Below are positions 1 through 64,000 of a DNA stretch of 64,000 nt, in pieces. The DNA is from Fimbriimonadaceae bacterium (GTDB lineage Bacteria; Armatimonadota; Fimbriimonadia; Fimbriimonadales; Fimbriimonadaceae). The stretch lies in the NCBI GenBank assembly GCA_019454105.1, contig CP075364.1:2173362-2237361 (forward strand), written 5' to 3'. Within the stretch, counting starts at the first letter, position 1. Each line of letters starts with the position of its first letter. The notes under the pieces were generated by a model that was given only the letters and a program-made list of their open reading frames with translations, made no database searches and had not been told where the DNA came from. Made by a program: the position numbers and the translations under genes.

Positions 1-300
1 ATCCCATTCCCGCCTGACTTCTGTCGAGACTCCGGCAGTACCGATCACTTTGGCCGCAACGAGGCACTCGTCCTCGGAGGCGAAGTGAACGGAAGCTTGG
101 CCATAGTTGTGCGCTTCCCAAGTCTCTATCGCAGCTTCGTCAAAGTCGCAGCCCGTCGCTCGCATGAGGACCTCGATGACAGCGTCATAGGGAGTATCGT
201 CATTGTTGAAAATCACGACCATGTAGCGGCCATCGGCCGTTTTGGGCTCAACAGGGCTCGGAAGGACTCCGGGGCTTGACGATCTCCACGCGCCATCCAT
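1..300 (-). CDS. clpS: ATP-dependent Clp protease adaptor ClpS (3' end outside window)
   Basis: Reading leftward from the ATG at 300 there are 100 open codons to the window edge. The translation contains MVVIFNNDDTPYDAVIEVL, then a helix-rich stretch and EAHNYGQASVHF, which is the ClpS core: the NDDxTP loop that binds N-degron substrates, followed by the surface that docks on the ClpA/ClpC N-domain. ClpS proteins are about 100 residues, so only a few C-terminal residues and the stop should be missing. ClpS delivers proteins with destabilising N-terminal residues to the ClpAP/ClpCP protease in the cytoplasm. The gene lies 17 nt downstream of the YfhO-like gene on the same strand and is probably co-transcribed with it. 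clpA/clpC is not in this window. The family call is firm; the exact start could be the second ATG at 296. Confidence 0.88.
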   Translation of the reverse strand, partial: MDGAWRSSSPGVLPSPVEPKTADGRYMVVIFNNDDTPYDAVIEVLMRATGCDFDEAAIETWEAHNYGQASVHFASEDECLVAAKVIGTAGVSTEVRREWD

Positions 301-317
301 GAGTTTGGTAACTAGGA

Positions 318-2531
318 TTATGGCACACCGTCGTTCACGCCTTTGTCAATGGATTTGAACTTTTGGGCCCGCCCCCCGAAGTACAAGCCAGCGGCCACGG
401 CCGACAAACCCAGCGCAAAGAGAGTCAACCCGGCTTCAAGACCAGGCGGCCGATAGGTGGCCACGACCCGATTCGGACCTGGCTTCAATTCAGCTTCGAT
501 CCAGGGACCCTTGAAGGATCCCTCCGATTGACCGTTGGCCTCGACCCGCCATCCCGGCATGGCCCTCTCTCGGATGGTCAACCGGCCAGGCCCTTCGCAA
601 TCCACAACAATCCGGCCCGGTGACTCCGAGGCGACTATGGGAGAACCTCCGGTAGAACTGACTCTGCCAGGGCCTGGCAACGGGGTTACGACGAGCCCTT
701 TTTGCCGGTCCCAAACCCAGAGCTCTGTCACGCCCATCTCGGCCAAAACCTGCGACTCGGCCCCAGGCTTCACTAGCATCATGTTGCCGTTGGCGGGCGG
801 AGCGGGATCTTGACGGTTGGCATCGGCCAGTAGCTTGACCGTGTCCCTGTGGAGCAAAGAGTCGTACCCCCCAACGTCGCGAGAACGGAACAGCGAGGCC
901 GTGTTGGGAGGCATGAGGGCGGGCGCCGGGGCGAGAAGTCCCCATTGGTCGTTCTGGAACGCCCGACGGACGTCGGCTTCGAGGCCCGAGGGCCTTTCCA
1001 AGGGCCGACCCGTCGGCACGAGACTGGCCACGCCCACGAGTTGGGCGGCCACGCACATCGCCATGGCAAGTCCGGCCTTGCCCTTTTCACAGGACCAGAG
1101 CCCGAACAGGGCCAGACCAAGACCAATGAGCATCGCAGGACGTGCCATCGCCAAGGAGCCCCTGGCGACCTGTCCAAGGGGAAACTGAGGCCCTAGCCAC
1201 GATTCGGTCGCCTCGGGGACCGGAACAGACAGGAGCGTGGTGAGCCCAATAGCCATCAGGGCCGTCCACAGCAATGGCCGCCAGGATCGGTCGCCACTCA
1301 TCTCTCGCACGGCCAGCCCGGCCGCCACACTGAGTCCGAGCACGACAAGCACCACCGCCCGGCCCGGACTGCCCGTGGAAGACCACCCGGGAAGACCGAA
1401 GTAAAGGAGCGCGCTCAGTGGGCCGAAAGCTAGGAGCCCTCCGACGGCCGCCACTATCAAGGGTCCGGCAAGACCTTGCCACCGCCGCCGTGCGATCAAC
1501 AAGCCGAGCACCAAGACGACCGCTGGACCCAAGGAGACCGCCGACTCGGCAAAGTTCGCACCCCTTTTCGCGTAGGCCGGCCAGAACGAAGGCATTGAGC
1601 TTCCACCGATCTCCACCGATTGGCCCGGGAGGCCAGTCGCGCCAGGGAACACGATCCCGGCCAATTCGACCGGACGCAAGGCCGAAGCCGAGTAGGCGGC
1701 CCAGCCCTCAGCTGACGGTTTTCCCGCCCGATGGCTGAACTTGCTGTACTCAAGGGTCGGAACCAACTGGGGGGCCGCGATCAGCCCACCGACCAAGGCG
1801 CAAGCCCCAACTGTCAAGATCGAGGCATCCTTCCGACCCGCCGCCAGAACGATGGCCATGACTGCGACCCCGATGAGCCCATACGCGGCGAACTGGAGGT
1901 GCCCGCCCAAAAGCATCATCCCGACGCTAAGAGCAAGCAGAGCCCCTTGCCGCAACTTCGACACGCCCACACTGGGCACCGTCAACCCTAAACACCACGG
2001 AATCCACGACACCGTGGTGACGACGCTCGCCAGCGGTGTCCAAGCCAGCATGAACGCCGAGAGGCCAAAAGCTGAACCAGACAGCGCGGCGCCCCAACCG
2101 TTGGCCCCAAGGCGCAGGGCCAAGAACCGCGCCCCCAGCCCTGCCCAAGCCAAGTGGAACCACGCCAGCAAGACGACAGCCAGCGGAGTTGGGCACTGGA
2201 GGGCGCCAAGCAAGACGTGAAGCGGATAAAAGCCGCCACTCTGAGAGTTGGCGAGGAGGGGCGCCCCACAAAGCTGCAATGGGTTCCAAAAGGGGGGTTC
2301 TAGGCGGCGCCACGAATCCAGCACAAGGTCTCGCCAAACATAGAATTGGAGCACACCGTCGGCTTGGAGCACATCCCAGGCGCCTCCATGAGCCGGGACG
2401 TTCCAGGGATTCATCTGTCGGATTTGATCGAACGGGCCGATCGTCTCGCCAAAGGCGACCGTCCGCCAAAGCGGCACGAGCGGAAGCAGGACCAACATGA
2501 GGACCGCCCAGTGCCGCCGAACAAAGGCCAC
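318..2531 (-). CDS. YfhO-like polytopic membrane protein
   Basis: A 737-residue integral membrane protein. It starts MAFVRRHWAVLMLVLLPLVP (first membrane segment), carries the lumenal pattern W-N-P-L-x-x-x-G-x-P-L near residues 84-95 followed by FYPLHVLLG, and has about a dozen hydrophobic segments up to residue 480. A soluble C-terminal domain and a final membrane helix (LTLFALGLSAVAAGLYFGG) follow. This is the layout of the bacterial YfhO family, large proteins related to GT-C glycosyltransferases that in Firmicutes are linked to lipoteichoic-acid or lipid-linked sugar modification. The substrate here cannot be told. The start codon is GTG at 2531, with a TAAACT hexamer ending 7 nt upstream and no Shine-Dalgarno, so the mRNA may be leaderless. 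clpS follows directly. Confidence 0.75.
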   Translation of the reverse strand: MAFVRRHWAVLMLVLLPLVPLWRTVAFGETIGPFDQIRQMNPWNVPAHGGAWDVLQADGVLQFYVWRDLVLDSWRRLEPPFWNPLQLCGAPLLANSQSGGFYPLHVLLGALQCPTPLAVVLLAWFHLAWAGLGARFLALRLGANGWGAALSGSAFGLSAFMLAWTPLASVVTTVSWIPWCLGLTVPSVGVSKLRQGALLALSVGMMLLGGHLQFAAYGLIGVAVMAIVLAAGRKDASILTVGACALVGGLIAAPQLVPTLEYSKFSHRAGKPSAEGWAAYSASALRPVELAGIVFPGATGLPGQSVEIGGSSMPSFWPAYAKRGANFAESAVSLGPAVVLVLGLLIARRRWQGLAGPLIVAAVGGLLAFGPLSALLYFGLPGWSSTGSPGRAVVLVVLGLSVAAGLAVREMSGDRSWRPLLWTALMAIGLTTLLSVPVPEATESWLGPQFPLGQVARGSLAMARPAMLIGLGLALFGLWSCEKGKAGLAMAMCVAAQLVGVASLVPTGRPLERPSGLEADVRRAFQNDQWGLLAPAPALMPPNTASLFRSRDVGGYDSLLHRDTVKLLADANRQDPAPPANGNMMLVKPGAESQVLAEMGVTELWVWDRQKGLVVTPLPGPGRVSSTGGSPIVASESPGRIVVDCEGPGRLTIRERAMPGWRVEANGQSEGSFKGPWIEAELKPGPNRVVATYRPPGLEAGLTLFALGLSAVAAGLYFGGRAQKFKSIDKGVNDGVP

Positions 2532-2538
2532 GACCGCA

Positions 2539-2544
2539 AGTTTA
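2539..2544 (-). promoter_or_regulatory. -10 element of the YfhO-like gene
   Basis: TAAACT on the minus strand, ending 7 nt before the GTG start at 2531. No Shine-Dalgarno fits between them, so transcription would begin at or just before the start codon. No convincing -35 is visible. Confidence 0.5.
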
Positions 2545-2629
2545 ACCCCTTGGGCGAAACCGGCCTCCCGCCGATAACCAGGGTGGGACCGCCCGTTCGC
2601 AGATGCCCAAGCGGTAAGATAGAGGCACC

Positions 2630-2706
<77 letters not shown>

Positions 2707-2712
2707 CCCCGG

Positions 2713-2718
2713 TATCCT
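2713..2718 (+). promoter_or_regulatory. -10-like element of the acyltransferase gene
   Basis: TATCCT ends 9 nt before the ATG at 2728 and lies 7 nt after the CCA of tRNA-Ile, so the acyltransferase may have its own near-leaderless start as well as possible read-through from the tRNA. Confidence 0.4.
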
Positions 2719-2727
2719 GGGCACAGG

Positions 2728-3399
2728 ATGAACCAGGAAGAGGGCCTTCTCGGCCGGTTCGTCGGGGGCATGATCCGCCGAACGGTCCGGGCCCGATTCC
2801 GCAACGTTTATTGGAACCCGCCGGAGACGGCTCCAAAGCCGCCCGTCGTCTTCGTACCGAACCACCACGGGTGGCATGACGGCTACCTCATGTTCCTCTT
2901 GGTCACCCGACTCGGGATCCGGTGCCTCGATTGGATCCAGGAGTATGAGGCGTTCCCGTGGTTCCGATATGTCGGCGGTATGCCGTTCCCGTCGGACGAC
3001 GCTTCGAAGCGGGCCTCCACCATGAGACGCACCGCCAGGCTCATGAGAGAAGGACGCAGCCTGGTGCTGTTCGCTGAGGGGATCCTCCATCGTCCCCCCG
3101 AAGTCTTGCCGCTCGGAAGGGCGCTGGAAACGATCGCGCGGCGCGTCCCGGAAGTCTCGGTTCTCCCCGTCGCCATCCACTACGACATGTCCCTCCATGA
3201 ACGGCCGGAAGCCTTCATCAGGTGCGGGTCACCTATCGCGGAAGGGCCGGGGTTGCTCGAGCGCACCCGCGAAGCCTTGATTCGGGAACTCGACCAAGTG
3301 CGGCACGATGTCGCACAAGGTGCGCCCTTTGAAACTCTGGCCAAGGGCACCCTGGATGTCAACGAGCGATGGGACGTGCGTCGGACGAAGCGTTTTTGA
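2728..3399 (+). CDS. PlsC-like 1-acylglycerol-3-phosphate O-acyltransferase
   Basis: A 223-residue protein. VFVPNHHGWHDG (about residues 42-53) contains the catalytic H-x4-D of the glycerolipid acyltransferase superfamily, and LFAEGILHRP (about 120-129) is the equivalent of the F-x-E-G-T-R substrate-phosphate motif, with the usual T-R replaced by I-L. The family transfers an acyl chain from acyl-ACP or acyl-CoA to lysophosphatidic acid at the inner membrane. The ATG at 2728 is chosen because the frame otherwise runs back into tRNA-Ile, and an AGG sits next to it. The gene is followed at 32 nt by the phytoene synthase gene on the same strand. The acceptor is uncertain: the altered second motif and the neighbour leave room for acylation of another lipid, including a terpenoid alcohol. 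Confidence 0.8.
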   Translation: MNQEEGLLGRFVGGMIRRTVRARFRNVYWNPPETAPKPPVVFVPNHHGWHDGYLMFLLVTRLGIRCLDWIQEYEAFPWFRYVGGMPFPSDDASKRASTMRRTARLMREGRSLVLFAEGILHRPPEVLPLGRALETIARRVPEVSVLPVAIHYDMSLHERPEAFIRCGSPIAEGPGLLERTREALIRELDQVRHDVAQGAPFETLAKGTLDVNERWDVRRTKRF

Positions 3400-3431
3400 C
3401 GACGACTCCAGCGATCATGCGGTAGTCATCT

Positions 3432-4319
3432 GTGGTGCGGATCGAAGCGTTCGCGACACGACAGGACTTCGAAGAGTGCCGGAGGCTTCACAAGGCCTTC
3501 GGGACAAGCTATTTCATGGCGAGTCGGCTTTTTCCAAAGTCAGTCCGGACTCGAGTGGACGCCGTGTACGGATTCGTCAGAGTTCCTGACGAGTGGGTCG
3601 ACAACCCCGATGGACGTACCCAGGACGAGGCGCGATCCCTCCTTGACAGTTTTCGACGCCAGCTGGTGACGGGCTATCAGGGTGAGCGTCCAACCTTCCC
3701 CGTCTTGAGGGCGTTCCTCGACGTGGCCCGCGAGACGGCCATCCCAGCGTCCGAACCCTTGGTCTTCCTCCAAGCCATGGAGCAAGACCTGGACCAAACC
3801 ACGTTCGCCACTTACGCCGAGCTCCGCCAGTACATGAGGGGCAGCGCCGTCGCGGTCGGAAACATGATGTGCCGAGTGCTTGGGGCCGAGGACTCCATGG
3901 AAGTAAGGACGGGCGCTGCGGCCCTCGCCGAGGCGATGCAGTTGACGAACTTCCTCCGCGACATCGCCGAAGACCTGGCGCGCGGCCGCGTGTACCTTCC
4001 TCTTGACGAGCTCAACAGGTTTGGAGTGGGCCTTGCCGATTTGAGGGAGGGGAAGGTCAACCCAGGGTTTGTGGCCCTCATGCGGTTCCAGATCGATCGG
4101 GCCAGGCGGCTCTACGCCGAAAGCGATCCTCACATCGCCCGGCTTCCGGGCCATGCCCAACCTGCCGTCAGAACAGCGCGCGTCCTCTATGCAAGGATCC
4201 TCGACAAAATCGAAGCGCAAGGATACGACGTGTTTGGTCACCGGGCCCGCGCGTCGATGGCCGAAAAGATCTGGTTGCTCGCCCGGACGCTGGCGGCTGG
4301 TCAGCGCTCGGCGACCTGA
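3432..4319 (+). CDS. crtB: Phytoene/squalene synthase family protein
   Basis: A 295-residue trans-isoprenyl diphosphate synthase, head-to-head type. The first Mg-diphosphate site appears as VPDEWVDNPD (about residues 52-61, the D-x3-D variant) and the second as NFLRDIAEDLARGRVYLP (about 172-189), which is strongly diagnostic. Length and the C-terminal YDVFGHRARASMAEK match CrtB-type proteins, which condense two GGPP to phytoene; squalene-type products from FPP cannot be excluded. No desaturase lies in the window, but a short-chain prenyl synthase (7219-8097) and ispE are nearby on the chromosome. The start is GTG at 3432 or the adjacent GTG at 3435. The last 19 nt overlap the convergent gene's 3' end. 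Confidence 0.82.
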   Translation: MVRIEAFATRQDFEECRRLHKAFGTSYFMASRLFPKSVRTRVDAVYGFVRVPDEWVDNPDGRTQDEARSLLDSFRRQLVTGYQGERPTFPVLRAFLDVARETAIPASEPLVFLQAMEQDLDQTTFATYAELRQYMRGSAVAVGNMMCRVLGAEDSMEVRTGAAALAEAMQLTNFLRDIAEDLARGRVYLPLDELNRFGVGLADLREGKVNPGFVALMRFQIDRARRLYAESDPHIARLPGHAQPAVRTARVLYARILDKIEAQGYDVFGHRARASMAEKIWLLARTLAAGQRSAT

Positions 4320-6427
4320 AGCGGAAACACCGAGACCGAGACGAGTTCGGGCGCCCCCGCAGAACGGGCCACGATCCGAATGTACCGGGCCCGCTGGGCC
4401 AGAGCGGTCGCGACGACAGAACCGCCGCGCTCCCGGCACCAGAGGGAACCGTCCTCCGGAGCTTGGGACGTCCTTCTGAGATAGACGTCGTAGGACGCCC
4501 ACGACTGGCCGCCCAGCACGACTTCGGCGATCAATCGGTCCCGACCCAGGTCGATCTCGACCCAGTCGCCAGGCTGGAAAGGCATGGGGACCTTGGTTTC
4601 CGGATCATTGTCTGTCAAGGCTTGGAGTTCGGCCGGGAACCTGCCTTTCGAGTCGGACACCAGCGCATCGACTGCGAGGTCTTGGCTCCTGTCCACGGTC
4701 CCAGACGTCACCTTGACAACGAGATCGACGAACGGTGCCTGGTTGCCACGGGCCGCCTCGGAGATCAGACGGAAGACTTCCAGCCTCGCCGTGGCGACCG
4801 AACCGTTCAAGTTCACCTCCAGATCGAGCCAGGGCTGTTGGCCGAGATCTCCGATCGGGCCCAACGGGCCCCGAGCGGGAAGAAACGCGGCCCCGGAAGC
4901 GGTTAGCGGAAAGGGCGTTGGCCAAGCCAATTGGCCATCGCCTTGACGGACGCTCAATGAGCCGCCCGCGATCGGCTTGCCTCCGGCGTCTTGGAACCTG
5001 ACGATCGCGCTTGGGCTCACCCCGACGCGGTCAAGGGCGCGAGAGTCACCCCGAAAGCCGACCATCGCGTTCAAGGCGGCCACGGAAGCTCCGTCCAGTT
5101 TGGCTCCTTCGGGGAGCGGTGGCGCCCCTTCCTCTGGCGATCCTCCTGGCCATACGGGCAGCGCCCTTGAGGGCGGCCAGGCACTGTCGTCCCTCGTGTC
5201 GGGCGGGACAGCGCCTGTCACACGCCAGGCTTTGAGGGGATCGGCCTCGGTCATGAGATCCCGAACCATCGATTCGATCGAACCCGTCCACTCCACCGTC
5301 ACATCGGCTGGAGAATCGGTGACCAACCGGAACCGTTCACGACAGCCGTCGGGCGCGAACGAGAACCGACTCTGTGCCAACCAAGCCTCATTGGCTTGGG
5401 CGACGGCCGCCAAGGGCCCTTCTGACGGAGAAGGCGCGCCGGAAAACTTGACGGCAAGGCCCCCGATCGGGACGGCGATCGCGGGCCGCGCCGGGGCCTT
5501 GCTCCCGGTCGTCAAGGCAACGACCCGAAGCCATGAGGCCCGCGAGTCGGACTTGTCGACCAACCAAGGCACTTCGGCTTCGACGTCAATGGTGCCCCCA
5601 GGAGGCACGGACACATCGCCGATGGTCTGGACAGAGAACCGCTCGCCGATGGCCCAGTCCACCATGAAACCCCGGGTGGGCTCGTCGCCCGTGTTGACGA
5701 ACCGTGCCCGCCATCTGACCCGTTCGTTCGGGTTCGGGAGCTGTCCGATGGGCATCCCGAGCGGCTCAAGGCCTATGGCTTGCAAGTTTGGCCCCTTGGC
5801 TCCTCCCGAAGACGAGGACTCGACCACGAGTTCCGGCCCTTCACCACGAATCTCGGAACTGGCGAACACGACCTCTTCCGAAAACTCGAGCCTGAAACCG
5901 TAGTTCGTCGTCGGGTCTTGGATCATCTGGGCCACGGCGCTGGCCAAGCCCGTCAACAAGAGGGTGTCGCCTTCGACAAGAGCCTTGGCTCCTTCGATCC
6001 GCTCCGCGTCGGAATCTCCGCCCGCCCCTGGCGTCCGCCACTTGGACCCTTGGGCGTCACGGACGGCCCAGGCCGCCCCTTTCGGTTGACCGTCCGAAGA
6101 GGCGATCAAGAAGTTGCGGCTCCCAGGGCCTTCGTTCCAGGGTCGAAGGACGCGGCGCACGGACTTCAACTGGGGAGTGCCTCCCAAAACACGCAGACGC
6201 ATCACCGCCCCAATGACGCGCTCATGGCCGGTATAAGCCCATTCGAGAGCTGGGAAACGGATCAGGACCGCCTTGCCCGGGCCAGCCTCCAACACGGCCT
6301 CGCGACCGAAGTTCTGGGCCGGAAACGCTTCGGCGACAAACGTGTCCTCGACCGGGCCATCCACGCTAGTCGCCACGGTGGAGGCGGGCCAAAAGGTGGA
6401 AGCAAGGCAAACGAGCGTGGTGAGCAT
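4301..6427 (-). CDS. Secreted DNRLRE-domain protein with F5/8-type C-terminal domain
   Basis: A 708-residue exported protein. A signal peptide (MLTTLVCLASTFWPAS) is followed by VEDTFVAEAFPAQNFGRE, the opening of the DNRLRE domain, a beta-sandwich found in cell-surface proteins that often carry carbohydrate-binding modules (about residues 22-200). A CARDB-like beta region follows (about 210-310, RWRARFVNTGDEPTRGFMVD). Near residues 590-705 DNDPETKVP...WVEIDLG and a final strand ending in the C-terminus look like a discoidin/F5-8C sugar-binding sandwich. No catalytic domain is evident. The gene is the last of an ispA-methyltransferase-DNRLRE run, 7 nt after the methyltransferase stop, with AAGGA just upstream of the ATG. 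Its 3' end overlaps the phytoene synthase gene by 19 nt in convergent orientation. Confidence 0.72.
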   Translation of the reverse strand: MLTTLVCLASTFWPASTVATSVDGPVEDTFVAEAFPAQNFGREAVLEAGPGKAVLIRFPALEWAYTGHERVIGAVMRLRVLGGTPQLKSVRRVLRPWNEGPGSRNFLIASSDGQPKGAAWAVRDAQGSKWRTPGAGGDSDAERIEGAKALVEGDTLLLTGLASAVAQMIQDPTTNYGFRLEFSEEVVFASSEIRGEGPELVVESSSSGGAKGPNLQAIGLEPLGMPIGQLPNPNERVRWRARFVNTGDEPTRGFMVDWAIGERFSVQTIGDVSVPPGGTIDVEAEVPWLVDKSDSRASWLRVVALTTGSKAPARPAIAVPIGGLAVKFSGAPSPSEGPLAAVAQANEAWLAQSRFSFAPDGCRERFRLVTDSPADVTVEWTGSIESMVRDLMTEADPLKAWRVTGAVPPDTRDDSAWPPSRALPVWPGGSPEEGAPPLPEGAKLDGASVAALNAMVGFRGDSRALDRVGVSPSAIVRFQDAGGKPIAGGSLSVRQGDGQLAWPTPFPLTASGAAFLPARGPLGPIGDLGQQPWLDLEVNLNGSVATARLEVFRLISEAARGNQAPFVDLVVKVTSGTVDRSQDLAVDALVSDSKGRFPAELQALTDNDPETKVPMPFQPGDWVEIDLGRDRLIAEVVLGGQSWASYDVYLRRTSQAPEDGSLWCRERGGSVVATALAQRARYIRIVARSAGAPELVSVSVFPLQVAER

Positions 6428-6433
6428 GGATCC

Positions 6434-7240
6434 TTATAACTTGACGGCCGTGTAGTGCACTCGGTCACTCTTCTTTCTGGGCGGGTCGAGCGTATAGCTG
6501 TCATAGGCCCGCACCGACCCGAAACCTGCCAATCGCAACGCTTCTTGGACCTCCTCGTCGGAGTGGGCCCGTTGATAGTGGGTCTCCTCGAACGCCTGAC
6601 CATCGACTTCGAAACGCATCGAGACTTGGATTATCCGATCGGTCGGGTCGTACTCGCCCTTCCATGAATAGCGGATCGGAGCCTTTTGGTTGCGTTCCTG
6701 TTGGTCGAACATTCTGTTCTCGAACGCATAGGCAGTGTTGAGGTCGAAGATGAAGCTCGCGCCTGGCTCCAAGTGGGCGCCGACTCGGCTGATGGCTTGC
6801 CTGAACCCATCAATGCCGGTCACATAGTTGAGACTGTCGAAGAAACTGAACGCGCCCTCAAAGGTCTCACCCAAATCAAACTGAGTCGCGTCGGCGACCA
6901 CAAAACGCAGAGGCAACCCTGAGGAAGCGGCCTTATCCATGGCGACTGCGATCATGCCTGGGGAAAGGTCGATCCCGGTCACCGTAAATCCGGCGAGGGC
7001 CAGCCTCTCGGACACAATGCCCGTCCCGCAGCAGACGTCCAAGAGCCGCAAGGGACGCGAGCCCATCTGGCTGAGGAGAAGACGGTAATACTCGGTCCAA
7101 ACATCATAGGGGACTGACGACATCAGAACGTCGTAGTACGGGGCCACTGCCTCGAACGAACCTGTGGCGACGGACGGCGCCGCCCCAGACATGCCCTCGG
7201 GGCCTCCGCGCAAGGCCTTCAGAAGTTCCTGACGACGCAC
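6434..7240 (-). CDS. Class I SAM-dependent methyltransferase
   Basis: A 268-residue soluble protein. LLDVCCGTGIVSERLA (about residues 64-79) is SAM-binding motif I, VTGIDLSPGMIAVA is the acidic loop that holds the ribose, and FVVADATQFDL is motif II/III. Together they give the Methyltransf_25 fold; the C-terminal half has the beta-strand insertion seen in small-molecule and ubiquinone-like methyltransferases. The substrate is unknown. The GTG start at 7240 lies inside the end of ispA (22-nt overlap) and has a strong GAGGAGG ribosome site 10 nt upstream, so translation is likely coupled to ispA. An internal ATG at 7192 has no such site. Co-occurrence with a prenyl synthase hints at methylation of an isoprenoid or quinone, but this is inference. 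Confidence 0.82.
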   Translation of the reverse strand: MRRQELLKALRGGPEGMSGAAPSVATGSFEAVAPYYDVLMSSVPYDVWTEYYRLLLSQMGSRPLRLLDVCCGTGIVSERLALAGFTVTGIDLSPGMIAVAMDKAASSGLPLRFVVADATQFDLGETFEGAFSFFDSLNYVTGIDGFRQAISRVGAHLEPGASFIFDLNTAYAFENRMFDQQERNQKAPIRYSWKGEYDPTDRIIQVSMRFEVDGQAFEETHYQRAHSDEEVQEALRLAGFGSVRAYDSYTLDPPRKKSDRVHYTAVKL

Positions 7241-8097
7241 GACCGCGCCACCTCCTCAAGAGCCGTCGCGTCGCCAAGCGTCTCTCTGATCTCCGAAAGG
7301 GCCAGCTCCAGCAGCCGCTCCGACTCGGAGCGGGCCGCCTCGACTCCAAACGCTGCCGGGTATGTCTGCTTGCCCCTTTCTCGATCCGATCCGGCCGGCT
7401 TTCCAATGTCGGCCAAGTTTGACGTCTCATTGAGCAAATCGTCCACGATCTGGAACGCCAAGCCCAACATTTTTCCAACTCGCAGAAGCCGATCGACTTC
7501 CTCCCGCGACGCTCCCGCCATGACGGCTCCAAGTCCGCAACAAGCACCGATCAATGCGCCTGTCTTGCGCTCATGGATCGTTTTCACGACCCAAGGGTCA
7601 GGGCCCTGGCGTTCGTTCTCGAGGTCCAAGACTTCCCCGCCGACCAGCCCCTCGCTTCCCACTGCGCCAGCGAGAATCTTGAGCGACCCAGCAACCTTGG
7701 CCGAGTCAGGGCTGGATCCGGCCACGATCTGAAAGGCCAGGGCGAACAGCGCGTCCCCGGCCAAGATCGCCAGGGCCTCGTCGAAGGCTTTGTGGAGGGT
7801 CGGCCTCCCTCGTCTCAGATCGTCGTCGTCCAGAGCCGGCAAGTCGTCGTGAACGAGGGAGAAAGCGTGGACGCACTCGACGGCACAGGCAGCATCCACC
7901 GCGTCCGAGGGCGCGCCGCCCGCCGCCTCGGCGCTGGCCAAGACCAACAATGGCCTCAATCGCTTGCCGCCGCCCAGCACGGCATACCTCATGGCTTCAT
8001 GAAGCCGGGCCGGAACCGCCGTCGGGGATGGGAGCAGTTCGTCGAGGCGGGACTCGACCAAGTCGCGATAGGCCCTCAGTCGTGAATCCACGAGCAC
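7219..8097 (-). CDS. ispA: Short-chain polyprenyl diphosphate synthase (farnesyl/geranylgeranyl)
   Basis: A 292-residue trans-prenyltransferase. VLGGGKRLRPLLVL binds IPP. VHDDLPALDDDDLRRGRPT is the first aspartate-rich motif with a two-residue insertion (D-D-x4-D), the bacterial type II FPP/GGPP form, and FQIVDDLLNETSN is the second aspartate-rich motif. It makes C15 or C20 diphosphates in the cytoplasm; the insertion fits IspA-type FPP synthases but product length is not certain. The GTG at 8097 has TAGACT ending 7 nt upstream and no Shine-Dalgarno. The gene heads an operon with the methyltransferase and DNRLRE genes and is divergent from DUF1015, with only 41 nt between the start codons. 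Confidence 0.9.
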   Translation of the reverse strand: MLVDSRLRAYRDLVESRLDELLPSPTAVPARLHEAMRYAVLGGGKRLRPLLVLASAEAAGGAPSDAVDAACAVECVHAFSLVHDDLPALDDDDLRRGRPTLHKAFDEALAILAGDALFALAFQIVAGSSPDSAKVAGSLKILAGAVGSEGLVGGEVLDLENERQGPDPWVVKTIHERKTGALIGACCGLGAVMAGASREEVDRLLRVGKMLGLAFQIVDDLLNETSNLADIGKPAGSDRERGKQTYPAAFGVEAARSESERLLELALSEIRETLGDATALEEVARSCVVRNF

Positions 8098-8104
8098 TGG
8101 CAGA

Positions 8105-8129
8105 AGTCTACCAGCGGGCCAGGTATCTT
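8105..8129. promoter_or_regulatory. Compact divergent promoter pair ispA / DUF1015
   Basis: The 41 nt between the two start codons hold TAGACT on the minus strand (8110-8105, 7 nt before the ispA GTG) and TATCTT on the plus strand (8124-8129, 9 nt before the DUF1015 ATG). Each -35 region must lie across the other gene's -10 or inside its coding sequence. Confidence 0.45.
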
Positions 8130-8138
8130 CCCGAAGCC

Positions 8139-9422
8139 ATGGCGACCATCAGGCCCTTCCGGGGCCTTCGGTTCGATGCGACGGCGGGCCCGATCAGCGA
8201 ACTGGTCGCGCCCCCCTATGACGTCTTGAGCGCGGCCGAGCGGGACGAATATGCCGGAAAGGCGCCCCACAACATCGTCCACCTCACCCTTCCCGAGCAA
8301 CAAAGCGACGACCGTTCACAGTTCGTCAAGTACGCTCGAAGCGCGGCTTTGCTGGAAGAATGGCGCCGAGAGGCTGTCCTTCGCCTCGAGGATCGACCTT
8401 GTTTTTATCGATACACCCAGACCTTCCGGTTGCTTGGGAACGAGCAAGACTTCACCCGCACGACGTTGATCGTTCTGCTCAAGGTCGAACCTTATGAAAA
8501 AGGAGTCGTCCTGCCGCATGAGCAGACCTTCCCGAAGCACAAGGAAGATCGCTTGCGCGTGCTCGAGGCGACGCGGAGCCACCTGGAGTGCATCTTCGGG
8601 CTCTTTGAGGACGACGACAGGTCCGCGCACGCGCTTGTGGCCCAAGCCCCAGGCGAGACGGTCGCGCCTGAGTTCAAGACGTCCGAAGACGGCATCGTCC
8701 ACAAGCTTGAGGCCGTCTCAGATCCTGGCTCCGTGAAGGCCATCATCGACAAGTTGTCCGAAAAGAGGCTCTGGATCGCCGACGGCCACCATCGCTATGA
8801 GACGGCTCTCAAGTTCCGCGAGATGCAGGGCGAGCGCGACGGGCTGATCGCCGAGGACTTCATGATGATGGCGGTGTGCAGCATGACCGACCCTGGCCTG
8901 GTGCTCCTTCCGACCCACAGGATCCTCAAAAAGTTGCCCGTCGCTCCCGATGAACTCCGCAAGAGGATGGCCGAGGCCTTCTCGATCGAAGACTGCCCGA
9001 GCAACGCCCTCGCCGGTCGCATTGGAGCCTATGGCGCGCAAGGGGAGAAGGCCTTTGGCGTCGCCTTGCCGGGAGGTTCGGGGTTCGTCGCCACCCTGAA
9101 GGACCCGGGTCGCGTCGCGGCGCAGATCGGAGGGCCCGGATCGAGCCTTCTCAAAGAACTCGACGTATCGATCCTGCACAGTTACATCTTCGAGCAGTTG
9201 CTAGGGCTCACAGGACTGGACTTCTTCGGCTATACACGCATCGAAGAGGAAGCGGTCCGGGCTGTAGAAAATGGATCCCCCGCCAGCTTTCTGATGAACC
9301 CGCCGACAGTGGACGATATGAGGCAAATAGCCCTAGGAGGGGAAAAAATGCCGCAAAAATCGACCTATTACTACCCAAAGCTCCTCAGTGGGCTTGTCGT
9401 TTGGTCGTTAAAAGACTTCTAA
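8139..9422 (+). CDS. DUF1015 family protein
   Basis: A 427-residue cytoplasmic protein. MATIRPFRGLRFDATAGPIS, LVAPPYDVLS and IADGHHRYETALKFRE are the hallmark conserved blocks of DUF1015, a widespread bacterial and archaeal family of unknown biochemistry, sometimes loosely annotated as SerC-linked or kinase-like. The D-G-H-H-R motif near residue 214 resembles a nucleotide-handling site in the ParB/Srx-like fold. The ATG at 8139 gives the family N-terminus; the frame is open further upstream but that region is the ispA promoter. It is followed 6 nt later by the metallo-beta-lactamase gene, so the two form one unit. Confidence 0.85.
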   Translation: MATIRPFRGLRFDATAGPISELVAPPYDVLSAAERDEYAGKAPHNIVHLTLPEQQSDDRSQFVKYARSAALLEEWRREAVLRLEDRPCFYRYTQTFRLLGNEQDFTRTTLIVLLKVEPYEKGVVLPHEQTFPKHKEDRLRVLEATRSHLECIFGLFEDDDRSAHALVAQAPGETVAPEFKTSEDGIVHKLEAVSDPGSVKAIIDKLSEKRLWIADGHHRYETALKFREMQGERDGLIAEDFMMMAVCSMTDPGLVLLPTHRILKKLPVAPDELRKRMAEAFSIEDCPSNALAGRIGAYGAQGEKAFGVALPGGSGFVATLKDPGRVAAQIGGPGSSLLKELDVSILHSYIFEQLLGLTGLDFFGYTRIEEEAVRAVENGSPASFLMNPPTVDDMRQIALGGEKMPQKSTYYYPKLLSGLVVWSLKDF

Positions 9423-9428
9423 CACTGC

Positions 9429-10238
9429 ATGCGCCTGCACCTCTTGGGCACGGGCGGGGCCGATGGAGTTCCCGCTCTTTATAGCGACACCAGGGTGAGC
9501 CGGTACGCCCGTGAGCACGGGGGCAAAGACGTGAGGTCAAGGTCGGCGGCCCTGCTCGACGGCCACATCAAGATCGACTTCGGGCCCGACACTTGGGCCC
9601 AAGTCGTCCGAGAAGGGCTGGACGCTCGGGACTGGTCTTCGGTCGTCTTCACGCACGCCGACGCCGACCATCTTGCTGTCGAGGAGCTGCAATACTCGCT
9701 TTTCCCGTTCAACGGCTTCGAAGCGGCCGGTTTCGTCATCTATGGGAACAACCGGATCGTCGATTCTGTGTGGCGGCGATATCCGGACTGGCCGTTCGAG
9801 GTCGTCCTCACCGAAAGCTTCGTACCTTTCGAGTGTTGCGACTACCGAGTGACGCCGATCCGTGCCAAGCATGGGGCCGAAGGCGAGGACGCTCAGAACC
9901 TCATCATCGAGCAAGGTGGCCGCAGCCTGCTTTATGCGACTGACACCGGGATCTGGGAGGAACCGACCTGGGAGTATCTCCGGGACTTCCGCTTGGACCT
10001 GCTCGTGCTCGAGTGCACCGAAGGGTTCGTTCTGACCCCTTACAACGGCCACCTGGACATCGAAGAGTTCCGCCTTGTCGTGGCCCGGATGCGCGACATG
10101 GGCACGGTCACAGACACCACCAAGATCGTCACGACCCACCATAGCCACAACGGCGAGGGAACCCACGCGGAGCTTGAGGCCGCCCTCGGACCTGAGGGAG
10201 TCGTCGTAGGATACGACGGACTGATGATCGACATCTAG
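9429..10238 (+). CDS. Metallo-beta-lactamase fold hydrolase, PhnP/cyclic-phosphodiesterase-like
   Basis: A 269-residue MBL-fold protein. MRLHLLGTGGADGVPALYSD is the PhnP/RNase Z-like opening (G-T-G/G-S-G loop with a short insertion). VVFTHADADHLAVEEL is the metal motif, where the canonical H-x-H-x-D-H reads H-x-D-x-D-H: the second histidine is aspartate. Later ligands are visible as the histidine in AKHG, the aspartate in LYATDTG, and the histidine-rich THHSHNGEGTH near the C-terminus. The family includes phosphoribosyl cyclic phosphodiesterases. It is translated from the DUF1015 operon. Its stop overlaps that of the convergent FGE-like gene in a shared CTAG. Confidence 0.78.
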   Translation: MRLHLLGTGGADGVPALYSDTRVSRYAREHGGKDVRSRSAALLDGHIKIDFGPDTWAQVVREGLDARDWSSVVFTHADADHLAVEELQYSLFPFNGFEAAGFVIYGNNRIVDSVWRRYPDWPFEVVLTESFVPFECCDYRVTPIRAKHGAEGEDAQNLIIEQGGRSLLYATDTGIWEEPTWEYLRDFRLDLLVLECTEGFVLTPYNGHLDIEEFRLVVARMRDMGTVTDTTKIVTTHHSHNGEGTHAELEAALGPEGVVVGYDGLMIDI

Positions 10239-10972
10239 TCCTCGCAGACGAGCCGCATCCCGACGAACTGGCCATTGGCGAGCCACCATCGGCTCTTGGG
10301 GCTTTGCGGGTCGGACTCTGACCATTGGGGTTCCTCGGGCAGGCTCGCCGCGATGGAGACCTGGTCGGCCTTGTGCTTCCAGGAGCCGCCCTTCACGACC
10401 GGGGAGCCCGTAGCTTGGTCGCACCATTCGGCCACGTTCCCGAGCATGTCGAAGAGCCCGCGCGGGTTTGGCGCCTTGGTCGCCACTTTGTGGGTCGTGT
10501 CGTCGGCGTTGTCCCAAAACCATGCGCTTTGGTCCAACGGCCCGTTGTCGGCTCCCTCTGCCGCCAGCTCCCATTCGAACGTCGTCGGAAGGCGGTAGCG
10601 ACGACCGGTCTTGGCCGAGAGCCACTGGCAGAACTCGGTCGCGGCCCGGTGGGTCATGCAGATGGCTGGAAAACCGTGGTGGCCAAAGTTGCTGAAGATG
10701 ACCGCATAGGGCTTGCTCGGGCGGGACTCGGCGTCGGCGCCTTGAGCCTGCTGGTCTTGCGCGATGTCGAGCCGCAAGGCCCAGACCTCGAAAAGGTTCC
10801 AAGTGACCTCGGTCTCGCCAATCCAGAAGGGCTTGACCTGACCTTCGCCGGGGACACGGACCATCCGCCATTCGACCAAGTGGTCAGGCAGGGAGTCGGT
10901 GCGCGCTTCCTGGCCTCTCGACACGGGGCCCATTATGAGGAAGAATCCAAGCACCATGCTTTTCGCGGCCAT
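10235..10972 (-). CDS. Exported formylglycine-generating-enzyme (SUMF1) family protein
   Basis: About 245 residues. The preferred ATG at 10972 (or 10957) gives a short signal peptide, VLGFFLIMGPVSRGQ. Core FGE-sulfatase blocks follow: FWIGETEVTWNLFEVW, YRLPTTFEWELAA, NPRGLFDMLGNVAEWCD and GGSWKHKADQ, ending in FVGMRLVCED in place of the usual G-F-R. The catalytic cysteine pair of true formylglycine-generating enzymes (R-x3-G-C-x-H) is not present, so this is probably a structural or ligand-binding family member rather than a sulfatase activator. Its 5' end overlaps the start of apbE on the other strand by at least a few bases, and its stop overlaps the MBL gene. Confidence 0.75.
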   Translation of the reverse strand: MAAKSMVLGFFLIMGPVSRGQEARTDSLPDHLVEWRMVRVPGEGQVKPFWIGETEVTWNLFEVWALRLDIAQDQQAQGADAESRPSKPYAVIFSNFGHHGFPAICMTHRAATEFCQWLSAKTGRRYRLPTTFEWELAAEGADNGPLDQSAWFWDNADDTTHKVATKAPNPRGLFDMLGNVAEWCDQATGSPVVKGGSWKHKADQVSIAASLPEEPQWSESDPQSPKSRWWLANGQFVGMRLVCED

Positions 10973-11861
10973 GGCCCTCGCCGTCGCTCCACAGCGGTTC
11001 CAATTCACGCAGTCGCACATGGGGGTGGCCGTCCGTCTTACCCTTTACGCCCCAGACCGTGCAACCGCTGAGCGAGCGGGCCGAGCGGGTTTCGCGCGTT
11101 TCGCCGAGCTCGACGCCATGATGAGCGACTACCAGCCTGGAAGCGAGCTCAACCGCTGGGTCGCCCGTGCTGGTGAAGGCCCTGTTGCGGTTTCGCCTGA
11201 GCTGTTCGAAGTCCTCCTAGCCGCCAAGAGGGTCTCTGCGCTCAGCGAGGGCGCCTTCGACGTCACCGCCGGGCCGGTCGTAAGACTCTGGCGGGAGTCC
11301 CGAAGATCGGGCTCGCTGCCGGAAACCTCGGCTCTTGAAGAAGCCCGGAGCCGGGTCGGTTGGCGGCAGATCCGGCTCGATTCGACGACGCGGACAGCGG
11401 AGATATCGCAGCCAGGAATCCAAGTTGATCTTGGAGGCATCGCCAAGGGCTTTGCCTGCGACCAGGCGATCCTGGCCATGGCCGCCCAGGGGGTGGGCCG
11501 AGCGATGGTCGAGGCAGGCGGGGACATCGCCGTGTCGGGCCCGCCTCCTGGCACAAAGGGCTGGCGGATCACCGTGAGGGGACTCGAACGAGAGGCTCTC
11601 GTCCTGGCCCATCAGGCCGTCTCGACTTCAGGCGACGCCGAGCAGTTCGTGGAGATCGGAGGAGTCCGGTATTCCCACATCGTCGATCCTCGGACCGGCC
11701 TTGGCCTGAGGCGACGGCTCCAGGCCACGGTCGTCGCCCGACGCGGGATCGTTTCCGACCCTCTCGCGACCGCTCTGTGCGTCATGGGCCGAGGGCCTGG
11801 CGACCGTCTCGCCAAGCGTTACGGGGCCGAGGCGATCTGGGTCGGCCCGGAGACAGAATGA
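10935..11861 (+). CDS. apbE: FAD:protein FMN transferase ApbE
   Basis: About 308 residues. MLFAAMALAVAP looks like an export signal, and the family acts outside the inner membrane. FTQSHMGVAVRLTLYA is the conserved start; SGSELNRW-type DYQPGSELNRWV, EGAFDVTAGPVVRLWR, VDLGGIAKGFACDQA (FAD-binding G-G-I-A-K-G), VEAGGDIAVSG and HIVDPRTGLG (Mg site) appear in family order. ApbE covalently attaches FMN to threonine residues of Na+-NQR/Rnf-type subunits and other flavoproteins; no such partner is in the window. The start is ATG 10935 or 10956: the latter lies in a CATG where the FGE-like gene has a start on the opposite strand. It is followed by the phosphorylase gene 3 nt after the stop. Confidence 0.88.
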   Translation: MRKNPSTMLFAAMALAVAPQRFQFTQSHMGVAVRLTLYAPDRATAERAGRAGFARFAELDAMMSDYQPGSELNRWVARAGEGPVAVSPELFEVLLAAKRVSALSEGAFDVTAGPVVRLWRESRRSGSLPETSALEEARSRVGWRQIRLDSTTRTAEISQPGIQVDLGGIAKGFACDQAILAMAAQGVGRAMVEAGGDIAVSGPPPGTKGWRITVRGLEREALVLAHQAVSTSGDAEQFVEIGGVRYSHIVDPRTGLGLRRRLQATVVARRGIVSDPLATALCVMGRGPGDRLAKRYGAEAIWVGPETE

Positions 11862-11864
11862 GCT

Positions 11865-13187
11865 ATGGACGCCCGAGAACTGATCGAAGGAAAGCGCGAC
11901 GGCCTTGCACACACGACGGCCCAGTTGCAGTTCTTGGCCGAAGGGGCGGCGCGAGGCACGATCCCTGATTACCAACTCAGTGCCTGGCTCATGGCCGCCT
12001 TCCTCAGGGGCCTCAACCCTGAGGAAACAGCGGGCCTGACCTTGGCGATGGCCGCATCTGGGGAGACTCTCGACCTCGCCGGGCTGCCCAAGCCTTGGGT
12101 CGACAAGCACTCGACGGGAGGGGTCGGCGACAAGACCACGATCGTCCTTCTGCCTCTTCTCGCCGCTTGCGGGCTCACCATGGTGAAGATGAGCGGGAGA
12201 GGACTCGGCATCACGGGCGGCACCCTCGACAAACTGGAAAGCGTGCCAGGGTTCCATACCGACCTTGATCCCGAGGCCATGAAAGACCAGGCCAAAGAGA
12301 TCGGCCTGGCCCTCACCGGGCAGACGCCGCGGCTCGCCCCGGCCGATAAGGCTCTCTATGCGCTTCGCGACGTCACTGGAACGGTCGCCTCGATCCCGTT
12401 GATCACGGCCAGCATTCTCAGCAAGAAGATCGCGGGCGGAGCGGAGACCGTGATTCTGGACGTCAAGTGTGGCAGCGGAGCGTTCATGCGCAGCTTGCCC
12501 GAAGCGAGGGCGCTGGCCCAGTCTCTGGAGCAGATCGGCGCGTTAGCCGGCCTCAAGGTCAGGACGGCGGTCACCGACATGGACCAGCCTCTCGGCTCGG
12601 CCGTCGGGAACGCGTTGGAGGTCAAAGAGGCCCTCAGCGTCTTGCGCGGTGAGACCGGGCTGGAGACGACAAGCCGCTTCCGAGAACTCTGCTTGAGCCT
12701 GGCTGGGATCGCCCTGAAGACCGTGGGCTTGGGCGACGAGTCGACGGCGACCCGGGCCCTAGGCTCCGGGGCAGCGCTCGAAAAAGCCAAGGATTGGTTC
12801 GCGGCCCAAGGAGCTGACTTGGGCGTTTTCGATTCAAACAACTGGAGCTTGGCCCCGAGCCGAGCCGAGTTGGTCGCGAAGCGGACAGGGTACGTCCGCC
12901 GAGTTGACGCGCGTCGGGTCGGCGAAGCTGCGCTGTCGCTTGGGGCGGGACGGCCCACCAAAGGCGCGGCCATCGACCCGAGAGTCGGCGTCAACTCTTT
13001 TGTCTGCGTCGGCGACCATGTCCAAGCAGGCGGCCCACTCTTTGAAGTTCACGCCAAAGACGACGAGGACGCACAAAGGACGGTCGCTAAACTCTCCTTG
13101 GCCGTGGAGATCGTAGACGAACCGATGTCGGCCCGGCCGTGTCTCCTTGAATTGGAGACCAATCCAGGCCCAAGCACGGGTGCCTGA
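11865..13187 (+). CDS. pdp: Pyrimidine-nucleoside / thymidine phosphorylase
   Basis: A 440-residue protein with every family block. The N-terminal helical domain holds IEGKRDGLAHTTAQLQFL and DYQLSAWLMAAFLRGL. KHSTGGVGDKTTIVLLPLLA is the phosphate-binding glycine loop, and MVKMSGRGLGITGGTLDKLE the signature of thymidine/pyrimidine phosphorylases. DVKCGSGAFM and TDMDQPLGSAVGNALE follow, then the C-terminal biotinyl-like domain. The enzyme splits (deoxy)uridine or thymidine with phosphate to base and sugar-1-phosphate in nucleoside salvage. Length fits the dimeric DeoA/Pdp family rather than the longer archaeal AMP phosphorylase. It is the second gene of the apbE unit. Confidence 0.93.
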   Translation: MDARELIEGKRDGLAHTTAQLQFLAEGAARGTIPDYQLSAWLMAAFLRGLNPEETAGLTLAMAASGETLDLAGLPKPWVDKHSTGGVGDKTTIVLLPLLAACGLTMVKMSGRGLGITGGTLDKLESVPGFHTDLDPEAMKDQAKEIGLALTGQTPRLAPADKALYALRDVTGTVASIPLITASILSKKIAGGAETVILDVKCGSGAFMRSLPEARALAQSLEQIGALAGLKVRTAVTDMDQPLGSAVGNALEVKEALSVLRGETGLETTSRFRELCLSLAGIALKTVGLGDESTATRALGSGAALEKAKDWFAAQGADLGVFDSNNWSLAPSRAELVAKRTGYVRRVDARRVGEAALSLGAGRPTKGAAIDPRVGVNSFVCVGDHVQAGGPLFEVHAKDDEDAQRTVAKLSLAVEIVDEPMSARPCLLELETNPGPSTGA

Positions 13188-13248
13188 GCCCTGGGTTCGG
13201 TTGAAGCTCTCGCTTCGGTCAAGTTGTCGATCGAGGTTCTGCTGGTTT

Positions 13249-13578
13249 CTAAGCGACAGGTTCGCGGGCGGGCTCAATAGCCGAGTCCATCGCTTGTCGG
13301 AACGCCTTCCACTGCTCTCGCTTTTCGCGAAGGAGGGCTCTGCCAGAGTCGGTGATCTGGTAAACGCGCCTAGAAGGTCGGCCTTGTTGAACAGCCCACT
13401 CTCCGGAAATGTGCCCGGCCGATTCCAGCTTATGAAGAATCGGATAGAGTTGGCCTTCGCCAAACTTGAAGAGACCCGAGGCGCTGGCTTTGATCTTGTG
13501 GAAGATCAGATAGCCGTGCTGCGCCCCAAACTCGATCGAACAAAGAATCAACAGTTCAAGGTCAGGACGAAATCGCAT
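13249..13578 (-). CDS. PadR-family transcriptional regulator
   Basis: A 109-residue winged-helix protein. LELLILCSIEFGAQHGYLIFHKI is the N-terminal helix bundle, FKFGEGQLYPILHKLESAGHI the recognition helix with the PadR signature (G-x-L-Y-P-x-L-x-x-L), and GRPSRRVYQITDSGRALL the wing. The short C-terminal helix (LLREKREQWKAFRQAM) makes this the PadR-s2 type, dimeric repressors that usually respond to small aromatic or lipophilic molecules. It is alone on its strand, 49 nt downstream of the maf start region and convergent with the phosphorylase; no obvious efflux partner adjoins it. AAGG sits next to the ATG, and TTGACT lies about 32 nt upstream without a good matching -10. Confidence 0.9.
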   Translation of the reverse strand: MRFRPDLELLILCSIEFGAQHGYLIFHKIKASASGLFKFGEGQLYPILHKLESAGHISGEWAVQQGRPSRRVYQITDSGRALLREKREQWKAFRQAMDSAIEPAREPVA

Positions 13579-13627
13579 CCTTGCTTCGAATGATGCCTCG
13601 GCAAGTCAACCCAAGTTCCCTTTCGCC

Positions 13628-14206
13628 CTACTCAAGAAGCTTGAATCGACGAATTTCTTCCTTTAATTTCTCCATGGGTAGGCCGATCACGTTCGTCACG
13701 CTGCCCGCAACCTGCGCGACGAAGTCCTGACTTGCGTCCTGGAGGCCATAGGCCCCTGCCTTGTCCATGGGGGCGCCTGTAGCCACATAAGCCGCGATCT
13801 CCTCTTTCCCAAGCTTGCGGAAGGTCACCTCGGTGGTCTCGGTGAAGGCTGACATGCCGGACGGCGCGACCAAACAAACTCCTGTGACCACTTTGTGCGT
13901 TCGGCCGCTGAGCGCCGACAGCATTCGGACGGCGTCATCCCGGTCCACGGGCTTGGAGAGCTGCCTCCAGCCGTCGCCCTCCGCCAGGGCCACCACCGTA
14001 TCTCCTCCGATCACCAGACAATCGGGCCGGACTTCCCGCACTGCCAGAGCCTTCTCCCTGGCCAACCTTTGGGCCGTGATCCAAGGGTCTGGATCGGTCA
14101 GGGCGTCCTCATCGATTTCGGCCGGCACAACCTCGAAATTAGGGACGAGCTTCCGAAGAAGCTCTTCTCGACGAGGCGATCCTGAGGCCAAAACGACCGC
14201 GTACAT
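13628..14206 (-). CDS. maf: Maf family nucleoside-triphosphate pyrophosphatase
   Basis: A 192-residue protein from the ATG at 14206. MYAVVLASGSPRREELLRKL is the Maf signature (S-x-S-P-R-R), FEVVPAEIDEDALTDPDPW the second block, VIGGDTVVALAEG the Mg-binding D-T-V loop, and AYVATGAPMDKAGAYGLQD the conserved substrate-binding C-terminal motif. Family members hydrolyse dTTP/UTP or modified pyrimidine nucleotides to monophosphates and pyrophosphate, limiting misincorporation; the Y-G-L-Q variant fits the YhdE (dTTP/UTP) branch. The frame is open 17 codons further upstream, but those residues do not match the family. Confidence 0.92.
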   Translation of the reverse strand: MYAVVLASGSPRREELLRKLVPNFEVVPAEIDEDALTDPDPWITAQRLAREKALAVREVRPDCLVIGGDTVVALAEGDGWRQLSKPVDRDDAVRMLSALSGRTHKVVTGVCLVAPSGMSAFTETTEVTFRKLGKEEIAAYVATGAPMDKAGAYGLQDASQDFVAQVAGSVTNVIGLPMEKLKEEIRRFKLLE

Positions 14207-14298
14207 TCGCACCCATCTTGCCTCAACAGGCCCGGCCGTGCGGCCCCTTGGGTCCAACCGACCCTGAGCGGCTCACCGGGTCGCTAGCACCGACCAGC

Positions 14299-14304
14299 TA
14301 AAAT
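14299..14304 (+). promoter_or_regulatory. -10 element of the DegT aminotransferase gene
   Basis: TAAAAT ends exactly 6 nt before the GTG start at 14311. There is no Shine-Dalgarno, so the transcript should start at the GTG itself. Confidence 0.55.
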
Positions 14305-14310
14305 GAACGG

Positions 14311-15417
14311 GTGCGCGTACCTTTCCTCGACCTGACCGCCCAGTACCGAGAAGTGAAAGAACAGGTCGACCGCGATGTGGCCGAGATCTTCGCGACCAGC
14401 GCGTACGTTCTCGGCAAGCACAACAGGAGCCTCGAAGAACGGCTCGCTTCCATGCACGGCGTCAAGCACGCCGTCGCTGTCAACAGCGGGACCGACGCGC
14501 TGCGCATCCTCATGCAGGCGAGCGGGATCGGCCCCGGGGACGAGGTGGTAACGACCGCGTTCAGCTTTGTCGCCACCATCGAGACAGTCGTGCAGCTTGG
14601 GGCCGTTCCCGTCCTCGTGGACATCGACGAGACGACGTTCAACATCGACCCGGCCAAGATAGAGGCTGCGTTGACGGCCCGGACCAAGGCGATCTTGCCG
14701 ATCCATCTCTTCGGCCAACTTGCCGACGTCAAAGCGATTCAGGCCATCGCTGAGAGGCACGGACTCATGGTGCTCGAAGACTCGGCCCAGGCCGTGCTCA
14801 ACCACCATGAGGGAGTCTTCACAGGGAACTGGGGGCACGGAGCGGGGCTCAGTTTCTATGTCACCAAGAACCTCGGGGCGGCCGGGGACGGCGGAATGAT
14901 CCTCACCAACGACGACGAGGTCGCCAGGCAGTCCCGCAGCCTGCGGATCCATGGGATGGGCCGCGAGCGGTACTACTATGACGATGTGGGCTACACGAGC
15001 CGCTTGGCGGAACTTCAGGCCGCCGTGCTGTGCGCCAAGCTCGACCGTCTTGAGGCCTGGAACGCCAGGAGGGGAGAACTCGCCGCCATCTACCTTCAAG
15101 AAACGCAGGGGGTGGGCCTGCCTGCGACTCAGCCTCGCAACAACAACACTTGGCACCAATTCACGGTCAGGACCCCTCGGCGCGACGAGCTTATGGCTCA
15201 CCTGAAGGAGCGCGAGATCGACTCTGCGATCTACTACCCAGTGCCCCTCCACCTACACGCGCCCTACAGGAGGTTCAGTGGGGGAGAAGGCTCCCTCCCT
15301 GTGACCGAGAAGGTGTGCCGAGAGTGCCTCAGCCTGCCGATCCATCAGCACCTGAGCGACGATCAAGCCCGGTTCGTCGCCCAGACGGTCAGCGAGTTCG
15401 TCGCTGTCCGAGCCTGA
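14311..15417 (+). CDS. DegT/DnrJ/EryC1/StrS-family sugar aminotransferase
   Basis: A 368-residue PLP enzyme. VPFLDLTAQYREVKEQVD is the family N-terminus; AVAVNSGTDALRILM binds the cofactor phosphate; VVTTAFSFVATIETVVQLGA and VLEDSAQAVL (ring-facing aspartate) follow; FYVTKNLGAAGDGGMI holds the PLP Schiff-base lysine. The closest recognisable subgroup makes 3-amino-3,6-dideoxyhexoses or UDP-acetamido sugars (FdtB/WlbC/WbpE type), using glutamate to aminate a nucleotide keto-sugar for surface polysaccharide. No other nucleotide-sugar genes surround it, so the pathway is open. It starts with GTG behind TAAAAT and has only a 3-nt gap to the convergent next gene. Confidence 0.88.
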   Translation: MRVPFLDLTAQYREVKEQVDRDVAEIFATSAYVLGKHNRSLEERLASMHGVKHAVAVNSGTDALRILMQASGIGPGDEVVTTAFSFVATIETVVQLGAVPVLVDIDETTFNIDPAKIEAALTARTKAILPIHLFGQLADVKAIQAIAERHGLMVLEDSAQAVLNHHEGVFTGNWGHGAGLSFYVTKNLGAAGDGGMILTNDDEVARQSRSLRIHGMGRERYYYDDVGYTSRLAELQAAVLCAKLDRLEAWNARRGELAAIYLQETQGVGLPATQPRNNNTWHQFTVRTPRRDELMAHLKEREIDSAIYYPVPLHLHAPYRRFSGGEGSLPVTEKVCRECLSLPIHQHLSDDQARFVAQTVSEFVAVRA

Positions 15418-15420
15418 GCC

Positions 15421-16113
15421 TCACTCGTCGGACGGGGCCTTGAAGAGGGTCTTGTCGCCCTTGGACAGGAGGATCTGGGCTCCAGCAACGGCTTGGAAGC
15501 CTGCCTGACCGTCCGATGAGCGCAGAGTCAAGCGTCCGCCTTCGGTTCCCCCCATCATCTCAAAGAGGGTCTTCCCGCCACGGCCCTGGCCGACCAACCG
15601 CCCGCCCTCGGAAGTCGAATCGAGCCTCAGCGCAGTCTGGCCCTGTCGATCGTTGACCGAGACCTTGCCGCCATCTGCGGTGCCGGTCAACGAGACCACG
15701 TTCCCCAGTTGCAGGCTTGGGCCCGAAGAGGCCGCCTCGAGCGTCGCCGTCTGTATGCCGGTGCCCGCCATCACTTTGATAGACGCCGAGTTCTGGCAGC
15801 TGATGACGGCTTGGCCCCCTGGCCCGGCCAGGATCGAGACGGACGGCCGTCCTGACGAGTCCATCAAGGTCAGAAACGTGCCGCCCCCTTGCTCGCCCAG
15901 CATGCCGAGAAGCCGGTTCGAGTAGTCGACGATACGGAGCCCACCGTTCGGGACGAAGAGGACGTCCTCGTTCCTGATTCCTGGGATTTGGCGCGGATTG
16001 GTCGGCACGACCTGGGCCTGGGCCTCCGCAGGCCCCAAACGGGCCACCAGGCCACCCAAGAAGCAACCCACGAAGGCGACAAGGAGAAAGGCGGCGAATT
16101 GAAAGCGATTCAT
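15421..16113 (-). CDS. Exported hypothetical protein with beta-repeat C-terminus
   Basis: 230 residues from the ATG at 16113, which has AAAGG 4 nt upstream; the frame is open much further but this start gives a clear signal or anchor segment (FQFAAFLLVAFVGCFLGGLVA). From about residue 60 the sequence is built of short glycine-rich strands such as GGTFLTLMDSSGRPSVSIL, GGKVSVNDRQGQTALRL, GGRLVGQGRGGKTLF and GGRLTLRSSDGQAGF, with a spacing near 20-25 residues, suggesting a beta-solenoid or stacked-strand structure. No family is recognised. It is divergent from the GHL10 hydrolase, with 52 nt between starts, and might share its regulation. A role at the cell surface is plausible but only inferred. 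Confidence 0.6.
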   Translation of the reverse strand: MNRFQFAAFLLVAFVGCFLGGLVARLGPAEAQAQVVPTNPRQIPGIRNEDVLFVPNGGLRIVDYSNRLLGMLGEQGGGTFLTLMDSSGRPSVSILAGPGGQAVISCQNSASIKVMAGTGIQTATLEAASSGPSLQLGNVVSLTGTADGGKVSVNDRQGQTALRLDSTSEGGRLVGQGRGGKTLFEMMGGTEGGRLTLRSSDGQAGFQAVAGAQILLSKGDKTLFKAPSDE

Positions 16114-16165
16114 ACAACCTTTGACGAGCCAGGAGGCGACTTGTGCCCAAAGGTAAAACCTTCTG

Positions 16166-17947
16166 ATGCTCGCCGTCGCCGTCTTTGCGGCCGTAGCCTC
16201 CCAAGAAGCCGTCCCCAACTCGCGGTTCCAGATCGCCTCCCCGCTCCGCAATATCTCCTGGGCCCGAATCGACACAGGCATGGCCGGAGTCGGGATTCTC
16301 CAAGGAATGGCCCGACAACAGGGGCTGCAAGGACGAGTCCTCTGGATCGACGCGACCGCCAACCTGGGGCGCGTCAACACCGAGGAGAAGATCAAGCAAC
16401 TGGTCGCCCAGATCGCCGATGTCGGCTTCAACACGATCGTTTACGACGTCAAGCCGATCGTCGGCAGAACGGTCTATCCGAGCGCGCTCACCGACCAGAT
16501 CACCCAATGGCGCGACCAGACCCTGCCCGCAGGCTTCGACCCGGTCGGGCCGATGCGGCGCGAAGCCAAGGCCCGGGGCCTCAGCTTCATGGTCGCACTG
16601 AACGCCTTCTCGGAGGGTCACTCTTTTGCCAAGCGCGACGAGGCGAAGCCCGACTCGGAGTTCGGCGATCCAGGGTGGGGTTACCGGCACCCGGACGCGC
16701 AGACGGTGCAATATGAGGCGGCGCCAGCGGTCCTGATCCAGGGTCAGCCCGTCGAGATCCAAGCGGCGCTGAACCCGTCCCAACCCGACGGACGACTGAT
16801 GCTCTTCGACCGCAGGCCGAACTCGACCCCGGCGGCCCGGTCGGTCGTCGTGGGAGCGAACGGCCAGATCGAGTCGATCCACGAGGGGCTGCCCGACGAA
16901 CTCGCTCCTGGGCATCGACTCCTGGCCGAACCGTTGAACCGTGAGCGACCCGGAGTCCTTTCATCTCTCCAGCCCGGACAGCGGCTCCGGCTGGTGACGA
17001 CCCCCAAGTTCGTTCCGATCAGCGAGGCTCAAAGGCAGATCCCGCTTATGATGAACCCGCACCTGGCAAGCAATCAGGAGCGCGCTCTCAGCTTCGTCAG
17101 GGAAGTTCTGACCCGTTATCAGCCGGACGGAGTGCTCTTCGACGACCGTCTCAGGTTCGGGGGCTTGAACGCCGACTTCTCGGAGTCGACCCGCACCGCG
17201 TTTGAAGCCAAAGTCGGCGCCAAGCTCGTCTGGCCAGACGACGTGTTCAGATACACGACCAACTGGGACTTGCGCCAAGGCGTCCGGGTCGGGCCTTGGT
17301 TCGATGCCTGGATGGCTTGGCGCGCGGAAGAGATGAACCGGTTCGTGGCCGAAACCAGAAAGACAGTCAAGTCGATGTCGCCTGAAACCTTGTTTGGAAT
17401 CTATGCTGGGTCTTGGTACGGCGATTATCCGCAGTATGGGGCCAACTGGGGTTCGCCTGACCTTTGGGCCGGTTTCCCGTTCCTCACTCGGTCCTATCGG
17501 CAGACAGGGTTCGCAGGAAACCTGGACTTGCTTATCACGGGCTGCTACTACCGTGTCGCCACCCAGTTCCAAGCCTTGGAGCGGGGCGCCCCGGCGGGCA
17601 GGACGGTCGAGGCGGGAGGGATCGTGAGCAACCGGGCCGTCCGAGATCAGTGCTGGGTCTATGCCGGAATCATGCTCGCCGATTATGCGAACGAGCCTGA
17701 AATGGTGCAGCACGCCCTTCAGGCCGCCTGCGAGACGACCCAGGGGGTGATGGTCTTTGACCTCTCGCACAACATCGATCGATATTGGCCGGTCTTCAAA
17801 CGCGCTTTCGCCGACAAAAAGCCCCCGGCTCACTCCAGCCCCCAAACCTTGGAACAGGGAAGGAAGAGGCGGGCCGAGTGGGATCGCCTAGGCTACAGAG
17901 ACGCTCCGTTCCCACTCTTTGAAGGCATGCCTGGGGCTGGGTTTTGA
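16166..17947 (+). CDS. Exported glycoside hydrolase-like (GHL10 / DUF187-type) protein
   Basis: A 593-residue exported protein. A short signal peptide leads to LWIDATANLGRVNTEEKIKQLVAQIADVGF, the start of a TIM barrel of the YngK/GHL10 type. IVYDVKPIVGRTVYPS, RGLSFMVALNAFSEG, PDGVLFDDRLRFGGLNADFSE (a D-D-R cluster at a strand end) and PETLFGIYAGSWYGDYPQYGANW are family-like blocks. These proteins are thought to act on polysaccharides; activity here is not established. The ATG at 16166 is 6 nt downstream of TAAAAC. The gene is divergent from the beta-repeat protein and ends 57 nt before the Ser/Thr kinase gene. Confidence 0.72.
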   Translation: MLAVAVFAAVASQEAVPNSRFQIASPLRNISWARIDTGMAGVGILQGMARQQGLQGRVLWIDATANLGRVNTEEKIKQLVAQIADVGFNTIVYDVKPIVGRTVYPSALTDQITQWRDQTLPAGFDPVGPMRREAKARGLSFMVALNAFSEGHSFAKRDEAKPDSEFGDPGWGYRHPDAQTVQYEAAPAVLIQGQPVEIQAALNPSQPDGRLMLFDRRPNSTPAARSVVVGANGQIESIHEGLPDELAPGHRLLAEPLNRERPGVLSSLQPGQRLRLVTTPKFVPISEAQRQIPLMMNPHLASNQERALSFVREVLTRYQPDGVLFDDRLRFGGLNADFSESTRTAFEAKVGAKLVWPDDVFRYTTNWDLRQGVRVGPWFDAWMAWRAEEMNRFVAETRKTVKSMSPETLFGIYAGSWYGDYPQYGANWGSPDLWAGFPFLTRSYRQTGFAGNLDLLITGCYYRVATQFQALERGAPAGRTVEAGGIVSNRAVRDQCWVYAGIMLADYANEPEMVQHALQAACETTQGVMVFDLSHNIDRYWPVFKRAFADKKPPAHSSPQTLEQGRKRRAEWDRLGYRDAPFPLFEGMPGAGF

Positions 17948-18004
17948 CCACGTCCCAGCCGAAACCAACCTTGGCGGCCCTGTAGCCGTCTAGCTAAGCA
18001 GGCC

Positions 18005-19603
18005 ATGAGCCAAAGTCCCCCGCAGACGATCGGCAAGTACCAGATCATCCGCGAGATCGCCCGGTCAAACGACATTGTCTACGAGGCCTACGATCCCGTG
18101 ATGAACCGTCGCGTCGCGGTCAAGGAACTCAACGTGCCAGGAGGCTCGACCTCGCAGCAGCGCGAAGACCGGGTCAAGCGGTTCCTCCGTGAGGCCCGGG
18201 CCGCTGGCTCCCTCGTCCACCCGAACATCGTGACCATTTACGAGGTCGGTGAGGAAGCGGGCCGGCGCTTTATCGCCATGGAGTTTTTGGACGGCCAGAA
18301 CCTCCGCAACCTGCTCGACACCCAGGGCTTGGTGGAACCGAAAAAGGCGGTCGAGATCGCCATCGGGATCCTTGAGGGCCTCAGCTTTGCCCACAGCAAG
18401 GGGGTCATTCATCGCGACATCAAGCCCGACAACATCCAGCTCTTGGAGAGCGGGCAGGTCAAGATCACCGACTTTGGGATCGCCCGCTTGACCTTTGAGC
18501 CGAACCTCACCATTGACGGGCAGGTCTTCGGGACGCCGAGCTACATGTCGCCAGAGCAAGTCAACGGGCGCGAGATCGACGCGCGGAGCGACCTGTTCGG
18601 AGTCGGGGTGATCCTTTACGAAATGGTCTCGGGACAGAAGCCGTTCCAGGGCGACAGCGTCGTGGCGATCACTTACGCGATCATGAACCACGAGCCGACC
18701 CCGCCCCAAAGAGCGAGCCACTCATTGTGGCAGGCCATTCAACGAGCCATCGACAAGAGCCCGCAGCTCCGATGGTCGAGCGCCGAGCAGATGGCCCAGG
18801 CCTTGAAAGGAGTGGTCGCAGAGATGGAGTCGGGCTCAGTCGTCTCGACCCCGGTCGCGCCGAACCCAACCCTTATCGCACCGCCACCGGTCGGGCCGGT
18901 CAATCCTGGCCCGCCCCCCGTCCAGGTCGCAGGCCTCGGCACCGCTCCACCACAGTCCTCGACATATAACCCACCTTACGGCCAGCCCCATGGCCAGAGT
19001 TATGGCCAGCCCTATGGCCAACCCGGGTCGAACCCTATTGGCGCCCCCTACACCGGACAGATGGGAACGCCCCAAGTGCCGGTCTACTACCCGCCCAGAC
19101 CGCGCCGGACGATGTCGCCCCACACTCGACAGTTTTTGGGCCGGCTCGTATGGGCCTTCGTATTGATGGGGTCGCTGGCCGCGATCGTCACGGTCGGCAT
19201 CCAATCTCTCAGCGGGGCGCTGCAGGACCAGCCAATGCCCCGGATTGGGGCACCAACGACAAAAGGGAAAGACAAACCAGGCGAAACAGTGCGCAGGGCC
19301 AGCGCCGATGACGCGGATGCGGCCGTGGAGGACGCGGAGACGACGGCGGATCCTGCAGCCAGACGGACGGCTTGGAGCCGGGCGGCGAGAATCTGGTCCG
19401 AAGTCGTGGCCGCAAGCGAGAACACGGATGTGGCGAACAAGGCCGCCGTCGCGTCATTCCTCGAATCGGCCAACCGATCCTACGAAGCGGGCAATTTCAC
19501 CGTGGCCCGAGAGGCCACCTATCAAGCGATGGGCTTCGCATCGGGCGACGCTGCCCAGGCCAAACTCGTCCGAGACTGGGAAGACGCCTTGCGCGGGCGA
19601 TGA
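18005..19603 (+). CDS. Membrane-anchored Ser/Thr protein kinase (PknB-like)
   Basis: A 532-residue Hanks-type kinase. IGKYQIIREIARSNDIVYEA is the glycine loop in degenerate form (no G-x-G-x-x-G); VAVKEL holds the ATP lysine; VIHRDIKPDNIQLLESGQ is the catalytic loop and KITDFGIARL the DFG; FGTPSYMSPEQVNGREIDAR is the activation segment. After the kinase domain (to about residue 265) comes a Pro/Gly/Gln-rich linker with repeated Y-G-Q-P units (18970-19030), a transmembrane helix near residues 377-400 (WAFVLMGSLAAIVTVGI) and a helical outer domain of about 130 residues rich in Ala and charged residues, not PASTA. It would sense an outer stimulus and phosphorylate cytoplasmic proteins. The SDR stop lies 2 nt from its own in convergent orientation. 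Confidence 0.87.
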   Translation: MSQSPPQTIGKYQIIREIARSNDIVYEAYDPVMNRRVAVKELNVPGGSTSQQREDRVKRFLREARAAGSLVHPNIVTIYEVGEEAGRRFIAMEFLDGQNLRNLLDTQGLVEPKKAVEIAIGILEGLSFAHSKGVIHRDIKPDNIQLLESGQVKITDFGIARLTFEPNLTIDGQVFGTPSYMSPEQVNGREIDARSDLFGVGVILYEMVSGQKPFQGDSVVAITYAIMNHEPTPPQRASHSLWQAIQRAIDKSPQLRWSSAEQMAQALKGVVAEMESGSVVSTPVAPNPTLIAPPPVGPVNPGPPPVQVAGLGTAPPQSSTYNPPYGQPHGQSYGQPYGQPGSNPIGAPYTGQMGTPQVPVYYPPRPRRTMSPHTRQFLGRLVWAFVLMGSLAAIVTVGIQSLSGALQDQPMPRIGAPTTKGKDKPGETVRRASADDADAAVEDAETTADPAARRTAWSRAARIWSEVVAASENTDVANKAAVASFLESANRSYEAGNFTVAREATYQAMGFASGDAAQAKLVRDWEDALRGR

Positions 19604-19605
19604 CC

Positions 19606-20370
19606 TCAGGCGAGCCCTTGTACGGACCCGCCATCAACCAAAAGGTTGACCCCGGTGACATAGGACGCCCGATCGGAGCACAAAAAGGCCACGGCCGCGG
19701 CGATTTCTCTTGGCTGGGCAAGCCGACCCATCGGGACACTCGCCGCCTGAGCCGCCAGCGCCTGCTCCACTGTGGTGCCGTCACGCTCCGCCCGCAGCTC
19801 TGCCAGGTGCACTTGGCGATCGGTCATCGTGTGGCCGGGCAAGACGGCGTTCACCGTCACCCCGAACCGGGCAAGCTCGGACGCCTGGAGCCGGGTCAGG
19901 GCCATCAGGCCGCTTCTGAGTGTCGAAGAGACAGCGAGGATCCGGTTCGGCTCCTTGGCCGCGAGCGACGTGAGGTGGACGATCCGGCCCCAGCCCCGGG
20001 CGCGCATCAAAGGAGCCACCATTCGGGCCATCCTGACCGCGCTCATCAGCGTCGACTCGACACCGGTGGCCCATTGGTCGTCCGACATGTCCTCCCAAAG
20101 CCCGGCCGGGGGGCCGCCGGTGTTGGTGACAAGGATCTCCGGCGCGCCAAGGTCTTTGAACGTCGCAGCGAGCCAAGCCTCGATCTGTGCCGGATCCGAG
20201 ACGTCGCAGCTGTAAGCGCGGATCCCATCGCCCAGTTCGCCGCCAACGGGGCTGCGAGAGCAGACGGAAACCCGGCAACCTTCGGCGGCCAGTTCGCGGG
20301 CGCAGGCCAACCCGATACCCTGGGTCGCAGCGGCGACCATCGCCACCTTTCCATGAAGGCCCAGATCCAT
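19606..20370 (-). CDS. SDR family oxidoreductase lacking the Tyr-x3-Lys pair
   Basis: A 254-residue short-chain dehydrogenase/reductase. VAMVAAATQGIGLACARELA is the nucleotide-binding T/A-x3-G-x-G-I-G loop, VSVCSRSP suggests NADP(H) preference, DVSDPAQIEAW and LVTNTGGPPAG (the N-x-G strand) follow, and IVHLTSLAAKEPN holds the serine. Where classical SDRs have Y-x3-K the sequence reads S-T-L-R (SSTLRSGLMAL), so both Tyr and Lys are replaced. Such members exist in a FabG-like subgroup of unclear function. VTGVNLLVDGGSVQGLA is the usual C-terminus. It starts at ATG 20370, 8 nt after TATCCT, just downstream of tRNA-Ser, and ends 2 nt from the kinase stop. Confidence 0.83.
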   Translation of the reverse strand: MDLGLHGKVAMVAAATQGIGLACARELAAEGCRVSVCSRSPVGGELGDGIRAYSCDVSDPAQIEAWLAATFKDLGAPEILVTNTGGPPAGLWEDMSDDQWATGVESTLMSAVRMARMVAPLMRARGWGRIVHLTSLAAKEPNRILAVSSTLRSGLMALTRLQASELARFGVTVNAVLPGHTMTDRQVHLAELRAERDGTTVEQALAAQAASVPMGRLAQPREIAAAVAFLCSDRASYVTGVNLLVDGGSVQGLA

Positions 20371-20378
20371 CGTCGGTC

Positions 20379-20384
20379 AGGATA
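20379..20384 (-). promoter_or_regulatory. -10-like element of the SDR gene
   Basis: TATCCT on the minus strand, ending 8 nt before the ATG at 20370, in the gap between tRNA-Ser and the SDR gene. No Shine-Dalgarno is present. Confidence 0.4.
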
Positions 20385-20391
20385 CACCGAG

Positions 20392-20479
20392 TGGCGGAGA
20401 GGGTGGGATTCGAACCCACGGAGGCTTGCACCTCACCGCATTTCGAGTGCGGCGCACTAGACCACTATGCGACCTCTCC
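20392..20479 (-). tRNA. tRNA-Ser (CGA anticodon), CCA encoded
   Basis: On the minus strand the acceptor GGAGAGG (20479-20473) pairs with CCTCTCC (20402-20396), then discriminator G and CCA (20394-20392). The anticodon loop reads CTCGAAA with CGA. A long variable arm (about 15 nt) and the T-arm TGGGTTCGAATCCCA complete a class II tRNA, as expected for serine. It reads UCG codons. It lies between the DUF255 gene and the SDR gene, all on the same strand. Confidence 0.96.
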
Positions 20480-20518
20480 GCGCGGGGCTCCATTATGTTC
20501 GGCCAGTCACATCCCGGA

Positions 20519-22549
20519 CTAGGGCGCACTGGAAAGCCGCAGGCGGGCTTGATCCAAGCTCACTGGCCCGTCGGCCCTGCCAGCCCGCAGGAAGTAGACA
20601 CCTGGATTCTTCAAGTCAGGGCGGCAAGTCGGGCTGCTCGGGAAAACAGTGACCCCTGGAGCCAAGTGAGCCAAGGCCGAAGCGTCGTCCACAGCCTGCT
20701 GGCCAACGACCGCGACGCTGAAGTCAGCCATGAGCAGGCCGATCGCGTGGTAGAGGCCACCGACGCGGAACTCGAAGCTCTTCGCTGACCGGGTCGCCGT
20801 GGCCACGACCTCGCGGGCTTCCTTCGTTCGGTCCAAGGGGGAGGGGTCCAATTGCGCGTACATGGCCGAAAGGCGGACAAAGGCGGCGGTCGTCGCCTCC
20901 TGCTCGGTATCGGCGAGTTGAGGCAGGGCCGTCCAAGGCGAAGAGATGTCGCCTTCCCGCTGAAGCCCGTTCAGGGCCACCTTAAGATCGGTGTCGAAGA
21001 ACAAGAAGCGCGCCCGATCCAAGGTCGCGCGCCCCCTGCGAAGTGCGGACTCGTCGCCGGTAGCCAAGTAACCTTGAAGCATGGCGTCGGCATAAGAGGT
21101 GTAATCGCCGAGGGTCACTCCGCCGCCCGCGTCATCGATCGAGTGCCGCACGTCGTCAGTTCCGACTTCATAGACCCGGACCAGCGGCAAGAGAGCCAGG
21201 GCCCGACGCAGCCGTGGTTTGTCGCCAAGCCAGCGGGCTGCTTCGATGAGTCTCGCAACGACGGCCCCTGTCACATGAAGGTAGTCCTTGCCCGAACGCG
21301 CCCGCGGCTCGCGAGCGGTCTTCTTGAAGGCGGCGAACACTCGGTCATACGCCTCTCGATTCGCCAGGTAGTGCCCAGGGTCTGAAACAAACGGCACCTG
21401 GCTTTCGTTCTTGGGGTCTCGCAGCCCGAGCCGGTCAATGAAGCCCCGGTCTTGGGGGCTGACCCTCCCCAGGGCCGAGCGCGGCTGCATCCCGTACCGC
21501 CGATCGGAGTCCCCTTCGATGGAGTTGAGGAACCGAGCGGCATACAGGCCGTCGCTGGTCACAAACTCGTCCAAGACCGCGTCGATCAGGCGCTCCGCAT
21601 GAACCCGGTGCCAAGGATCGCCAGACCGGACGCTCAGCCAGGCCAACACTGACGCCATGTCCGAGTTGATCGTCGCCGCGCTGTCGAACTTGACCACTCC
21701 GCCGTCGGGCCGGTCACAACTCGAGAACAGCCCCCCATCGATCCAGTTGACGAGCGGCCCCTTGAGCAAGGGGTCGACGTTTCGTGCCACGTCGTCTTTC
21801 AGGCCACCGAGAAGAAGAAGCCTCCATTCCCACGGGTGCCAGCGTTGAACTCCGTTTTCTGGGAACCCGCCAAACTCCCGAGAGGCCCTGGCCGCCAGCC
21901 GAAGGACGTACTCTTGAAGAGTCAGGCCGACGCTTTCCGGCGGATCCAACAGGATCAAGCGGTCGCGTTCGGCGATGGTCGCCAGCCTGGGTTCGTTGAG
22001 CACGATCTGTCTGCGGCACTCGAGGAGTGCGGCCAAGAGCGCCGGGGCGTCAAGACCTGAGCGAGAGTTGGTTCGGGCCATCCAAACAAGCGGGTTTCCA
22101 GACGGCGCGGCGAGCACGACGCTCCAGCCGGGATCGGCTCCCTCGTTCACCGAGGTCACGGGAACGACGGCCCGCGTCCACTCCGGATTGAGATCGGTAT
22201 CGATGCGCACGCAGACGAACTCCCGGTTCAGCCGCTCGGCCACTTCCGGTTCCGAAAAGACCTGCTTGTCGGCGCTTCGCGAGACCCATGATCCTGCTGA
22301 CCCGATGGCCAAGAGCAAAGGTCGGTCAAGCCGCCTGGCTTCCAGGAAAGGGTCGGCGGCCAAAGTCCGCCACCGTACTGACTGTCGGGATGCCGATCTG
22401 ACGAAGTCTCCTGGCGCGTAGGCCATGTCGTTCTCGTCCGGTGGAGGGATCAGGGGCCGGCAGACCGCGGTCAGGGCAAACACGCCGGTCAAGACCGCCA
22501 TGGTGGCGACGACCATGGGATAGCTTTCGCGACGACCCCAGACCGGCAT
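20519..22549 (-). CDS. Membrane-anchored DUF255 (YyaL-like) protein without the Trx cysteines
   Basis: A 676-residue protein. An N-terminal anchor (VVATMAVLTGVFALTAV) precedes a thioredoxin-like region: WRTLAADPFLEARRLDRPLLL, then FSEPEVAERLNREFVCVRIDTD, which matches the DUF255 pattern of YyaL/SPATA20 proteins. The usual W-C-H-W-C-H block is replaced by SAGSWVSRSADK, so both redox cysteines are gone. An (alpha/alpha)6-barrel-like domain follows (ASVLAWLSVRSGDPWHRVHAERL, SYADAMLQGYLATGDESALRRG), as in the family. Function is unknown; the barrel resembles glycan epimerases. The ATG at 22549 follows AAGGG closely and CATAAT by 8 nt; the gene is divergent from gatC. Confidence 0.78.
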   Translation of the reverse strand: MPVWGRRESYPMVVATMAVLTGVFALTAVCRPLIPPPDENDMAYAPGDFVRSASRQSVRWRTLAADPFLEARRLDRPLLLAIGSAGSWVSRSADKQVFSEPEVAERLNREFVCVRIDTDLNPEWTRAVVPVTSVNEGADPGWSVVLAAPSGNPLVWMARTNSRSGLDAPALLAALLECRRQIVLNEPRLATIAERDRLILLDPPESVGLTLQEYVLRLAARASREFGGFPENGVQRWHPWEWRLLLLGGLKDDVARNVDPLLKGPLVNWIDGGLFSSCDRPDGGVVKFDSAATINSDMASVLAWLSVRSGDPWHRVHAERLIDAVLDEFVTSDGLYAARFLNSIEGDSDRRYGMQPRSALGRVSPQDRGFIDRLGLRDPKNESQVPFVSDPGHYLANREAYDRVFAAFKKTAREPRARSGKDYLHVTGAVVARLIEAARWLGDKPRLRRALALLPLVRVYEVGTDDVRHSIDDAGGGVTLGDYTSYADAMLQGYLATGDESALRRGRATLDRARFLFFDTDLKVALNGLQREGDISSPWTALPQLADTEQEATTAAFVRLSAMYAQLDPSPLDRTKEAREVVATATRSAKSFEFRVGGLYHAIGLLMADFSVAVVGQQAVDDASALAHLAPGVTVFPSSPTCRPDLKNPGVYFLRAGRADGPVSLDQARLRLSSAP

Positions 22550-22557
22550 GAACCCTT

Positions 22558-22577
22558 ATTATGGTCGTGGATATAAT
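22558..22577. promoter_or_regulatory. Divergent promoter pair DUF255 / gatC
   Basis: Between the two starts lie CATAAT on the minus strand (22563-22558, 8 nt before the DUF255 ATG) and a perfect TATAAT on the plus strand (22572-22577), exactly 6 nt before the gatC ATG. That spacing puts the gatC transcription start on the A of its ATG. Confidence 0.6.
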
Positions 22578-22583
22578 CGAAGC

Positions 22584-22874
22584 ATGTCGATCACGCTGGA
22601 CGAAGTGCGCCACGTTGCGCGCCTCGCCCGACTCGAACTGGACGAAGCCGAGCTGCTGGCTTTTCAAGGGGAGCTCAACTCGCTCCTCGGACGGTGCCAG
22701 GAACTGCAGTCGATCGACGTCGGCGAGCTCAGCCCTCGAACCCACGCGGTCGCCCTGACCAACGTGCTTGCGGACGACACGCCCACCCAGGGCCTGGATC
22801 AGTCGTTGGCGCTTCGGGGTGCGGCCGTGACTCGGGCCGGACTCTTTGTGGTTCCCACGATCATCGAGGAGTAA
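22584..22874 (+). CDS. gatC: Asp/Glu-tRNA(Asn/Gln) amidotransferase subunit C
   Basis: A 96-residue protein from the ATG at 22584. ITLDEVRHVARLARLELDE is the GatC N-terminal helix, LNSLLGRCQELQSIDVGEL the middle, and the C-terminal half ends FVVPTIIEE (family: F-x-V-P-x-V/I-I). GatC belts GatA to GatB in GatCAB, which converts mischarged Glu-tRNA(Gln) and Asp-tRNA(Asn) to the amidated forms. gatA follows 5 nt later; gatB is not in the window. The upstream-extended reading frame (from 22548) runs through the promoter and is not used. A perfect TATAAT 6 nt upstream and the lack of a ribosome site make this the clearest leaderless candidate in the region. Confidence 0.92.
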   Translation: MSITLDEVRHVARLARLELDEAELLAFQGELNSLLGRCQELQSIDVGELSPRTHAVALTNVLADDTPTQGLDQSLALRGAAVTRAGLFVVPTIIEE

Positions 22875-22879
22875 CCCTG

Positions 22880-24316
22880 GTGACGGGGTGGACCGCACGC
22901 GAGACCGCCGCCGCGCTTCGTCGGCGCGAGGTGTCCGCGGTCGAGGTCGCGGAGTTCTTCCTTGATAGAATCCAAAGGCTTGACCTGCAGATCGGTGCGT
23001 TCCTTGCCGTCTCGCGCGAATGGGCCCTCCAGCAGGCCGAATTGGCGCAGAAGACGATTGACGACGGAAGCGCGGGGCCACTGAGCGGGATTCCCGTGGC
23101 CCTTAAAGACAATCTCACAACGCGGGAGATCCCCACCACCTGCGGATCACGGATTCTGGAGGGCCATCGACCGGTCTACGACGCCCATGTCGTGGAAAGG
23201 CTGGCACAAGCCGGGGCGGTTATCCTTGGGAAGACGAACCTTGACGAGTTCGCCATGGGCGGGTCCACCGAGTCCTCAGCTTACGGCGTCACGCGAAACC
23301 CTTGGGACACCGACCGGTCGCCCGGAGGCAGTTCGGGCGGATCGGCAGCCGCGGTCGCCGCTGGATTCTGCCCAGTCGCGCTGGGGTCGGACACGGGCGG
23401 ATCTGTGCGGCAGCCAGCCGCGCTTTGCGGTGTCGTGGGTTTCAAGCCGACTTACGGCCGGGTTTCGAGACGGGGGCTCGTCGCGTTCGCGTCGAGCCTC
23501 GACCAGGTAGGCATGTTCGGGAGGACGGTCGAGGACGCCGCTTTCCTTGCTGAGGCCGTCTCGGGGCACGACCCAGGCGACTCCACCTCCATCCCGTTTG
23601 AGCCGGTCTCTTTGGAGCCGGTTCCGCTCAAGGGTGTTCGCCTCGGCTTTCCCAAGCAACTTCGAGACAGCGCCATCGATCCTGACGTCGCCCGTGTCGT
23701 CGATGCCGCCCTGGCCAGTCTCAGGAAGGAAGGGGCTTCCGTGGTCGAGATCGATCTGCCGTCCATCGAGCTTGGTGTCTCAACCTACTACGTCATCGCC
23801 CCTGCCGAGGCAAGCAGCAACCTGGCCCGTTATGACGGCATCCGCTTCGGCCCAAGGGTCGATGGGGACGGGCACGTCGGAACAGTCGCCTCAACGCGCG
23901 GCAAGCTCTTTGGGCACGAAGTCAAGATGCGAATGATCCTTGGCACTTACGTCCTGTCCGCTGGGTACTACGACGCGTACTACCACCGGGCCCTGCAGGT
24001 CAGGGGCATGATGGCAGCCGAGTTCGAGAAGGTGTTCCAAGAGGTCGATTGGGTGGTCTCGCCGACGTCCCCGCGCACAGCCTTTCGGCTTGGAGAGTTT
24101 GCCGACGATCCGCTAGCCCTCAAAGCAATGGACCTTTGCACCGTCCCGGCCAACTTGGGAGGGTTTCCAAGCCTGTCTCTGCCTTGCGGAGCAAGTGACG
24201 GCCTGCCGGTTGGGTTGCTTTTGACCGGGCCGGCTATGAGCGACGGCCGGCTCCTTGGAACGGCTCATTCGATCGAGTCGGCGCTCGGACCGTTCCCCGC
24301 GCCCGATCTCGGATAA
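22880..24316 (+). CDS. gatA: Asp/Glu-tRNA(Asn/Gln) amidotransferase subunit A
   Basis: A 478-residue amidase-signature enzyme from the GTG at 22880. The Ser-cisSer-Lys triad is present: the lysine in [10 protein letters not shown], the cis-serine in [16 protein letters not shown] and the nucleophile in [38 protein letters not shown] and [15 protein letters not shown] are GatA-specific, separating it from generic amidases. GatA frees ammonia from glutamine, or asparagine, for the GatB-bound tRNA. It sits 5 nt after gatC and starts a run of tightly spaced genes (24322 onward) that includes ispE. Confidence 0.95.
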
Positions 24317-24321
24317 GCGGC

Positions 24322-25155
24322 ATGAACGACATTCGCCGACGCGACCGAAAGGTCTTCTTCAAGGAAGCTTTCACCATTCCCAGGCTGCTCGTCATGCTCG
24401 GGATCGTCGGAACGGTAAGCCTGGCCCTTCAAGGCTCTTTCAATCTGGCCGTGATCGTCTGCGCCAAGGCGATGGCACTGGCCGTGCTCTACTCGGCCTA
24501 TGTGGCCAGCATCCCCAAGCGGTTTCATTCGCCAAAGTTCCTCTATCTTTGGGAAGCAGTGAGGGAGCGGCACGCACGCTTCAAGAAAGCGCTTCGGCAG
24601 CTGTCCAAGCGCGGTATCGCCGACCTCAAGGACCTCCCAGTCACCGTGGACGCCATCGTTCAAGAGCTCTACCTGGCCCTCCGGCGCGCCGACATGATCG
24701 AGAACGAGGTCACCAACAGCGAAGGCTGGCTGATGCTTCAGCCGCCAGCGCCGGGGATCGTCTCGCACGATCGACAGGCCCAGGAGCTTTATCGGATCGC
24801 CGACAAGAACATCGCCGAATACCGACAGAGGTTCCAGGCTGTCATGGCCGGCGTCGAGCGGACTGAGGCTCAAGCCGCCGTGATGACGACGACCTTGGAC
24901 ACACTCCGGATCAAAATGCTCGGCTATCGGCTCGTCGGCCGCGACCCGGACGCACCGACCCACGAGTTTTTGGCAGCCCTCACCGAAGCCCGCATGCAGC
25001 TCGATTCCATCGACAAGGCCCTTTCGGAGCTCGAGTTGACGCCGTTCCCCACGACGATCACGGTGATGCCCGACGCTGATCGAGCACCAACATCGGAGCC
25101 CCCGCTGCCAGGTCAATCCGAAGATGAAAACCCTTTGTCCAGCCAAAATCAATAG
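24322..25155 (+). CDS. Membrane protein of unknown function in the gat-ispE operon
   Basis: 277 residues. Two adjacent hydrophobic segments near the N-terminus (about residues 18-36, IPRLLVMLGIVGTVSLAL, and 40-60) form a membrane hairpin. A cytoplasmic helical region of some 190 residues follows, rich in Arg, Glu and Ala (ERHARFKKALRQLSKRG, EYRQRFQAVMAGVERTEAQA) and likely coiled coil, then a Pro/Ser-rich acidic tail. No family is recognised. The start is 5 nt after gatA, and its last 32 nt overlap the start of ispE, so translation is probably coupled. A scaffold role is only a guess from shape. Confidence 0.65.
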   Translation: MNDIRRRDRKVFFKEAFTIPRLLVMLGIVGTVSLALQGSFNLAVIVCAKAMALAVLYSAYVASIPKRFHSPKFLYLWEAVRERHARFKKALRQLSKRGIADLKDLPVTVDAIVQELYLALRRADMIENEVTNSEGWLMLQPPAPGIVSHDRQAQELYRIADKNIAEYRQRFQAVMAGVERTEAQAAVMTTTLDTLRIKMLGYRLVGRDPDAPTHEFLAALTEARMQLDSIDKALSELELTPFPTTITVMPDADRAPTSEPPLPGQSEDENPLSSQNQ

Positions 25156-25930
25156 CTTTCTTTCGGTCGGGCCACCGGACGGGAGCGGATTCCACCCTCT
25201 TCGAACGGTGTTCCACGCCTTGAGCCTGGCAGACGAGCTGACTGCGGAACCTGCCGCCCAGGACGAGATCGTGTGCTCTTGGGCCGACCTGCCCGCCGAG
25301 AACACTCTGACCAAAGCTTGGCGACTCGCCAGGGAATATGTCGAACTTCCGTTGTTGCGAGTGTCGCTCATCAAGCGGATCCCGGCAGAGAGCGGACTGG
25401 GCGGGGGAAGCTCCGACGCCGCCGCTTTGCTCCGCCTCTTGGCCATCGCGTCGCGTGGTCGGCTGGAGCGCGACAATCTCTTCGAGATCGCCTTGGCCGT
25501 TGGGGCCGATGTGCCCTTCTTCTTGGTCGGAGGATCGGCTTTGGCCGAAGGTTATGGCGAACGGCTGACGCCCTTGCCCGACGGTCCCCAGCGATGGCTC
25601 GTCATCGTCCGCCCGCCGGTCGGAGTCTCGACAGCCCAGGCGTACTGTGAGTTGGACGCGAGAAAGCGGGACTTCTTGGAGTTTCCGCAAGACCTCTGGT
25701 CTGGGCACAACGACTTCATGTTGGTCGCGCCCGAGGAATGCCGGCGCGTCGCCTCCTGGCTCCAAGGACAAGGCGCCGAGGCGGCCGGGCTGACGGGTTC
25801 TGGGTCGGCTGTCTACGCCGTGTTCGGATCGGAGGAGGCCGCCCAGGGAGTCCAGGCTCACGCGGAGGGCATGGGAGACTCTTGGGTCTGCCGCACCCTC
25901 ACCCGCGAGGAGAGCCTATGGACGTCGTGA
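25124..25930 (+). CDS. ispE: 4-diphosphocytidyl-2-C-methyl-D-erythritol kinase
   Basis: A 268-residue GHMP kinase. MKTLCPAKINSFLSV is the substrate-binding start (P-A-K-I-N), RIPAESGLGGGSSDAAALLR the ATP-binding glycine-serine loop, and AAGLTGSGSAVYAVF the third GHMP motif (G-S-G-S-A). This is the fourth step of the methylerythritol phosphate route to IPP/DMAPP, feeding the prenyl and phytoene synthases seen earlier in the window. It overlaps the preceding membrane protein gene by 32 nt and the following nucleotidyltransferase gene by 13 nt. It is slightly shorter than the usual 280-290 residues because some loops are trimmed; motifs are intact. Confidence 0.92.
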   Translation: MKTLCPAKINSFLSVGPPDGSGFHPLRTVFHALSLADELTAEPAAQDEIVCSWADLPAENTLTKAWRLAREYVELPLLRVSLIKRIPAESGLGGGSSDAAALLRLLAIASRGRLERDNLFEIALAVGADVPFFLVGGSALAEGYGERLTPLPDGPQRWLVIVRPPVGVSTAQAYCELDARKRDFLEFPQDLWSGHNDFMLVAPEECRRVASWLQGQGAEAAGLTGSGSAVYAVFGSEEAAQGVQAHAEGMGDSWVCRTLTREESLWTS

Positions 25931-26658
25931 TCCTGGCTGCGGCCCACGCACCTCCCGAGTCCGGAGTCTCCTGGCGGGCCGAACTCGAGATCCAAGGCGA
26001 GAGGATGGTGGACCGTGTCGTCCGGGCCGTCGCTCCTTTCGGGCCCTTGGTCATTGTCGGCGGGCCGCCTGTCGAGGGGGCGAAGTTCGTCGACGGGGGC
26101 TCCAAGTTCGTTGACAGCCTTCGCAACGGGCTTGCTGCCGCTTCGGGCGATCCGATCCTGATAGTCACGTCCGACGTGCCGTTCTTGACGACCCGATCAG
26201 TGGAGGACTTCCTGGACCGGTGCGACCCTGTCGCCGACTTCTGCTATCCGGTCGTGCGCGCGGAGGCCTGCGAGGGCCAGTTCCCAGGAGTCCGGAGGAC
26301 GACCCTTCGAACAAGGGACGGTGAATTCACGGGCGGGAACATTGCCTTGGTGCGACGCGGCTTCATCGAGAGCTCAATGGCCCGCGTCGAGGCGGCTTAC
26401 GAAGCGAGAAAGAGCCCGGTGCGGCTGGCATCGATTCTGGGTTGGGGGCTGCTGGCGCGGATCTTGTTCGCCAAGATGGCTCCGGGGACAGTGACCCTCG
26501 GGGGTCTCGAGAAGTCTGTCGGCCGATTCCTGCAGGCGAGCGTGCGCGCTGTGCCCTCAGACTTTGCCGAAATTGGGACGGACGTGGATTCTTTCCCGCA
26601 ATATCTCCTGGTCAAGGACCTCAAGATCTCTCCTGATTCGACCGAGAACACGGTGTGA
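25918..26658 (+). CDS. MobA-like NTP transferase domain protein
   Basis: 246 residues from the ATG at 25918. MDVVILAAAHAPPESGVSW resembles the nucleotidyltransferase opening (L-A-A/G-G...), but the usual G-x-G-T-R loop is altered. ERMVDRVVRAVAPF, GDPILIVTSDVPFLTTRSVEDF (with the metal-binding D in T-S-D-V-P) and GGNIALVRRGFIE are strongly like the MobA/IspD-type fold, and FAEIGTDVDSFPQYLLV is a typical C-terminus. It probably transfers or once transferred a nucleotide to a sugar phosphate or cofactor. It overlaps ispE by 13 nt and the next small gene by GTGA. The position right after ispE suggests IspD-like work but the sequence is not IspD; identity stays open. Confidence 0.72.
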   Translation: MDVVILAAAHAPPESGVSWRAELEIQGERMVDRVVRAVAPFGPLVIVGGPPVEGAKFVDGGSKFVDSLRNGLAAASGDPILIVTSDVPFLTTRSVEDFLDRCDPVADFCYPVVRAEACEGQFPGVRRTTLRTRDGEFTGGNIALVRRGFIESSMARVEAAYEARKSPVRLASILGWGLLARILFAKMAPGTVTLGGLEKSVGRFLQASVRAVPSDFAEIGTDVDSFPQYLLVKDLKISPDSTENTV

Positions 26659-26906
26659 CCCTGTCCCTCCTCAACGCAGGCGCGCGCCCGGACACCGACC
26701 GCCTCGAAAACTTCTTGCTCGGCGTTGAGGGCGTCTGCGACGCATCCGCATGGGTGAGGGGCGAGACTCTGCTCGCGACGGTCACCCTTTATGACGGGTT
26801 CCAGGCCGACGCGGGGGTCTTTCAGGACATGTGCCGAGAAAGCCTGGGCGAGGTCAACACGCCCCAGATGATCCTCTTCCAGCAGGCGATGCGACCGGCA
26901 GCTTAG
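26655..26906 (+). CDS. Small conserved-looking hypothetical protein
   Basis: 83 residues beginning with a GTG that overlaps the previous stop as GTGA, so translational coupling is likely. The sequence (RLENFLLGVEGVCDASAWV, then LLATVTLYDGF) reads like a small alpha/beta domain with a strand-turn-strand and faintly recalls the C-terminal domain of acyl-adenylating enzymes, but no key lysine is present. No family can be named. It closes the gatC-gatA-ispE operon, and its stop overlaps that of the convergent zinc-ribbon gene. Confidence 0.55.
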   Translation: MTLSLLNAGARPDTDRLENFLLGVEGVCDASAWVRGETLLATVTLYDGFQADAGVFQDMCRESLGEVNTPQMILFQQAMRPAA

Positions 26907-27124
26907 GCTTCCGGCTCGTCCGGCTCAGCTTCGTCTTCGGTTTCAACTTCAATCTCCATTTCGTCGATCGCGTCCTGGTTCGGATCGCGAGCCGGCTCGA
27001 GAGAGATCTGGGCGATCGACTTGACGGTTCTGTTCGGACAGTTGTTGCAGACGAACGTCACTGTCACGCCTTCCAACCACGTTGGAACCTTCTCCATCGG
27101 CTTTCCGCATTGACAAAGTACCAT
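26903..27124 (-). CDS. Small zinc-ribbon protein with acidic tail
   Basis: 73 residues. MVLCQCGKPME and VCNNCPN give two C-x-C / C-x2-C knuckles about 22 residues apart, a plausible single zinc ribbon. The C-terminal third is very acidic (DEMEIEVETEDEAEPDEPEA). This resembles small RNA-polymerase or ribosome-associated zinc proteins, but no family is certain. It is the last gene of the sigma-factor operon, and its ATG follows the previous stop with no spacer (TAAATG). Confidence 0.6.
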   Translation of the reverse strand: MVLCQCGKPMEKVPTWLEGVTVTFVCNNCPNRTVKSIAQISLEPARDPNQDAIDEMEIEVETEDEAEPDEPEA

Positions 27125-27373
27125 TTAGACTTCTTCTTCCTCCTCGACAAAGTGCTGGACCGCTTGCTGATGACTCAACCAACCGTTGACGATCATCACC
27201 ACACCGCCGACCAAGTACATCCAAACAAGACCCGATTCGCGGACTTGGCCAGGATCACGGATCGAGCCTTCGCCCGCAAAAAGACCGACGACCGCCAACA
27301 CAAGCAACGCGGCGCCGAGCCAGAAGAAGGAGTTCTTCCATGCGACAGGCTTTTTAGGCTTTTTGTCCGACAA
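27125..27373 (-). CDS. Small two-helix membrane protein
   Basis: 82 residues. A lysine-rich start (MSDKKPKKPVAWKN) is followed by two hydrophobic helices (FFWLGAALLVLAVVGLFAG and VWMYLVGGVVMIVNGWL) and an acidic end (HFVEEEEEV), implying both termini are cytoplasmic. It lies between the 56-residue protein and the zinc-ribbon protein in the ECF sigma operon. A membrane protein at this position could be an anti-sigma factor, but it is short and lacks a recognisable anti-sigma domain. Confidence 0.6.
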   Translation of the reverse strand: MSDKKPKKPVAWKNSFFWLGAALLVLAVVGLFAGEGSIRDPGQVRESGLVWMYLVGGVVMIVNGWLSHQQAVQHFVEEEEEV

Positions 27374-27399
27374 GGGGACTGGAAGATACCCGCCCAGAC

Positions 27400-27570
27400 T
27401 CAGGCTCTCAGGTCCACCACTTGACCTTTGGACTCGAATTGACGAAGGACGGCCGCTTCTTCAAGCTTTTGTGCCTCTAACGCTTTCTTCAAGCGCAAGG
27501 CCCTGAAGTCCTGGACAGCGACCTCTGCCGAACCAGCAACGGGCTTCACTGATGGCGTAGGCGAGGTCAT
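27400..27570 (-). CDS. Short hypothetical protein downstream of the sigma factor
   Basis: 56 residues from the ATG at 27570 (a TTG at 27588 would add six). The middle is a charged helix (FRALRLKKALEAQKLEEAAVL). It lies 33 nt after the sigma factor stop and 26 nt before the membrane protein, on the same strand. The codon pattern fits its neighbours but there is no family evidence, so it is a moderate-confidence gene. Confidence 0.4.
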   Translation of the reverse strand: MTSPTPSVKPVAGSAEVAVQDFRALRLKKALEAQKLEEAAVLRQFESKGQVVDLRA

Positions 27571-27603
27571 CAGCCCAATTCTCGGCAAGAATGCCTGGAG
27601 TCT

Positions 27604-28191
27604 TTATCGGACTGGGATCTGTAGCCCCTTGCGCATCGCCGCCTCACGGAGCATCCGGCGGCCACGATGTATCCGAGACCTCACTGTCCCGACGGTCGTT
27701 CCTTGCCGTTCGGCGATCTCTTGGTAGCTCAGCTCTTCAATATCGCAAAGAACAATCGCCTTGCGGTAGACCTCTGGAAGCTCCTTCAAGGCGTTCTGCA
27801 ACTCCTTCGCGAACTCCTCCATGAGGAGCTCTTGCTCAGCGTTGAAGCCGCTGTCGGCAATCGGGATCTCTTGGACTTCACCGTCCGACGGGCTCACCAT
27901 TGCATTGAGCGATTCGGCTCGTCGGATCGGGTTTTCCCTTCGGAGCGAGTCAAGATAGGCCCTTTGCATGATGCGGAGCAACCAGTTGAGGAAGGGGCGG
28001 CCGGGATGGTAACTGTCGAAGAACCTCCAGGCCTTGACATAGGTGTCTTGAACCAGGTCTTCGGCATCTGAGACGCTCCGGGTCATTTGGAGAGCCATGG
28101 CGTAAGCCCTTCGTTGGGTGCTTTGCCTCATCCGCTCGAACTCGGCGCTGGAGCGGGGCTCGGCTGGAGATGGAGCTATCGCGCATTTCAT
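27604..28191 (-). CDS. ECF (sigma-70 family) RNA polymerase sigma factor
   Basis: 195 residues with sigma regions 2 and 4 only. DAEDLVQDTYVKAWRFF is the core-binding region 2.1-2.2; FLNWLLRIMQRAYLDSLRR is region 2.3-2.4, which melts and reads the -10; a short linker carries the acidic stretch DGEVQEIPIADSGFN. LPEVYRKAIVLCDIEELSYQE and TTVGTVRSRIHRGRRMLREA are the region 4 helix-turn-helix that reads the -35. Length and layout fit the SigE/RpoE-like ECF group. A TATAAT on its strand lies 21 nt upstream of the ATG, giving a short leader of about 14 nt, unlike most neighbours. Three small genes follow (to 26903). No standard anti-sigma gene adjoins it. Confidence 0.92.
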   Translation of the reverse strand: MKCAIAPSPAEPRSSAEFERMRQSTQRRAYAMALQMTRSVSDAEDLVQDTYVKAWRFFDSYHPGRPFLNWLLRIMQRAYLDSLRRENPIRRAESLNAMVSPSDGEVQEIPIADSGFNAEQELLMEEFAKELQNALKELPEVYRKAIVLCDIEELSYQEIAERQGTTVGTVRSRIHRGRRMLREAAMRKGLQIPVR

Positions 28192-28212
28192 TCTGGTGTC
28201 ACCGTTGCCTAC

Positions 28213-28218
28213 ATTATA
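28213..28218 (-). promoter_or_regulatory. -10 element of the ECF sigma factor gene
   Basis: A perfect TATAAT on the minus strand, 21 nt before the ATG at 28191. The GGTGA between them could serve as a weak ribosome site. The -35 region is not convincing, so autoregulation cannot be judged. Confidence 0.5.
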
Positions 28219-28318
28219 TTACGCGCAACTGATGAAAAGCGCTCCAAGTCCCGATCTTGTCGGAAAATCTCTTCAAACTTCCAACTTGGCGCCCTTGAAT
28301 TCGTCGGGCCCGCTCTGT

Positions 28319-28324
28319 TAAAGT
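28319..28324 (+). promoter_or_regulatory. -10-like element of the receiver-like gene
   Basis: TAAAGT ends 9 nt before the ATG at 28334, with no Shine-Dalgarno between. The rest of the 142-nt gap to the sigma factor gene shows no other clear element. Confidence 0.4.
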
Positions 28325-28333
28325 CCGCTAACG

Positions 28334-28699
28334 ATGAGGTTCGTCCTTGTCACAAGAGATCCGGAGGTTCGCCGGGCCACAGAGGGCGCATTTCAACCTG
28401 ACGACGTTCTTGACGTGTTCGAGGACTGGGCTGAGGCTTTGGAGCAGTGCGGCGGGGCCGACCTCATGTTCGTCGATATGGTCGCGACCCTCGAAGTTCC
28501 ACACCGAGTGGCGGGATATGAGAAGTTCGCCTTGGCCAAAATGGCACACAAGGCCGCCAGCCAAGTACCGCTCGTGTTGATCTCGCCGGGAGACGATTAC
28601 GAGCTTGACTTCCACGTCGGATGGCCCAACTTCGTCTTCGCCCACCTCCGAAGACCCCTGAACTATAAGCTGTTCCGGCGCGCCTCGACCTGGGTCTAG
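28334..28699 (+). CDS. Receiver-like (pseudo-REC) domain protein
   Basis: A 121-residue single domain. It has the alternating strand/helix rhythm of a response-regulator receiver: FVLVTRDPEVRRATEGAF with an acidic residue after strand 1, ADLMFVDMVA with an aspartate at the end of strand 3 (about residue 48), VPLVLISPGDD with a serine at strand 4, and FVFAHLRRPLN at strand 5, where the conserved K-P is R-P. Phosphorylation may therefore be lost or altered. No output domain and no kinase neighbour are present. The stop codon overlaps that of xerC on the other strand as CTAG. The fold assignment rests on pattern only. Confidence 0.55.
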   Translation: MRFVLVTRDPEVRRATEGAFQPDDVLDVFEDWAEALEQCGGADLMFVDMVATLEVPHRVAGYEKFALAKMAHKAASQVPLVLISPGDDYELDFHVGWPNFVFAHLRRPLNYKLFRRASTWV

Positions 28700-29574
28700 C
28701 CTTCATGTGGCAGGGTGTTGGGACGACTCTTCGGGTGGCTCTTGCGGACAGTGTCCCTCAGCCTCTCGATGCTGACGTGAGTGTAGATCTGCGTCGTTGC
28801 CAGGTTTTCATGACCCAGAAGCTGTTGCACGGTCTTCAGATCGGCTCCTCCGTCAAGTAGGTGAGTGGCGAAGCTGTGCCGCAGTGTGTGAGGACTGATA
28901 CCGGGGCTCAGGCCCGCGGCCCGGCACCAGCGGCCCACGACCCGGTGGACGGTCCTCGAAGTCAGCCTCCTGCCTTGCGAGTTCGTGAACAAAGCGTCGC
29001 CCCTGACGTCGGCGACTCTCTCGGCGTCCAAGTAGGCCCTGACGGCCCTGGCCGCCGACTCACCGAAGAGCACCAGGCGCTCCTTGTTCCCTTTTCCCAC
29101 GATCCTGATCGACTGGCTGGGCCAATCGATGTCGCCAAGTCCGACCCCGACCAGTTCGCTGACCCGCAGGCCCGCTGAATAGGCGAGCTCGAGCAACGCC
29201 CGGTCCCTCAAAGGTGTGGCCCCGACGTCCGGGCCATCGAGCAACCTTGAAGCCTCTTGCTGGCTCATCGTCTCGGGCAGACTCCTCTGGCGGTAGGGCG
29301 CCTCGAGCGAGCTCGTCGGATCGTGGTCAAGACGCCCAATCTGCTGAAGAAACTTGATGAACGACCGGAGCGAGCTCAGTTTGCGCGCCCTTGTGACACC
29401 GGTGGGGGCGACGCGGCGGAAGTGGCGCTCAAGGGCCCCCTGGGATAGATCGAAGGCGCCTTCGAGAGACTCCGAAAGCTGGGCCAAATCGGCGCCGTAG
29501 CTGCGCACGGTGTGGGGCGACTTCGTGGCGCGACAGTGATCGATGTACGACTGGATCGCCTCGTCGAGAGTCAT
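28696..29574 (-). CDS. xerC: Tyrosine recombinase XerC/XerD
   Basis: 292 residues from the ATG at 29574. An N-terminal SAM-like DNA-binding domain (LDEAIQSYIDHCRATKSPHTV) precedes the catalytic domain. The catalytic residues are in order: R in YSAGLRVSELVGV, K in VGKGNKERLV, HTLRHSFATHLL (H-x2-R), H in LLGHENLATTQIYTHVS, whose tyrosine is the nucleophile. Length and the absence of extensions fit the housekeeping Xer proteins that resolve chromosome dimers at dif, rather than an integrative element. No second Xer gene or attachment repeat is seen. It is coupled to fabF by an ATGA overlap, so it is expressed with fatty-acid synthesis genes. Confidence 0.9.
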   Translation of the reverse strand: MTLDEAIQSYIDHCRATKSPHTVRSYGADLAQLSESLEGAFDLSQGALERHFRRVAPTGVTRARKLSSLRSFIKFLQQIGRLDHDPTSSLEAPYRQRSLPETMSQQEASRLLDGPDVGATPLRDRALLELAYSAGLRVSELVGVGLGDIDWPSQSIRIVGKGNKERLVLFGESAARAVRAYLDAERVADVRGDALFTNSQGRRLTSRTVHRVVGRWCRAAGLSPGISPHTLRHSFATHLLDGGADLKTVQQLLGHENLATTQIYTHVSIERLRDTVRKSHPKSRPNTLPHEG

Positions 29575-30839
29575 TCTTGGCTGCTGGGCCGTTTGACGGC
29601 AAGAGTCACGTTGTGACCGCCGAAGCCGAACGAGTTGGACATGGCTATCTCGAGCTTTGCCGACCGCGCCTGGTTCGGGACATAGTCCAAGTCGCACTCG
29701 GGGTCCGGTGTCTCGTAATTGATCGTCGGGGGAAGAGTCTGATCCCTCAAGGCCAACAGACAGATGAGAGCCTCGATCGCTCCTGCCGCCCCCAGCGTGT
29801 GGCCAATCATCGACTTGGTGCTGCTCACGGGGATCTTTCGAGCGTTCTCCTCTCCGAACGCGCGTTTCATGGCGTGCGTCTCCGTCTTGTCGTTGAGCGG
29901 AGTCGATGTTCCGTGCGCGTTGATGTAGCCGACCGCTTCAGGCCCGATTCCGGCCCGCCGCATGCACATGGTCATTGACCTCACGGCACCGTCGCCATCG
30001 GGGTCAGGGGCTGTGATGTGGTAGGCGTCCCCGCTCATGCCATAACCCACGATCTCGCCGAGGATCTTGGCCCCGCGCGCACGAGCGAAAGCGTAGTCCT
30101 CCAAAACCAGGACGGCGGCGCCTTCAGCAATGACGAAGCCGTCACGGTCAGAATCGAACGGCCTGGAAGCTTGGGCCGGGGCGTCGTTGCGCGTCGTCAT
30201 GGCGCGGGCCGAGCAGAAACCAGACATGCCGATCTCATTGATCGGGGCCTCGCTGCCGCCGCACACCATGGCGACAGCGTCGCCTCTCTTGATCGTGTGG
30301 TAAGCGACCCCGATGCAGTCGGCCCCAGTCGAACACGCCGAAACGACGCACGTGTTGGGGCCCTTGAGCCCGTGCAAGATCGACACGTAGCCGCTCGCCA
30401 TGTCCGGGATCATGTATGGCACCAGGAACGGAGAAACTTTGCTCGGCCCGCTGTCATAGAGCCTGCGGATCTGCTCGCCAAGGAACGTCAACCCGCCGAT
30501 GCCAGAACCGATGAGCACACCTGTTTGAAGCCGCACTTCGGGAGCCGCCGGGAAACAGCTGTCGTCCATCGCCATTTGGGCGGCCGCGGCGGCGAACGCC
30601 AAGAACCTGTCGATCCGGCGCGCTTCTTTCTTGTCCAGCCAATCCTCGGCGTTGAAGTCTTTGACCTCGGCCGCGATCTTGGTCGGATAATCGCTCGCGT
30701 CCATGAGGGTGACTGGCCCGACGGCACTTTCACCCCGCAAGAGGCGGGGCCAGAACACGTCGACACCGACGCCTAATGGAGTGACTGCGCCCGTACCAGT
30801 GACGACCACCCGACCTGAGGGTTCGGTCGGCAACATCAA
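29571..30839 (-). CDS. fabF: 3-oxoacyl-[acyl-carrier-protein] synthase II
   Basis: 422 residues. RVVVTGTGAVTPLGVGVDVF is the family start; TCVVSACSTGADCIGVA holds the nucleophilic cysteine; YINAHGTSTPLNDKTET and STKSMIGHTLGAAGAIEAL hold the two active-site histidines; NSFGFGGHNVTL is the gating loop. KAS II extends acyl-ACP by two carbons in type II fatty-acid synthesis and adjusts chain length with temperature. It follows acpP by 4 nt and is coupled to xerC by ATGA. The other fab genes are elsewhere. Confidence 0.95.
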   Translation of the reverse strand: MMLPTEPSGRVVVTGTGAVTPLGVGVDVFWPRLLRGESAVGPVTLMDASDYPTKIAAEVKDFNAEDWLDKKEARRIDRFLAFAAAAAQMAMDDSCFPAAPEVRLQTGVLIGSGIGGLTFLGEQIRRLYDSGPSKVSPFLVPYMIPDMASGYVSILHGLKGPNTCVVSACSTGADCIGVAYHTIKRGDAVAMVCGGSEAPINEIGMSGFCSARAMTTRNDAPAQASRPFDSDRDGFVIAEGAAVLVLEDYAFARARGAKILGEIVGYGMSGDAYHITAPDPDGDGAVRSMTMCMRRAGIGPEAVGYINAHGTSTPLNDKTETHAMKRAFGEENARKIPVSSTKSMIGHTLGAAGAIEALICLLALRDQTLPPTINYETPDPECDLDYVPNQARSAKLEIAMSNSFGFGGHNVTLAVKRPSSQE

Positions 30840-30843
30840 GTGG

Positions 30844-31080
30844 TCACGATTTGGACTCGATGTACTTTACGGCGTCGCCGACCGTTTTGAGGTTGGCCAC
30901 GTCGTCGTCCGGAATGTCGGTGCCGAACTCTTCTTCGAGAGCCATGACGAGTTCGACGACGTCAAGGGAGTCTGCCCCGAGATCGTCGGTGAAACTGGCC
31001 GTTTCGACCACTTCGTTCTCGTTGCAGCCCAGTTCTTCGCAGGTGACCTTTTTGACTCGTTCTAGGATCGTTGCGGACAT
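30844..31080 (-). CDS. acpP: Acyl carrier protein
   Basis: 78 residues from the ATG at 31080. The sequence has the acidic four-helix ACP pattern, with [20 protein letters not shown] carrying the D-S-L motif whose serine takes the 4'-phosphopantetheine arm. [19 protein letters not shown] is the usual C-terminal half. It carries growing acyl chains for fatty-acid and phospholipid synthesis and feeds fabF 4 nt downstream. A GAGGA lies 11 nt upstream and TATGAT about 60 nt upstream, so this highly expressed gene seems to have a conventional leader; the reading frame open to 31179 is not part of the family. Confidence 0.95.
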
Positions 31081-31195
31081 GTTGATTGAGTTTCCTCGGA
31101 AGCTGGCTACAGTTTCGACCCGCTGCCAGTTGCGGAAATCATACACCAAGAGGGACGCCTTGGGGCCAGCGTCGGACACCGGCCCCAGGCCCAGG

Positions 31196-31633
31196 TCAGA
31201 GTTTGAGGTCGACGATCCCGCTGACGCCTACACCCGGCACAGCACTGATCTCCTTGGGGTTGGTGACGTTCATGCTGCTGATCGGAATGAGGGCCCGCAG
31301 TCGAAACTCGCGCCCAAAGAGGTCGGCCTCAGGAGAAGCGACAGCCTGGACTTTCTCCACATTAGCCTTCGCGCCCATGACCTGGGCCGCTCCGATGGCT
31401 CCTTTGGCCCCGACCACGCCGACAGTGAGGATCGGCACGACTTTCGTGAACTTGTCGTTGGTGTTCGTGTGGTTCGTCAGCTTGTTGAAGCCCTTGTTGA
31501 TGTCGGGGCCGAACTGCTTGACCGCGGCACCCACGCCGATGATCTTGATCGCTTGGCGAAGCTGACCCGTGGTGACGCCGACGACGGCGAGGACAGCAAC
31601 GGCCAGGACGAGATTTCGCTTCCAGTTTCTCAT
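31196..31633 (-). CDS. Exported hypothetical protein
   Basis: 145 residues. A signal peptide ([20 protein letters not shown]) is followed by a hydrophobic, glycine- and valine-rich body ([41 protein letters not shown]) and a beta-rich C-terminus ([24 protein letters not shown]). The composition recalls the YSIRK-free surface and Tsr0667-like families, but none can be named. It lies 115 nt upstream of acpP and 48 nt after the terminator of the SLH porin gene, with TATACT 12 nt before its ATG, so it is probably its own short unit. Confidence 0.6.
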
Positions 31634-31681
31634 GAGGGTTCGAGGAGTATAGACGTGCGAGGACTGACTCCCATGACAGAA

Positions 31682-31714
31682 AGAGGGCTCCCGACCCAAG
31701 GTCGGGAGCCCTCT
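31682..31714 (-). terminator. Rho-independent terminator of the SLH porin gene
   Basis: A perfect 15-bp inverted repeat (31682-31696 and 31700-31714) with a 3-nt CAA loop begins 23 nt after the porin stop. On the minus strand the 3' side runs into TTTCTGTC, a weak U-tract. This is by far the strongest terminator in the window. Confidence 0.85.
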
Positions 31715-31736
31715 GTGTCGAGTCTAAGGCTGGGCC

Positions 31737-33674
31737 TTAGAACTTGACGCTGAGCTGGGTGCCGAAGAGGCCACCGCGGAACAGGCGGCCGAAGCCCGGG
31801 TTCGGGTTGTTGCCCGAGCCAGCAGCGAAGTCCACATCGCTGAACTGATAGGTCAGCATGAGGTTCGTGTTGGCGCCCATACCGTAGTTGAATCCAACGG
31901 TGTACCAGCGCATCTTGTCGTCCTGGACTCCAGGATTGCCGTCGAAGCGAGTGTCCTCGTAAGAGGCCATCATTCCCCAGTTGTCGCCGAACTGGTACTC
32001 AGCGCCAACCATGAAGGAATTGATCTTGTCGTAGGCCACGTAGCGGTAGCCTGCGGTGTTCTCCTTCGGCTCCATGAACTGGCCCTTGCCCCAGATCTTG
32101 AAGTTCTCAGCCGGCTTGAAGTGAAGCATGGCTCCGAACCCCTTGATGTTCGTCGGGTTCCACTGGTTGCCCAGGCGGCCCCACGAACCGGCCGCGAGGA
32201 AGAAGTTCTCGATCTCTCGGTAGCCGACCTTGGCGCCCCAGTTGGTGGCGTCGTAGCCGATGGAGACGTCGAAGGCAGTGTTGTCGTCGTCGAGAGCGTT
32301 GCTCGTGTTCTCAGACAGCGAGGACTGAGAGTACGCGCCGTTGACCGAGAAGTTGTCGAACTTCAGCTTGACTTCGCCACCGAACACGTTCAGCCTGTTG
32401 GCAGGCTGGGCTCCAACGCGAAGCGGATTGGCGTCCGCGATGCGCGTGTCGCTGTCGTGCCAGAGGTAAGCCAGGTTGACCGAGCCCATCTCGCCGATCG
32501 GGAAGACCAGTTGGGCGCCGAGCGTCCGATCGATCAGTCCGGTTCCGAACGGGATCGGGTTGATCTCAACACCGTTCACGGTCTGGATGCCGGAATTCAC
32601 GCCGCCGAACACATGCAGGTTCGCCGGGCCGAAGTTGAACATGAGCATGGCGCCGTCCATGTAGTAGTCGCCATTGTCCCAACGCTCGTTCTTGTAGTAG
32701 GTCGTCGAATCGGTCCGCTTCCAGAGGTACGAGCCCACCTGGTGTCCCATGCGACCGACCTTGGCCTTGAAGCCTTGACCGACCATGGCCGAGTCGAAAG
32801 TGACGTGGGCCGTATTGATGTAGAAGTCGCTCGATCCGGTGCCGAAGGCGTTTCCACCGTTGGCGCCGAACTTGCTGCCGAAGGTCGAGCTGCTCATTTG
32901 GCCGAGCGGGGAGCTGGGGCCGTTCGAAGCGAGCATGTTGCCCGAGACGATGGTGGCCTCCCACTGCGGGCCTTCCTCGTTGGTGCCGCTGAGCTTGAAG
33001 GCGGCCTCGTGGAGGACCTCGAGGTCGCGCGACATGCCGACGCGGTTTCCAGCATAGCTGCCGGCGCCCACACCAAGGATGCGGTTGCCCGGCGTGATGC
33101 CGAACCGGTTGTCGGTGGCATGGCTGCTCAGGACGAGGAAATCGACCGTGCCGTGGATGTCCACAGCCGGCTTGATCTTCTCGAGCTTGGCGACGCGAGA
33201 CTCAAGGCTGTCAAGGTCCTCACGGAGCTTCTTGACGTCGACGCCCATGCTGGCGAGTTCCTTTTCGAACTCCTTGGCGAGCTTTTCGAGATCCTCGATG
33301 CGCTTGCCCCAACCCTTCATGCCGTCGAGCTGAGCCTTCATCTCGCGGAGCTGGTCTCGGAGCGGGGCCATGTCGCCGCCGCCCTTGATCATGTCTTCGA
33401 GCTCCTTGATCTGGTTCTCAAGGTCGCCGTGCATGCTCATCATCTTCTTGTAACAAGCAGCGACAGCGGCAGCGAACTCATAGCGGCTCATCGGGCGGTT
33501 GCCACGATAGAGGCCGTCTGGATAGCCGACGAGACAACCGGCGTCCTTCAGCTGCTTGACAGCCTCGTAAGCCCAGTGGTTGTCGGGAACGTCTGGGAAG
33601 TTGTCCTGAGCGAACAGCGGCAAAGCGCTGAACGTGAGGACGGCACCCAGAGCGAACTTGAGTGTTCGGTTCAT
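31737..33674 (-). CDS. SLH-domain outer-membrane porin (OmpM/OprB-like)
   Basis: 645 residues. A signal peptide (LKFALGAVLTFSALPLFA) leads to one SLH domain (about residues 24-80: FPDVPDNHWAYEAVKQL, GYPDGLYRGNRPMSRYEFA), then a long coiled coil (about 85-155: MKGWGKRIEDLEKLAKEFEK). The rest is an aromatic- and glycine-rich transmembrane beta-barrel with alternating strands, ending in LSVKF with a terminal phenylalanine that BAM would recognise. SLH domains bind pyruvylated secondary cell-wall polymer on peptidoglycan, so the protein should tether the outer membrane and act as a porin. Strong AGGAG and an mRNA hairpin control translation; a perfect terminator follows. It is a probable major surface protein. 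Confidence 0.88.
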   Translation of the reverse strand: MNRTLKFALGAVLTFSALPLFAQDNFPDVPDNHWAYEAVKQLKDAGCLVGYPDGLYRGNRPMSRYEFAAAVAACYKKMMSMHGDLENQIKELEDMIKGGGDMAPLRDQLREMKAQLDGMKGWGKRIEDLEKLAKEFEKELASMGVDVKKLREDLDSLESRVAKLEKIKPAVDIHGTVDFLVLSSHATDNRFGITPGNRILGVGAGSYAGNRVGMSRDLEVLHEAAFKLSGTNEEGPQWEATIVSGNMLASNGPSSPLGQMSSSTFGSKFGANGGNAFGTGSSDFYINTAHVTFDSAMVGQGFKAKVGRMGHQVGSYLWKRTDSTTYYKNERWDNGDYYMDGAMLMFNFGPANLHVFGGVNSGIQTVNGVEINPIPFGTGLIDRTLGAQLVFPIGEMGSVNLAYLWHDSDTRIADANPLRVGAQPANRLNVFGGEVKLKFDNFSVNGAYSQSSLSENTSNALDDDNTAFDVSIGYDATNWGAKVGYREIENFFLAAGSWGRLGNQWNPTNIKGFGAMLHFKPAENFKIWGKGQFMEPKENTAGYRYVAYDKINSFMVGAEYQFGDNWGMMASYEDTRFDGNPGVQDDKMRWYTVGFNYGMGANTNLMLTYQFSDVDFAAGSGNNPNPGFGRLFRGGLFGTQLSVKF

Positions 33675-33679
33675 TTAGT

Positions 33680-33705
33680 GTTCTCCTAAGTTTAGCAAGG
33701 AGAAC
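33680..33705 (-). promoter_or_regulatory. Hairpin that sequesters the SLH porin ribosome binding site
   Basis: In the porin mRNA, GTTCTCC (33705-33699) pairs perfectly with GGAGAAC (33686-33680) across a 12-nt A/U-rich loop. The 3' arm is the Shine-Dalgarno itself (AGGAG), placed about 9 nt from the ATG. The 7-bp stem would hide the site until melted or bound. Confidence 0.55.
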
Positions 33706-33905
33706 GCGTCTCGGCAACCGCCAAGGCTCTATCCACTGAGTCCCACAACTTTCCTTAAGTTCCCTGTGAGGCCAAGCTTCTGAGCTTGACGACGCTTCCT
33801 GCGTCTTCTCGCTGGCGGGCCAGACTCAGTCTGACCCAAGTGGATTATGGCCAGAAGCCAAGCGCTCTTGCAAGGAAGGGTGGGTCCTTCCCCTGCTTTT
33901 CCTCG
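33706..33905. other. Hairpin-rich intergenic leader between phosphohexomutase and porin genes
   Basis: The 200 nt hold several short, near-perfect hairpins in series: AACTT/AAGTT (33747-33761), CAAGCT/AGCTTG (33773-33788), GACGC/GCGTC (33791-33805), GGGCCAGA/TCTGACCC (33817-33837) and GGAAGG/CCTTCC (33874-33891). No clear -10/-35 pair or coding frame stands out. Part is probably the porin 5' leader, and the last hairpin may end the phosphohexomutase transcript, though it lacks a U-tract. Confidence 0.4.
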
Positions 33906-35249
33906 TCATTCTCTGACAAGGGCGAGGATTTCTTGGGTCTTTTCAAGCATCAGGCCCCGGTCGCCCCTGGATTCCACGTTGAGCCTGATGACCGGCTCGG
34001 TGTTCGATCCTCGCAAGTTGAACCGCCAATCTTTGTACTCAACGCTCAGCCCGTCTGTCCGATCGTGCACCCCGTCCGAGTATTTTTGCCGGACTCGTTC
34101 GATGGTTCCCTGAACGTCTGGCACGGTCGAATTGATCTCTCCGGAACAGGGGTAGTTTTCTTGCATTTCTTTGGTCAAATCGCCCAGGGTCCGCCCGGTC
34201 GAGCTGACGAGTTTGGACACCAGCATCAGAGGAATCAGGCCGCTGTCGCAAAACCAGTGGCCTTTGAAGTAATGGTGGGCGCTCATTTCGCCTCCGTATT
34301 CAGCGCCTTCGGCCCTCATCTTCTCCTTGATGAACGCGTGGCCGGACTTGCACATCACAGCGCGTCCGCCCGACTTCGCGACGACGTCCAGTGTGTTCCA
34401 GGTCAATCTGGGGTCGTAAATGACCGTGCCGCCAGGATGGTCGGCCAGGATCGCTTGGGCGAGTAGGCCGACAATATAGTAGCCCTCGATGAAGGCACCG
34501 TCCCCGTCGAAGAAGAACGCCCGGTCATAGTCGCCGTCCCAAGCGACACCAAAGTCAAAACCGCCTTCCCGGAGCTTGGTCTCCACGCCCGCGCGGGACT
34601 CGGGAAGGATCGGGTTTGGGACTCCGTTCGGGAAACTTCCGTCGGGTTCGAACTGCATGCGCTCCACCTGAAGTGGGATCATAGGGATCAGCGCGTCCAT
34701 GGCCACGCCCGCCGCGCCGTTGCCTGCGCACGCCAGCACGCGAAGCGGTTTGATCAAGCTTTCTTCGTCAAACGTCAGCAAATGACGGACGAAGTCGTGA
34801 TAAACGTCACGCTTCTCCATTTGGCCAGACCCAGACCTCTCCCATCGTCCCTCGTGCGCCCGTTTCTCGATGCTCTTGAGGCCGGTGTCCGCCGAAATGG
34901 GCCGACTCTCCCCACGGACCATCTTCATCCCGTTGTACTGGGGCGGGTTATGGCTGGCCGTGATCATCACTCCACCTTCGTAGCCATAGAAGGCGGTCGC
35001 GAAATAGACCATCTCCGTACCGACCATGCCAAGGTCCACGACGTCCACTCCAGAGTCGTTCAAGCCTTTGGCTAGGCTTTGGCCCAGTTCCGGGCCGCTC
35101 AGTCGAATGTCGTGCCCCACACAGACTGACTTGGCGCCAGTCTCGTCGGCCAGGGCCCGACCAATGCGGTACGCCAGATCGGGATTGAGCTCAGTGGGCA
35201 CCACGCCCCGAACGTCATAAGCCTTGAAGCACGCCAGCAGGTCTCCCAT
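33906..35249 (-). CDS. manB: Phosphomannomutase/phosphoglucomutase
   Basis: A 447-residue alpha-D-phosphohexomutase. FKAYDVRGVVPTELNPDLAY is the N-terminal motif; MITASHNPPQYNGMK holds the phosphoserine; AWDGDYDRAFFFDGDG is the metal-binding D-G-D-x-D-R loop; GGEMSAHHYF is the sugar-binding G-E-M-S-x-H; RGSNTEPVIRLNVES is the phosphate-binding loop. It interconverts mannose- or glucose-6-phosphate and the 1-phosphate for nucleotide sugars used in surface glycans, including the polymers the SLH domain would bind. The start is ATG 35249, 50 nt from the divergent nfo start; TAACTT lies 11 nt upstream. Confidence 0.93.
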   Translation of the reverse strand: MGDLLACFKAYDVRGVVPTELNPDLAYRIGRALADETGAKSVCVGHDIRLSGPELGQSLAKGLNDSGVDVVDLGMVGTEMVYFATAFYGYEGGVMITASHNPPQYNGMKMVRGESRPISADTGLKSIEKRAHEGRWERSGSGQMEKRDVYHDFVRHLLTFDEESLIKPLRVLACAGNGAAGVAMDALIPMIPLQVERMQFEPDGSFPNGVPNPILPESRAGVETKLREGGFDFGVAWDGDYDRAFFFDGDGAFIEGYYIVGLLAQAILADHPGGTVIYDPRLTWNTLDVVAKSGGRAVMCKSGHAFIKEKMRAEGAEYGGEMSAHHYFKGHWFCDSGLIPLMLVSKLVSSTGRTLGDLTKEMQENYPCSGEINSTVPDVQGTIERVRQKYSDGVHDRTDGLSVEYKDWRFNLRGSNTEPVIRLNVESRGDRGLMLEKTQEILALVRE

Positions 35250-35287
35250 CGGAGCCCCGAAAGTTACCTGAGAACGCTGTCCGAAGC

Positions 35288-35293
35288 CATACT
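35288..35293 (+). promoter_or_regulatory. -10-like element of nfo
   Basis: CATACT ends exactly 6 nt before the nfo ATG at 35300, the same spacing as gatC, lipA, DegT and RDD. No ribosome site is present. Confidence 0.45.
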
Positions 35294-35299
35294 TGTGGC

Positions 35300-36154
35300 A
35301 TGCCCGCCCACTTGATCGGATGCCACATGCCTACCGGCGGAGGGCTGGACAAAGCCATCAGGCGGGCCAAGCAGATTGGGTGCTCCGCCGTCCAAGTCTT
35401 CACGAGCAGTCCCCAGCAATGGCGCGCCAAACCCGTAGACCCCGAGGCGGCCGCGGCGTTCCGTCAGGCCGTCGAAGAGACTGGCATGAGCTCCACCGTG
35501 AGCCATGACAGCTATCTCGTCAACCTGGCCGCGCCGTCAGACGAACTTCGAGAGAAAAGCAAGGCGGCTCTGGTGGCCGAGATCGGACGATGTTCGGCTT
35601 ACGGGATTCCTTGCGTCGTGAGCCACATCGGCGCCCACATGGGCCAGGGCGAGGACGCGGGACTTCAGCGAGCGGCAGAAGCCGTCATCGAAGTCTTGGC
35701 CGAGTCACCGGACGACGTGACGCTCGTCGCCGAAACGACCGCCGGGCAAGGCACTGTGCTCAACAGCCGCTTCGAGAGCCTCGCCAAACTGATCGACTGG
35801 TGCCGTGGTCACGATCGGCTCGGCGTGTGCCTCGACACCTGCCATGTGTTCGCCGCCGGATATGACGTCTCATCGCCGGGCGGGATCGGGCGGACCCTTG
35901 ATGAGTTCGACCGTGTCGTCGGGATCGAGAGGCTCATGGTGATCCATGCCAACGACTCGAAGCACCCCCTGGGCTCGCGCAAAGACCGACACGAGCACCT
36001 GGGCCAGGGAGAAATTGGGACCACGTGTTTCTTCGAGCTCGTCCACGACCCGAGGACCGAGCGGACGCCGATCATCGTCGAGACGCCCGACGCCGAGACG
36101 GAGCACGCGAACAACGTTGCCAAGCTCTGGACCTGGGCCCACGTGGCCGTGTGA
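35300..36154 (+). CDS. nfo: Deoxyribonuclease IV (AP endonuclease)
   Basis: 284 residues, EndoIV TIM barrel. LIGCHMPTGGGLDKAIRRA is the family start with the first zinc histidine; AVQVFTSSPQQWRAK; VVSHIGAHMGQGED with further zinc histidines; TLVAETTAGQGTVL with the ligand glutamate; GVCLDTCHVFAAGYD, VIHANDSKHPLGSRKDRHEHLGQG and PIIVETPD complete the three-zinc site. The enzyme cuts the DNA backbone 5' to abasic sites in base-excision repair. It is a single-gene unit followed by a probable hairpin terminator. The SHDSYLVNLA block and the length are typical. Confidence 0.95.
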   Translation: MPAHLIGCHMPTGGGLDKAIRRAKQIGCSAVQVFTSSPQQWRAKPVDPEAAAAFRQAVEETGMSSTVSHDSYLVNLAAPSDELREKSKAALVAEIGRCSAYGIPCVVSHIGAHMGQGEDAGLQRAAEAVIEVLAESPDDVTLVAETTAGQGTVLNSRFESLAKLIDWCRGHDRLGVCLDTCHVFAAGYDVSSPGGIGRTLDEFDRVVGIERLMVIHANDSKHPLGSRKDRHEHLGQGEIGTTCFFELVHDPRTERTPIIVETPDAETEHANNVAKLWTWAHVAV

Positions 36155-36494
36155 CCCCCTGAACGAAAAAGGCCGGCTCAGCGGAGAGGACAGACCAAGC
36201 CGGCACGTTTTATATCTGGGCGCGCCCTCCGTTCTCTTGGTTATGGATCGGCCGGGACGCGCACCCTCGTCTCTCAGGACACTGAATCCAGGGCCCTCGA
36301 TTCGCAGACCCCGCATTTTCCCCGGGTATCTTGACTTAATGGGACTTTAGCCTTAGTTGTTTTTGACGACAAAGAGCCAGATCTTTCCGCAAACAGCCGC
36401 GAGTTTCCCTTGTATGAATACCGGAGAGGGTCTGGTTCGGACCGGACTACCCTGATGTTAGGTCTGTACGTTCCGAAACCTTAAGTGGCTCTCT
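36155..36494 (+). other. 340-nt intergenic region with hairpin after nfo
   Basis: GCCGGCT (36172-36178) can pair with AGCCGGC (36198-36204) across a 19-nt loop, with A-rich sequence before and GTTTTAT after: a probable two-way terminator for nfo. Downstream lie G+C-rich palindromes (GGGCGCGCCC near 36209) and an A+T-rich stretch (36330-36380) with no clear gene. GTTAGG...TTAAGT lies just before the next start. No known riboswitch consensus was recognised. Confidence 0.4.
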
Positions 36495-38411
36495 ATGTCC
36501 GAACTCGTCGTCCGCATCGTCCTGGCCCTCACCGCCACTGTCGTGCCTCTTTTGGGCGGGCCGTTGCCGTTCCAGGCTGGATGGAGGGCGGCGGCGGTTT
36601 TCGCCGCATATTCGGCGCTGGCTTACTTGCTGGAGCGCAGAGGCTTCAGATCGGCTGGTGTCGCCGGATTGGTCGCCGCTGCCGATGCCGGGATCCTTTG
36701 CTTCTGCCTCGCCACCATGGGGCAACTCGATCGGTTCGGGTTCTCGGCCTTGCTGCCGATGGCCTGGGCGACACTTCGGTTTGGGGCAAGCATGGTTTCG
36801 ATGGCCCCGATCGGCGCGGCTTGGATCCTTGTCGGGGCCAATCTCCAAGGCTCTGGAGGATTTGGCCCAGTGCATATGGCTCAAGCTCTGGCTGTGTTGG
36901 CCCTTGGGCTCTTGGCCCAGCCTCGCACCCAAGTCCGAACGGTCCGCGAAGTTGTCGAGGTACCTGTGCCGGCAGACGCTTCCAGCGCCTCGCCGATGGA
37001 GTACACCGAACTCCGAGAGAGCTACCGGACGCTTCGCGACCATGCCCAGGCTATCGAGGCCCGCTCAAGGAAGGACCGACTGACCGCCCACCTCTGGGAG
37101 TCGGCCGAGGGCGACCTGGAACCGACGTTTCAAGACGTCGCGAAGAGGGCGAAAGCGATCTTCGGCTGTGAGGGCCTGACCCTCTATTCCATCAATCAGT
37201 CACTCGGAAGGATGGTCGTCCAAGCCGCCACAGGCGATGTGCCGGAACCCGCCCAGGACTGCTCCATCGACTTCCCGCCGACGATCGCCGACTGGCAGAT
37301 CCGAGAGCGGGCCAACGATCTGCTTCTTACTTTTCGCGATCCCGACGGAGACCCGAAAACCGCTGCCGTCGTCCTTCAAGCCAACGGACGGACGATCGGG
37401 CTTTGCTGTCTGTTCGACTCCAACGGATCGAGGCTCGCCGAGGCCCTTGACCGGGCGACGGACGCGTCTGAGACCCTTGGCAAACTTGTCCGATGGATCT
37501 TGGACAGGGCCGAAGAGACCCGACGACTCAAGGAAGCTGAGTCGCTCTACGCCATGGCCACCGTCACGGCTGGCTCCAACACGCCCCTCTCCTTGGCAGG
37601 ACGTGTGGCCAAAGAGGTCTGGGAGACAGTCCGAATCGACTCCTTGTCGGTTTATCTGATCGCAGACGGCCAGCCTATGCTGGCCGCAGAGTACGGCCAC
37701 CGCATCGAGGCGCTTGACTTGGCCGAGTTCGAAGGAATCCGTGGGTTCAAAGGCTGGGCGACAGCGGGATACCCGGCGACGTCGCTGCTTGATGCGAGGG
37801 CCGGACAAACGATCGCCAAAGAGGAAGCCGTTCGGAGACGGATCGGATCGTTCGTCTTGATGCCGATAGGCTTTGATGAAACCCCCGTCGCGTTTCTGGC
37901 CGCGGCCACGAACCGGGTGAATGGGATCGAGCCCCAGGCCGTCGAGGCTATCCGTGCCCTTGCCTCAGAAGCAGGACAGGCCTTTGCGCGGCTCGCTTCC
38001 ACGAACGGCGACCCAAGCGGCCTGGCCACACCCGCCGAGTTCTTCGCCCTGGTCCAGGAATCCGGAGCGGGCACGTTCGTGTACTTGGAAGTGCCCCGCC
38101 GAGAGGAACTCGAGGCGACATATGGCCGGGCGGCGCTCGAGTTCGCCACGAGGAAGTTCGCGACCCGGCTCCGGGCGACACTCCCTTCAGGCGCGGCCAT
38201 GACGCGGCGCGCCGAAGGCGACTATGTCGTCTTCTTGAAGGACCGAAGCCTGTCCCAGGCCACGCAGTGGGCCAACGATGCGGCGACCACGGCGTCGCTC
38301 ACTCCGATCCGGACGCCAGACGGGCGGGCGCGGATTCCATTGGGAGTCAGGGCCAAGGTCGCTGCGATTGACCGGGAAAAAGACCAGGTTTTGGAGACGA
38401 GTGCGGCATGA
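36495..38411 (+). CDS. Membrane protein with two GAF domains and a degenerate GGDEF domain
   Basis: 638 residues. Six or so N-terminal helices (to about residue 145) form a MASE-like sensor. A coiled segment (EYTELRESYRTLRDHAQAIEA) joins two GAF domains (about 200-335 and 350-500; WIL-D-R-A-E-E-TRRLKEAES links them). The C-terminal domain (about 520-625) follows the GGDEF fold (VYLEVPRREELEATYGRAAL...), but the signature reads R-R-A-E-G-D-Y-V-V-F where an active enzyme has G-G-D/E-E-F. It is therefore unlikely to make c-di-GMP and may bind a nucleotide or act as a scaffold. Its stop overlaps the ATG of the TPR gene (ATGA). Confidence 0.75.
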   Translation: MSELVVRIVLALTATVVPLLGGPLPFQAGWRAAAVFAAYSALAYLLERRGFRSAGVAGLVAAADAGILCFCLATMGQLDRFGFSALLPMAWATLRFGASMVSMAPIGAAWILVGANLQGSGGFGPVHMAQALAVLALGLLAQPRTQVRTVREVVEVPVPADASSASPMEYTELRESYRTLRDHAQAIEARSRKDRLTAHLWESAEGDLEPTFQDVAKRAKAIFGCEGLTLYSINQSLGRMVVQAATGDVPEPAQDCSIDFPPTIADWQIRERANDLLLTFRDPDGDPKTAAVVLQANGRTIGLCCLFDSNGSRLAEALDRATDASETLGKLVRWILDRAEETRRLKEAESLYAMATVTAGSNTPLSLAGRVAKEVWETVRIDSLSVYLIADGQPMLAAEYGHRIEALDLAEFEGIRGFKGWATAGYPATSLLDARAGQTIAKEEAVRRRIGSFVLMPIGFDETPVAFLAAATNRVNGIEPQAVEAIRALASEAGQAFARLASTNGDPSGLATPAEFFALVQESGAGTFVYLEVPRREELEATYGRAALEFATRKFATRLRATLPSGAAMTRRAEGDYVVFLKDRSLSQATQWANDAATTASLTPIRTPDGRARIPLGVRAKVAAIDREKDQVLETSAA

Positions 38412-38956
38412 AAGCAAGAAACGCAAAGATTTGCTGTACCGAAGCCGCCAAGTTCCCGGATACAGTGTCAGGTGAGCGATCAAACCAGGCCGGGGTGCGC
38501 ACCGGCTCGGCTATGGGCAGGCCCGCAGGGTTTGGCGCTCACAAGTTAGGAGCCGAGTTCAGCATGCAAGTTTATGATTGGGAGGGAGCTGTCGAATCTT
38601 GTCAATTGGTGCTCCGAGACGACCCAGACCATCTGGGCGCGCTCGAGACGCTCGCCCAGGCCCAGTGGTTCTGCGGCCAGTATCAAGCCGTGATCGCGAC
38701 CACGAGTCGGCTCTTGCGGCTGAACCCGTCTGAGCCTGGATACCGTTACACCCGGGGCATGGCCCATCTCTCGCGCGGTGAGCTAAGCCGAGCCAAGGAG
38801 GACTTCGTCGCTGCGATCTCCCAAAGCCAGGACGAGGGGTTCCGGCGTCAGGTCGGCCACTCGCTCGCCGCTGTGGAGCAATGGATGATGGACCTCGCCC
38901 CTCAAAGGTCCAGGTTCGGGCAACCCTTCACCAGCAACCTCGGGCGTATCAGTTAG
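38408..38956 (+). CDS. TPR-repeat protein coupled to the GAF/GGDEF-like sensor
   Basis: 182 residues. After about 50 irregular residues come two or three tetratricopeptide repeats: AVESCQLVLRDDPDHLGALETLAQAQWFCGQY, AVIATTSRLLRLNPSEPGYRYTRGMAHLSRGEL and AKEDFVAAISQSQDEG. These form a helical scaffold for protein contacts. It is translated by ATGA overlap from the sensor gene, so the two proteins probably work together, for instance as sensor and adaptor. A later ATG at 38513 or 38564 would drop the irregular N-terminus; the ATGA overlap favours the upstream start. Its stop overlaps the FadD stop on the other strand. Confidence 0.65.
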   Translation: MKARNAKICCTEAAKFPDTVSGERSNQAGVRTGSAMGRPAGFGAHKLGAEFSMQVYDWEGAVESCQLVLRDDPDHLGALETLAQAQWFCGQYQAVIATTSRLLRLNPSEPGYRYTRGMAHLSRGELSRAKEDFVAAISQSQDEGFRRQVGHSLAAVEQWMMDLAPQRSRFGQPFTSNLGRIS

Positions 38957-40668
38957 CCGAGCCTTTCCAGGCCTTCCTTGTACCGCTCGTACACAACTTT
39001 TCGCTTCACCTTGAGCGAGGGGGTCAACTCGCCCGACTCCACACTGAAGACATCGGCTGTCAAGAGGTGCCCTTTGACCCGCTCAAAGTCGGCCAGCCTC
39101 TTGTTCGTCCGGTCGATTTCGGCCTTGATCAGCGCCTTCACGAACTCGTCCTCTACCATCTGAGCCGGAGCCAATTCGGGCTTCCCCTCGGCCTTTTGGC
39201 GTCTGGAAACCCGTTCGACAGAAGGGGCTACTAGGGCAATGCAATGGTCGAGCCCGTCGCCGAAGACGACCGCTTCTTGGATGAACTCGCTTTCCTTGAG
39301 CAAACCCTCGACGCGCTGAGGGGCGACGTTCTTTCCGCTCGCCAAGACGATGATGTCCTTCTTGCGGTCCGTGATCCTTAGCTTGTCTCCCTTGAACTCA
39401 CCGATGTCTCCGGTGTGGAACCAGCCTTCCGGGTCGATCGCGGCCGCCGTCTCTTCTGGAGAATCCCAGTACCCCCTCATGACCGCCGTGCCCTTCACAA
39501 GGATCTCACCATCTCCAGCCAGCTTGACCTCGACGCCATCGATCGGTTTTCCGACGGTCACATGGTCGTTGTCGTCGGGATGGTTGATACAGGTCGCGGC
39601 CGTTGTCTCGGTCAAGCCATAACCCTGCAGCACCGTGACACGGAACGCCATGAAGAACTCGGCCACATGCGAGGGCAATGCAGCCCCGCCACTGACAAAG
39701 AACCTCATGCGTCCGCCCGTCCTTTCCCGAATCTTGGCCCCGACCAAACGGTCCAGCAATCCTGCAAGAAGGGCCGTCTCTCCCCGGGCCTGTTTGAGGC
39801 CCTCCTGAAGAGCCAGTCCGAAGAGCCACTGACGGAACTTGGGTTGTGACTGGACATTGTCGACGATCCGCTGCCGGATCGTTTCCAGCAACCGGGGCAC
39901 GCACAGCATGACCGTCGGTCTGATAGAGGTCATGTCCCTGGCCAAGGTCGTCACAGAACCTGCATACGCTACCGACGCCCCGAGCGACACGGGAAGGACG
40001 TGCCCTGCAAACCTCTCGAAGACATGGGCCAGGGGCAAGAAACTCAACCAAACGTCTGACTCTGAAACGGGCAAGGTCCGGCGGATGTTGTGGCAAAGGT
40101 CTAGAAAGCCGCCATGAAGGAGCGTCGCCCCTTTCGGCACACCAGTTGTACCGCTCGTATAGATGACCGTTGCGACGTCATCGCGCCCTACGGCGTCGAT
40201 CATGGCGTCCCAAGTCCGGTCGTCAAGGGTTTGGTCTCGGCCCAAGGCGACCACTTCATTGTCAGGTTCAAGTTGATAGGTGTCGACGCCCGGAAACTTG
40301 GTGGCCTGTTTCGCGTCCTGAACGACCACCGCACGGCTCCCGCTGTGGTTCGCGATGAGTTGGGCCTGGTCAGCGGGAAGAGTAGGGAAGATCGGGACGA
40401 CGATCAAGCCCAACGTCTGGGCGGCCCAATCGACATAGGCCCACTGCTGGCTCGTTTCGGCACAGAGCGCAAGCCGATCCCCTTTCTTCAGACCTGCCGC
40501 AAGCAGTCCTTTCGCGACCGCCCTGACATCCTCCCACGCTTGCGCGTAAGAAACGGTTCTGAAACCCCGGCCTTCCGGCACATGAAATGCCGGTCGCTCC
40601 CGGTTGGCCCGCGCCGTATGGCGGAGCATTCCGCCAAGGGAATTCAACGAGTCCCCGACCATCTTCAA
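38953..40668 (-). CDS. fadD: Long-chain acyl-CoA synthetase (AMP-forming)
   Basis: About 571 residues, ANL superfamily. VIYTSGTTGVPKGATLLHGG is the AMP/phosphate-binding P-loop; FLPLAHVFERFAG, MRFFVSGGAALPSHVAEFF, LQGYGLTETTAATC (motif with Y-G-x-T-E), WFHTGDIGEFKGDKLRITDRKKDIIV (the hinge D-R-x-K-D) and KNVAPQRVEGLL follow. The catalytic lysine region, with K in LTPSLKVKRKVV, is intact. It activates fatty acids to acyl-AMP and acyl-CoA at the membrane. The TTG at 40668 lies 8 nt after TATGGT, preceded by TGG (extended -10); an in-frame ATG is two codons later. It converges on the TPR gene with a 4-nt overlap. Confidence 0.92.
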   Translation of the reverse strand: MKMVGDSLNSLGGMLRHTARANRERPAFHVPEGRGFRTVSYAQAWEDVRAVAKGLLAAGLKKGDRLALCAETSQQWAYVDWAAQTLGLIVVPIFPTLPADQAQLIANHSGSRAVVVQDAKQATKFPGVDTYQLEPDNEVVALGRDQTLDDRTWDAMIDAVGRDDVATVIYTSGTTGVPKGATLLHGGFLDLCHNIRRTLPVSESDVWLSFLPLAHVFERFAGHVLPVSLGASVAYAGSVTTLARDMTSIRPTVMLCVPRLLETIRQRIVDNVQSQPKFRQWLFGLALQEGLKQARGETALLAGLLDRLVGAKIRERTGGRMRFFVSGGAALPSHVAEFFMAFRVTVLQGYGLTETTAATCINHPDDNDHVTVGKPIDGVEVKLAGDGEILVKGTAVMRGYWDSPEETAAAIDPEGWFHTGDIGEFKGDKLRITDRKKDIIVLASGKNVAPQRVEGLLKESEFIQEAVVFGDGLDHCIALVAPSVERVSRRQKAEGKPELAPAQMVEDEFVKALIKAEIDRTNKRLADFERVKGHLLTADVFSVESGELTPSLKVKRKVVYERYKEGLERLG

Positions 40669-40676
40669 GTCTGAGG

Positions 40677-40682
40677 ACCATA
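40677..40682 (-). promoter_or_regulatory. Extended -10-like element of fadD
   Basis: TGG followed by TATGGT on the minus strand, 8 nt before TTG 40668 and 14 nt before ATG 40662. Confidence 0.4.
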
Positions 40683-40722
40683 CCAGAAGCGGGACTCAAG
40701 GATTCGGTTGGCCCGGCCGACC

Positions 40723-42039
40723 TCACAGCGCCGACCTTTCCTTGATCTTCAAGTAGTCCGAGACCAATGCTTGGGCAAGTTCTGCGGGCTCCGCCTCAAG
40801 CGTCTGGATTCCGGCAGAACGGAGGGCTCTGTCCGCCTCGCGCCTATCCTCCCTGTACCAGACCGCCGAAGCCTTGAGGAACATCGATCGATCGTCATCG
40901 AAAGGCATCGCTTGGATCTCCTTCATGCGAGGGTCGGCCACGCGCACCACCACAACAAGGTGCCGGCGCACCAGCCCGCCCAAAGCTTGGGCCAGTTCGC
41001 GGGCCTGATCGCCGTTCTCTGCGTCCGTGAAAAAGACGATGAGCGAGCGCCGCTTCCATCGACTGCTGAGGTGCGACAATGCCGAGACGTAGTTCGGCTG
41101 GACGGGCTCGGCGACGATGTCGTGCATCGCCTCGACGACCTTCGCCACTTGGAACCGCCCTCGATGGGGCGCGACGAACCTCAGAACCTCGTCATGGAAG
41201 GCGAATAGCCCAACTTGGTCTCCAGAACGCTCGGCCGTATAGAGCAGCATGAGAGCCGCGTCCAGACAGTGATCCAGTTTCGTCACGCCCCGGACTTCGC
41301 CCAGCATGTGTCGGCCAGCGTCGATGCAGACGATGACGGCCTGGTTCCGCTCGACTTCAAAGTTTCTGGCGACGAGGCGGCCTCTCCTCGCCGTCGAGTT
41401 CCAGTCGATGAAACGAAAGTCGTCGTCCTGGTAGTCGCGCAGCGATTCAAACTCGGTTCCAATGCCCCGGATCCGGGACCGGCGCAACCCGGCCATGTTC
41501 AATCGGCCCCGCTGCTTCAGAAGCTCAAAATCGCGAACGGCCCTGACGTTTGGATAGACGACGGCCGTGGTCTCGACTTCGAGTCGGCGGGTCACTTCAG
41601 AAAGACCGAGCGGCCCTGGGTGCCGGACGAACAGCCCTTGAAACTTGTGGCTCCCTCTGGCCATCGGTGTGACGCTGTAAGAGTGCGCCTTCTTCCCGCC
41701 TGGCTCGATCAGGGTCGTCCAAGAAGCCCGTTCGCTCAAGAAGGACTCCGGGGGCTCGTCGAGGACTTCAAGCTTCACAGGAAATGGCGAACATGACTCG
41801 AGGACTACCTCGACAGAATTTGGAACCCTGACAGAGAGCACGGGATCCATGCTCCGTGTCGCGACTACAGGGACCGACTTCTTCGCTGCCTTGGCGCTCA
41901 GCCCATAGAGGCCGAAAAGCAAGAGGTTGTATGGCCACAGGAGCCGCTCGAACCCGTCGATAGCCAGACCGGCAAGCCCTATCGGCAAGCCCAAGGCGAC
42001 AAGGGCCCACAACCTTCGCGAGGGCGCGATTTGAACCAA
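40723..42039 (-). CDS. DUF58 family protein with VWA-like domain
   Basis: 438 residues from the TTG at 42039. Two membrane helices (LWALVALGLPIGLAGLAI; LLWPYNLLLFGLYGLSA), a CARDB-like beta region, then FESLRDYQDDDFRFIDWNSTARRGRLV, which is the diagnostic DUF58 block. A VWA-like domain follows: VIVCIDAGRHMLGE is the D-x-S-x-S-like MIDAS in altered form. DUF58 proteins are typically next to MoxR ATPases and transglutaminase-like proteins; neither is here. The frame upstream of 42039 crosses the promoter and the divergent RDD gene, so the TTG is the first sensible start. Function is unknown; a membrane-protein assembly chaperone role has been suggested for the family. Confidence 0.75.
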   Translation of the reverse strand: MVQIAPSRRLWALVALGLPIGLAGLAIDGFERLLWPYNLLLFGLYGLSAKAAKKSVPVVATRSMDPVLSVRVPNSVEVVLESCSPFPVKLEVLDEPPESFLSERASWTTLIEPGGKKAHSYSVTPMARGSHKFQGLFVRHPGPLGLSEVTRRLEVETTAVVYPNVRAVRDFELLKQRGRLNMAGLRRSRIRGIGTEFESLRDYQDDDFRFIDWNSTARRGRLVARNFEVERNQAVIVCIDAGRHMLGEVRGVTKLDHCLDAALMLLYTAERSGDQVGLFAFHDEVLRFVAPHRGRFQVAKVVEAMHDIVAEPVQPNYVSALSHLSSRWKRRSLIVFFTDAENGDQARELAQALGGLVRRHLVVVVRVADPRMKEIQAMPFDDDRSMFLKASAVWYREDRREADRALRSAGIQTLEAEPAELAQALVSDYLKIKERSAL

Positions 42040-42048
42040 GACGACTGG

Positions 42049-42055
42049 TAGGATA
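42049..42055. promoter_or_regulatory. Overlapping divergent -10 elements of DUF58 and RDD genes
   Basis: The 7 bp TAGGATA reads TAGGAT on the plus strand (6 nt before the RDD GTG at 42061) and TATCCT on the minus strand (10 nt before the DUF58 TTG at 42039). Polymerase bound in one direction would exclude the other. Confidence 0.5.
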
Positions 42056-42060
42056 CACGG

Positions 42061-42810
42061 GTGGACGGGGGTTCCGTGATTCTCACTCCAGAAAAGGTCG
42101 TCGTCAGCGTTCGCATGGCCGGTATCGGGGCCCGTGCGGGCGCCCAACTGATCGATCTGTGCGCCATCGCGTTCCTCTTCACGGCTTTCTCCATGGTGGC
42201 CAACCCCATCGTCACCGCGGTCTTTGGAGGGGTGGCCGCTTCCGGGCTCCTGGCGCTGGCTCTGTTCGCCCTTGTGTTCCTTTACTTCGGGATCCTAGAA
42301 GCCTTTTGGCAGGGGCAGACGCTTGGCAAGAAAGCGACCCGCTTGCGTGTGATGATGGCCGACGGCACACCCGTTCTGGCTTACGCCGCATTTTATCGGA
42401 ACCTGCTCAGACCCGCGGATTTCGCTCCATTCGGATACCTCCTGGGAACGGTCGCTGTCTTTCTCAATGCTCGGTCGCAACGTCTTGGAGACTTGGTCGC
42501 GGGAACCGTGGTGGTCCGCGAGCCAGCCGCTCTAACCGCGTTCTCTCCGGCCCCCCACCGGGCCGGAGTCCACTGGTGCGAGCCAGGTTTGCCCGACCTC
42601 AGAACCATGTCCTTGGAGGAGTATGTCGCCCTGAAGCGCCTTGCCGACCGGTTCCCACAATTGCCGGACGAGGCCAGGCATGCCAGCATCCAAGAAGTTT
42701 GGAAGCCGTTCGCCGAGCGCCAAGGGATCCGGCCCGACCCGAGAGTGCACCCCATCTACCAGCTCGAGGCGGTCGTCATGAAATACGGCCGCATGCACAA
42801 CTTGGTCTGA
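42061..42810 (+). CDS. RDD family membrane protein
   Basis: 249 residues. VVSVRMAGIGARAGAQLIDLC is the R-D-D helix region (here R-A-G-A-x-x-I-D), followed by three membrane helices (AFLFTAFSMVANPIVTAVFG; LLALALFALVFLYFGIL; YLLGTVAVFLNA). FWQGQTLGKKATRLRVM and RLGDLVAGTVVVR are the two conserved RDD loops. The C-terminal 90 residues are soluble and charged. RDD proteins are poorly understood; some are Na+/H+ antiporters. The gene shares a 21-nt gap with the divergent DUF58 gene; such pairs recur in many genomes, so the two may act in one membrane process. GTG start; the TAGGAT 6 nt upstream predicts no leader. Confidence 0.82.
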   Translation: MDGGSVILTPEKVVVSVRMAGIGARAGAQLIDLCAIAFLFTAFSMVANPIVTAVFGGVAASGLLALALFALVFLYFGILEAFWQGQTLGKKATRLRVMMADGTPVLAYAAFYRNLLRPADFAPFGYLLGTVAVFLNARSQRLGDLVAGTVVVREPAALTAFSPAPHRAGVHWCEPGLPDLRTMSLEEYVALKRLADRFPQLPDEARHASIQEVWKPFAERQGIRPDPRVHPIYQLEAVVMKYGRMHNLV

Positions 42811-43066
42811 CATCCCGTGGAAAAGGTGAGGACGGATTCTTCAGTCGCGGAGAGGTGGAGAACGAACCTGCGGGAAGCTGCCTTCTCCACCTCCTTTTCC
42901 CCACGCGCGAGGTTCGAACGTTAATGAGCGTTGAGTTCGTGTCTGGCGGTTCGTTAACCTACGAGAGAGATTGTCCCGCGTGTTTTCCACAAGTCGCGAA
43001 GGCTAATAAACTCAATAAGCATTCTCCTAAGAGCTTGTTCCTCTTTGAAATGGGCGGTGGGAACCG
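42811..43066 (+). other. 256-nt region before recF with a long inverted repeat and DnaA-box-like sites
   Basis: A composite stem pairs GGAAAAGG (42819-42826) with CCTTTTCC (42893-42900) and AGGTGGAGAA (42853-42862) with TTCTCCACCT (42883-42892), leaving a 26-nt bulge and a 20-nt loop. TTTTCCACA at 42983-42991 is one base from the TTATCCACA DnaA box; TTTTCCACG lies on the other strand at 42824-42816. A+T-rich sequence follows (43000-43055). No -10 sits near the recF GTG. Confidence 0.4.
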
Positions 43067-44143
43067 GTGATCGCGCGGCTCCGGCTATCGCACTTTCGGA
43101 ACTATGAGTCGATCGAGGTCGGGTGGAGTCCGAACCTCAATCTGGTCGTCGGCAAGAACGCCCAGGGCAAGACGAATCTGCTTGAAGCGGTGTTCCTGCT
43201 TTCTTCGGGCAGGGTCATGCGTGCTAGCCAGGACGCCAGGGCCGTGCGGCACGGTGCAGAGTCCGCCACCGTGGAGGGGGTGCTCCAAAACCGTGACGTT
43301 CTTTCCGTCGTGCTCAAGCGGGCAGGCCGAAAAACGGCTTCGGTCCACGGGTCGCCGCTTCGCCGGGCCTCTGATTTGATCGGTCGGTTCCCGACGGTCT
43401 CCTTCTCGGCAGCGGATCTAGCGTTGGCTCGGGGCGAACCCCAGGACCGACGTCAGTTCATGGACGAAGAGATGAGCCAGATCTTTCCGGCCTATTTGCG
43501 TGACCTTACGGTTTACAAGCGGGCCCTCGCACAAAGGAACGCTCTCTTGAAGGCCCATGCGGAGACGCGCCTCGAACCTGAGCTCATCCTTCCTTGGGAC
43601 GAGCGGCTGGCGGAAGCGGGAAGCGCCTTGAGGGAGGCGCGCCAAGAATGGATCCAGGAGCTGTCCCCGCTGACGAGCGCGGCGCATGGTCGTTTGGCCG
43701 GTTCTGAGAAACTGAGCCTGTCATACGAGGCAAACGACGAAGCCAACGACCGGGGCGGGTTCCTCGGTGCCCTTCGGTCGCGCCTCTCGGACGACCTCCG
43801 TCGAGGGCGAACGAGCGTAGGCCCCCATTTGGACGACCTCGTCATCGCGGTGGCCGGGCAGCCTCTCCGTCACTTTGGGTCGCAAGGACAGCAACGTTCG
43901 GCCGTGGTCTCGATCAAACTGGCGACCCTTGAGTCGCTGCAAGGGCGGATCGGCCGGCCCCCGACGCTCTTGCTTGACGACGTCTTTTCTGACCTTGACA
44001 TAGACCGGAGGGACGAACTCGTCCGGTCGTTGGTCCAGCTCGGAGGGCAGACGATCATCACCTGTACAGAAGAATCGCAAGTTTCTGCTGATCTCTTGAG
44101 AGAAGCCAACATCCTGCGGGTATCGTCCGGTCGGGTCTCATAG
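43067..44143 (+). CDS. recF: DNA replication and repair protein RecF
   Basis: 358 residues. RLRLSHFRNYESIEVGW opens the family; VVGKNAQGKTNLLEAVFLLS is the Walker A; FMDEEMSQIFPAYLRDLTVYKRALAQRN is the central region; GRTSVGPHLDDL and FGSQGQQRSAVVSIKLA hold the ABC signature-like S-Q-G-Q-Q; PTLLLDDVFSDLD is the Walker B. RecF with RecO/RecR loads RecA at gaps. The GTG start at 43067 overlaps no upstream gene. dciA follows after 2 nt. In most genomes recF follows dnaA-dnaN near the origin; here the upstream neighbours are the RDD/DUF58 pair, so the cluster has been broken. Confidence 0.94.
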   Translation: MIARLRLSHFRNYESIEVGWSPNLNLVVGKNAQGKTNLLEAVFLLSSGRVMRASQDARAVRHGAESATVEGVLQNRDVLSVVLKRAGRKTASVHGSPLRRASDLIGRFPTVSFSAADLALARGEPQDRRQFMDEEMSQIFPAYLRDLTVYKRALAQRNALLKAHAETRLEPELILPWDERLAEAGSALREARQEWIQELSPLTSAAHGRLAGSEKLSLSYEANDEANDRGGFLGALRSRLSDDLRRGRTSVGPHLDDLVIAVAGQPLRHFGSQGQQRSAVVSIKLATLESLQGRIGRPPTLLLDDVFSDLDIDRRDELVRSLVQLGGQTIITCTEESQVSADLLREANILRVSSGRVS

Positions 44144-44145
44144 CG

Positions 44146-44454
44146 ATGACAAAACTTTCCGATCTGCTTCCAGCCGCGCTCAGCCAGACGGGGGTGTTGC
44201 GCGCGGCCCGGGCCCAGATCGTCATGAGGGACTGGGAAGAAGCAGTCGGCCCAGTGCTGGCCGACAAGACGACTCCGGATCGGTTTGAGTCGGGAACGGT
44301 CTGGGTGTCCGCCAAGGGGTCAGCATGGGCTCAAGAATTGAGGCTTCATCAGGAGACTGTCTTGGCCAGGCTCAACGAATTGGCTGGAGAAAGGGGGCTG
44401 TTCAAAGAGCTGAGGGTCGGCGTTCGCCCGCCGCGGGTCAGGCAACTGGACTGA
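44146..44454 (+). CDS. dciA: DciA (DUF721) replicative helicase loader
   Basis: 102 residues. LLPAALSQTGVLRAARAQIVMRDWEEAVGP is the amphipathic N-terminal helix pair with the W-E-x-x-V-G-P motif typical of DUF721, VWVSAKGSAWAQELRLHQE is the KH-like core (S-x-A-W-A-Q-E-L), and FKELRVGV closes the fold. DciA interacts with DnaB and substitutes for DnaC/DnaI loaders in most bacterial phyla. It lies 2 nt after recF and 3 nt before comEC, in the same order (recF-dciA) as many origin regions. Confidence 0.9.
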   Translation: MTKLSDLLPAALSQTGVLRAARAQIVMRDWEEAVGPVLADKTTPDRFESGTVWVSAKGSAWAQELRLHQETVLARLNELAGERGLFKELRVGVRPPRVRQLD

Positions 44455-44457
44455 TCC

Positions 44458-45840
44458 GTGTGGCGTGAGCTCGTCTGCCGCCCGGTTGTGGCTGGGTTCG
44501 TCGGGCTCGTCGGAGGATTGTCGCTCGGCTACTCGCCCTGGTTCGGCTCGGCAGTCCTATTGCTCCTGATCGGCCTTCGGATGACGGCTTCCTCTGGCTG
44601 GCTGCTGATTCTCTTCACGATCGGATTTGCTCTTCGACCCGTACCCGAGCCTTTCATCACGATCGAGGGCGGGAGCTTTCAGGGCACGGTGACGGTGGCC
44701 TCGGTTCCGAACGTGACACGGTCTGGATTGAGTTGCCTTGTGAAGTCAGAGAGCCGCCTCTATGGCCTCAGGTTGCCCCCAGGCTCGGCTTTGAACCTGG
44801 GAGATCAGGCCCAAGTCACGGCCCGGATCCGACCGATCTCGGATCCGCGCTTTCGGTCAAGGGGGGAAGTCGGCTGGCTCGAGCCTCTGGCCCCGATCGA
44901 AGCCAGGACGAGTCCGTTTCCGCTTTGGCGGTGGGGGACCACTGTCCGAGGGTCGTTTCTGGGATTCTTGGAGAGGTTCGCAGAGCCGCGCCTCTACGGT
45001 TTGATCGCCGCGCTTTGCTTCAATGTGACCAGCGACTTGTCGGCGGATCTTAGCGAGAATCTGTCCCGCTGCGGCTTGATCCACTTGATTTCCACGGGTG
45101 GGTTGCACATCTTTTTGGTCGCTGGAGCCGTCGCATGGCTTCTCAGTCAATTCCCGATCTCTCGCGGATGGCAACTGGCAGCGCTTCTGGCCCTGGTGGT
45201 CGTTTACGCTGCGGCGGCGGGGTTCCGTCCACCGATGGTGCGGAGCCTCATAATGATCGCGCTCTTTCTGAGCGCGTACTTGATCCGAAGGGAGCCTGAC
45301 GGCTTGACCTTGCTGTCGCTGGCAGGAATTGCTTACTTGGTCTGGTCGCCTGAGAGTGTGGCCAACGTCGGGTTTCAATTGTCCTACTTGGCGGTGGGGG
45401 GCCTCTTGCTTTTCGGTCGGGCGACTCCTACCGGCGATAGCCCGGCCCTTTGGAACGTCGTCGTCGTTCGGGGGAAGGACCTGGCCAGGGCTTCGTTGAT
45501 AGCCACGCTCGTGACCGCCCCCGCTGTCGCCTATCACTTTCACAGACTTTCGCTAGTCGCCCCGATAACTAACCTTTTGGTGGTTCCCGTCGTGACGCCT
45601 GTCATCGTCGGAGCTCTCATATCGTGGCTAGCCTTCTTCGTATCTCCGGCGATCGCGGTCGGCCTGCTGAAAGTCTTGGTCGAACCCCTGGCGGCATGGA
45701 TGCTTCTGGTCACAGAAAAGATCGGTGGATTGCCGTTCAGCGCCATCGAGTTCGCGCCGGTGCCTGCCGTTGGGGCTGCTCTTGCGACAATCCTCATTTT
45801 CACCATATGGCGACCGAGAAGAAGAAGTTCCGATGAGTGA
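44458..45840 (+). CDS. comEC: ComEC/Rec2-type competence channel, N-terminal and core only
   Basis: 460 residues. An N-terminal DUF4131-like OB region with two helices (residues 1-150: LVGGLSLGYSPWFGSAVLLLLIGL) precedes the Competence domain: LCFNVTSDLSADLSENLSRCGLIHLISTGGLHIFLVAG (the family's S-x-G-L-H-[IL]), FRPPMVRSLIMIALFLSAYLI, VGFQLSYLAVGGLLLF and about nine helices. The C-terminal metallo-beta-lactamase domain of full-length ComEC is absent, as in a number of phyla. It would form the inner-membrane DNA channel for transformation. GTG start. It is the third gene of the recF-dciA-comEC unit and converges on valS with an 8-nt gap. Confidence 0.85.
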   Translation: MWRELVCRPVVAGFVGLVGGLSLGYSPWFGSAVLLLLIGLRMTASSGWLLILFTIGFALRPVPEPFITIEGGSFQGTVTVASVPNVTRSGLSCLVKSESRLYGLRLPPGSALNLGDQAQVTARIRPISDPRFRSRGEVGWLEPLAPIEARTSPFPLWRWGTTVRGSFLGFLERFAEPRLYGLIAALCFNVTSDLSADLSENLSRCGLIHLISTGGLHIFLVAGAVAWLLSQFPISRGWQLAALLALVVVYAAAAGFRPPMVRSLIMIALFLSAYLIRREPDGLTLLSLAGIAYLVWSPESVANVGFQLSYLAVGGLLLFGRATPTGDSPALWNVVVVRGKDLARASLIATLVTAPAVAYHFHRLSLVAPITNLLVVPVVTPVIVGALISWLAFFVSPAIAVGLLKVLVEPLAAWMLLVTEKIGGLPFSAIEFAPVPAVGAALATILIFTIWRPRRRSSDE

Positions 45841-45848
45841 CCAGTTGG

Positions 45849-48458
45849 TCAGTCCAAGAGTTCACGGAAAACGGCGATCCGGCTCATCACCTTTTGGTGC
45901 AAGAGCTCGCGTTCGGAAAGGTCTGACTTTGCCTTTTCAACGACTTCAGGTTTCGCCTTCTCTGAAAAGGTCGGGTCCGAAAGTCTGGCCTTGACGCGAC
46001 TGATCTCTTCCTCCAATCTGGCGCGTTCCTTCTCGAGCCTGGCTGTCTCTTTGGCCGGGTCGATCATTCCTGCCATCGGAAGGTGCACGTCAAGGCCGGG
46101 CAGGCTCTCGGAGAGGCTGGGCTCGCTGGGTCGGCCCTTCCGCAACTCGCCGATCCAAGCTTGTTCTCGAACGATCCCGGCCCCTTCCCCCAGGTCGCCT
46201 TCGAAATACGCCAGGTCGGCCTGTTTGCCGGGCCCGATCCCAAGCTCCGCCCTCAAAGCGCGCAAGGCCCGCGTCGCCTCGAACCAGCGTCCGACGGTCT
46301 CTTCTGCTTCCGGATCGTGCCAGTCGGGCCGAGGCTCTGGCCAGGCCGATGCCATGACGAGTTCATGATCCTTGCCCGGCAGGTGGCTGTGAACCTCCTC
46401 TGTGATGAAGGGCATGATCGGGTGGGCCATCTTGAGGAAGGACTCAATGGCAGTCAGGAGCACCCATTGGGGCGTCGCCCTTTCTTCCGGCGAGGCCAAT
46501 CGGGGCTTGCTGACCTCAATGTACCAATCGCAAAGCTCGGACCAGAAGAAGCGGTAGAGAGCCTGCGCAGCCTCTTGGATATCGTAGGTCTCGTATGCTT
46601 CGCGCACTGACCTTTCGGTTGACCAAAGGCGGCTCAAGAGCCACTTGTCGATCGTCAGCAAAGACCCGGCTGGCTCGGGCACAGGCCCATCGACGTTCAT
46701 CAGGACGAACCGGGAGGCGTTCCAGATCTTGTTGCAAAAGTTCCTTGCTTCGGCGACTCGCTTGTCGCTGTAACGGATGTCCTGGTTGGCCCCGGTCTGG
46801 CTGAACAGCATGAACCGGAGCGAATCGGCTCCGGTCGTCGTGATCACATCCATCGGGTCGATCCCGGTGCCCAGGCTTTTGCTCATGCGCTTGCCGTCCT
46901 CTGTGAGCACGGTCGCATAGACGAACACATCTCGGAAGGGAACTTGGCCCGTGAAATCGAGGCCCATCATCACCATGCGGGCGACCCAAAGGAAGATAAT
47001 GTCCCGAGCGGTCACGAGGACGTCCGTTGGGTAATAGCGACGAAAGTCGTCGGTGTCCTCTGGCCAACCGTGCACCGCGAACGGCCAAAGCCCAGAGCTG
47101 AACCAAGTGTCCAGCACCTGGTCGTCTTGGGCCACAATCCGCTTGCCCGACTTCTGCTCGGCTTCTTCCCAACTCATCGCGGCGACGAACGTGCCGTCCT
47201 CAGCCTCGTAAACTGGGATCCGGTGGCCCCACCAAAGGCGGCGGCTCACGTTCCAATCGCGAATGTTCCTCAGCCAGTCGAGATAGACTTCCTTGTAACG
47301 TTCGGGGTGGAAGCGGATCTCGCCTCTCTCCACCACGTCGATCGCGCGGTCGGCAATGGCTCGCTGGCTCATGAACCACTCTTCGCTCGCCAGCGGCTCG
47401 ATGACCTCGCCGCTTTTCTCACTGACGACAAGGGCGATCTCATGATCCTCGACGCGCTCCAACAAGCCTTTCTCTTCGAGGTCGGCGACAATGCGCTTGC
47501 GAGCTTCGAACCGGTCGAGGCCGGCATACGGCCCGCCCTCCTGATTGACCTTTGCCGAAGCGTCGAAAACGACCAAGATCGGAAGTCCGTGCCGTTGGCC
47601 CACCTCAAAGTCGTTGGCGTCATGGCCAGGAGTGATCTTGACTGCGCCCGTCCCAAAGCTCGGATCGGGGTATTCGTCGGCGACCAGCGGAATGGCCCGG
47701 CCCACAAGGGGAAGGGTCAAGGTCTTCCCGACCAGGCCCTTGTAGCGGTCGTCCTCGGGGTGGACGGCGACGGCCACGTCGGCGAGCATAGTCTCCGGCC
47801 GCGTGGTCGCGATCACAATGTGGCCGCTCCCATCGGCAAAGGGATAGCGCACATGGTACAGCTTGCCCTTCACCATCTTGCGGTCGGTCTCGATGTCGCT
47901 GACAGAGGTCTTCAGGGCAGGATCCCAGTTCACGACCCTCTTGCCACGGTAGATCAGGCCACGGTCGAACCACTCGATGAAGACCTTGAGGACGACGTCA
48001 TGGTAGTGGTCATCGAGAGTGAAGCGTTCCCGGCTCCAGTCGAACGCACAACCGAGTGATCGAAACTGATGAAGGATGGTGCCGCCGCTCTCACGGCGCC
48101 ATTGCCATGCCCGCTCGAGAAAGGCGTCGCGGCCGATCATTGCCGCGCTCGACCCTTCCTTTCGGAGGAGCTTGTCCACGACGATCTGCAACGAGATGCC
48201 AGCATGATCCTGGCCAGGAAGGATCATGACTTCGTATCCACGGAGCCGCTTATAGCGCCCGAGCAGGTCCTGCAACGGGTAGCAGAGCGCGTGACCCATG
48301 TGCAACGATCCGGTCACGTTCGGCGGCGGGATCGTGATAGAGTAGACGGGCTTGCCAGGGCCTGGCTTGGGCTGGAAGAGCCCGGACTCCTCCCACCGGG
48401 CGTACCATTTGTCCTCGACGCTGGTCGCGTCGTAGCGGGTCGGCAGGTCTTGGTTCAT
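45849..48458 (-). CDS. valS: Valyl-tRNA synthetase
   Basis: 869 residues, class Ia. PPPNVTGSLHMGHALCYPLQD holds HMGH; the editing domain has VATTRPETMLADVAVAVHPED and PLVGRAIPLVADEY; WWGHRIPVYE, DTWFSSGLWPFAVHGWPED and KMSKSLGTGIDPMD (the KMSKS loop) follow; the anticodon-binding domain precedes a C-terminal coiled coil (DPAKETARLEKERARLEEEISRVKARLSD), the arm typical of ValRS. It charges tRNA(Val) and removes threonine. No T-box is visible upstream. Length is normal for bacteria. It lies 47 nt after the small LAGLIDADG gene. Confidence 0.97.
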   Translation of the reverse strand: MNQDLPTRYDATSVEDKWYARWEESGLFQPKPGPGKPVYSITIPPPNVTGSLHMGHALCYPLQDLLGRYKRLRGYEVMILPGQDHAGISLQIVVDKLLRKEGSSAAMIGRDAFLERAWQWRRESGGTILHQFRSLGCAFDWSRERFTLDDHYHDVVLKVFIEWFDRGLIYRGKRVVNWDPALKTSVSDIETDRKMVKGKLYHVRYPFADGSGHIVIATTRPETMLADVAVAVHPEDDRYKGLVGKTLTLPLVGRAIPLVADEYPDPSFGTGAVKITPGHDANDFEVGQRHGLPILVVFDASAKVNQEGGPYAGLDRFEARKRIVADLEEKGLLERVEDHEIALVVSEKSGEVIEPLASEEWFMSQRAIADRAIDVVERGEIRFHPERYKEVYLDWLRNIRDWNVSRRLWWGHRIPVYEAEDGTFVAAMSWEEAEQKSGKRIVAQDDQVLDTWFSSGLWPFAVHGWPEDTDDFRRYYPTDVLVTARDIIFLWVARMVMMGLDFTGQVPFRDVFVYATVLTEDGKRMSKSLGTGIDPMDVITTTGADSLRFMLFSQTGANQDIRYSDKRVAEARNFCNKIWNASRFVLMNVDGPVPEPAGSLLTIDKWLLSRLWSTERSVREAYETYDIQEAAQALYRFFWSELCDWYIEVSKPRLASPEERATPQWVLLTAIESFLKMAHPIMPFITEEVHSHLPGKDHELVMASAWPEPRPDWHDPEAEETVGRWFEATRALRALRAELGIGPGKQADLAYFEGDLGEGAGIVREQAWIGELRKGRPSEPSLSESLPGLDVHLPMAGMIDPAKETARLEKERARLEEEISRVKARLSDPTFSEKAKPEVVEKAKSDLSERELLHQKVMSRIAVFRELLD

Positions 48459-48505
48459 GAGAGCTTTCCAGTCGTGAAAGTCGTCCCAGTCTACCGAGGC
48501 GCCCG

Positions 48506-48853
48506 TCAGACCTTGTAGCGCTGTCTCATTTCGAGGAACCGCTCATAAGCGCGGCCAGAGGTCTCGGGACGCATGCGGCGCTCCAGAAGCGGCATGAGCA
48601 GTTCGGCCAACGGTCTGCCGCGGCACATCCACTGGAAGTAGCTCCGGCCGCCGTGAGTATAAGGGCCGTAGAGCTTGCTCCCCGGCACAGCCTTCTCGAT
48701 CCATCGAAAGAGCGCCTCGTTGTCGGTGTGCATTCTCAGCGTGACGTGCGGCTGACGCCCGTCTCCGCCGAAATGGCCTTCTCCTGCGAGGACGCCGACC
48801 AAGACCCCTTCTTCGAAGTCGGACAAATCGAGTGTTTCACGGTCGGGTAGCAC
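48506..48853 (-). CDS. Small LAGLIDADG-type homing-endonuclease-like protein
   Basis: 115 residues. EEGVLVGVLAGEGHFGGDGRQPHVTLRMHTDNE corresponds to the LAGLIDADG helix and following strands (usual form L-A-G-L-x-D-G-E-G), and LFRWIEKAVPGSKLYGPYTHGGRSYFQWMCRG to the beta-sheet that reads DNA. One motif and short length fit a homodimeric endonuclease or a DNA-binding remnant. The acidic catalytic residue is E in A-G-E-G. It is not inside an intron or intein: valS is downstream and the CdsA-ABC gene ends 9 nt upstream on the same strand, so it reads as an operon member. GTG start with AAGG 6 nt upstream. It may now be a domesticated regulator. Confidence 0.7.
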   Translation of the reverse strand: MLPDRETLDLSDFEEGVLVGVLAGEGHFGGDGRQPHVTLRMHTDNEALFRWIEKAVPGSKLYGPYTHGGRSYFQWMCRGRPLAELLMPLLERRMRPETSGRAYERFLEMRQRYKV

Positions 48854-48862
48854 GTGAAACCT

Positions 48863-50668
48863 TCAGGTGGCCGAACGGGCGAACAGGTCGCGGATCACTT
48901 CGTCCGCCGACACGTCCTCGACGGCGATGTCGTGCACAGGATAGGACTGGAGGATCGCCCCCGTGACAGAGGCCGTGCGTTCGCGAGGCACCGAAAGCAC
49001 GACCGATCGATCCTCGGATTGGATCACTTGGCCATACTCGGCGAGGTCGGGGACGGCTCCGTCGTCGAAGGTCAGGCGGAGCCGGCGGGTACCCGCATAG
49101 GCCGCCGTCAGGGTGTCAAGCGTGCCTTCGAAGACCAACGTTCCGTGGTCGATCACGACGACGCGCTCGCACAGTTCCTGCACGTCCTGCATGTAGTGGC
49201 TTGTGAGGACGATCGTGCACCCCTCACGGCGGTTGAAGTCGCGCAGAAAGTCGCGAATGCGCTTCTGGCTTACGACGTCCAAGCCGATCGTCGGCTCGTC
49301 CAGAAAGATGACGCGCGGGCCGTGCAACAGGGCAGCGACCAACTCGCATTTCATCCGCTCGCCAAGGCTCAGCTTCCGCACTTGCGTGTTGACCTTGTCC
49401 GTCAGATCCAGCGTCGTCAACAGAAAGTCGATACGGTCCCGGAAAACGTCTCGGTCGATATCGTAGAGCTCGCGGAGCACGACGAAGCTGTCCATCGCCG
49501 GGAGATCCCACCAAAGCTGCTGGCGGTTGCCCATCACCAAGGCGATCTGTCGCAGCATCTCGGGTCGACGATCGAACGGGCGATAGCCCAACACGCGCGC
49601 CTCGCCAGACGTTGGATGAAGAATGCCGGTCAACATCTTGAGCGTCGTGGTCTTGCCTGCCCCGTTGGGGCCGAGGAACCCGACGATCTCTCCGCCGTCG
49701 ACCGATAGGTTGACCTTCTTCACCGCTTCGACCTGGATCTTCTCGGGCCGCACCAGGGACTTGATCGAGCCCCACACGCCTGGCTGCTTCTTGACCAGTT
49801 CGTAGGACTTGGTAAGTTCGCGGGTCTCGATCACCGGCACACTGCCCAGGATACCGGGCCATTCTGCACGGAACAGTGACGGAGACAGCACGAGCATAAC
49901 GGTCGACGCTGGCAAAGCGGCCAAAAGGAACGAATCCATTCGGTCCAGGGCCCCGCCATGGCCAGGCAAGAGGTCGCCACTGTCCTTGACCCCCGCCGCG
50001 CGTTTGAGCGAGCTTTGAAGCAGGTCTCCGGCTTGACCGAAGACACTGGCGACTAATCCGACCGCAACTCCGGTGGTCCATGGAACCCCGAGGGCCCCTG
50101 CGACGCACCCGCCGGCCAGCACCGATCCGCCCAGGTTGGCCCACGCTCCCTCCCATGTCTTCGAAGGCGAGAGCCCAGGGGCCAGCTTGGTGCGGCCCCA
50201 TACCCGTCCAAAGATATAGGCCGCCGTATCGCCGATCCATATCGGCACCAAGACCAAGAGCAGTCCGTTTGGGGCCCACGGGCCAGTGGCCATGGGTGTC
50301 GTCTGATGGACGATGAACGCGGTGGCGAACGGCCCACCGATCCAAGCCGCGCTCCAAGGTGAGCCCCGGCTCCGTCCGCGCGTCCGCGCCACTCCCCACA
50401 GGCCGATCAGATAGACCAACCCCAGGATCGCCAATCTTTGGTTCAAATCAACCCCAGGGACGAGCCAGGGGAGAGTCGCGCTGAGGGCCAAGACGACCGC
50501 CGCCCGGCGCCAGCTGGTGCCGAATTGAGCGATCAAGAGGAGTTCGCGGAACCCTGCTGCTAAGACAATCGCCGATAAGGCGAGGATTGGCCAGGCATGC
50601 GTGGACAGAACCACCGCAAGGGCGATGATCGAACCCGCGACGGCGGTGGCTGCCCGCTTAGCGAACAC
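48863..50668 (-). CDS. CdsA-like phosphatidate cytidylyltransferase fused to ABC ATPase
   Basis: A 601-residue single frame. Residues 1-270 are CdsA: several membrane helices and the signature with K-R near 223, K-D-S-G-D-L-L-P-G-H-G-G around 228-239 and L-D-R-M-D at 241-245. It would make CDP-diacylglycerol from phosphatidate and CTP. From about 280 an ABC ATPase of the NatA/daunorubicin-resistance type begins: ETRELTKSYELV, GPNGAGKTTTLK (Walker A, 333-344), RKLSLGERMK signature, RVIFLDEPTIGLDV (Walker B). The join falls where both proteins would normally end and begin. An internal GTG at 49840 (residue 277) has TATCCT 7 nt upstream, so the ATPase could also be made alone. No permease is adjacent. 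GTG start at 50668. Confidence 0.8.
   Translation of the reverse strand: MFAKRAATAVAGSIIALAVVLSTHAWPILALSAIVLAAGFRELLLIAQFGTSWRRAAVVLALSATLPWLVPGVDLNQRLAILGLVYLIGLWGVARTRGRSRGSPWSAAWIGGPFATAFIVHQTTPMATGPWAPNGLLLVLVPIWIGDTAAYIFGRVWGRTKLAPGLSPSKTWEGAWANLGGSVLAGGCVAGALGVPWTTGVAVGLVASVFGQAGDLLQSSLKRAAGVKDSGDLLPGHGGALDRMDSFLLAALPASTVMLVLSPSLFRAEWPGILGSVPVIETRELTKSYELVKKQPGVWGSIKSLVRPEKIQVEAVKKVNLSVDGGEIVGFLGPNGAGKTTTLKMLTGILHPTSGEARVLGYRPFDRRPEMLRQIALVMGNRQQLWWDLPAMDSFVVLRELYDIDRDVFRDRIDFLLTTLDLTDKVNTQVRKLSLGERMKCELVAALLHGPRVIFLDEPTIGLDVVSQKRIRDFLRDFNRREGCTIVLTSHYMQDVQELCERVVVIDHGTLVFEGTLDTLTAAYAGTRRLRLTFDDGAVPDLAEYGQVIQSEDRSVVLSVPRERTASVTGAILQSYPVHDIAVEDVSADEVIRDLFARSAT
49848..49853 (-). promoter_or_regulatory. 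Possible internal promoter at the CdsA/ABC junction
   Basis: TATCCT on the minus strand ends 7 nt before an in-frame GTG at 49840, the same geometry as the leaderless starts elsewhere in the window. A transcript from here would encode a 325-residue ATPase. Confidence 0.3.
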
Positions 50669-50674
50669 AAGAGG

Positions 50675-50686
50675 GGTATGTATACC
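50675..50686. repeat. 12-bp palindrome before the CdsA-ABC gene
   Basis: GGTATGTATACC has inverted arms GGTAT/ATACC around a central GT. It lies in the 27 nt between the PKD gene stop and the CdsA-ABC GTG, so it could be an operator or a small hairpin. Confidence 0.3.
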
Positions 50687-50695
50687 TGTCTCAGG

Positions 50696-51640
50696 CTACG
50701 GATTGACGACGACTTTGATCGTTCGAGTGAACGGCTCCTTCAGGCCAAAGGCGTCTCGGACCTTGAGCGTGATCGTGAACTCGCCCGGCTTGCGGAAGAC
50801 GCGGACGATGGACTGGCCCTCGGCGTCCACCTGGATTCCGTCGGCAGCGTCGAAGTCCCACTCGTAGACCAGTTGGCTTGATCCGCCCGAGCCACTGGCC
50901 ACGAAAGTGACCGAGTCGCCGAGAGCGAGGTTCAAGTCATCGTGATTGACATCGGCATAAATAGGCGTCGTGTCGCTCTCGACTGAAATTTCGCCGATGA
51001 AGAAGCTGGCGACTGCGTCGCCGGCAAAAGCGATCGACTGGATCTCGTGGTTCGTGCGCTCAAGGCCCGCGATGGCCTGGAGCGGAACCGCAGCCATGAC
51101 CCAACCTCGTTGGTCGGGGGCCAGGCCCTTGAGGTCGATGAAGGCCTCGGAACGTTTACCGTCCGACGTCGCAATAACGAGTCGAAGCGTTTCGAGCCTG
51201 AGCTCGGCCGACGTGGTGCTCGAACCGCCACGGGCGCCTTGGCCGCCGCCGCGCATGCCTGTCTCGCCTCCGTCTTCGGTCCCCATCCGGCCCCCACCGC
51301 CTCCGGCCGCAGAGGCGCCCCCGCCGCCGACGGTTTGGTCGGGCACCTTGAGGACGATCTTCAACGTGTTCGCCTTGTCCGCCATGGCCCCCGAAATGGA
51401 AACCGGATCACCGAACATGAGGATTCCGCCTTGGAAGAAGTTCCTCGATGAGACCCGGATCGACGCAGTCCCTTCAAAGGCGGTCTCGTCAGTCTCTGAG
51501 ATGGTGCCGCTGCCCCATCCGGCCAGCCTGATGCCTTGTTCGGTCGTAGGGCGGGTCGGAGAATAAACGGTCTGTGCAGACGCGCTGCCAAAGAGAACGG
51601 AGATGACGGCCAGGGCGAGGATGGATGATTTTGTGAACAT
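50696..51640 (-). CDS. Exported protein with glycine-rich linker and PKD domain
   Basis: 314 residues from the ATG at 51640 (a TTG at 51655 would add five). A signal peptide (SSILALAVISVLFGSASA) is followed by a beta-rich domain resembling a carbohydrate-binding sandwich (RLAGWGSGTISETDETAFEG; FFQGGILMFGDPVSISG), interrupted at about 115-145 by a low-complexity Gly-rich insertion of G, M, A and S. Near the C-terminus ALGDSVTFVASGSGGSSQLV and YEWDFDAADG...FRKPGEFTITLKVRDAFG form a PKD (polycystic-kidney-disease) Ig-like repeat. It is probably a surface protein. It follows ymdB with an 11-nt gap, so it is co-transcribed with the recA-ymdB unit, or at least read through. Confidence 0.65.
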   Translation of the reverse strand: MFTKSSILALAVISVLFGSASAQTVYSPTRPTTEQGIRLAGWGSGTISETDETAFEGTASIRVSSRNFFQGGILMFGDPVSISGAMADKANTLKIVLKVPDQTVGGGGASAAGGGGGRMGTEDGGETGMRGGGQGARGGSSTTSAELRLETLRLVIATSDGKRSEAFIDLKGLAPDQRGWVMAAVPLQAIAGLERTNHEIQSIAFAGDAVASFFIGEISVESDTTPIYADVNHDDLNLALGDSVTFVASGSGGSSQLVYEWDFDAADGIQVDAEGQSIVRVFRKPGEFTITLKVRDAFGLKEPFTRTIKVVVNP

Positions 51641-51651
51641 GGGCGGCTGAT

Positions 51652-52428
51652 TCAAGTTCGGTTGACGCGCTTGATCGACAGGGACTTAGCCGACTGCGAA
51701 TCAACATCTATTACGACTCCCGAGATTACACCAGGTTTCTCCGCGACTTCAAACCTGGTGGGAAGAGAAGTCCGAAAACGATAGAGAATGCCGTCGATGT
51801 CGAACCCGATCACACTCGGCATCGGGCCGCACATGCCAACATCGGTGATGTACGCTGTACCGAGCGGAAGCACCCTCTCATCGGCCGTCGCCACATGGGT
51901 GTGGGTGCCGACCACTGCCGTCGCTCGGCCATCGACATGGTGGGCAAAGGCGACCTTCTCGCTGGTCGCTTCAGCGTGGAAGTCGATGAAGACATGGTCG
52001 GTGCCGAAAGAAGGGAGCAGGTCGTCGATCAGGGCGAAAGGGTCGTCATAGCCGTCGAGAAACACCCTGCCGCAAAGGTTCACGACCGCAAGAGAAACAC
52101 CGCCTCTCTCGATCACGCAATGCCCGCGCCCTGGGGCTTGCTGGGGCAAGTTCGCTGGACGGACGATGGCGCGCCCGGAAGCCAGGTAGGGGTAGATCTC
52201 GCGCTTGTTGTAGGCATGGTTGCCCAAGGTAATGGCGTCGACTCCTTCTTTGAAAAGTCCGTCGGCGATGTCGGGCGTGATCCCAAGGCCCGCGGCACTG
52301 TTCTCGCCGTTGACAATAACAAAGGTCGGGTCAAACTCCGCCATGAGCTCGGGCAAGTGCCGCGAAACGGCCTCCCGTCCTGGGCGACCGACGACATCGC
52401 CTAGAAAGAGAATGCGATAGCGGCTCAT
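51652..52428 (-). CDS. ymdB: YmdB-family metallophosphoesterase
   Basis: 258 residues. RILFLGDVVGRPGREAVSRHL is the family start (G-D-[IV]-x-G); VNGENSAAGLGITPDIADGLF; GVDAITLGNHAYNKREIYPYL (usually N-H-x-W/D-x-x-E, here with tyrosine); FIDFHAEATSEKVAFAHHVDGRATAVVGTHTHVATAD is the metal-binding core; YITDVGMCGP is the typical end of the phosphoesterase fold. YmdB binds Fe/Mn and hydrolyses 2',3'-cAMP; in Bacillus it sits next to rny and modulates RNase Y. Here it overlaps the RNase Y-like gene by ATGA, conserving that pairing. Confidence 0.9.
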   Translation of the reverse strand: MSRYRILFLGDVVGRPGREAVSRHLPELMAEFDPTFVIVNGENSAAGLGITPDIADGLFKEGVDAITLGNHAYNKREIYPYLASGRAIVRPANLPQQAPGRGHCVIERGGVSLAVVNLCGRVFLDGYDDPFALIDDLLPSFGTDHVFIDFHAEATSEKVAFAHHVDGRATAVVGTHTHVATADERVLPLGTAYITDVGMCGPMPSVIGFDIDGILYRFRTSLPTRFEVAEKPGVISGVVIDVDSQSAKSLSIKRVNRT

Positions 52429-53333
52429 GCTCCCGGTGCGCGGACTGCGACCACTTCGATGCTACCAGAGCGGCACAGCGCTTGGACGGGCTCGGCATCG
52501 GCACCCTCTTGAAGCCACACGACCATCCGTTTTCCGTTCTTCATAACAACGGCGTCGGCGACGCCCGGCAGGCTCTTGGCGGCCGACTCAAGCGACAAGG
52601 CGGACTGCCAGGCTGACTCCAAGGCTGGGCGAATGGCCCCCAGACGACTCTCAGCGAGGGCCCGCGCCGCTTCGACCGCTTCGCTTGAAACCGCGCGAAC
52701 GGTCTCTGCGGGCAGTCCATATGCGGCGGCTCGCCTCGCGCTCTCCTCGGCGACGTTGCTGTGGCCAGGAGCCACGAGACCGATACGACAAAGCAGCCCG
52801 GCCACAGCATGGGCGTCTGGGTCGTCGCCGGTTTCAACCGCAATCGACCTGGCAAGCCGAGACGCGCTCACCGCGAGACTGATCTCTGATGTGGGCCCAG
52901 CCCGAAGCCAGGCGAGGCGCCCGAGATCCTCGAGCGCGGCTTCGGGCAAGGGCTCGATACTGGCTTGTGACACCGCGTCTTCCGCAAGAATCCTGGCGAC
53001 TTTGCCGAGAGTCCTTGAAGCCTCGCGAGCCACCTCGGCAACGCGCGCCGAATGGATCCGACCCTCGACGAGCAAGTTCAACAAAGTCAGGCGTCCAAGC
53101 TGGCGGCGAAGGGGGTCAAAGGCCGAAACCACTGCCTTTCCTGGGGCCTCGTCCAAGAGAAGGTCGCAGCCGGTTGCCTCCTCAAAGGCGCGGACGTTCC
53201 GTCCGCTTCGTCCGATCAGCGCTCCTGGCGACTCTTCGAACGGAAGATCGACGGCCAAAGAAAAGGACGGCGGGCCGATTGTCCAACTGGCTCGAGCCGC
53301 TGCTGTCGCAATTTGGGCGTCAGTCGGCTTCAT
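52425..53333 (-). CDS. Soluble, HD-inactive RNase Y-like protein (KH + pseudo-HD)
   Basis: 302 residues from the ATG at 53333. Residues 25-100 match the RNase Y KH domain: GALIGRSGRNVRAFEEATG with the G-R-S-G loop (41-44), and AFDPLRRQLGRLTLLNLLVEGRIHSARVAEV. A region then follows the RNase Y HD domain in length and pattern, but the H-D catalytic pair is lost: the L-L-H-D-I-G site reads LLCRIGL (180-186) and the upstream histidine is absent. The C-terminus (SLPGVADAVVMKNGKRMVVWL) matches the final RNase Y domain. The usual membrane helix and long coiled coil (some 180 residues) are missing. It likely binds RNA without cutting it. It overlaps recX by 14 nt and ymdB by ATGA. Confidence 0.82.
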   Translation of the reverse strand: MKPTDAQIATAAARASWTIGPPSFSLAVDLPFEESPGALIGRSGRNVRAFEEATGCDLLLDEAPGKAVVSAFDPLRRQLGRLTLLNLLVEGRIHSARVAEVAREASRTLGKVARILAEDAVSQASIEPLPEAALEDLGRLAWLRAGPTSEISLAVSASRLARSIAVETGDDPDAHAVAGLLCRIGLVAPGHSNVAEESARRAAAYGLPAETVRAVSSEAVEAARALAESRLGAIRPALESAWQSALSLESAAKSLPGVADAVVMKNGKRMVVWLQEGADAEPVQALCRSGSIEVVAVRAPGA

Positions 53334-53772
53334 GGGGCAGGCCCAAGTCCTCAATGATGCTGAGGACCGTCTGTTCTGAGAAGCCCCTCGCCGAAAGAAA
53401 GCGCCCAGCCTTGGCCGGGTCGGACCTTAAGGCTGGCCTCTGATCCAAGATCGCTTCTGCGGCCAGGCGTTCAGCCTCTTCATCGAACCCAGCCAGGGCC
53501 TGGGCAAGGTCAGGTTCTGACACTCCTCGAGCCATCAGCCGACTCGCGATCGCTTCGCGCCCCTTCGTGCCTCCAAGACGTGCCACCGTGTCGTTCGCCA
53601 CACGCTCGTCACTCACGAATCGCTTGGCTGTCAGCCAGTCGACAGCTTCCTGTGCGACCTCTTGACTGTGTCCTCGACTCAGCATCCAACCGACGACTTC
53701 CTCTCGGGTCCGATCCCGTCGTGCCAGCCATGGGGCGGCTTGCTTGAGAGCAAGGGTCGCTTCGGTCGTCAC
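53320..53772 (-). CDS. recX: Regulatory protein RecX
   Basis: 150 residues of three-helix repeats. [52 protein letters not shown] and [23 protein letters not shown] are typical RecX repeats; [19 protein letters not shown] closes the fold. RecX binds in the groove of the RecA filament and damps it. The GTG start overlaps the recA stop as GTGA, so it is made in step with RecA. Length is normal. Confidence 0.88.
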
Positions 53773-54818
53773 CCTTCGATCGCGGCCACGGCTGGGGTCT
53801 CGGCAGTCGTGCGAAGCGTAAGCAGCTTCGCCCGAAGCTTCGAGTCCAATTCTTCGATCAATTCCGGGTGTTCGTCAAGGAACTGCCGAGCGTTCTCGCG
53901 ACCCTGGCCCAGACGGGTCTCGCCGTAGTTGTAGTACGTCCCCGCCTTGCTGACCAAGTTGCCATCGACCGCCAAATCGAGCAGGTCTCCTGCTTTGCTG
54001 ATCCCGGATCCGAAGATGATGTCGAATTCGGCTTGTTTGAACGGAGGGGCGACTTTGTTCTTGACCACCTTGACCTTTGTCCTGGCCCCAAAGGCGTCGG
54101 GGCCGGACTTCAAGAACTCACCTCGTCTCACTTCGAGGCGGACTGAAGCCCAGAACTTCAGCGCGCGGCCCCCCGGAGTCGTCTCTGGATTGCCAAACAT
54201 CACGCCGATCTTCTCGCGCACTTGGTTGATGAAGACCGCCGCCGTCTTGGTCTTGTTCAGCGATCCACCGAGTTTGCGCATCGCCTGCGACATCATCCGG
54301 GCCTGCAATCCGACGAACGAGTCGCCCATTTCGCCCTCGATCTCGCTTTTGGGCACAAGGGCGGCGACAGAGTCCAAGACGACGATGTCCATGGCCCCGC
54401 TGCGTACCATCGCGTCCATGATCTCCAAGGCCTCCTCGCCATTGCTGGGCTGCGAAACATAAAGTCGGTCCACATCGACACCGAGCTTCTTGGCGTACTC
54501 GGTGTCGAGCGCGTGCTCGGCGTCGACGAAAAGGGCCAAGCCTCCTTGGCGCTGGGCTTCAGCGATGATATGCAGGGCGAGGGTCGTTTTGCCGCTCGAT
54601 TCAGAGCCAAATACCTCGGTGATCCTGCCGCGAGGAAGGCCGCCGATCCCCAGGGCGACATCAAGGCTAAGAGCCCCGGTCGAAATCGCTTCGACGACTT
54701 CGATAGTTCCTTCGCCGAGGCGCATCACCGAGCCCTTTCCATAGCTCTTCTCTATCGTCTGCAGGGCAATCTCGAGAGCCCTGTCCCGCTCGGTCGCATT
54801 GTTCGTGTTCGTCGCCAT
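53769..54818 (-). CDS. recA: Recombinase RecA
   Basis: 349 residues from the ATG at 54818. [21 protein letters not shown] is the N-terminal helix; [20 protein letters not shown] is the Walker [40 protein letters not shown] (Walker B and L1), [34 protein letters not shown] (L2) and the C-terminal domain with an acidic/neutral tail complete RecA. It promotes strand exchange and LexA cleavage. The operon continues with recX, the RNase Y-like gene and ymdB. Its promoter has TATACT 25 nt upstream, giving a leader of about 18 nt, unlike many neighbours. Confidence 0.98.
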
Positions 54819-54843
54819 GATCGGTCTCGCTGGAACCACGTTT

Positions 54844-54849
54844 AGTATA
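54844..54849 (-). promoter_or_regulatory. -10 element of recA
   Basis: TATACT on the minus strand, 25 nt before the ATG at 54818. Just downstream lies AAACGTGGTT, an imperfect inverted repeat (AAC-GTG-GTT). It is not a match to the Bacillus or E. coli LexA box, so SOS control is unproven. Confidence 0.5.
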
Positions 54850-54892
54850 CACACATCCACCGCAAAGGACGCAAGATCCCTGTCGCGTGGTC

Positions 54893-54898
54893 TAAACT
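54893..54898 (+). promoter_or_regulatory. -10-like element of the SBP-permease gene
   Basis: TAAACT ends 8 nt before the ATG at 54907, in the 88-nt gap shared with the divergent recA promoter. No ribosome site is present. Confidence 0.45.
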
Positions 54899-54906
54899 GG
54901 CTGTCC

Positions 54907-57321
54907 ATGTCGGCGCGGCTCTTCCCGGCGCTTTTGTTGGCCCTCTTGTTGGCCGGGGCCAGCCGGGGCCAGACCGTTATCAGAATGATGGCGGGGCCGT
55001 CGTTCGGAATCCCGCCGAAAGAATCGACCGGGCCAAGAGACGCGACCCGACGGGCCGTCTTCGACGAGTTCCATCGGCAAAACCCAGACGTGAGGGTCGT
55101 CAACGCGGGCGGCCTCGAGATGACAGGCGACCGGGCCGAGAGCAACTTCCTGATGTCGATGGCGGGCGACACGGCCCCAGATGTCTTCTATGTGAACTTC
55201 CGGCAGTACTTCAACTACGTCGACCAAGGGTTCTGCCGACCGTTGGACGACCTCGTCGCCCGGTGGCCAGGATCCACCGACCGCGTGCACCCCGAGGTCA
55301 TGAAAGTTCTGCAGTCACTTGACGGGCGGCTCTATGCCATGCCTTTCTTTCAGGTCGCGCAGGCGCTTTACTACCGAAAAGACCACTTTGCCGAGGCGGG
55401 GCTCGACCCAGAGAAGCCCCCGACCGACTGGAAGTCCTTTTTGGAGTCCGGGCGTCGACTGACGGAATCGGCGTCGGGACGACAGGGCTTCGTCTTTCCT
55501 GGTGGGCCAGGAGGCAAAGCCTATTGGTGGACCAACTTTGTGTGGCAAGCGGGAGGAGAAGTCCTCGTCCCGGCTGAGAGAGGGCTCTCGAGGTCTGTGG
55601 TCGCGAGCCCAGAAGCGGCCAAAGCTCTCGACTTTTTTCGAGTCTTGACCCTAGAAACCTGGCAGGGCCGAGATGGCAAAACTTATGGCCCTGTCGCCTT
55701 AATTTCCGCGCAACACGCTCAAGACATCCGGGAAGGAAAAGTGAGCATGTGGTTCGCTTACACAAACGACGTGATGCTCAGCATCAGCGACATCCATCCA
55801 TCGTTGATCGGCGTCGCTGCCTTGCCCGCTGGACCGGCCGGAAGAGCGAACGAGATCAACGCGGGGATGTGGGCGATCAACTCAGCGGTGTCAGACCCCA
55901 AGAAGCTCGATGCCTGCTGGCGCTTTATCGAATACTTTGTCTCGCAAGAGGCGGCAAAGGTTCAAACCAACAAACTCGTCGAACTTGGGTTGGGAACGCT
56001 CGTGGATCCGCGGCTCTTGGTCAAGTTCGGACACCCGGAACTTGCGGCTCAAGTAGATCCGGCATACGTCGAAGCCAACCAAAGCCTCTTCACGACGGGG
56101 CGACCAGAACCATACGGCCGAAACTCGCAGCAAGTCTATGTGGTGCTTGACGCCGCGCTCGACCGAGCTAGGCTAGAAAACACTCCGAGCGAGAAGATTC
56201 TGGAGGACGTTCAGCAAGAAATGAACCAGAAACTTCTTGGCTATACACCGCCAGAAGACCTTCGCGCAAGAAGGACTGTCGCGGGATGGATCTTTGGTCT
56301 TCTTGGGGTCGGTCTCGCCGCTTATGGTGCCATGTCGGCCGCTCGCGTATGGGGCAAGAACAGTTCGGTCGAGGCATCCGAAAGAAGACTCTCCCAAAAG
56401 AGACGGTTCTTCTGGATGTGCCTCGGCCCGGCTGTTCTGACGATTTTCGTCTGGGCCTACTACCCGTTACTGCGTGGGCTCGTGATCGCCTTTCAGGACT
56501 ATCGGATCGTCAAGCCCGCTGTGTTTGTCGGAGCCGATAACTTTATCGAGGTCTTTACCCAGCCGGTCTTCTATAAGGCGCTTCTGAACTCAAGTCTTTA
56601 TGTGTCGCTGACGATCATGATCGGTTTCCTGATCCCTGTGGTCTTGGCGATCGCCCTGAACGAGATTCCAAAAGGCACAGTCTTTCTCAGGACTGTTTTC
56701 TATCTTCCGGCCATGACTTCCGGGGTCGTCATCGCCTTGATGTGGAGACAGTTCTACGACCGGTCAAGCGAGGGTCTCTTGAACACCTTGGTCGCTCCCT
56801 TCGTGCCGTTCGTCAACCCGTTCCTGGCCATTTTCCATGGCCCGAGACTGACAGAAGCGAACGATTGGCTGGGCAACCCTCAGTTGGCCCTGTTGGCGGT
56901 CGTGCTTCCCGGCGTATGGGCTGGGGCCGGGCCTGGATCGATCCTCTACCTGGCCGCATTGAAGAACATCCCAGAAGAGCGTTATGAGGCGGCTGACCTT
57001 GACGGGGCCAACTGGTGGACCAAGCTCCTGAGAGTCACGTTGCCCGGTCTGCGCGTCCTGATGGGGATCAACCTTCTCGGGGTCTTTATCGGCGGGTTCA
57101 AAGCGATGGAAAACGTGTTCGTCCTCACAGGGGGCGGGCCGCTCTACGCGACCCACACGATCGGGCTCGAAGTCTGGCAGAACGCCTTCATGTTCCTGAA
57201 GTTCGGCTATGCGACGGCGGCCGCCTGGGTCATGGGCGCGATCCTGATCGGCTTTACCGTGCTGCAGATCAGAAGCCTGACGAAAGTGAAATTCACCGCT
57301 GGCCGTGCAGAACATGTCTGA
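54907..57321 (+). CDS. Sugar ABC transporter: solute-binding protein fused to permease
   Basis: 804 residues in one frame. A signal peptide ([15 protein letters not shown]) leads to a type 1 solute-binding domain (about residues 22-435): [70 protein letters not shown] and [25 protein letters not shown] are typical of MalE/UgpB-like proteins. A helix near 460-480 ([18 protein letters not shown]) crosses the membrane, then a MalF-like permease of six helices begins ([21 protein letters not shown]), with the EAA loop [16 protein letters not shown] near residue 700. The substrate is probably an oligosaccharide or glycerol phosphate. The second permease and the ATPase are not adjacent. Its end overlaps priA by 8 nt. 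Confidence 0.87.
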
Positions 57322-59716
57322 ATTGGTCTGGGTGGCCGACGTCGTCTTTGACGCCCGTTCCGCCGGGGCGCAGGGTGTCTACACCTATGAAGCCGATGCG
57401 GCCGTCCGGCCGGGCCAGGCGCGATGGGCGCCTCTCGGGCCAAGACGCATGATCGGCTTCGTTGTCGACGTGCGTGAGGCTCGGCTTGACGAGTTGGGCT
57501 TCGACCCCGCCGCCCTCAAGCCCGTCGGCAACGAGATCGAAGGGCTCTCGATCCCTCCCTTGACTCTGGGCCTGGTTCGAGAGACGGCTCGCCAGACCCT
57601 GTCTCCATTGGCCGTGGCTCTCGCTCTTGCTATTCCGCCCGGAGCCCGTGACCGGGTCGTGAGGACTTGGCGACCCACCGGAAAAGCGGAGACCGAGGGA
57701 TTGACTTTCGCCCAAAAGGAGGCCCTCGCCATGGTCGTCAACGGGGAGGTGGTGGAACGAAAAGGGAAGACTCCTGCCGCGTCTGCCAAGAGCGCGCTCA
57801 GGGCCCTCGAGCGGCGCGGGCTCGTGCGCTCCGAGTCGTCCCTCTTGCCTTTGGCCGAAGCCCGGCTTTCCCAGGGGTTGATCAGGCTGACGGACGACAA
57901 CGAGGCCGTGCAGCGGTTCCTTGCCGGCCCAGGGAAGTCGAGGCCCGCCCAAGCCGTCACCTTGATGAGGCTTCAAGGCTCAGAAGGCACCGGGTTCTCC
58001 GCTCGCGAGATCAAGTCCCTGGCCCAAGTCAGCGACGCCACCATCAAGGCCCTCCTCACGGCCGGACTCCTCGTGCCGCATGGGGAAGGGCCTGTCGCGG
58101 CACACGGGGCGCTCAAGCCGAATCAAGACCAATCGGCGGCCATTGCCGCCGTTTCCCAGGCCGTCGCCGATCGGAAGGCCGAAACATTCTTGCTTCAAGG
58201 CGTCACAGGCAGCGGCAAGACCGAGGTCTACCTTCGGTGTGCTGCCGAAGCTCTGAGGATGGGGCGACAAGCCCTCTATCTGGTTCCCGAGATCGCGCTG
58301 ACCGCCCAAGTCATCGCCCAGCTTCGATCACGATTCGGCGACCAAGTCGCCGTGATCCACTCCAACATGGGGGCCACCGAGAGGCTGGAGAGCTGGCAGA
58401 GGGTCCGGACGCGGGCCGCCTCGGTGGTGTTGGGCGCGCGCTCGGCCCTCTTTGCCCCGCTTGAAGACATCGGTCTCATCGTCATCGACGAGGAGCACGA
58501 ATCGAGCTACAAGCAGGACACCTCGCCCCGGTATCAGACCAAGCGGATGGCCCAGTGGCTGGCGTCAGAGCACGGCTGCCCGGTCGTGCTGGGTTCCGCC
58601 ACACCTAGCTTGGAGACCTATTGGTCGGCGCTCCAAAAAGAAGTCAGGCATCTCGTTCTCCCTGGTCGCGCCCGAACGGCGGTCATGCCATCTGTACAAG
58701 TCATTGATCTGAAGGACTTATATAAATCCAGAACAGCTGCCTTGTTGGCCCCGGAACTGGCCGAAGCGGTCTCCCAAGCCCTCGCTAAGGGCGAACAGAC
58801 CATCCTCTTTCTCAATCGTCGCGCCTACTCGCCCGCGCTGATGTGCCGCGAATGCGGCTTCAAGCTTGAGTGCCAGTTCTGTGCGGTCGCGCTGTCCTAT
58901 CACCGGCGTGAACAGCGATTGCGCTGCCATCATTGCGGCCACCAGGAGAGAGTGCCCGAGACCTGCCCTCGGTGCGGCGGCACCAAGGTCGCGCCATTTG
59001 GGGTCGGAGGAGAGAAGGTCGAGGAGTCCGTCGCGGCCATGTTCCCAGAGGCCAAGGTTGCCAGACTCGACCGCGACACAGTGCGCCGCAAAGGGGCCCT
59101 GGAAGAGACCCTCGCATCGTTCCGGTCGGGCGAGACCCATATCCTCGTCGGCACACAGATGGTCGCGAAGGGGCTCGACTTTCCGAACGTCACTGTCGTC
59201 GGGGTCATCGCGGCCGACCTGTCGCTGAACGTTCCCGACTTCAGGTCATCCGAGCGGACGTTCCAACTCCTGTCCCAAGTCGCGGGCCGTGCTGGACGTG
59301 GCGAGCGGCCCGGTCGAGTCTTCATCCAAACACTCAATCCGGACAACGAGGCGATTGCCGCGGCCGCGGCCCACGACTATGAAAGGTTCGCCATGTCCGC
59401 CCTCGAGGAGCGGCGCGAAGCCCGGTATCCGCCCTTCTTCCAACTCGTCAATGTGCTGTGCCAAGGGCCAGACCGGCAAGAGGTGGTGGCGGCGGCGGCT
59501 GTGGCGGCCAATCGCCTGAAGCGCGCCATGCCTGAGGCGGAGGTCTTGGGCCCGGTCGATTGCCCGATCGAAAGGATCAACGCGCAGTGGCGGCGCCACA
59601 CTGTCCTCAAACTGAAACCGGGCACCGACGTGTCTCCTGTGCAATCAGCGTTAACCGAGATGGGCTCAAGGACGGTTCGCACGGTCGTGGACGTCGATCC
59701 GTCCTCGCTGCTCTGA
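57314..59716 (+). CDS. priA: Primosomal helicase PriA
   Basis: About 800 residues from the ATG at 57314 (or GTG 57305, inside the end of the transporter gene). An N-terminal 3'-DNA-binding domain is followed by winged-helix and helicase parts: LQGVTGSGKTEVYLRCAAEA (Walker A), VIDEEHESSYKQD (DEEH box), VVLGSATPSLETY, FLNRRAYSPALMCRECGFK with the zinc cysteines (C-x2-C repeated: ECQFCAV, RCHHCGH, ETCPRCGG), GTQMVAKGLDFPNVTVVGV and VAGRAGRGERPGRV. PriA restarts stalled forks. It overlaps the upstream gene and ends 5 nt from the convergent redoxin stop. Confidence 0.95.
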   Translation: MSELVWVADVVFDARSAGAQGVYTYEADAAVRPGQARWAPLGPRRMIGFVVDVREARLDELGFDPAALKPVGNEIEGLSIPPLTLGLVRETARQTLSPLAVALALAIPPGARDRVVRTWRPTGKAETEGLTFAQKEALAMVVNGEVVERKGKTPAASAKSALRALERRGLVRSESSLLPLAEARLSQGLIRLTDDNEAVQRFLAGPGKSRPAQAVTLMRLQGSEGTGFSAREIKSLAQVSDATIKALLTAGLLVPHGEGPVAAHGALKPNQDQSAAIAAVSQAVADRKAETFLLQGVTGSGKTEVYLRCAAEALRMGRQALYLVPEIALTAQVIAQLRSRFGDQVAVIHSNMGATERLESWQRVRTRAASVVLGARSALFAPLEDIGLIVIDEEHESSYKQDTSPRYQTKRMAQWLASEHGCPVVLGSATPSLETYWSALQKEVRHLVLPGRARTAVMPSVQVIDLKDLYKSRTAALLAPELAEAVSQALAKGEQTILFLNRRAYSPALMCRECGFKLECQFCAVALSYHRREQRLRCHHCGHQERVPETCPRCGGTKVAPFGVGGEKVEESVAAMFPEAKVARLDRDTVRRKGALEETLASFRSGETHILVGTQMVAKGLDFPNVTVVGVIAADLSLNVPDFRSSERTFQLLSQVAGRAGRGERPGRVFIQTLNPDNEAIAAAAAHDYERFAMSALEERREARYPPFFQLVNVLCQGPDRQEVVAAAAVAANRLKRAMPEAEVLGPVDCPIERINAQWRRHTVLKLKPGTDVSPVQSALTEMGSRTVRTVVDVDPSSLL

Positions 59717-59721
59717 GCGGG

Positions 59722-60384
59722 TCATTCGCCAACGGGGCGGAACAGCCGGCAACCAGAGGTCGTCGCTTCGGGCGCCATGCTGAGATCGATGCTGATCGGG
59801 GTTGTGTCGGCCAGCCGGGCGAGTTCCCTGTTGAGTTCTTCGAGCATGGAGCGCGAGTACCCAGGCCACTGTTTGACCACCCTGTTTTGGCGGGAGACAA
59901 GAGTCACGTAGACCGAGCGTTCGGACTTGAAGGCACGAAAGACGGCTTCGTCCGGGGAGGACAGCATCGGGTAGGGCACGCGGAAGTCGTCTCGATACTT
60001 GGCCGCGACCTTCGGATCTGCGTCGATCACGCCAATGAAGCTCACTCGGCCTCGATAAACGTCCGCAAGAGCGTTGAAGAACGGCTGCGATTCGATACTG
60101 CACGGGCACCCGTCCTTGGTGAAGACGATTGCGACCGGGCCAGAATTGGCCAGCTCGCTGAGCCTGATACGGTTCCCGTGATCGTCCGGCAAGTCGATCT
60201 CAGCCGCAGGTTCGCCTTCGAGGGCCTCTGAATCGGACAGCATGCCCGGTGTGACCGGGTGGCGCGGCTCACCATAGAGGTTTGGGCCCCTGATCCCGAG
60301 ATCCCGCGCGGTCACGACCATCACCCAGGCCGCCCCAAGGAGCAGGAGGCTAAGGGGAAGAGTGAACCAGAGTGTGCGGGGCAA
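59722..60384 (-). CDS. Membrane-anchored redoxin-like (AhpC/TSA-type) protein
   Basis: 220 residues. An N-terminal helix (TLWFTLPLSLLLLGAAWVMVV) anchors it, with the domain outside. IDLPDDHGNRIRLSELANSGPVAIVF and TKDGCPCSIESQPFFNALADVY follow the peroxiredoxin/TlpA fold, with C-P-C in place of C-x2-C (about residues 92-94); FIGVIDADPKVAAKY is the next strand-helix unit. The two cysteines are one residue apart, so ordinary dithiol exchange would be strained; a metal or thioether role is possible. The TTG at 60384 follows TACAAT by 9 nt. It is divergent from lipA and nearly touches priA at the 3' end. Confidence 0.7.
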   Translation of the reverse strand: MPRTLWFTLPLSLLLLGAAWVMVVTARDLGIRGPNLYGEPRHPVTPGMLSDSEALEGEPAAEIDLPDDHGNRIRLSELANSGPVAIVFTKDGCPCSIESQPFFNALADVYRGRVSFIGVIDADPKVAAKYRDDFRVPYPMLSSPDEAVFRAFKSERSVYVTLVSRQNRVVKQWPGYSRSMLEELNRELARLADTTPISIDLSMAPEATTSGCRLFRPVGE

Positions 60385-60393
60385 TTCCAGTTC

Positions 60394-60446
60394 ATTGTAC
60401 GGCGATCGGGCCCGTCCACGCTCCAGTTCGGGCCCGAAGTCATAAT
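60394..60446. promoter_or_regulatory. Divergent promoter pair redoxin / lipA
   Basis: TACAAT on the minus strand (60399-60394) lies 9 nt before the redoxin TTG; CATAAT on the plus strand (60441-60446) lies exactly 6 nt before the lipA ATG at 60453. Neither start has a Shine-Dalgarno. Confidence 0.5.
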
Positions 60447-60452
60447 TGAGCC

Positions 60453-61346
60453 ATGGCCCAGCGCCTTCCGGAATGGCTGACGATCCGGATTCCGCGCCCC
60501 GACACCATCAAAGAGGTCGAGGGCATGATGAGGAGCAAGAACCTCCATACCGTGTGCGAAAGCGCCCGGTGCCCGAACCTGGCCGAGTGTTGGAGCAAAA
60601 AGACCGCGACGTTCATGATCCTTGGCAACACTTGCACAAGGAGTTGCGGCTTCTGCGCGATCAAGGTGGGGCGCGGCGAAGAGATCGACGCCTTCGAGCC
60701 GCTCAACGTGGCTCTGACCGCGAAGAAAATGGGCATGAAGCACGTTGTCGTGACGAGCGTGGCCCGCGACGATCTCGCCGACGAGGGGGCCGGCCAGTTC
60801 GCCGCCACGATCCTCCAGCTTCGGAAGCACCTGCCCCACACGATCGTGGAAGTCCTGACGCCCGACTTCAAAGGAAAGGAAGAGTGCGTCCGAACGGTCT
60901 GCGTGGCCCGGCCGGACATCTACAACCACAACATCGAGACCGTCGAACGGCTGCACACCATTGTCCGACCCCAAGCCAAGTACGCCCGGACGTTGGGCCT
61001 CCTCAGGCTGGTCCGCGAGATCGATCCGAGCATCCATACAAAAAGCGGGATCATGCTGGGGCTGGGAGAGACCAAGGACGAAGTCGTCAGGACGCTAGAA
61101 GACCTGCGCGACGCCGGAGTCGCCGCCGTCACGATCGGACAGTATCTCCGACCTACAATGCGGCACCTTCCTGTCGTCGAGTACGTCCATCCGGACGTCT
61201 TCAAGGAGTACGAAAAGATCGGCGACGCGATGGGGTTCGCGTTCGTCGCGAGCGGCCCCTTTGTGCGTTCGAGCTACAACGCCATCGCGTTCAGCGAGAA
61301 AATCATGGCCGATCGGATCCGCCTCGCCGAAGCGGCTCTTGCCTAA
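60453..61346 (+). CDS. lipA: Lipoyl synthase
   Basis: 297 residues, radical SAM. TVCESARCPNLAECWSKKTATFMILG carries the auxiliary cluster cysteines (C-x4-C-x5-C) and NTCTRSCGFCAIKVGRG the SAM-cluster C-x3-C-x2-C. VVTSVARDDLADEGAGQFA, EVLTPDFKGKEECVRTVC, NHNIETVERLHTIVRPQAKYARTLGLL, TKSGIMLGLGETKDEV and FKEYEKIGDAMGFAFVASGPFVRSSYNA are all LipA blocks. It inserts two sulfurs into octanoyl groups on lipoyl domains. No lipB is in the window. Its ATG is 6 nt after CATAAT. Confidence 0.97.
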   Translation: MAQRLPEWLTIRIPRPDTIKEVEGMMRSKNLHTVCESARCPNLAECWSKKTATFMILGNTCTRSCGFCAIKVGRGEEIDAFEPLNVALTAKKMGMKHVVVTSVARDDLADEGAGQFAATILQLRKHLPHTIVEVLTPDFKGKEECVRTVCVARPDIYNHNIETVERLHTIVRPQAKYARTLGLLRLVREIDPSIHTKSGIMLGLGETKDEVVRTLEDLRDAGVAAVTIGQYLRPTMRHLPVVEYVHPDVFKEYEKIGDAMGFAFVASGPFVRSSYNAIAFSEKIMADRIRLAEAALA

Positions 61347-61370
61347 TCGTCTATCCTAGTTAAAAGACTG

Positions 61371-64000
61371 GTGAACCGATCCACCCGATTTGGTCTGTCA
61401 CGCAGCGCCCAAGTGGCGTCAGCGGCATCGGTCTGGCTAGTGATCGGAGCCTTCTTGGTGTGGGGGCTTTCCTACCTCCATCAGTGTGTGCTCCTCTTGC
61501 TTGCTCCCGGGGTGCCCGTCGTCTTCGAGTACTCCGGTTCGGGCGGAAAGTACGAAGCCAAGGCGGACTCTTACGCGGTCGACCTTCAAAGGCGGGAGGC
61601 GACGTTCTATGGTGTTCGCCTCACGACCGACACCGGGAGGGAGGTGGTTCAGGCGAATCAGGTCAGGGCCAGGCTGATCGGGCCAGGGATCGACGTTCTC
61701 GCCAGAGGGCTCCGCGGGGAGGTCCTCCGTGATCGCAACGGCCAGTTTGAGCTGTTCGGAGCCTTGCCGGAAAGCACCCCTGGCCAACCTGGGCCAGCGT
61801 ATCAAGTCGAGGTCACCGACGCTGAATTGAACTACCGCGACCTGTCCCAACAACCGCCACTGAGCCTGCCTCTGCGAATTCAAAGTCTGCAACTGGCGGG
61901 ATCGGGAAGCAAACTGCTCTCAAGCGGCGACGTCACCGCGGGAGATTCTTCGGCGGCAAGAGTCAAGGTGCAGATCGGGGAAGAAGGGCAGTATTGGGTT
62001 CAGGCCAGCCAGCCCGAAGGGCCCCTGGATCCTTGGCTCAAGGTTGCCCGTGGCTTCATTCCCGACGAAGTTCAGCGAGAGTACGACCGGGCGGGGGCTC
62101 GATCGGTCGAAGGCTTCTTCGAACTAGAGGCTTCCGGCAGACCGGAGGAGACGCCGCGGGTGCGTGGCGCGTTCCAGGCTCGGGTTTCCGCCATTCGGGT
62201 GCCTGGCATCTCCGGAGAATCGGGCGCCGAGGCGAGCGCGTTTGGCACGCTCGACTTGGCCCAGGCCAGGATGACGATCAGGAACCGGGGTTCGGTCGGA
62301 ACTTTCGATGGGAGGATCGGCTTTGCTGACAAGCTCCTGGCGGACGGAAGGGTTCAAGCCTCGGTCTCCTCCGACGGGGCCCTTGAAAAAGGAATCGTGC
62401 CCAGGGGTTTCCGCTTCTCGGGGGCGAGCTACGATGGCCGATTGGTGATCAACGGGCAGGATGTCGGCCTAGACGGCGAGGCGAAAGCCAAAAGCATGCA
62501 GTTCCAAGGCGAATCGTTCGCCAATCTGGTCGCCAGGGTCGGGCTTTCGGACAGCCGCTTGAGCGTGACCGGCGGCACGGGCTCTTGGACAGGTGTCCCG
62601 TTCAAGGCGGCGGCGCTCGCGGATCTGTCAAAGCAAACGATCGTCGGCGGTCTCGAAGCGGGCTCGGTCCCGCTCGGGCTCTTGGCCAAACGCGCCGGAT
62701 TCGATGGGCTCTCGGGATCGGCAGGAGTCAAAGCCGTTCTGCGAGGAACCTTAAAGCGCCCGATTTTGCTGGCGTACGCTGAGGGTCGCGCAGATTACGC
62801 GCCCAAGGGTTCGGAATCGTTGAACCTTGGCCGGTTTCAAGTCCAGTTCAAGAGCGAAACAGAAAGGATCCGCATCGATCGCTTGTTCGTCGACGGCCCC
62901 GTAGGTACTTTTGTGGCGCATGGGGCTCTTGACGCCAAAGGAGCCGAGATCTTGGTCAGGGCTGGCGGCTTGCCCTTGTCCCTGATCGACCCCGATCTCG
63001 ACGGAACGGGATCGTTTGCCGGTGTTCTCCGCGGCAGTCCCGACAGGCCACGATTTGAGGGGATGGTCGAGGCTGTGGCCGTCGACTACCGTGGACGAAG
63101 CGTGGCCCAGGCCCAGGCAAGACTGTCGGTCGATGCCGAGCGAGTTCAGGTTGACGAGTTCTGGGCCCTCACTGGCTCAGGAATCGCCGAGGCAGGGGGC
63201 TCGCTTGACCTTCGCACCAGACGGATCGAAGGCGAGTTCCAAGTTCGCGACTTGTTGATGGGGCACTGGGCAGGACCTAACATTGTGGGCCCCGCCAACT
63301 TGGAGCATGGGCGAGTGTCAGGAAGCCTTGACGATCCAGTCGTGACCGCCAAACTCACCTCCCAACAAGCCTTCGTCTTCGGAACTCCGGTAGAGAGAAC
63401 GTCAGTGACAGCCCGGTATGAAGGCGGCGTTATGCGATGGGAAGGGACAATGTCGATGCGCTACGGCGGCAGCCTGTCGCATGATGGCGAGTGGGACACA
63501 GCTTCCGAGTCGGCAAAGTTCAAGGCCGAGTTCGAGAGTCTTAACCTCGAATCGGTCGCCAGCATCCAAGGGCCAGCGAGTATCGGTGGGGCCGCCTCGG
63601 GCCGGGTCTCCGGCGAATGGGATCCAAGTCAGGGACTTCGGGGGACGGGAGAAGCCAGGCTCAGTTCCGTCATCGTCAACGGCGAACCCATCGGCAACGG
63701 GAGCCTTGCTCTTCAGATGTCGGGTCCCGAGGTTCTTGGCACGGCGATGGTCGGCTCGACAGACCGGTTCCTGGAAATCGATTCGTTTACGATAAACGCA
63801 GAAAATTTAACTTATCGTGGCACTGGCGCTGCGTTCAACGTGTCGCTCCAAAAGCTCTTGGCCACGGCAACGCGGCGCGCCGGACTCGACATCGAGACCC
63901 AGTCCTTGTTGCAGGATCTGAACGGATCCATCACGGGAGAAGCCGTATTCAGCGGCGAAGGGGCCGATTGGCAGGTGAACGAAGGTGACCTCGTATTCGA
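61371..64000 (+). CDS. TamB/AsmA-like translocation-assembly protein (3' end outside window)
   Basis: An open frame of 876 codons that runs off the right edge without a stop. The GTG at 61371 follows lipA by 24 nt; TATCCT lies 13 nt upstream. A single N-terminal helix (VASAASVWLVIGAFLVWGLSYL) is followed by a very long beta-strand-rich body with repeated phrases such as GRVQASVSSDGAL, FRFSGASYDGRLVINGQD, VSGSLDDPVVTAKLTS, GEWDPSQGLRGTGEARL and SGPEVLGTAMVG. This is the periplasm-spanning beta-groove pattern of AsmA/TamB proteins, which carry phospholipids or aid outer-membrane protein assembly. It supports a diderm envelope. The conserved C-terminal TamB domain (DUF490) would lie beyond the edge, so the subfamily is not certain. 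Confidence 0.72.
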   Translation, partial: MNRSTRFGLSRSAQVASAASVWLVIGAFLVWGLSYLHQCVLLLLAPGVPVVFEYSGSGGKYEAKADSYAVDLQRREATFYGVRLTTDTGREVVQANQVRARLIGPGIDVLARGLRGEVLRDRNGQFELFGALPESTPGQPGPAYQVEVTDAELNYRDLSQQPPLSLPLRIQSLQLAGSGSKLLSSGDVTAGDSSAARVKVQIGEEGQYWVQASQPEGPLDPWLKVARGFIPDEVQREYDRAGARSVEGFFELEASGRPEETPRVRGAFQARVSAIRVPGISGESGAEASAFGTLDLAQARMTIRNRGSVGTFDGRIGFADKLLADGRVQASVSSDGALEKGIVPRGFRFSGASYDGRLVINGQDVGLDGEAKAKSMQFQGESFANLVARVGLSDSRLSVTGGTGSWTGVPFKAAALADLSKQTIVGGLEAGSVPLGLLAKRAGFDGLSGSAGVKAVLRGTLKRPILLAYAEGRADYAPKGSESLNLGRFQVQFKSETERIRIDRLFVDGPVGTFVAHGALDAKGAEILVRAGGLPLSLIDPDLDGTGSFAGVLRGSPDRPRFEGMVEAVAVDYRGRSVAQAQARLSVDAERVQVDEFWALTGSGIAEAGGSLDLRTRRIEGEFQVRDLLMGHWAGPNIVGPANLEHGRVSGSLDDPVVTAKLTSQQAFVFGTPVERTSVTARYEGGVMRWEGTMSMRYGGSLSHDGEWDTASESAKFKAEFESLNLESVASIQGPASIGGAASGRVSGEWDPSQGLRGTGEARLSSVIVNGEPIGNGSLALQMSGPEVLGTAMVGSTDRFLEIDSFTINAENLTYRGTGAAFNVSLQKLLATATRRAGLDIETQSLLQDLNGSITGEAVFSGEGADWQVNEGDLVF

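Follow-up and report, generated by a model that had tools for sequence, protein, structure and literature searches.

A conserved folded leader with GGA-loop hairpins precedes an SLH porin gene in the Fimbriimonadaceae and is a candidate target of CsrA

Results

Organization of the porin locus

The window, the whole stretch of 64,000 nucleotides that was analysed, carries on its minus strand a gene for an SLH-domain outer-membrane porin, preceded by a predicted promoter and a series of hairpins (H0 to H4). The features are listed below with the evidence for each.

31737 to 33674, minus strand: SLH-domain outer-membrane porin, 645 aa (Pfam SLH; SlpA structure match)
33680 to 33705, minus strand: H4, hairpin masking the Shine-Dalgarno (SD), arms GTTCTCCT/AGGAGAAC (arm coordinates, fold, shuffles)
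33683 to 33687, minus strand: SD, AGGAG (within the 3' arm of H4)
33742 to 33770, minus strand: H3, CTCAC(AGGG)AACTT[AAGGA]AAGTTGTGGG, with a purine bulge and a GGA loop (sequence-only matches, covariation)
33771 to 33790, minus strand: H2, spacer hairpin GTCAAGC..GCTTGGC between H1 and H3 (folds, coordinates)
33791 to 33805, minus strand: H1, GACGC[AGGAA]GCGTC, CsrA-like GGA hairpin with its loop at 33796-33800 (window scan, covariation)
33817 to 33837, minus strand: H0, strong hairpin at the predicted mRNA 5' end (fold; equivalents in relatives)
33844 to 33849, minus strand: -10-like hexamer CATAAT (promoter scan; ATAAT-type recurs in relatives)
33868 to 33873, minus strand: -35-like hexamer TTGCAA (promoter scan; TTGCA-type recurs in relatives)

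The porin open reading frame matches the Deinococcus SlpA structure 7zgx over residues 4-173 (E 8.8e-11). Its own genome yields a single match, and the porin is present in 60 of the 61 genomes searched, its own included. For comparison, 90 leaders were retained, of which 81 belong to 29 genera of the porin's own family and the other 9 to sister families; loci matched inside the gene (e.g. L042, L048-L050) and fragments were left out before counting. The predicted promoter is sigma70-like and recurs in relatives, with a -10 of at least 5/6 matches upstream of the porin in 58 of the 81 same-family leaders. Transcription would start at ~33837-33840, and the predicted leader is ~163 nt long. Equivalents of H0 with other sequences have a mean stem score of 7.2 versus 4.3 in shuffled sequences (45 leaders).

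From 5' to 3', the leader consists of H0, the contiguous H1-H2-H3 module (33742-33805), an unconserved linker and H4. The three hairpins of the module adjoin without an unpaired gap, ~36 nt upstream of H4. A stretch of 176 nt that begins at the predicted 5' end and extends into the coding sequence has a predicted folding energy of -67.2 kcal/mol (z -3.15), a value reached by 0 of 200 shuffles. In an RNAalifold analysis of 14 whole leaders, only H3 and two pairs close to H1 were retained, since the remainder of the leader does not align. An Rfam search of the window brought only two tRNAs to threshold, and the best near-match on the minus strand, RsmY (9.4 bits, E 4.6), is at chance level. The porin leader, having no Rfam match, is a candidate for a new RNA family.

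The SD-masking hairpin

Read on the minus strand from 33705 to 33680, H4 is GTTCTCCT-TGCTAAACTT-AGGAGAAC, a perfect stem of 8 bp with a loop of 10 nt. A first-pass annotation had claimed a perfect stem with the SD in its 3' arm, and such a stem is indeed present at 33680-33705; the reported size of 7 bp with a 12-nt loop must be corrected, because a T-A pair closes that loop. AGGAG lies 8 nt from the ATG of the porin (33672-33674). The predicted fold of H4 by itself is -9.8 kcal/mol, and the mean pairing of AGGAG in a 78-nt context is 0.99. When the 45 nt preceding the SD were dinucleotide-shuffled 200 times, a perfect SD stem as long as H4 arose once (p=0.005). The stability of the 101-nt context around H4 as a whole is not unusual (z -0.67).

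The annotation had also singled out the porin as the masked gene. An SD-like site precedes 29 of the 53 window genes called from open reading frames, the starts of which are uncertain, and among these 29 the porin alone has a perfect 8-bp stem covering the site. The next-longest stem, 7 bp covering AAGG, belongs to one other gene. The H4 repeat is unlikely to be a DNA operator, because it sits ~130-155 nt within the predicted transcript.

The exact H4 stem was not found in the 80 same-family leaders examined, yet masking stems of other sequences recur among them. Perfect SD stems of at least 6 bp occur in 17 of the 80 (4.4 expected) and of at least 7 bp in 6 (1.3 expected); when each genus is represented by one leader, 8 of 29 have a stem of at least 6 bp, compared with 2.05 expected. 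Eleven of the 29 genera show stems of at least 6 bp that differ in sequence, the SD-pairing arms including GTTCTCCT, TGTCTCC, GTCTCC, TTGCTCC, TCCTGTC and CCTCCT. In a set of 69 leaders, which includes sister families and is defined by an SD within range of the first script, the SD pairs with upstream sequence at a mean of 0.65, versus 0.46 in shuffled sequences, with p<=0.05 in 33% of leaders. When upstream arms were swapped between genera, the native arms paired better with the SD than the foreign ones did in 21 of the 29 genera (Wilcoxon p=1.8e-4). Leader-level means in this test are close (0.64 vs 0.60), and the strength of the SD stem is not kept across relatives. The largest genus, g19, has no masking tendency, its own pairing usually being below the swapped value. 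Compensation between the arms, proposed earlier as a check, was thus seen as the recurrence of different stems and in the swap test, but neither for the exact stem nor in g19. Taken together, the recurrent stems and the exception of g19 indicate that masking is recurrent, not universal.

In sister family f5 the SD of three leaders (L014, L019, L025) lies in the loop of a small hairpin, ACUC[AAGGAG]GAGU or alike, and the arrangement is similar in L021, L030 and L044. This is a different presentation of the SD, and again a CsrA-like one.

The conserved GGA-loop hairpins

H3 was matched by sequence alone in 65 of the 81 same-family leaders, and its pairs were counted on these rows rather than on rows selected by the hairpin finder. 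Changes on both sides are found at 6 of its 10 pairs, and the covariation score was reached by 0 of 500 shuffles. Pairing across the rows is 91%, falling to 35-51% when the partner is slid. The loop GGA is kept in 63 of the 65 rows, the two exceptions reading GGC; GGC loops occur in genus g11 (L023, L081) and in L024. The purine bulge and an inner AAC/GUU stem are also kept, with the bulge GGA frequently AGA in g19. The other 16 leaders gave no sequence-only match to H3, and visual inspection reveals variant hairpins in several of these.

H3 is found nowhere else in its own genome, where the next R1 match (E 0.48) is noise, and a search of the genome contigs for related loci found none. In the phylum, 62 of 291 genomes have an H3 match at E<=0.003, and 61 of the 62 belong to the porin's family. 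The lone match outside the family (G145) is antisense to a coding open reading frame and was taken as chance. Strong additional matches in G073 and G075 stand before SLH porins cut by contig ends. In G076, H3 precedes a broken, truncated SLH porin remnant (L139, G076:C45:71400-73400), suggesting that leader and gene were duplicated together. Visual inspection and the hairpin finder show hairpins of similar topology but different sequence in sister families f5, f2 and f3; some f5 loops read GGG or GGC, although f5 has CsrA.

H1 is less widespread. It was found by pattern in 35 of the 90 leaders and is rare in g19. Covariation is seen at 4 of the 5 stem pairs in 24 rows from relatives; because these rows were chosen for an AGGA loop, only the stem can be weighed as evidence in its own right. 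The loop, C[AGGAN]G, is identical to the repeat of CsrB, CAGGA(U/A/C)G, and among 61 occurrences of CAGGANG in the window H1 alone forms a hairpin with a stem of at least 5 bp. Hairpins with GGA in the loop number 176 in the 90 leaders, ~3 times the shuffled mean of ~63 (maximum 77). The 53 window genes have a mean of 0.62 such hairpins each, and the porin is the only one with two whose stems are at least 5 bp long. Predicted folds and covariation place the GGAs of H1 and H3 in exposed loops, ~42 nt apart, and the GGA of the SD in a stem, ~65 nt from the H3 loop.

CsrA, FliW and the target rule

The genome encodes a CsrA of 68 aa (G000:C1:1696365-1696520, E 2.2e-25), with a score over the cut-off of the CsrA equivalog and matches to the CsrA structures 5dmb and 2jpp. 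Leu4 and Arg44, residues that matter for binding according to PMC7652899, are kept in its sequence. The gene adjoins fliW and is ~0.5 Mb from the porin. CsrA was found in 78 of the 81 genomes of the family and in all 47 genera of the order; such near universality leaves presence and absence without contrast, so co-occurrence proves little. Two large g19 genomes (G075, G073) have a second, diverged csrA. The two genes are closer in genus g30, where csrA and the porin are separated by 3.5-5.4 kb in 5 of 5 genomes with both on one contig (G102-G106, of 8 genomes). The intervening genes were read in G102, where flgL-fliW-csrA is followed by an AP-endonuclease-like gene and a phosphomannomutase as in the window (L144, G102:C1:2521000-2529500).

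A rule for CsrA targets (PMC4066749) combines an A(N)GGA that overlaps the SD with three or more sites and with two or more pairs of sites spaced 10-60 nt. With primary sites at -125, -89, -80 and -12 and 5 pairs, the porin is classed as a target by this rule (CSRA_TARGET), as are 62 of the 81 same-family leaders, compared with 33% of shuffles in which the region of the SD was left intact. Three of the 53 window genes are so classed, the porin among them.

One of the three flagellin leaders of the same genome (L147, G000:C1, start near 2557453, minus strand) contains GGCC[AGGAA]GGCC ~50 nt before a GGAGG SD, a layout like that of hag; the other two lack an [AGGAA] hairpin.

Discussion

H4 is the variable 3' end of a long, conserved, folded leader. 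The parts of that leader resemble several known systems. One is the Campylobacter jejuni flaA leader, which (PMC4894983) also belongs to a surface-protein mRNA in a FliW-CsrA bacterium and has two stem-loops with ANGGA loops that are supported by compensatory changes. The flaA leader differs in being 45 nt long with the second loop over the ribosome binding site, whereas the porin leader is ~163 nt long, serves an SLH porin and holds its SD in a stem. The review PMC7652899 offers three further comparisons. The Escherichia coli glgC and Bacillus subtilis hag leaders likewise combine an upstream CsrA site, a GGA hairpin in glgC, with a site at the SD; CsrA is described as bridging 10-63 nt (PMC7652899), a range that includes the H1-H3 spacing and is just exceeded by the distance from the H3 loop to the SD. 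The Pseudomonas aeruginosa psl and E. coli ymdA leaders are CsrA-family targets with SD-sequestering hairpins, but the RsmA site of psl is in the loop of the SD hairpin and the site of ymdA is in the hairpin (PMC7652899), whereas the H4 loop has no GGA. CsrB-type sRNAs share the CAGGA(U/A/C)G hairpin loops (PMC7652899), whereas the porin hairpins belong to an mRNA leader that has just two GGA loops.

We consider it somewhat probable that the porin leader is under the control of CsrA, with or without FliW, and that the SD stem serves as a translational gate. The first-pass annotation had proposed a gate tuning a major outer-membrane protein, which the anatomy of the leader supports. Among the switches it offered, one gated by protein fits best, in a more specific form that it did not mention, that of a conserved, CsrA-like array of GGA hairpins upstream. 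Judged from sequence, the leader would work like a CsrA target and is a candidate member of that class. CsrA dimers may dock on H1 and H3, one dimer possibly bridging the two, and would thereby determine how much the porin mRNA is translated or how stable it is. FliW, whose gene is next to csrA, may adjust the amount of free CsrA, as in the control of flagellin, and H4 would hold translation low in dependence on the occupancy of the leader. CsrA could act by blocking the SD, as in glgC and flaA, by stabilising the SD hairpin, as in psl, or by opening it, as in ymdA. Repression appears mildly preferable to an opening or protecting role like that in ymdA and flhDC. Several observations speak against CsrA: the GGA of the SD is in a stem, H1 is patchy, some loops read GGC or GGG, and two of the three flagellin leaders lack the hairpin.

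The 16S tail can pair with AAGGA, and porin mRNAs are usually abundant. Both facts, and the recurrence of a 5'-terminal hairpin, would suit a leader that acts mainly as a stability and loading device, in which H0 protects the 5' end, AAGGA loops serve as ribosome standby sites and H4 gives a low basal rate; standby pairing, however, needs no pentaloops in covarying stems, and we regard this explanation as unlikely. Also unlikely, and slightly more so, is that H1-H3 binds another protein or a small ligand as an undescribed cis-regulatory RNA, its GGA loops being unrelated to CsrA. The purine bulge and inner AAC/GUU stem of H3 do exceed the needs of CsrA, and H3 is specific to the porin within genomes and reaches no Rfam family at threshold, but the conserved loop core is merely GG(A), H1 equals the CsrB repeat and csrA is present throughout. 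That the 8-bp SD stem arose by chance in one genome would agree with its absence in exact form from relatives and with g19, but is rather improbable given its rarity among shuffles of its own sequence and the excess of SD stems of at least 6 bp in the family, including the count of one leader per genus. An RNA thermometer, as the annotation had suggested for the sequestered SD, is rejected as highly improbable, since the stem is perfect, its strength is not kept in relatives, and predicted melting does not release the SD in the physiological range (pairing 0.997 at 10 C, 0.976 at 70 C and >0.97 throughout).

CsrA is known mostly for its control of flagellin, glycogen and biofilm genes, and to our knowledge its role beyond well-studied groups has been little explored. 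Among open-access titles and abstract openings, none was found to report that CsrA controls an SLH porin or an S-layer protein. If CsrA controls this leader, a whole bacterial family would set its main envelope porin through CsrA, using a leader family absent from Rfam. The SD stem that is visible in the window would be the variable end of a conserved device, and the porin leader provides one precise, testable CsrA target. A more tentative extension, which we think doubtful but worth stating, is that the porin mRNA is both target and sponge: present in abundance and offering two or more GGA loops per molecule, it would titrate CsrA. Porin output would then be tied to the flagellar FliW-CsrA checkpoint, in a circuit of envelope-motility homeostasis conserved across the whole family.
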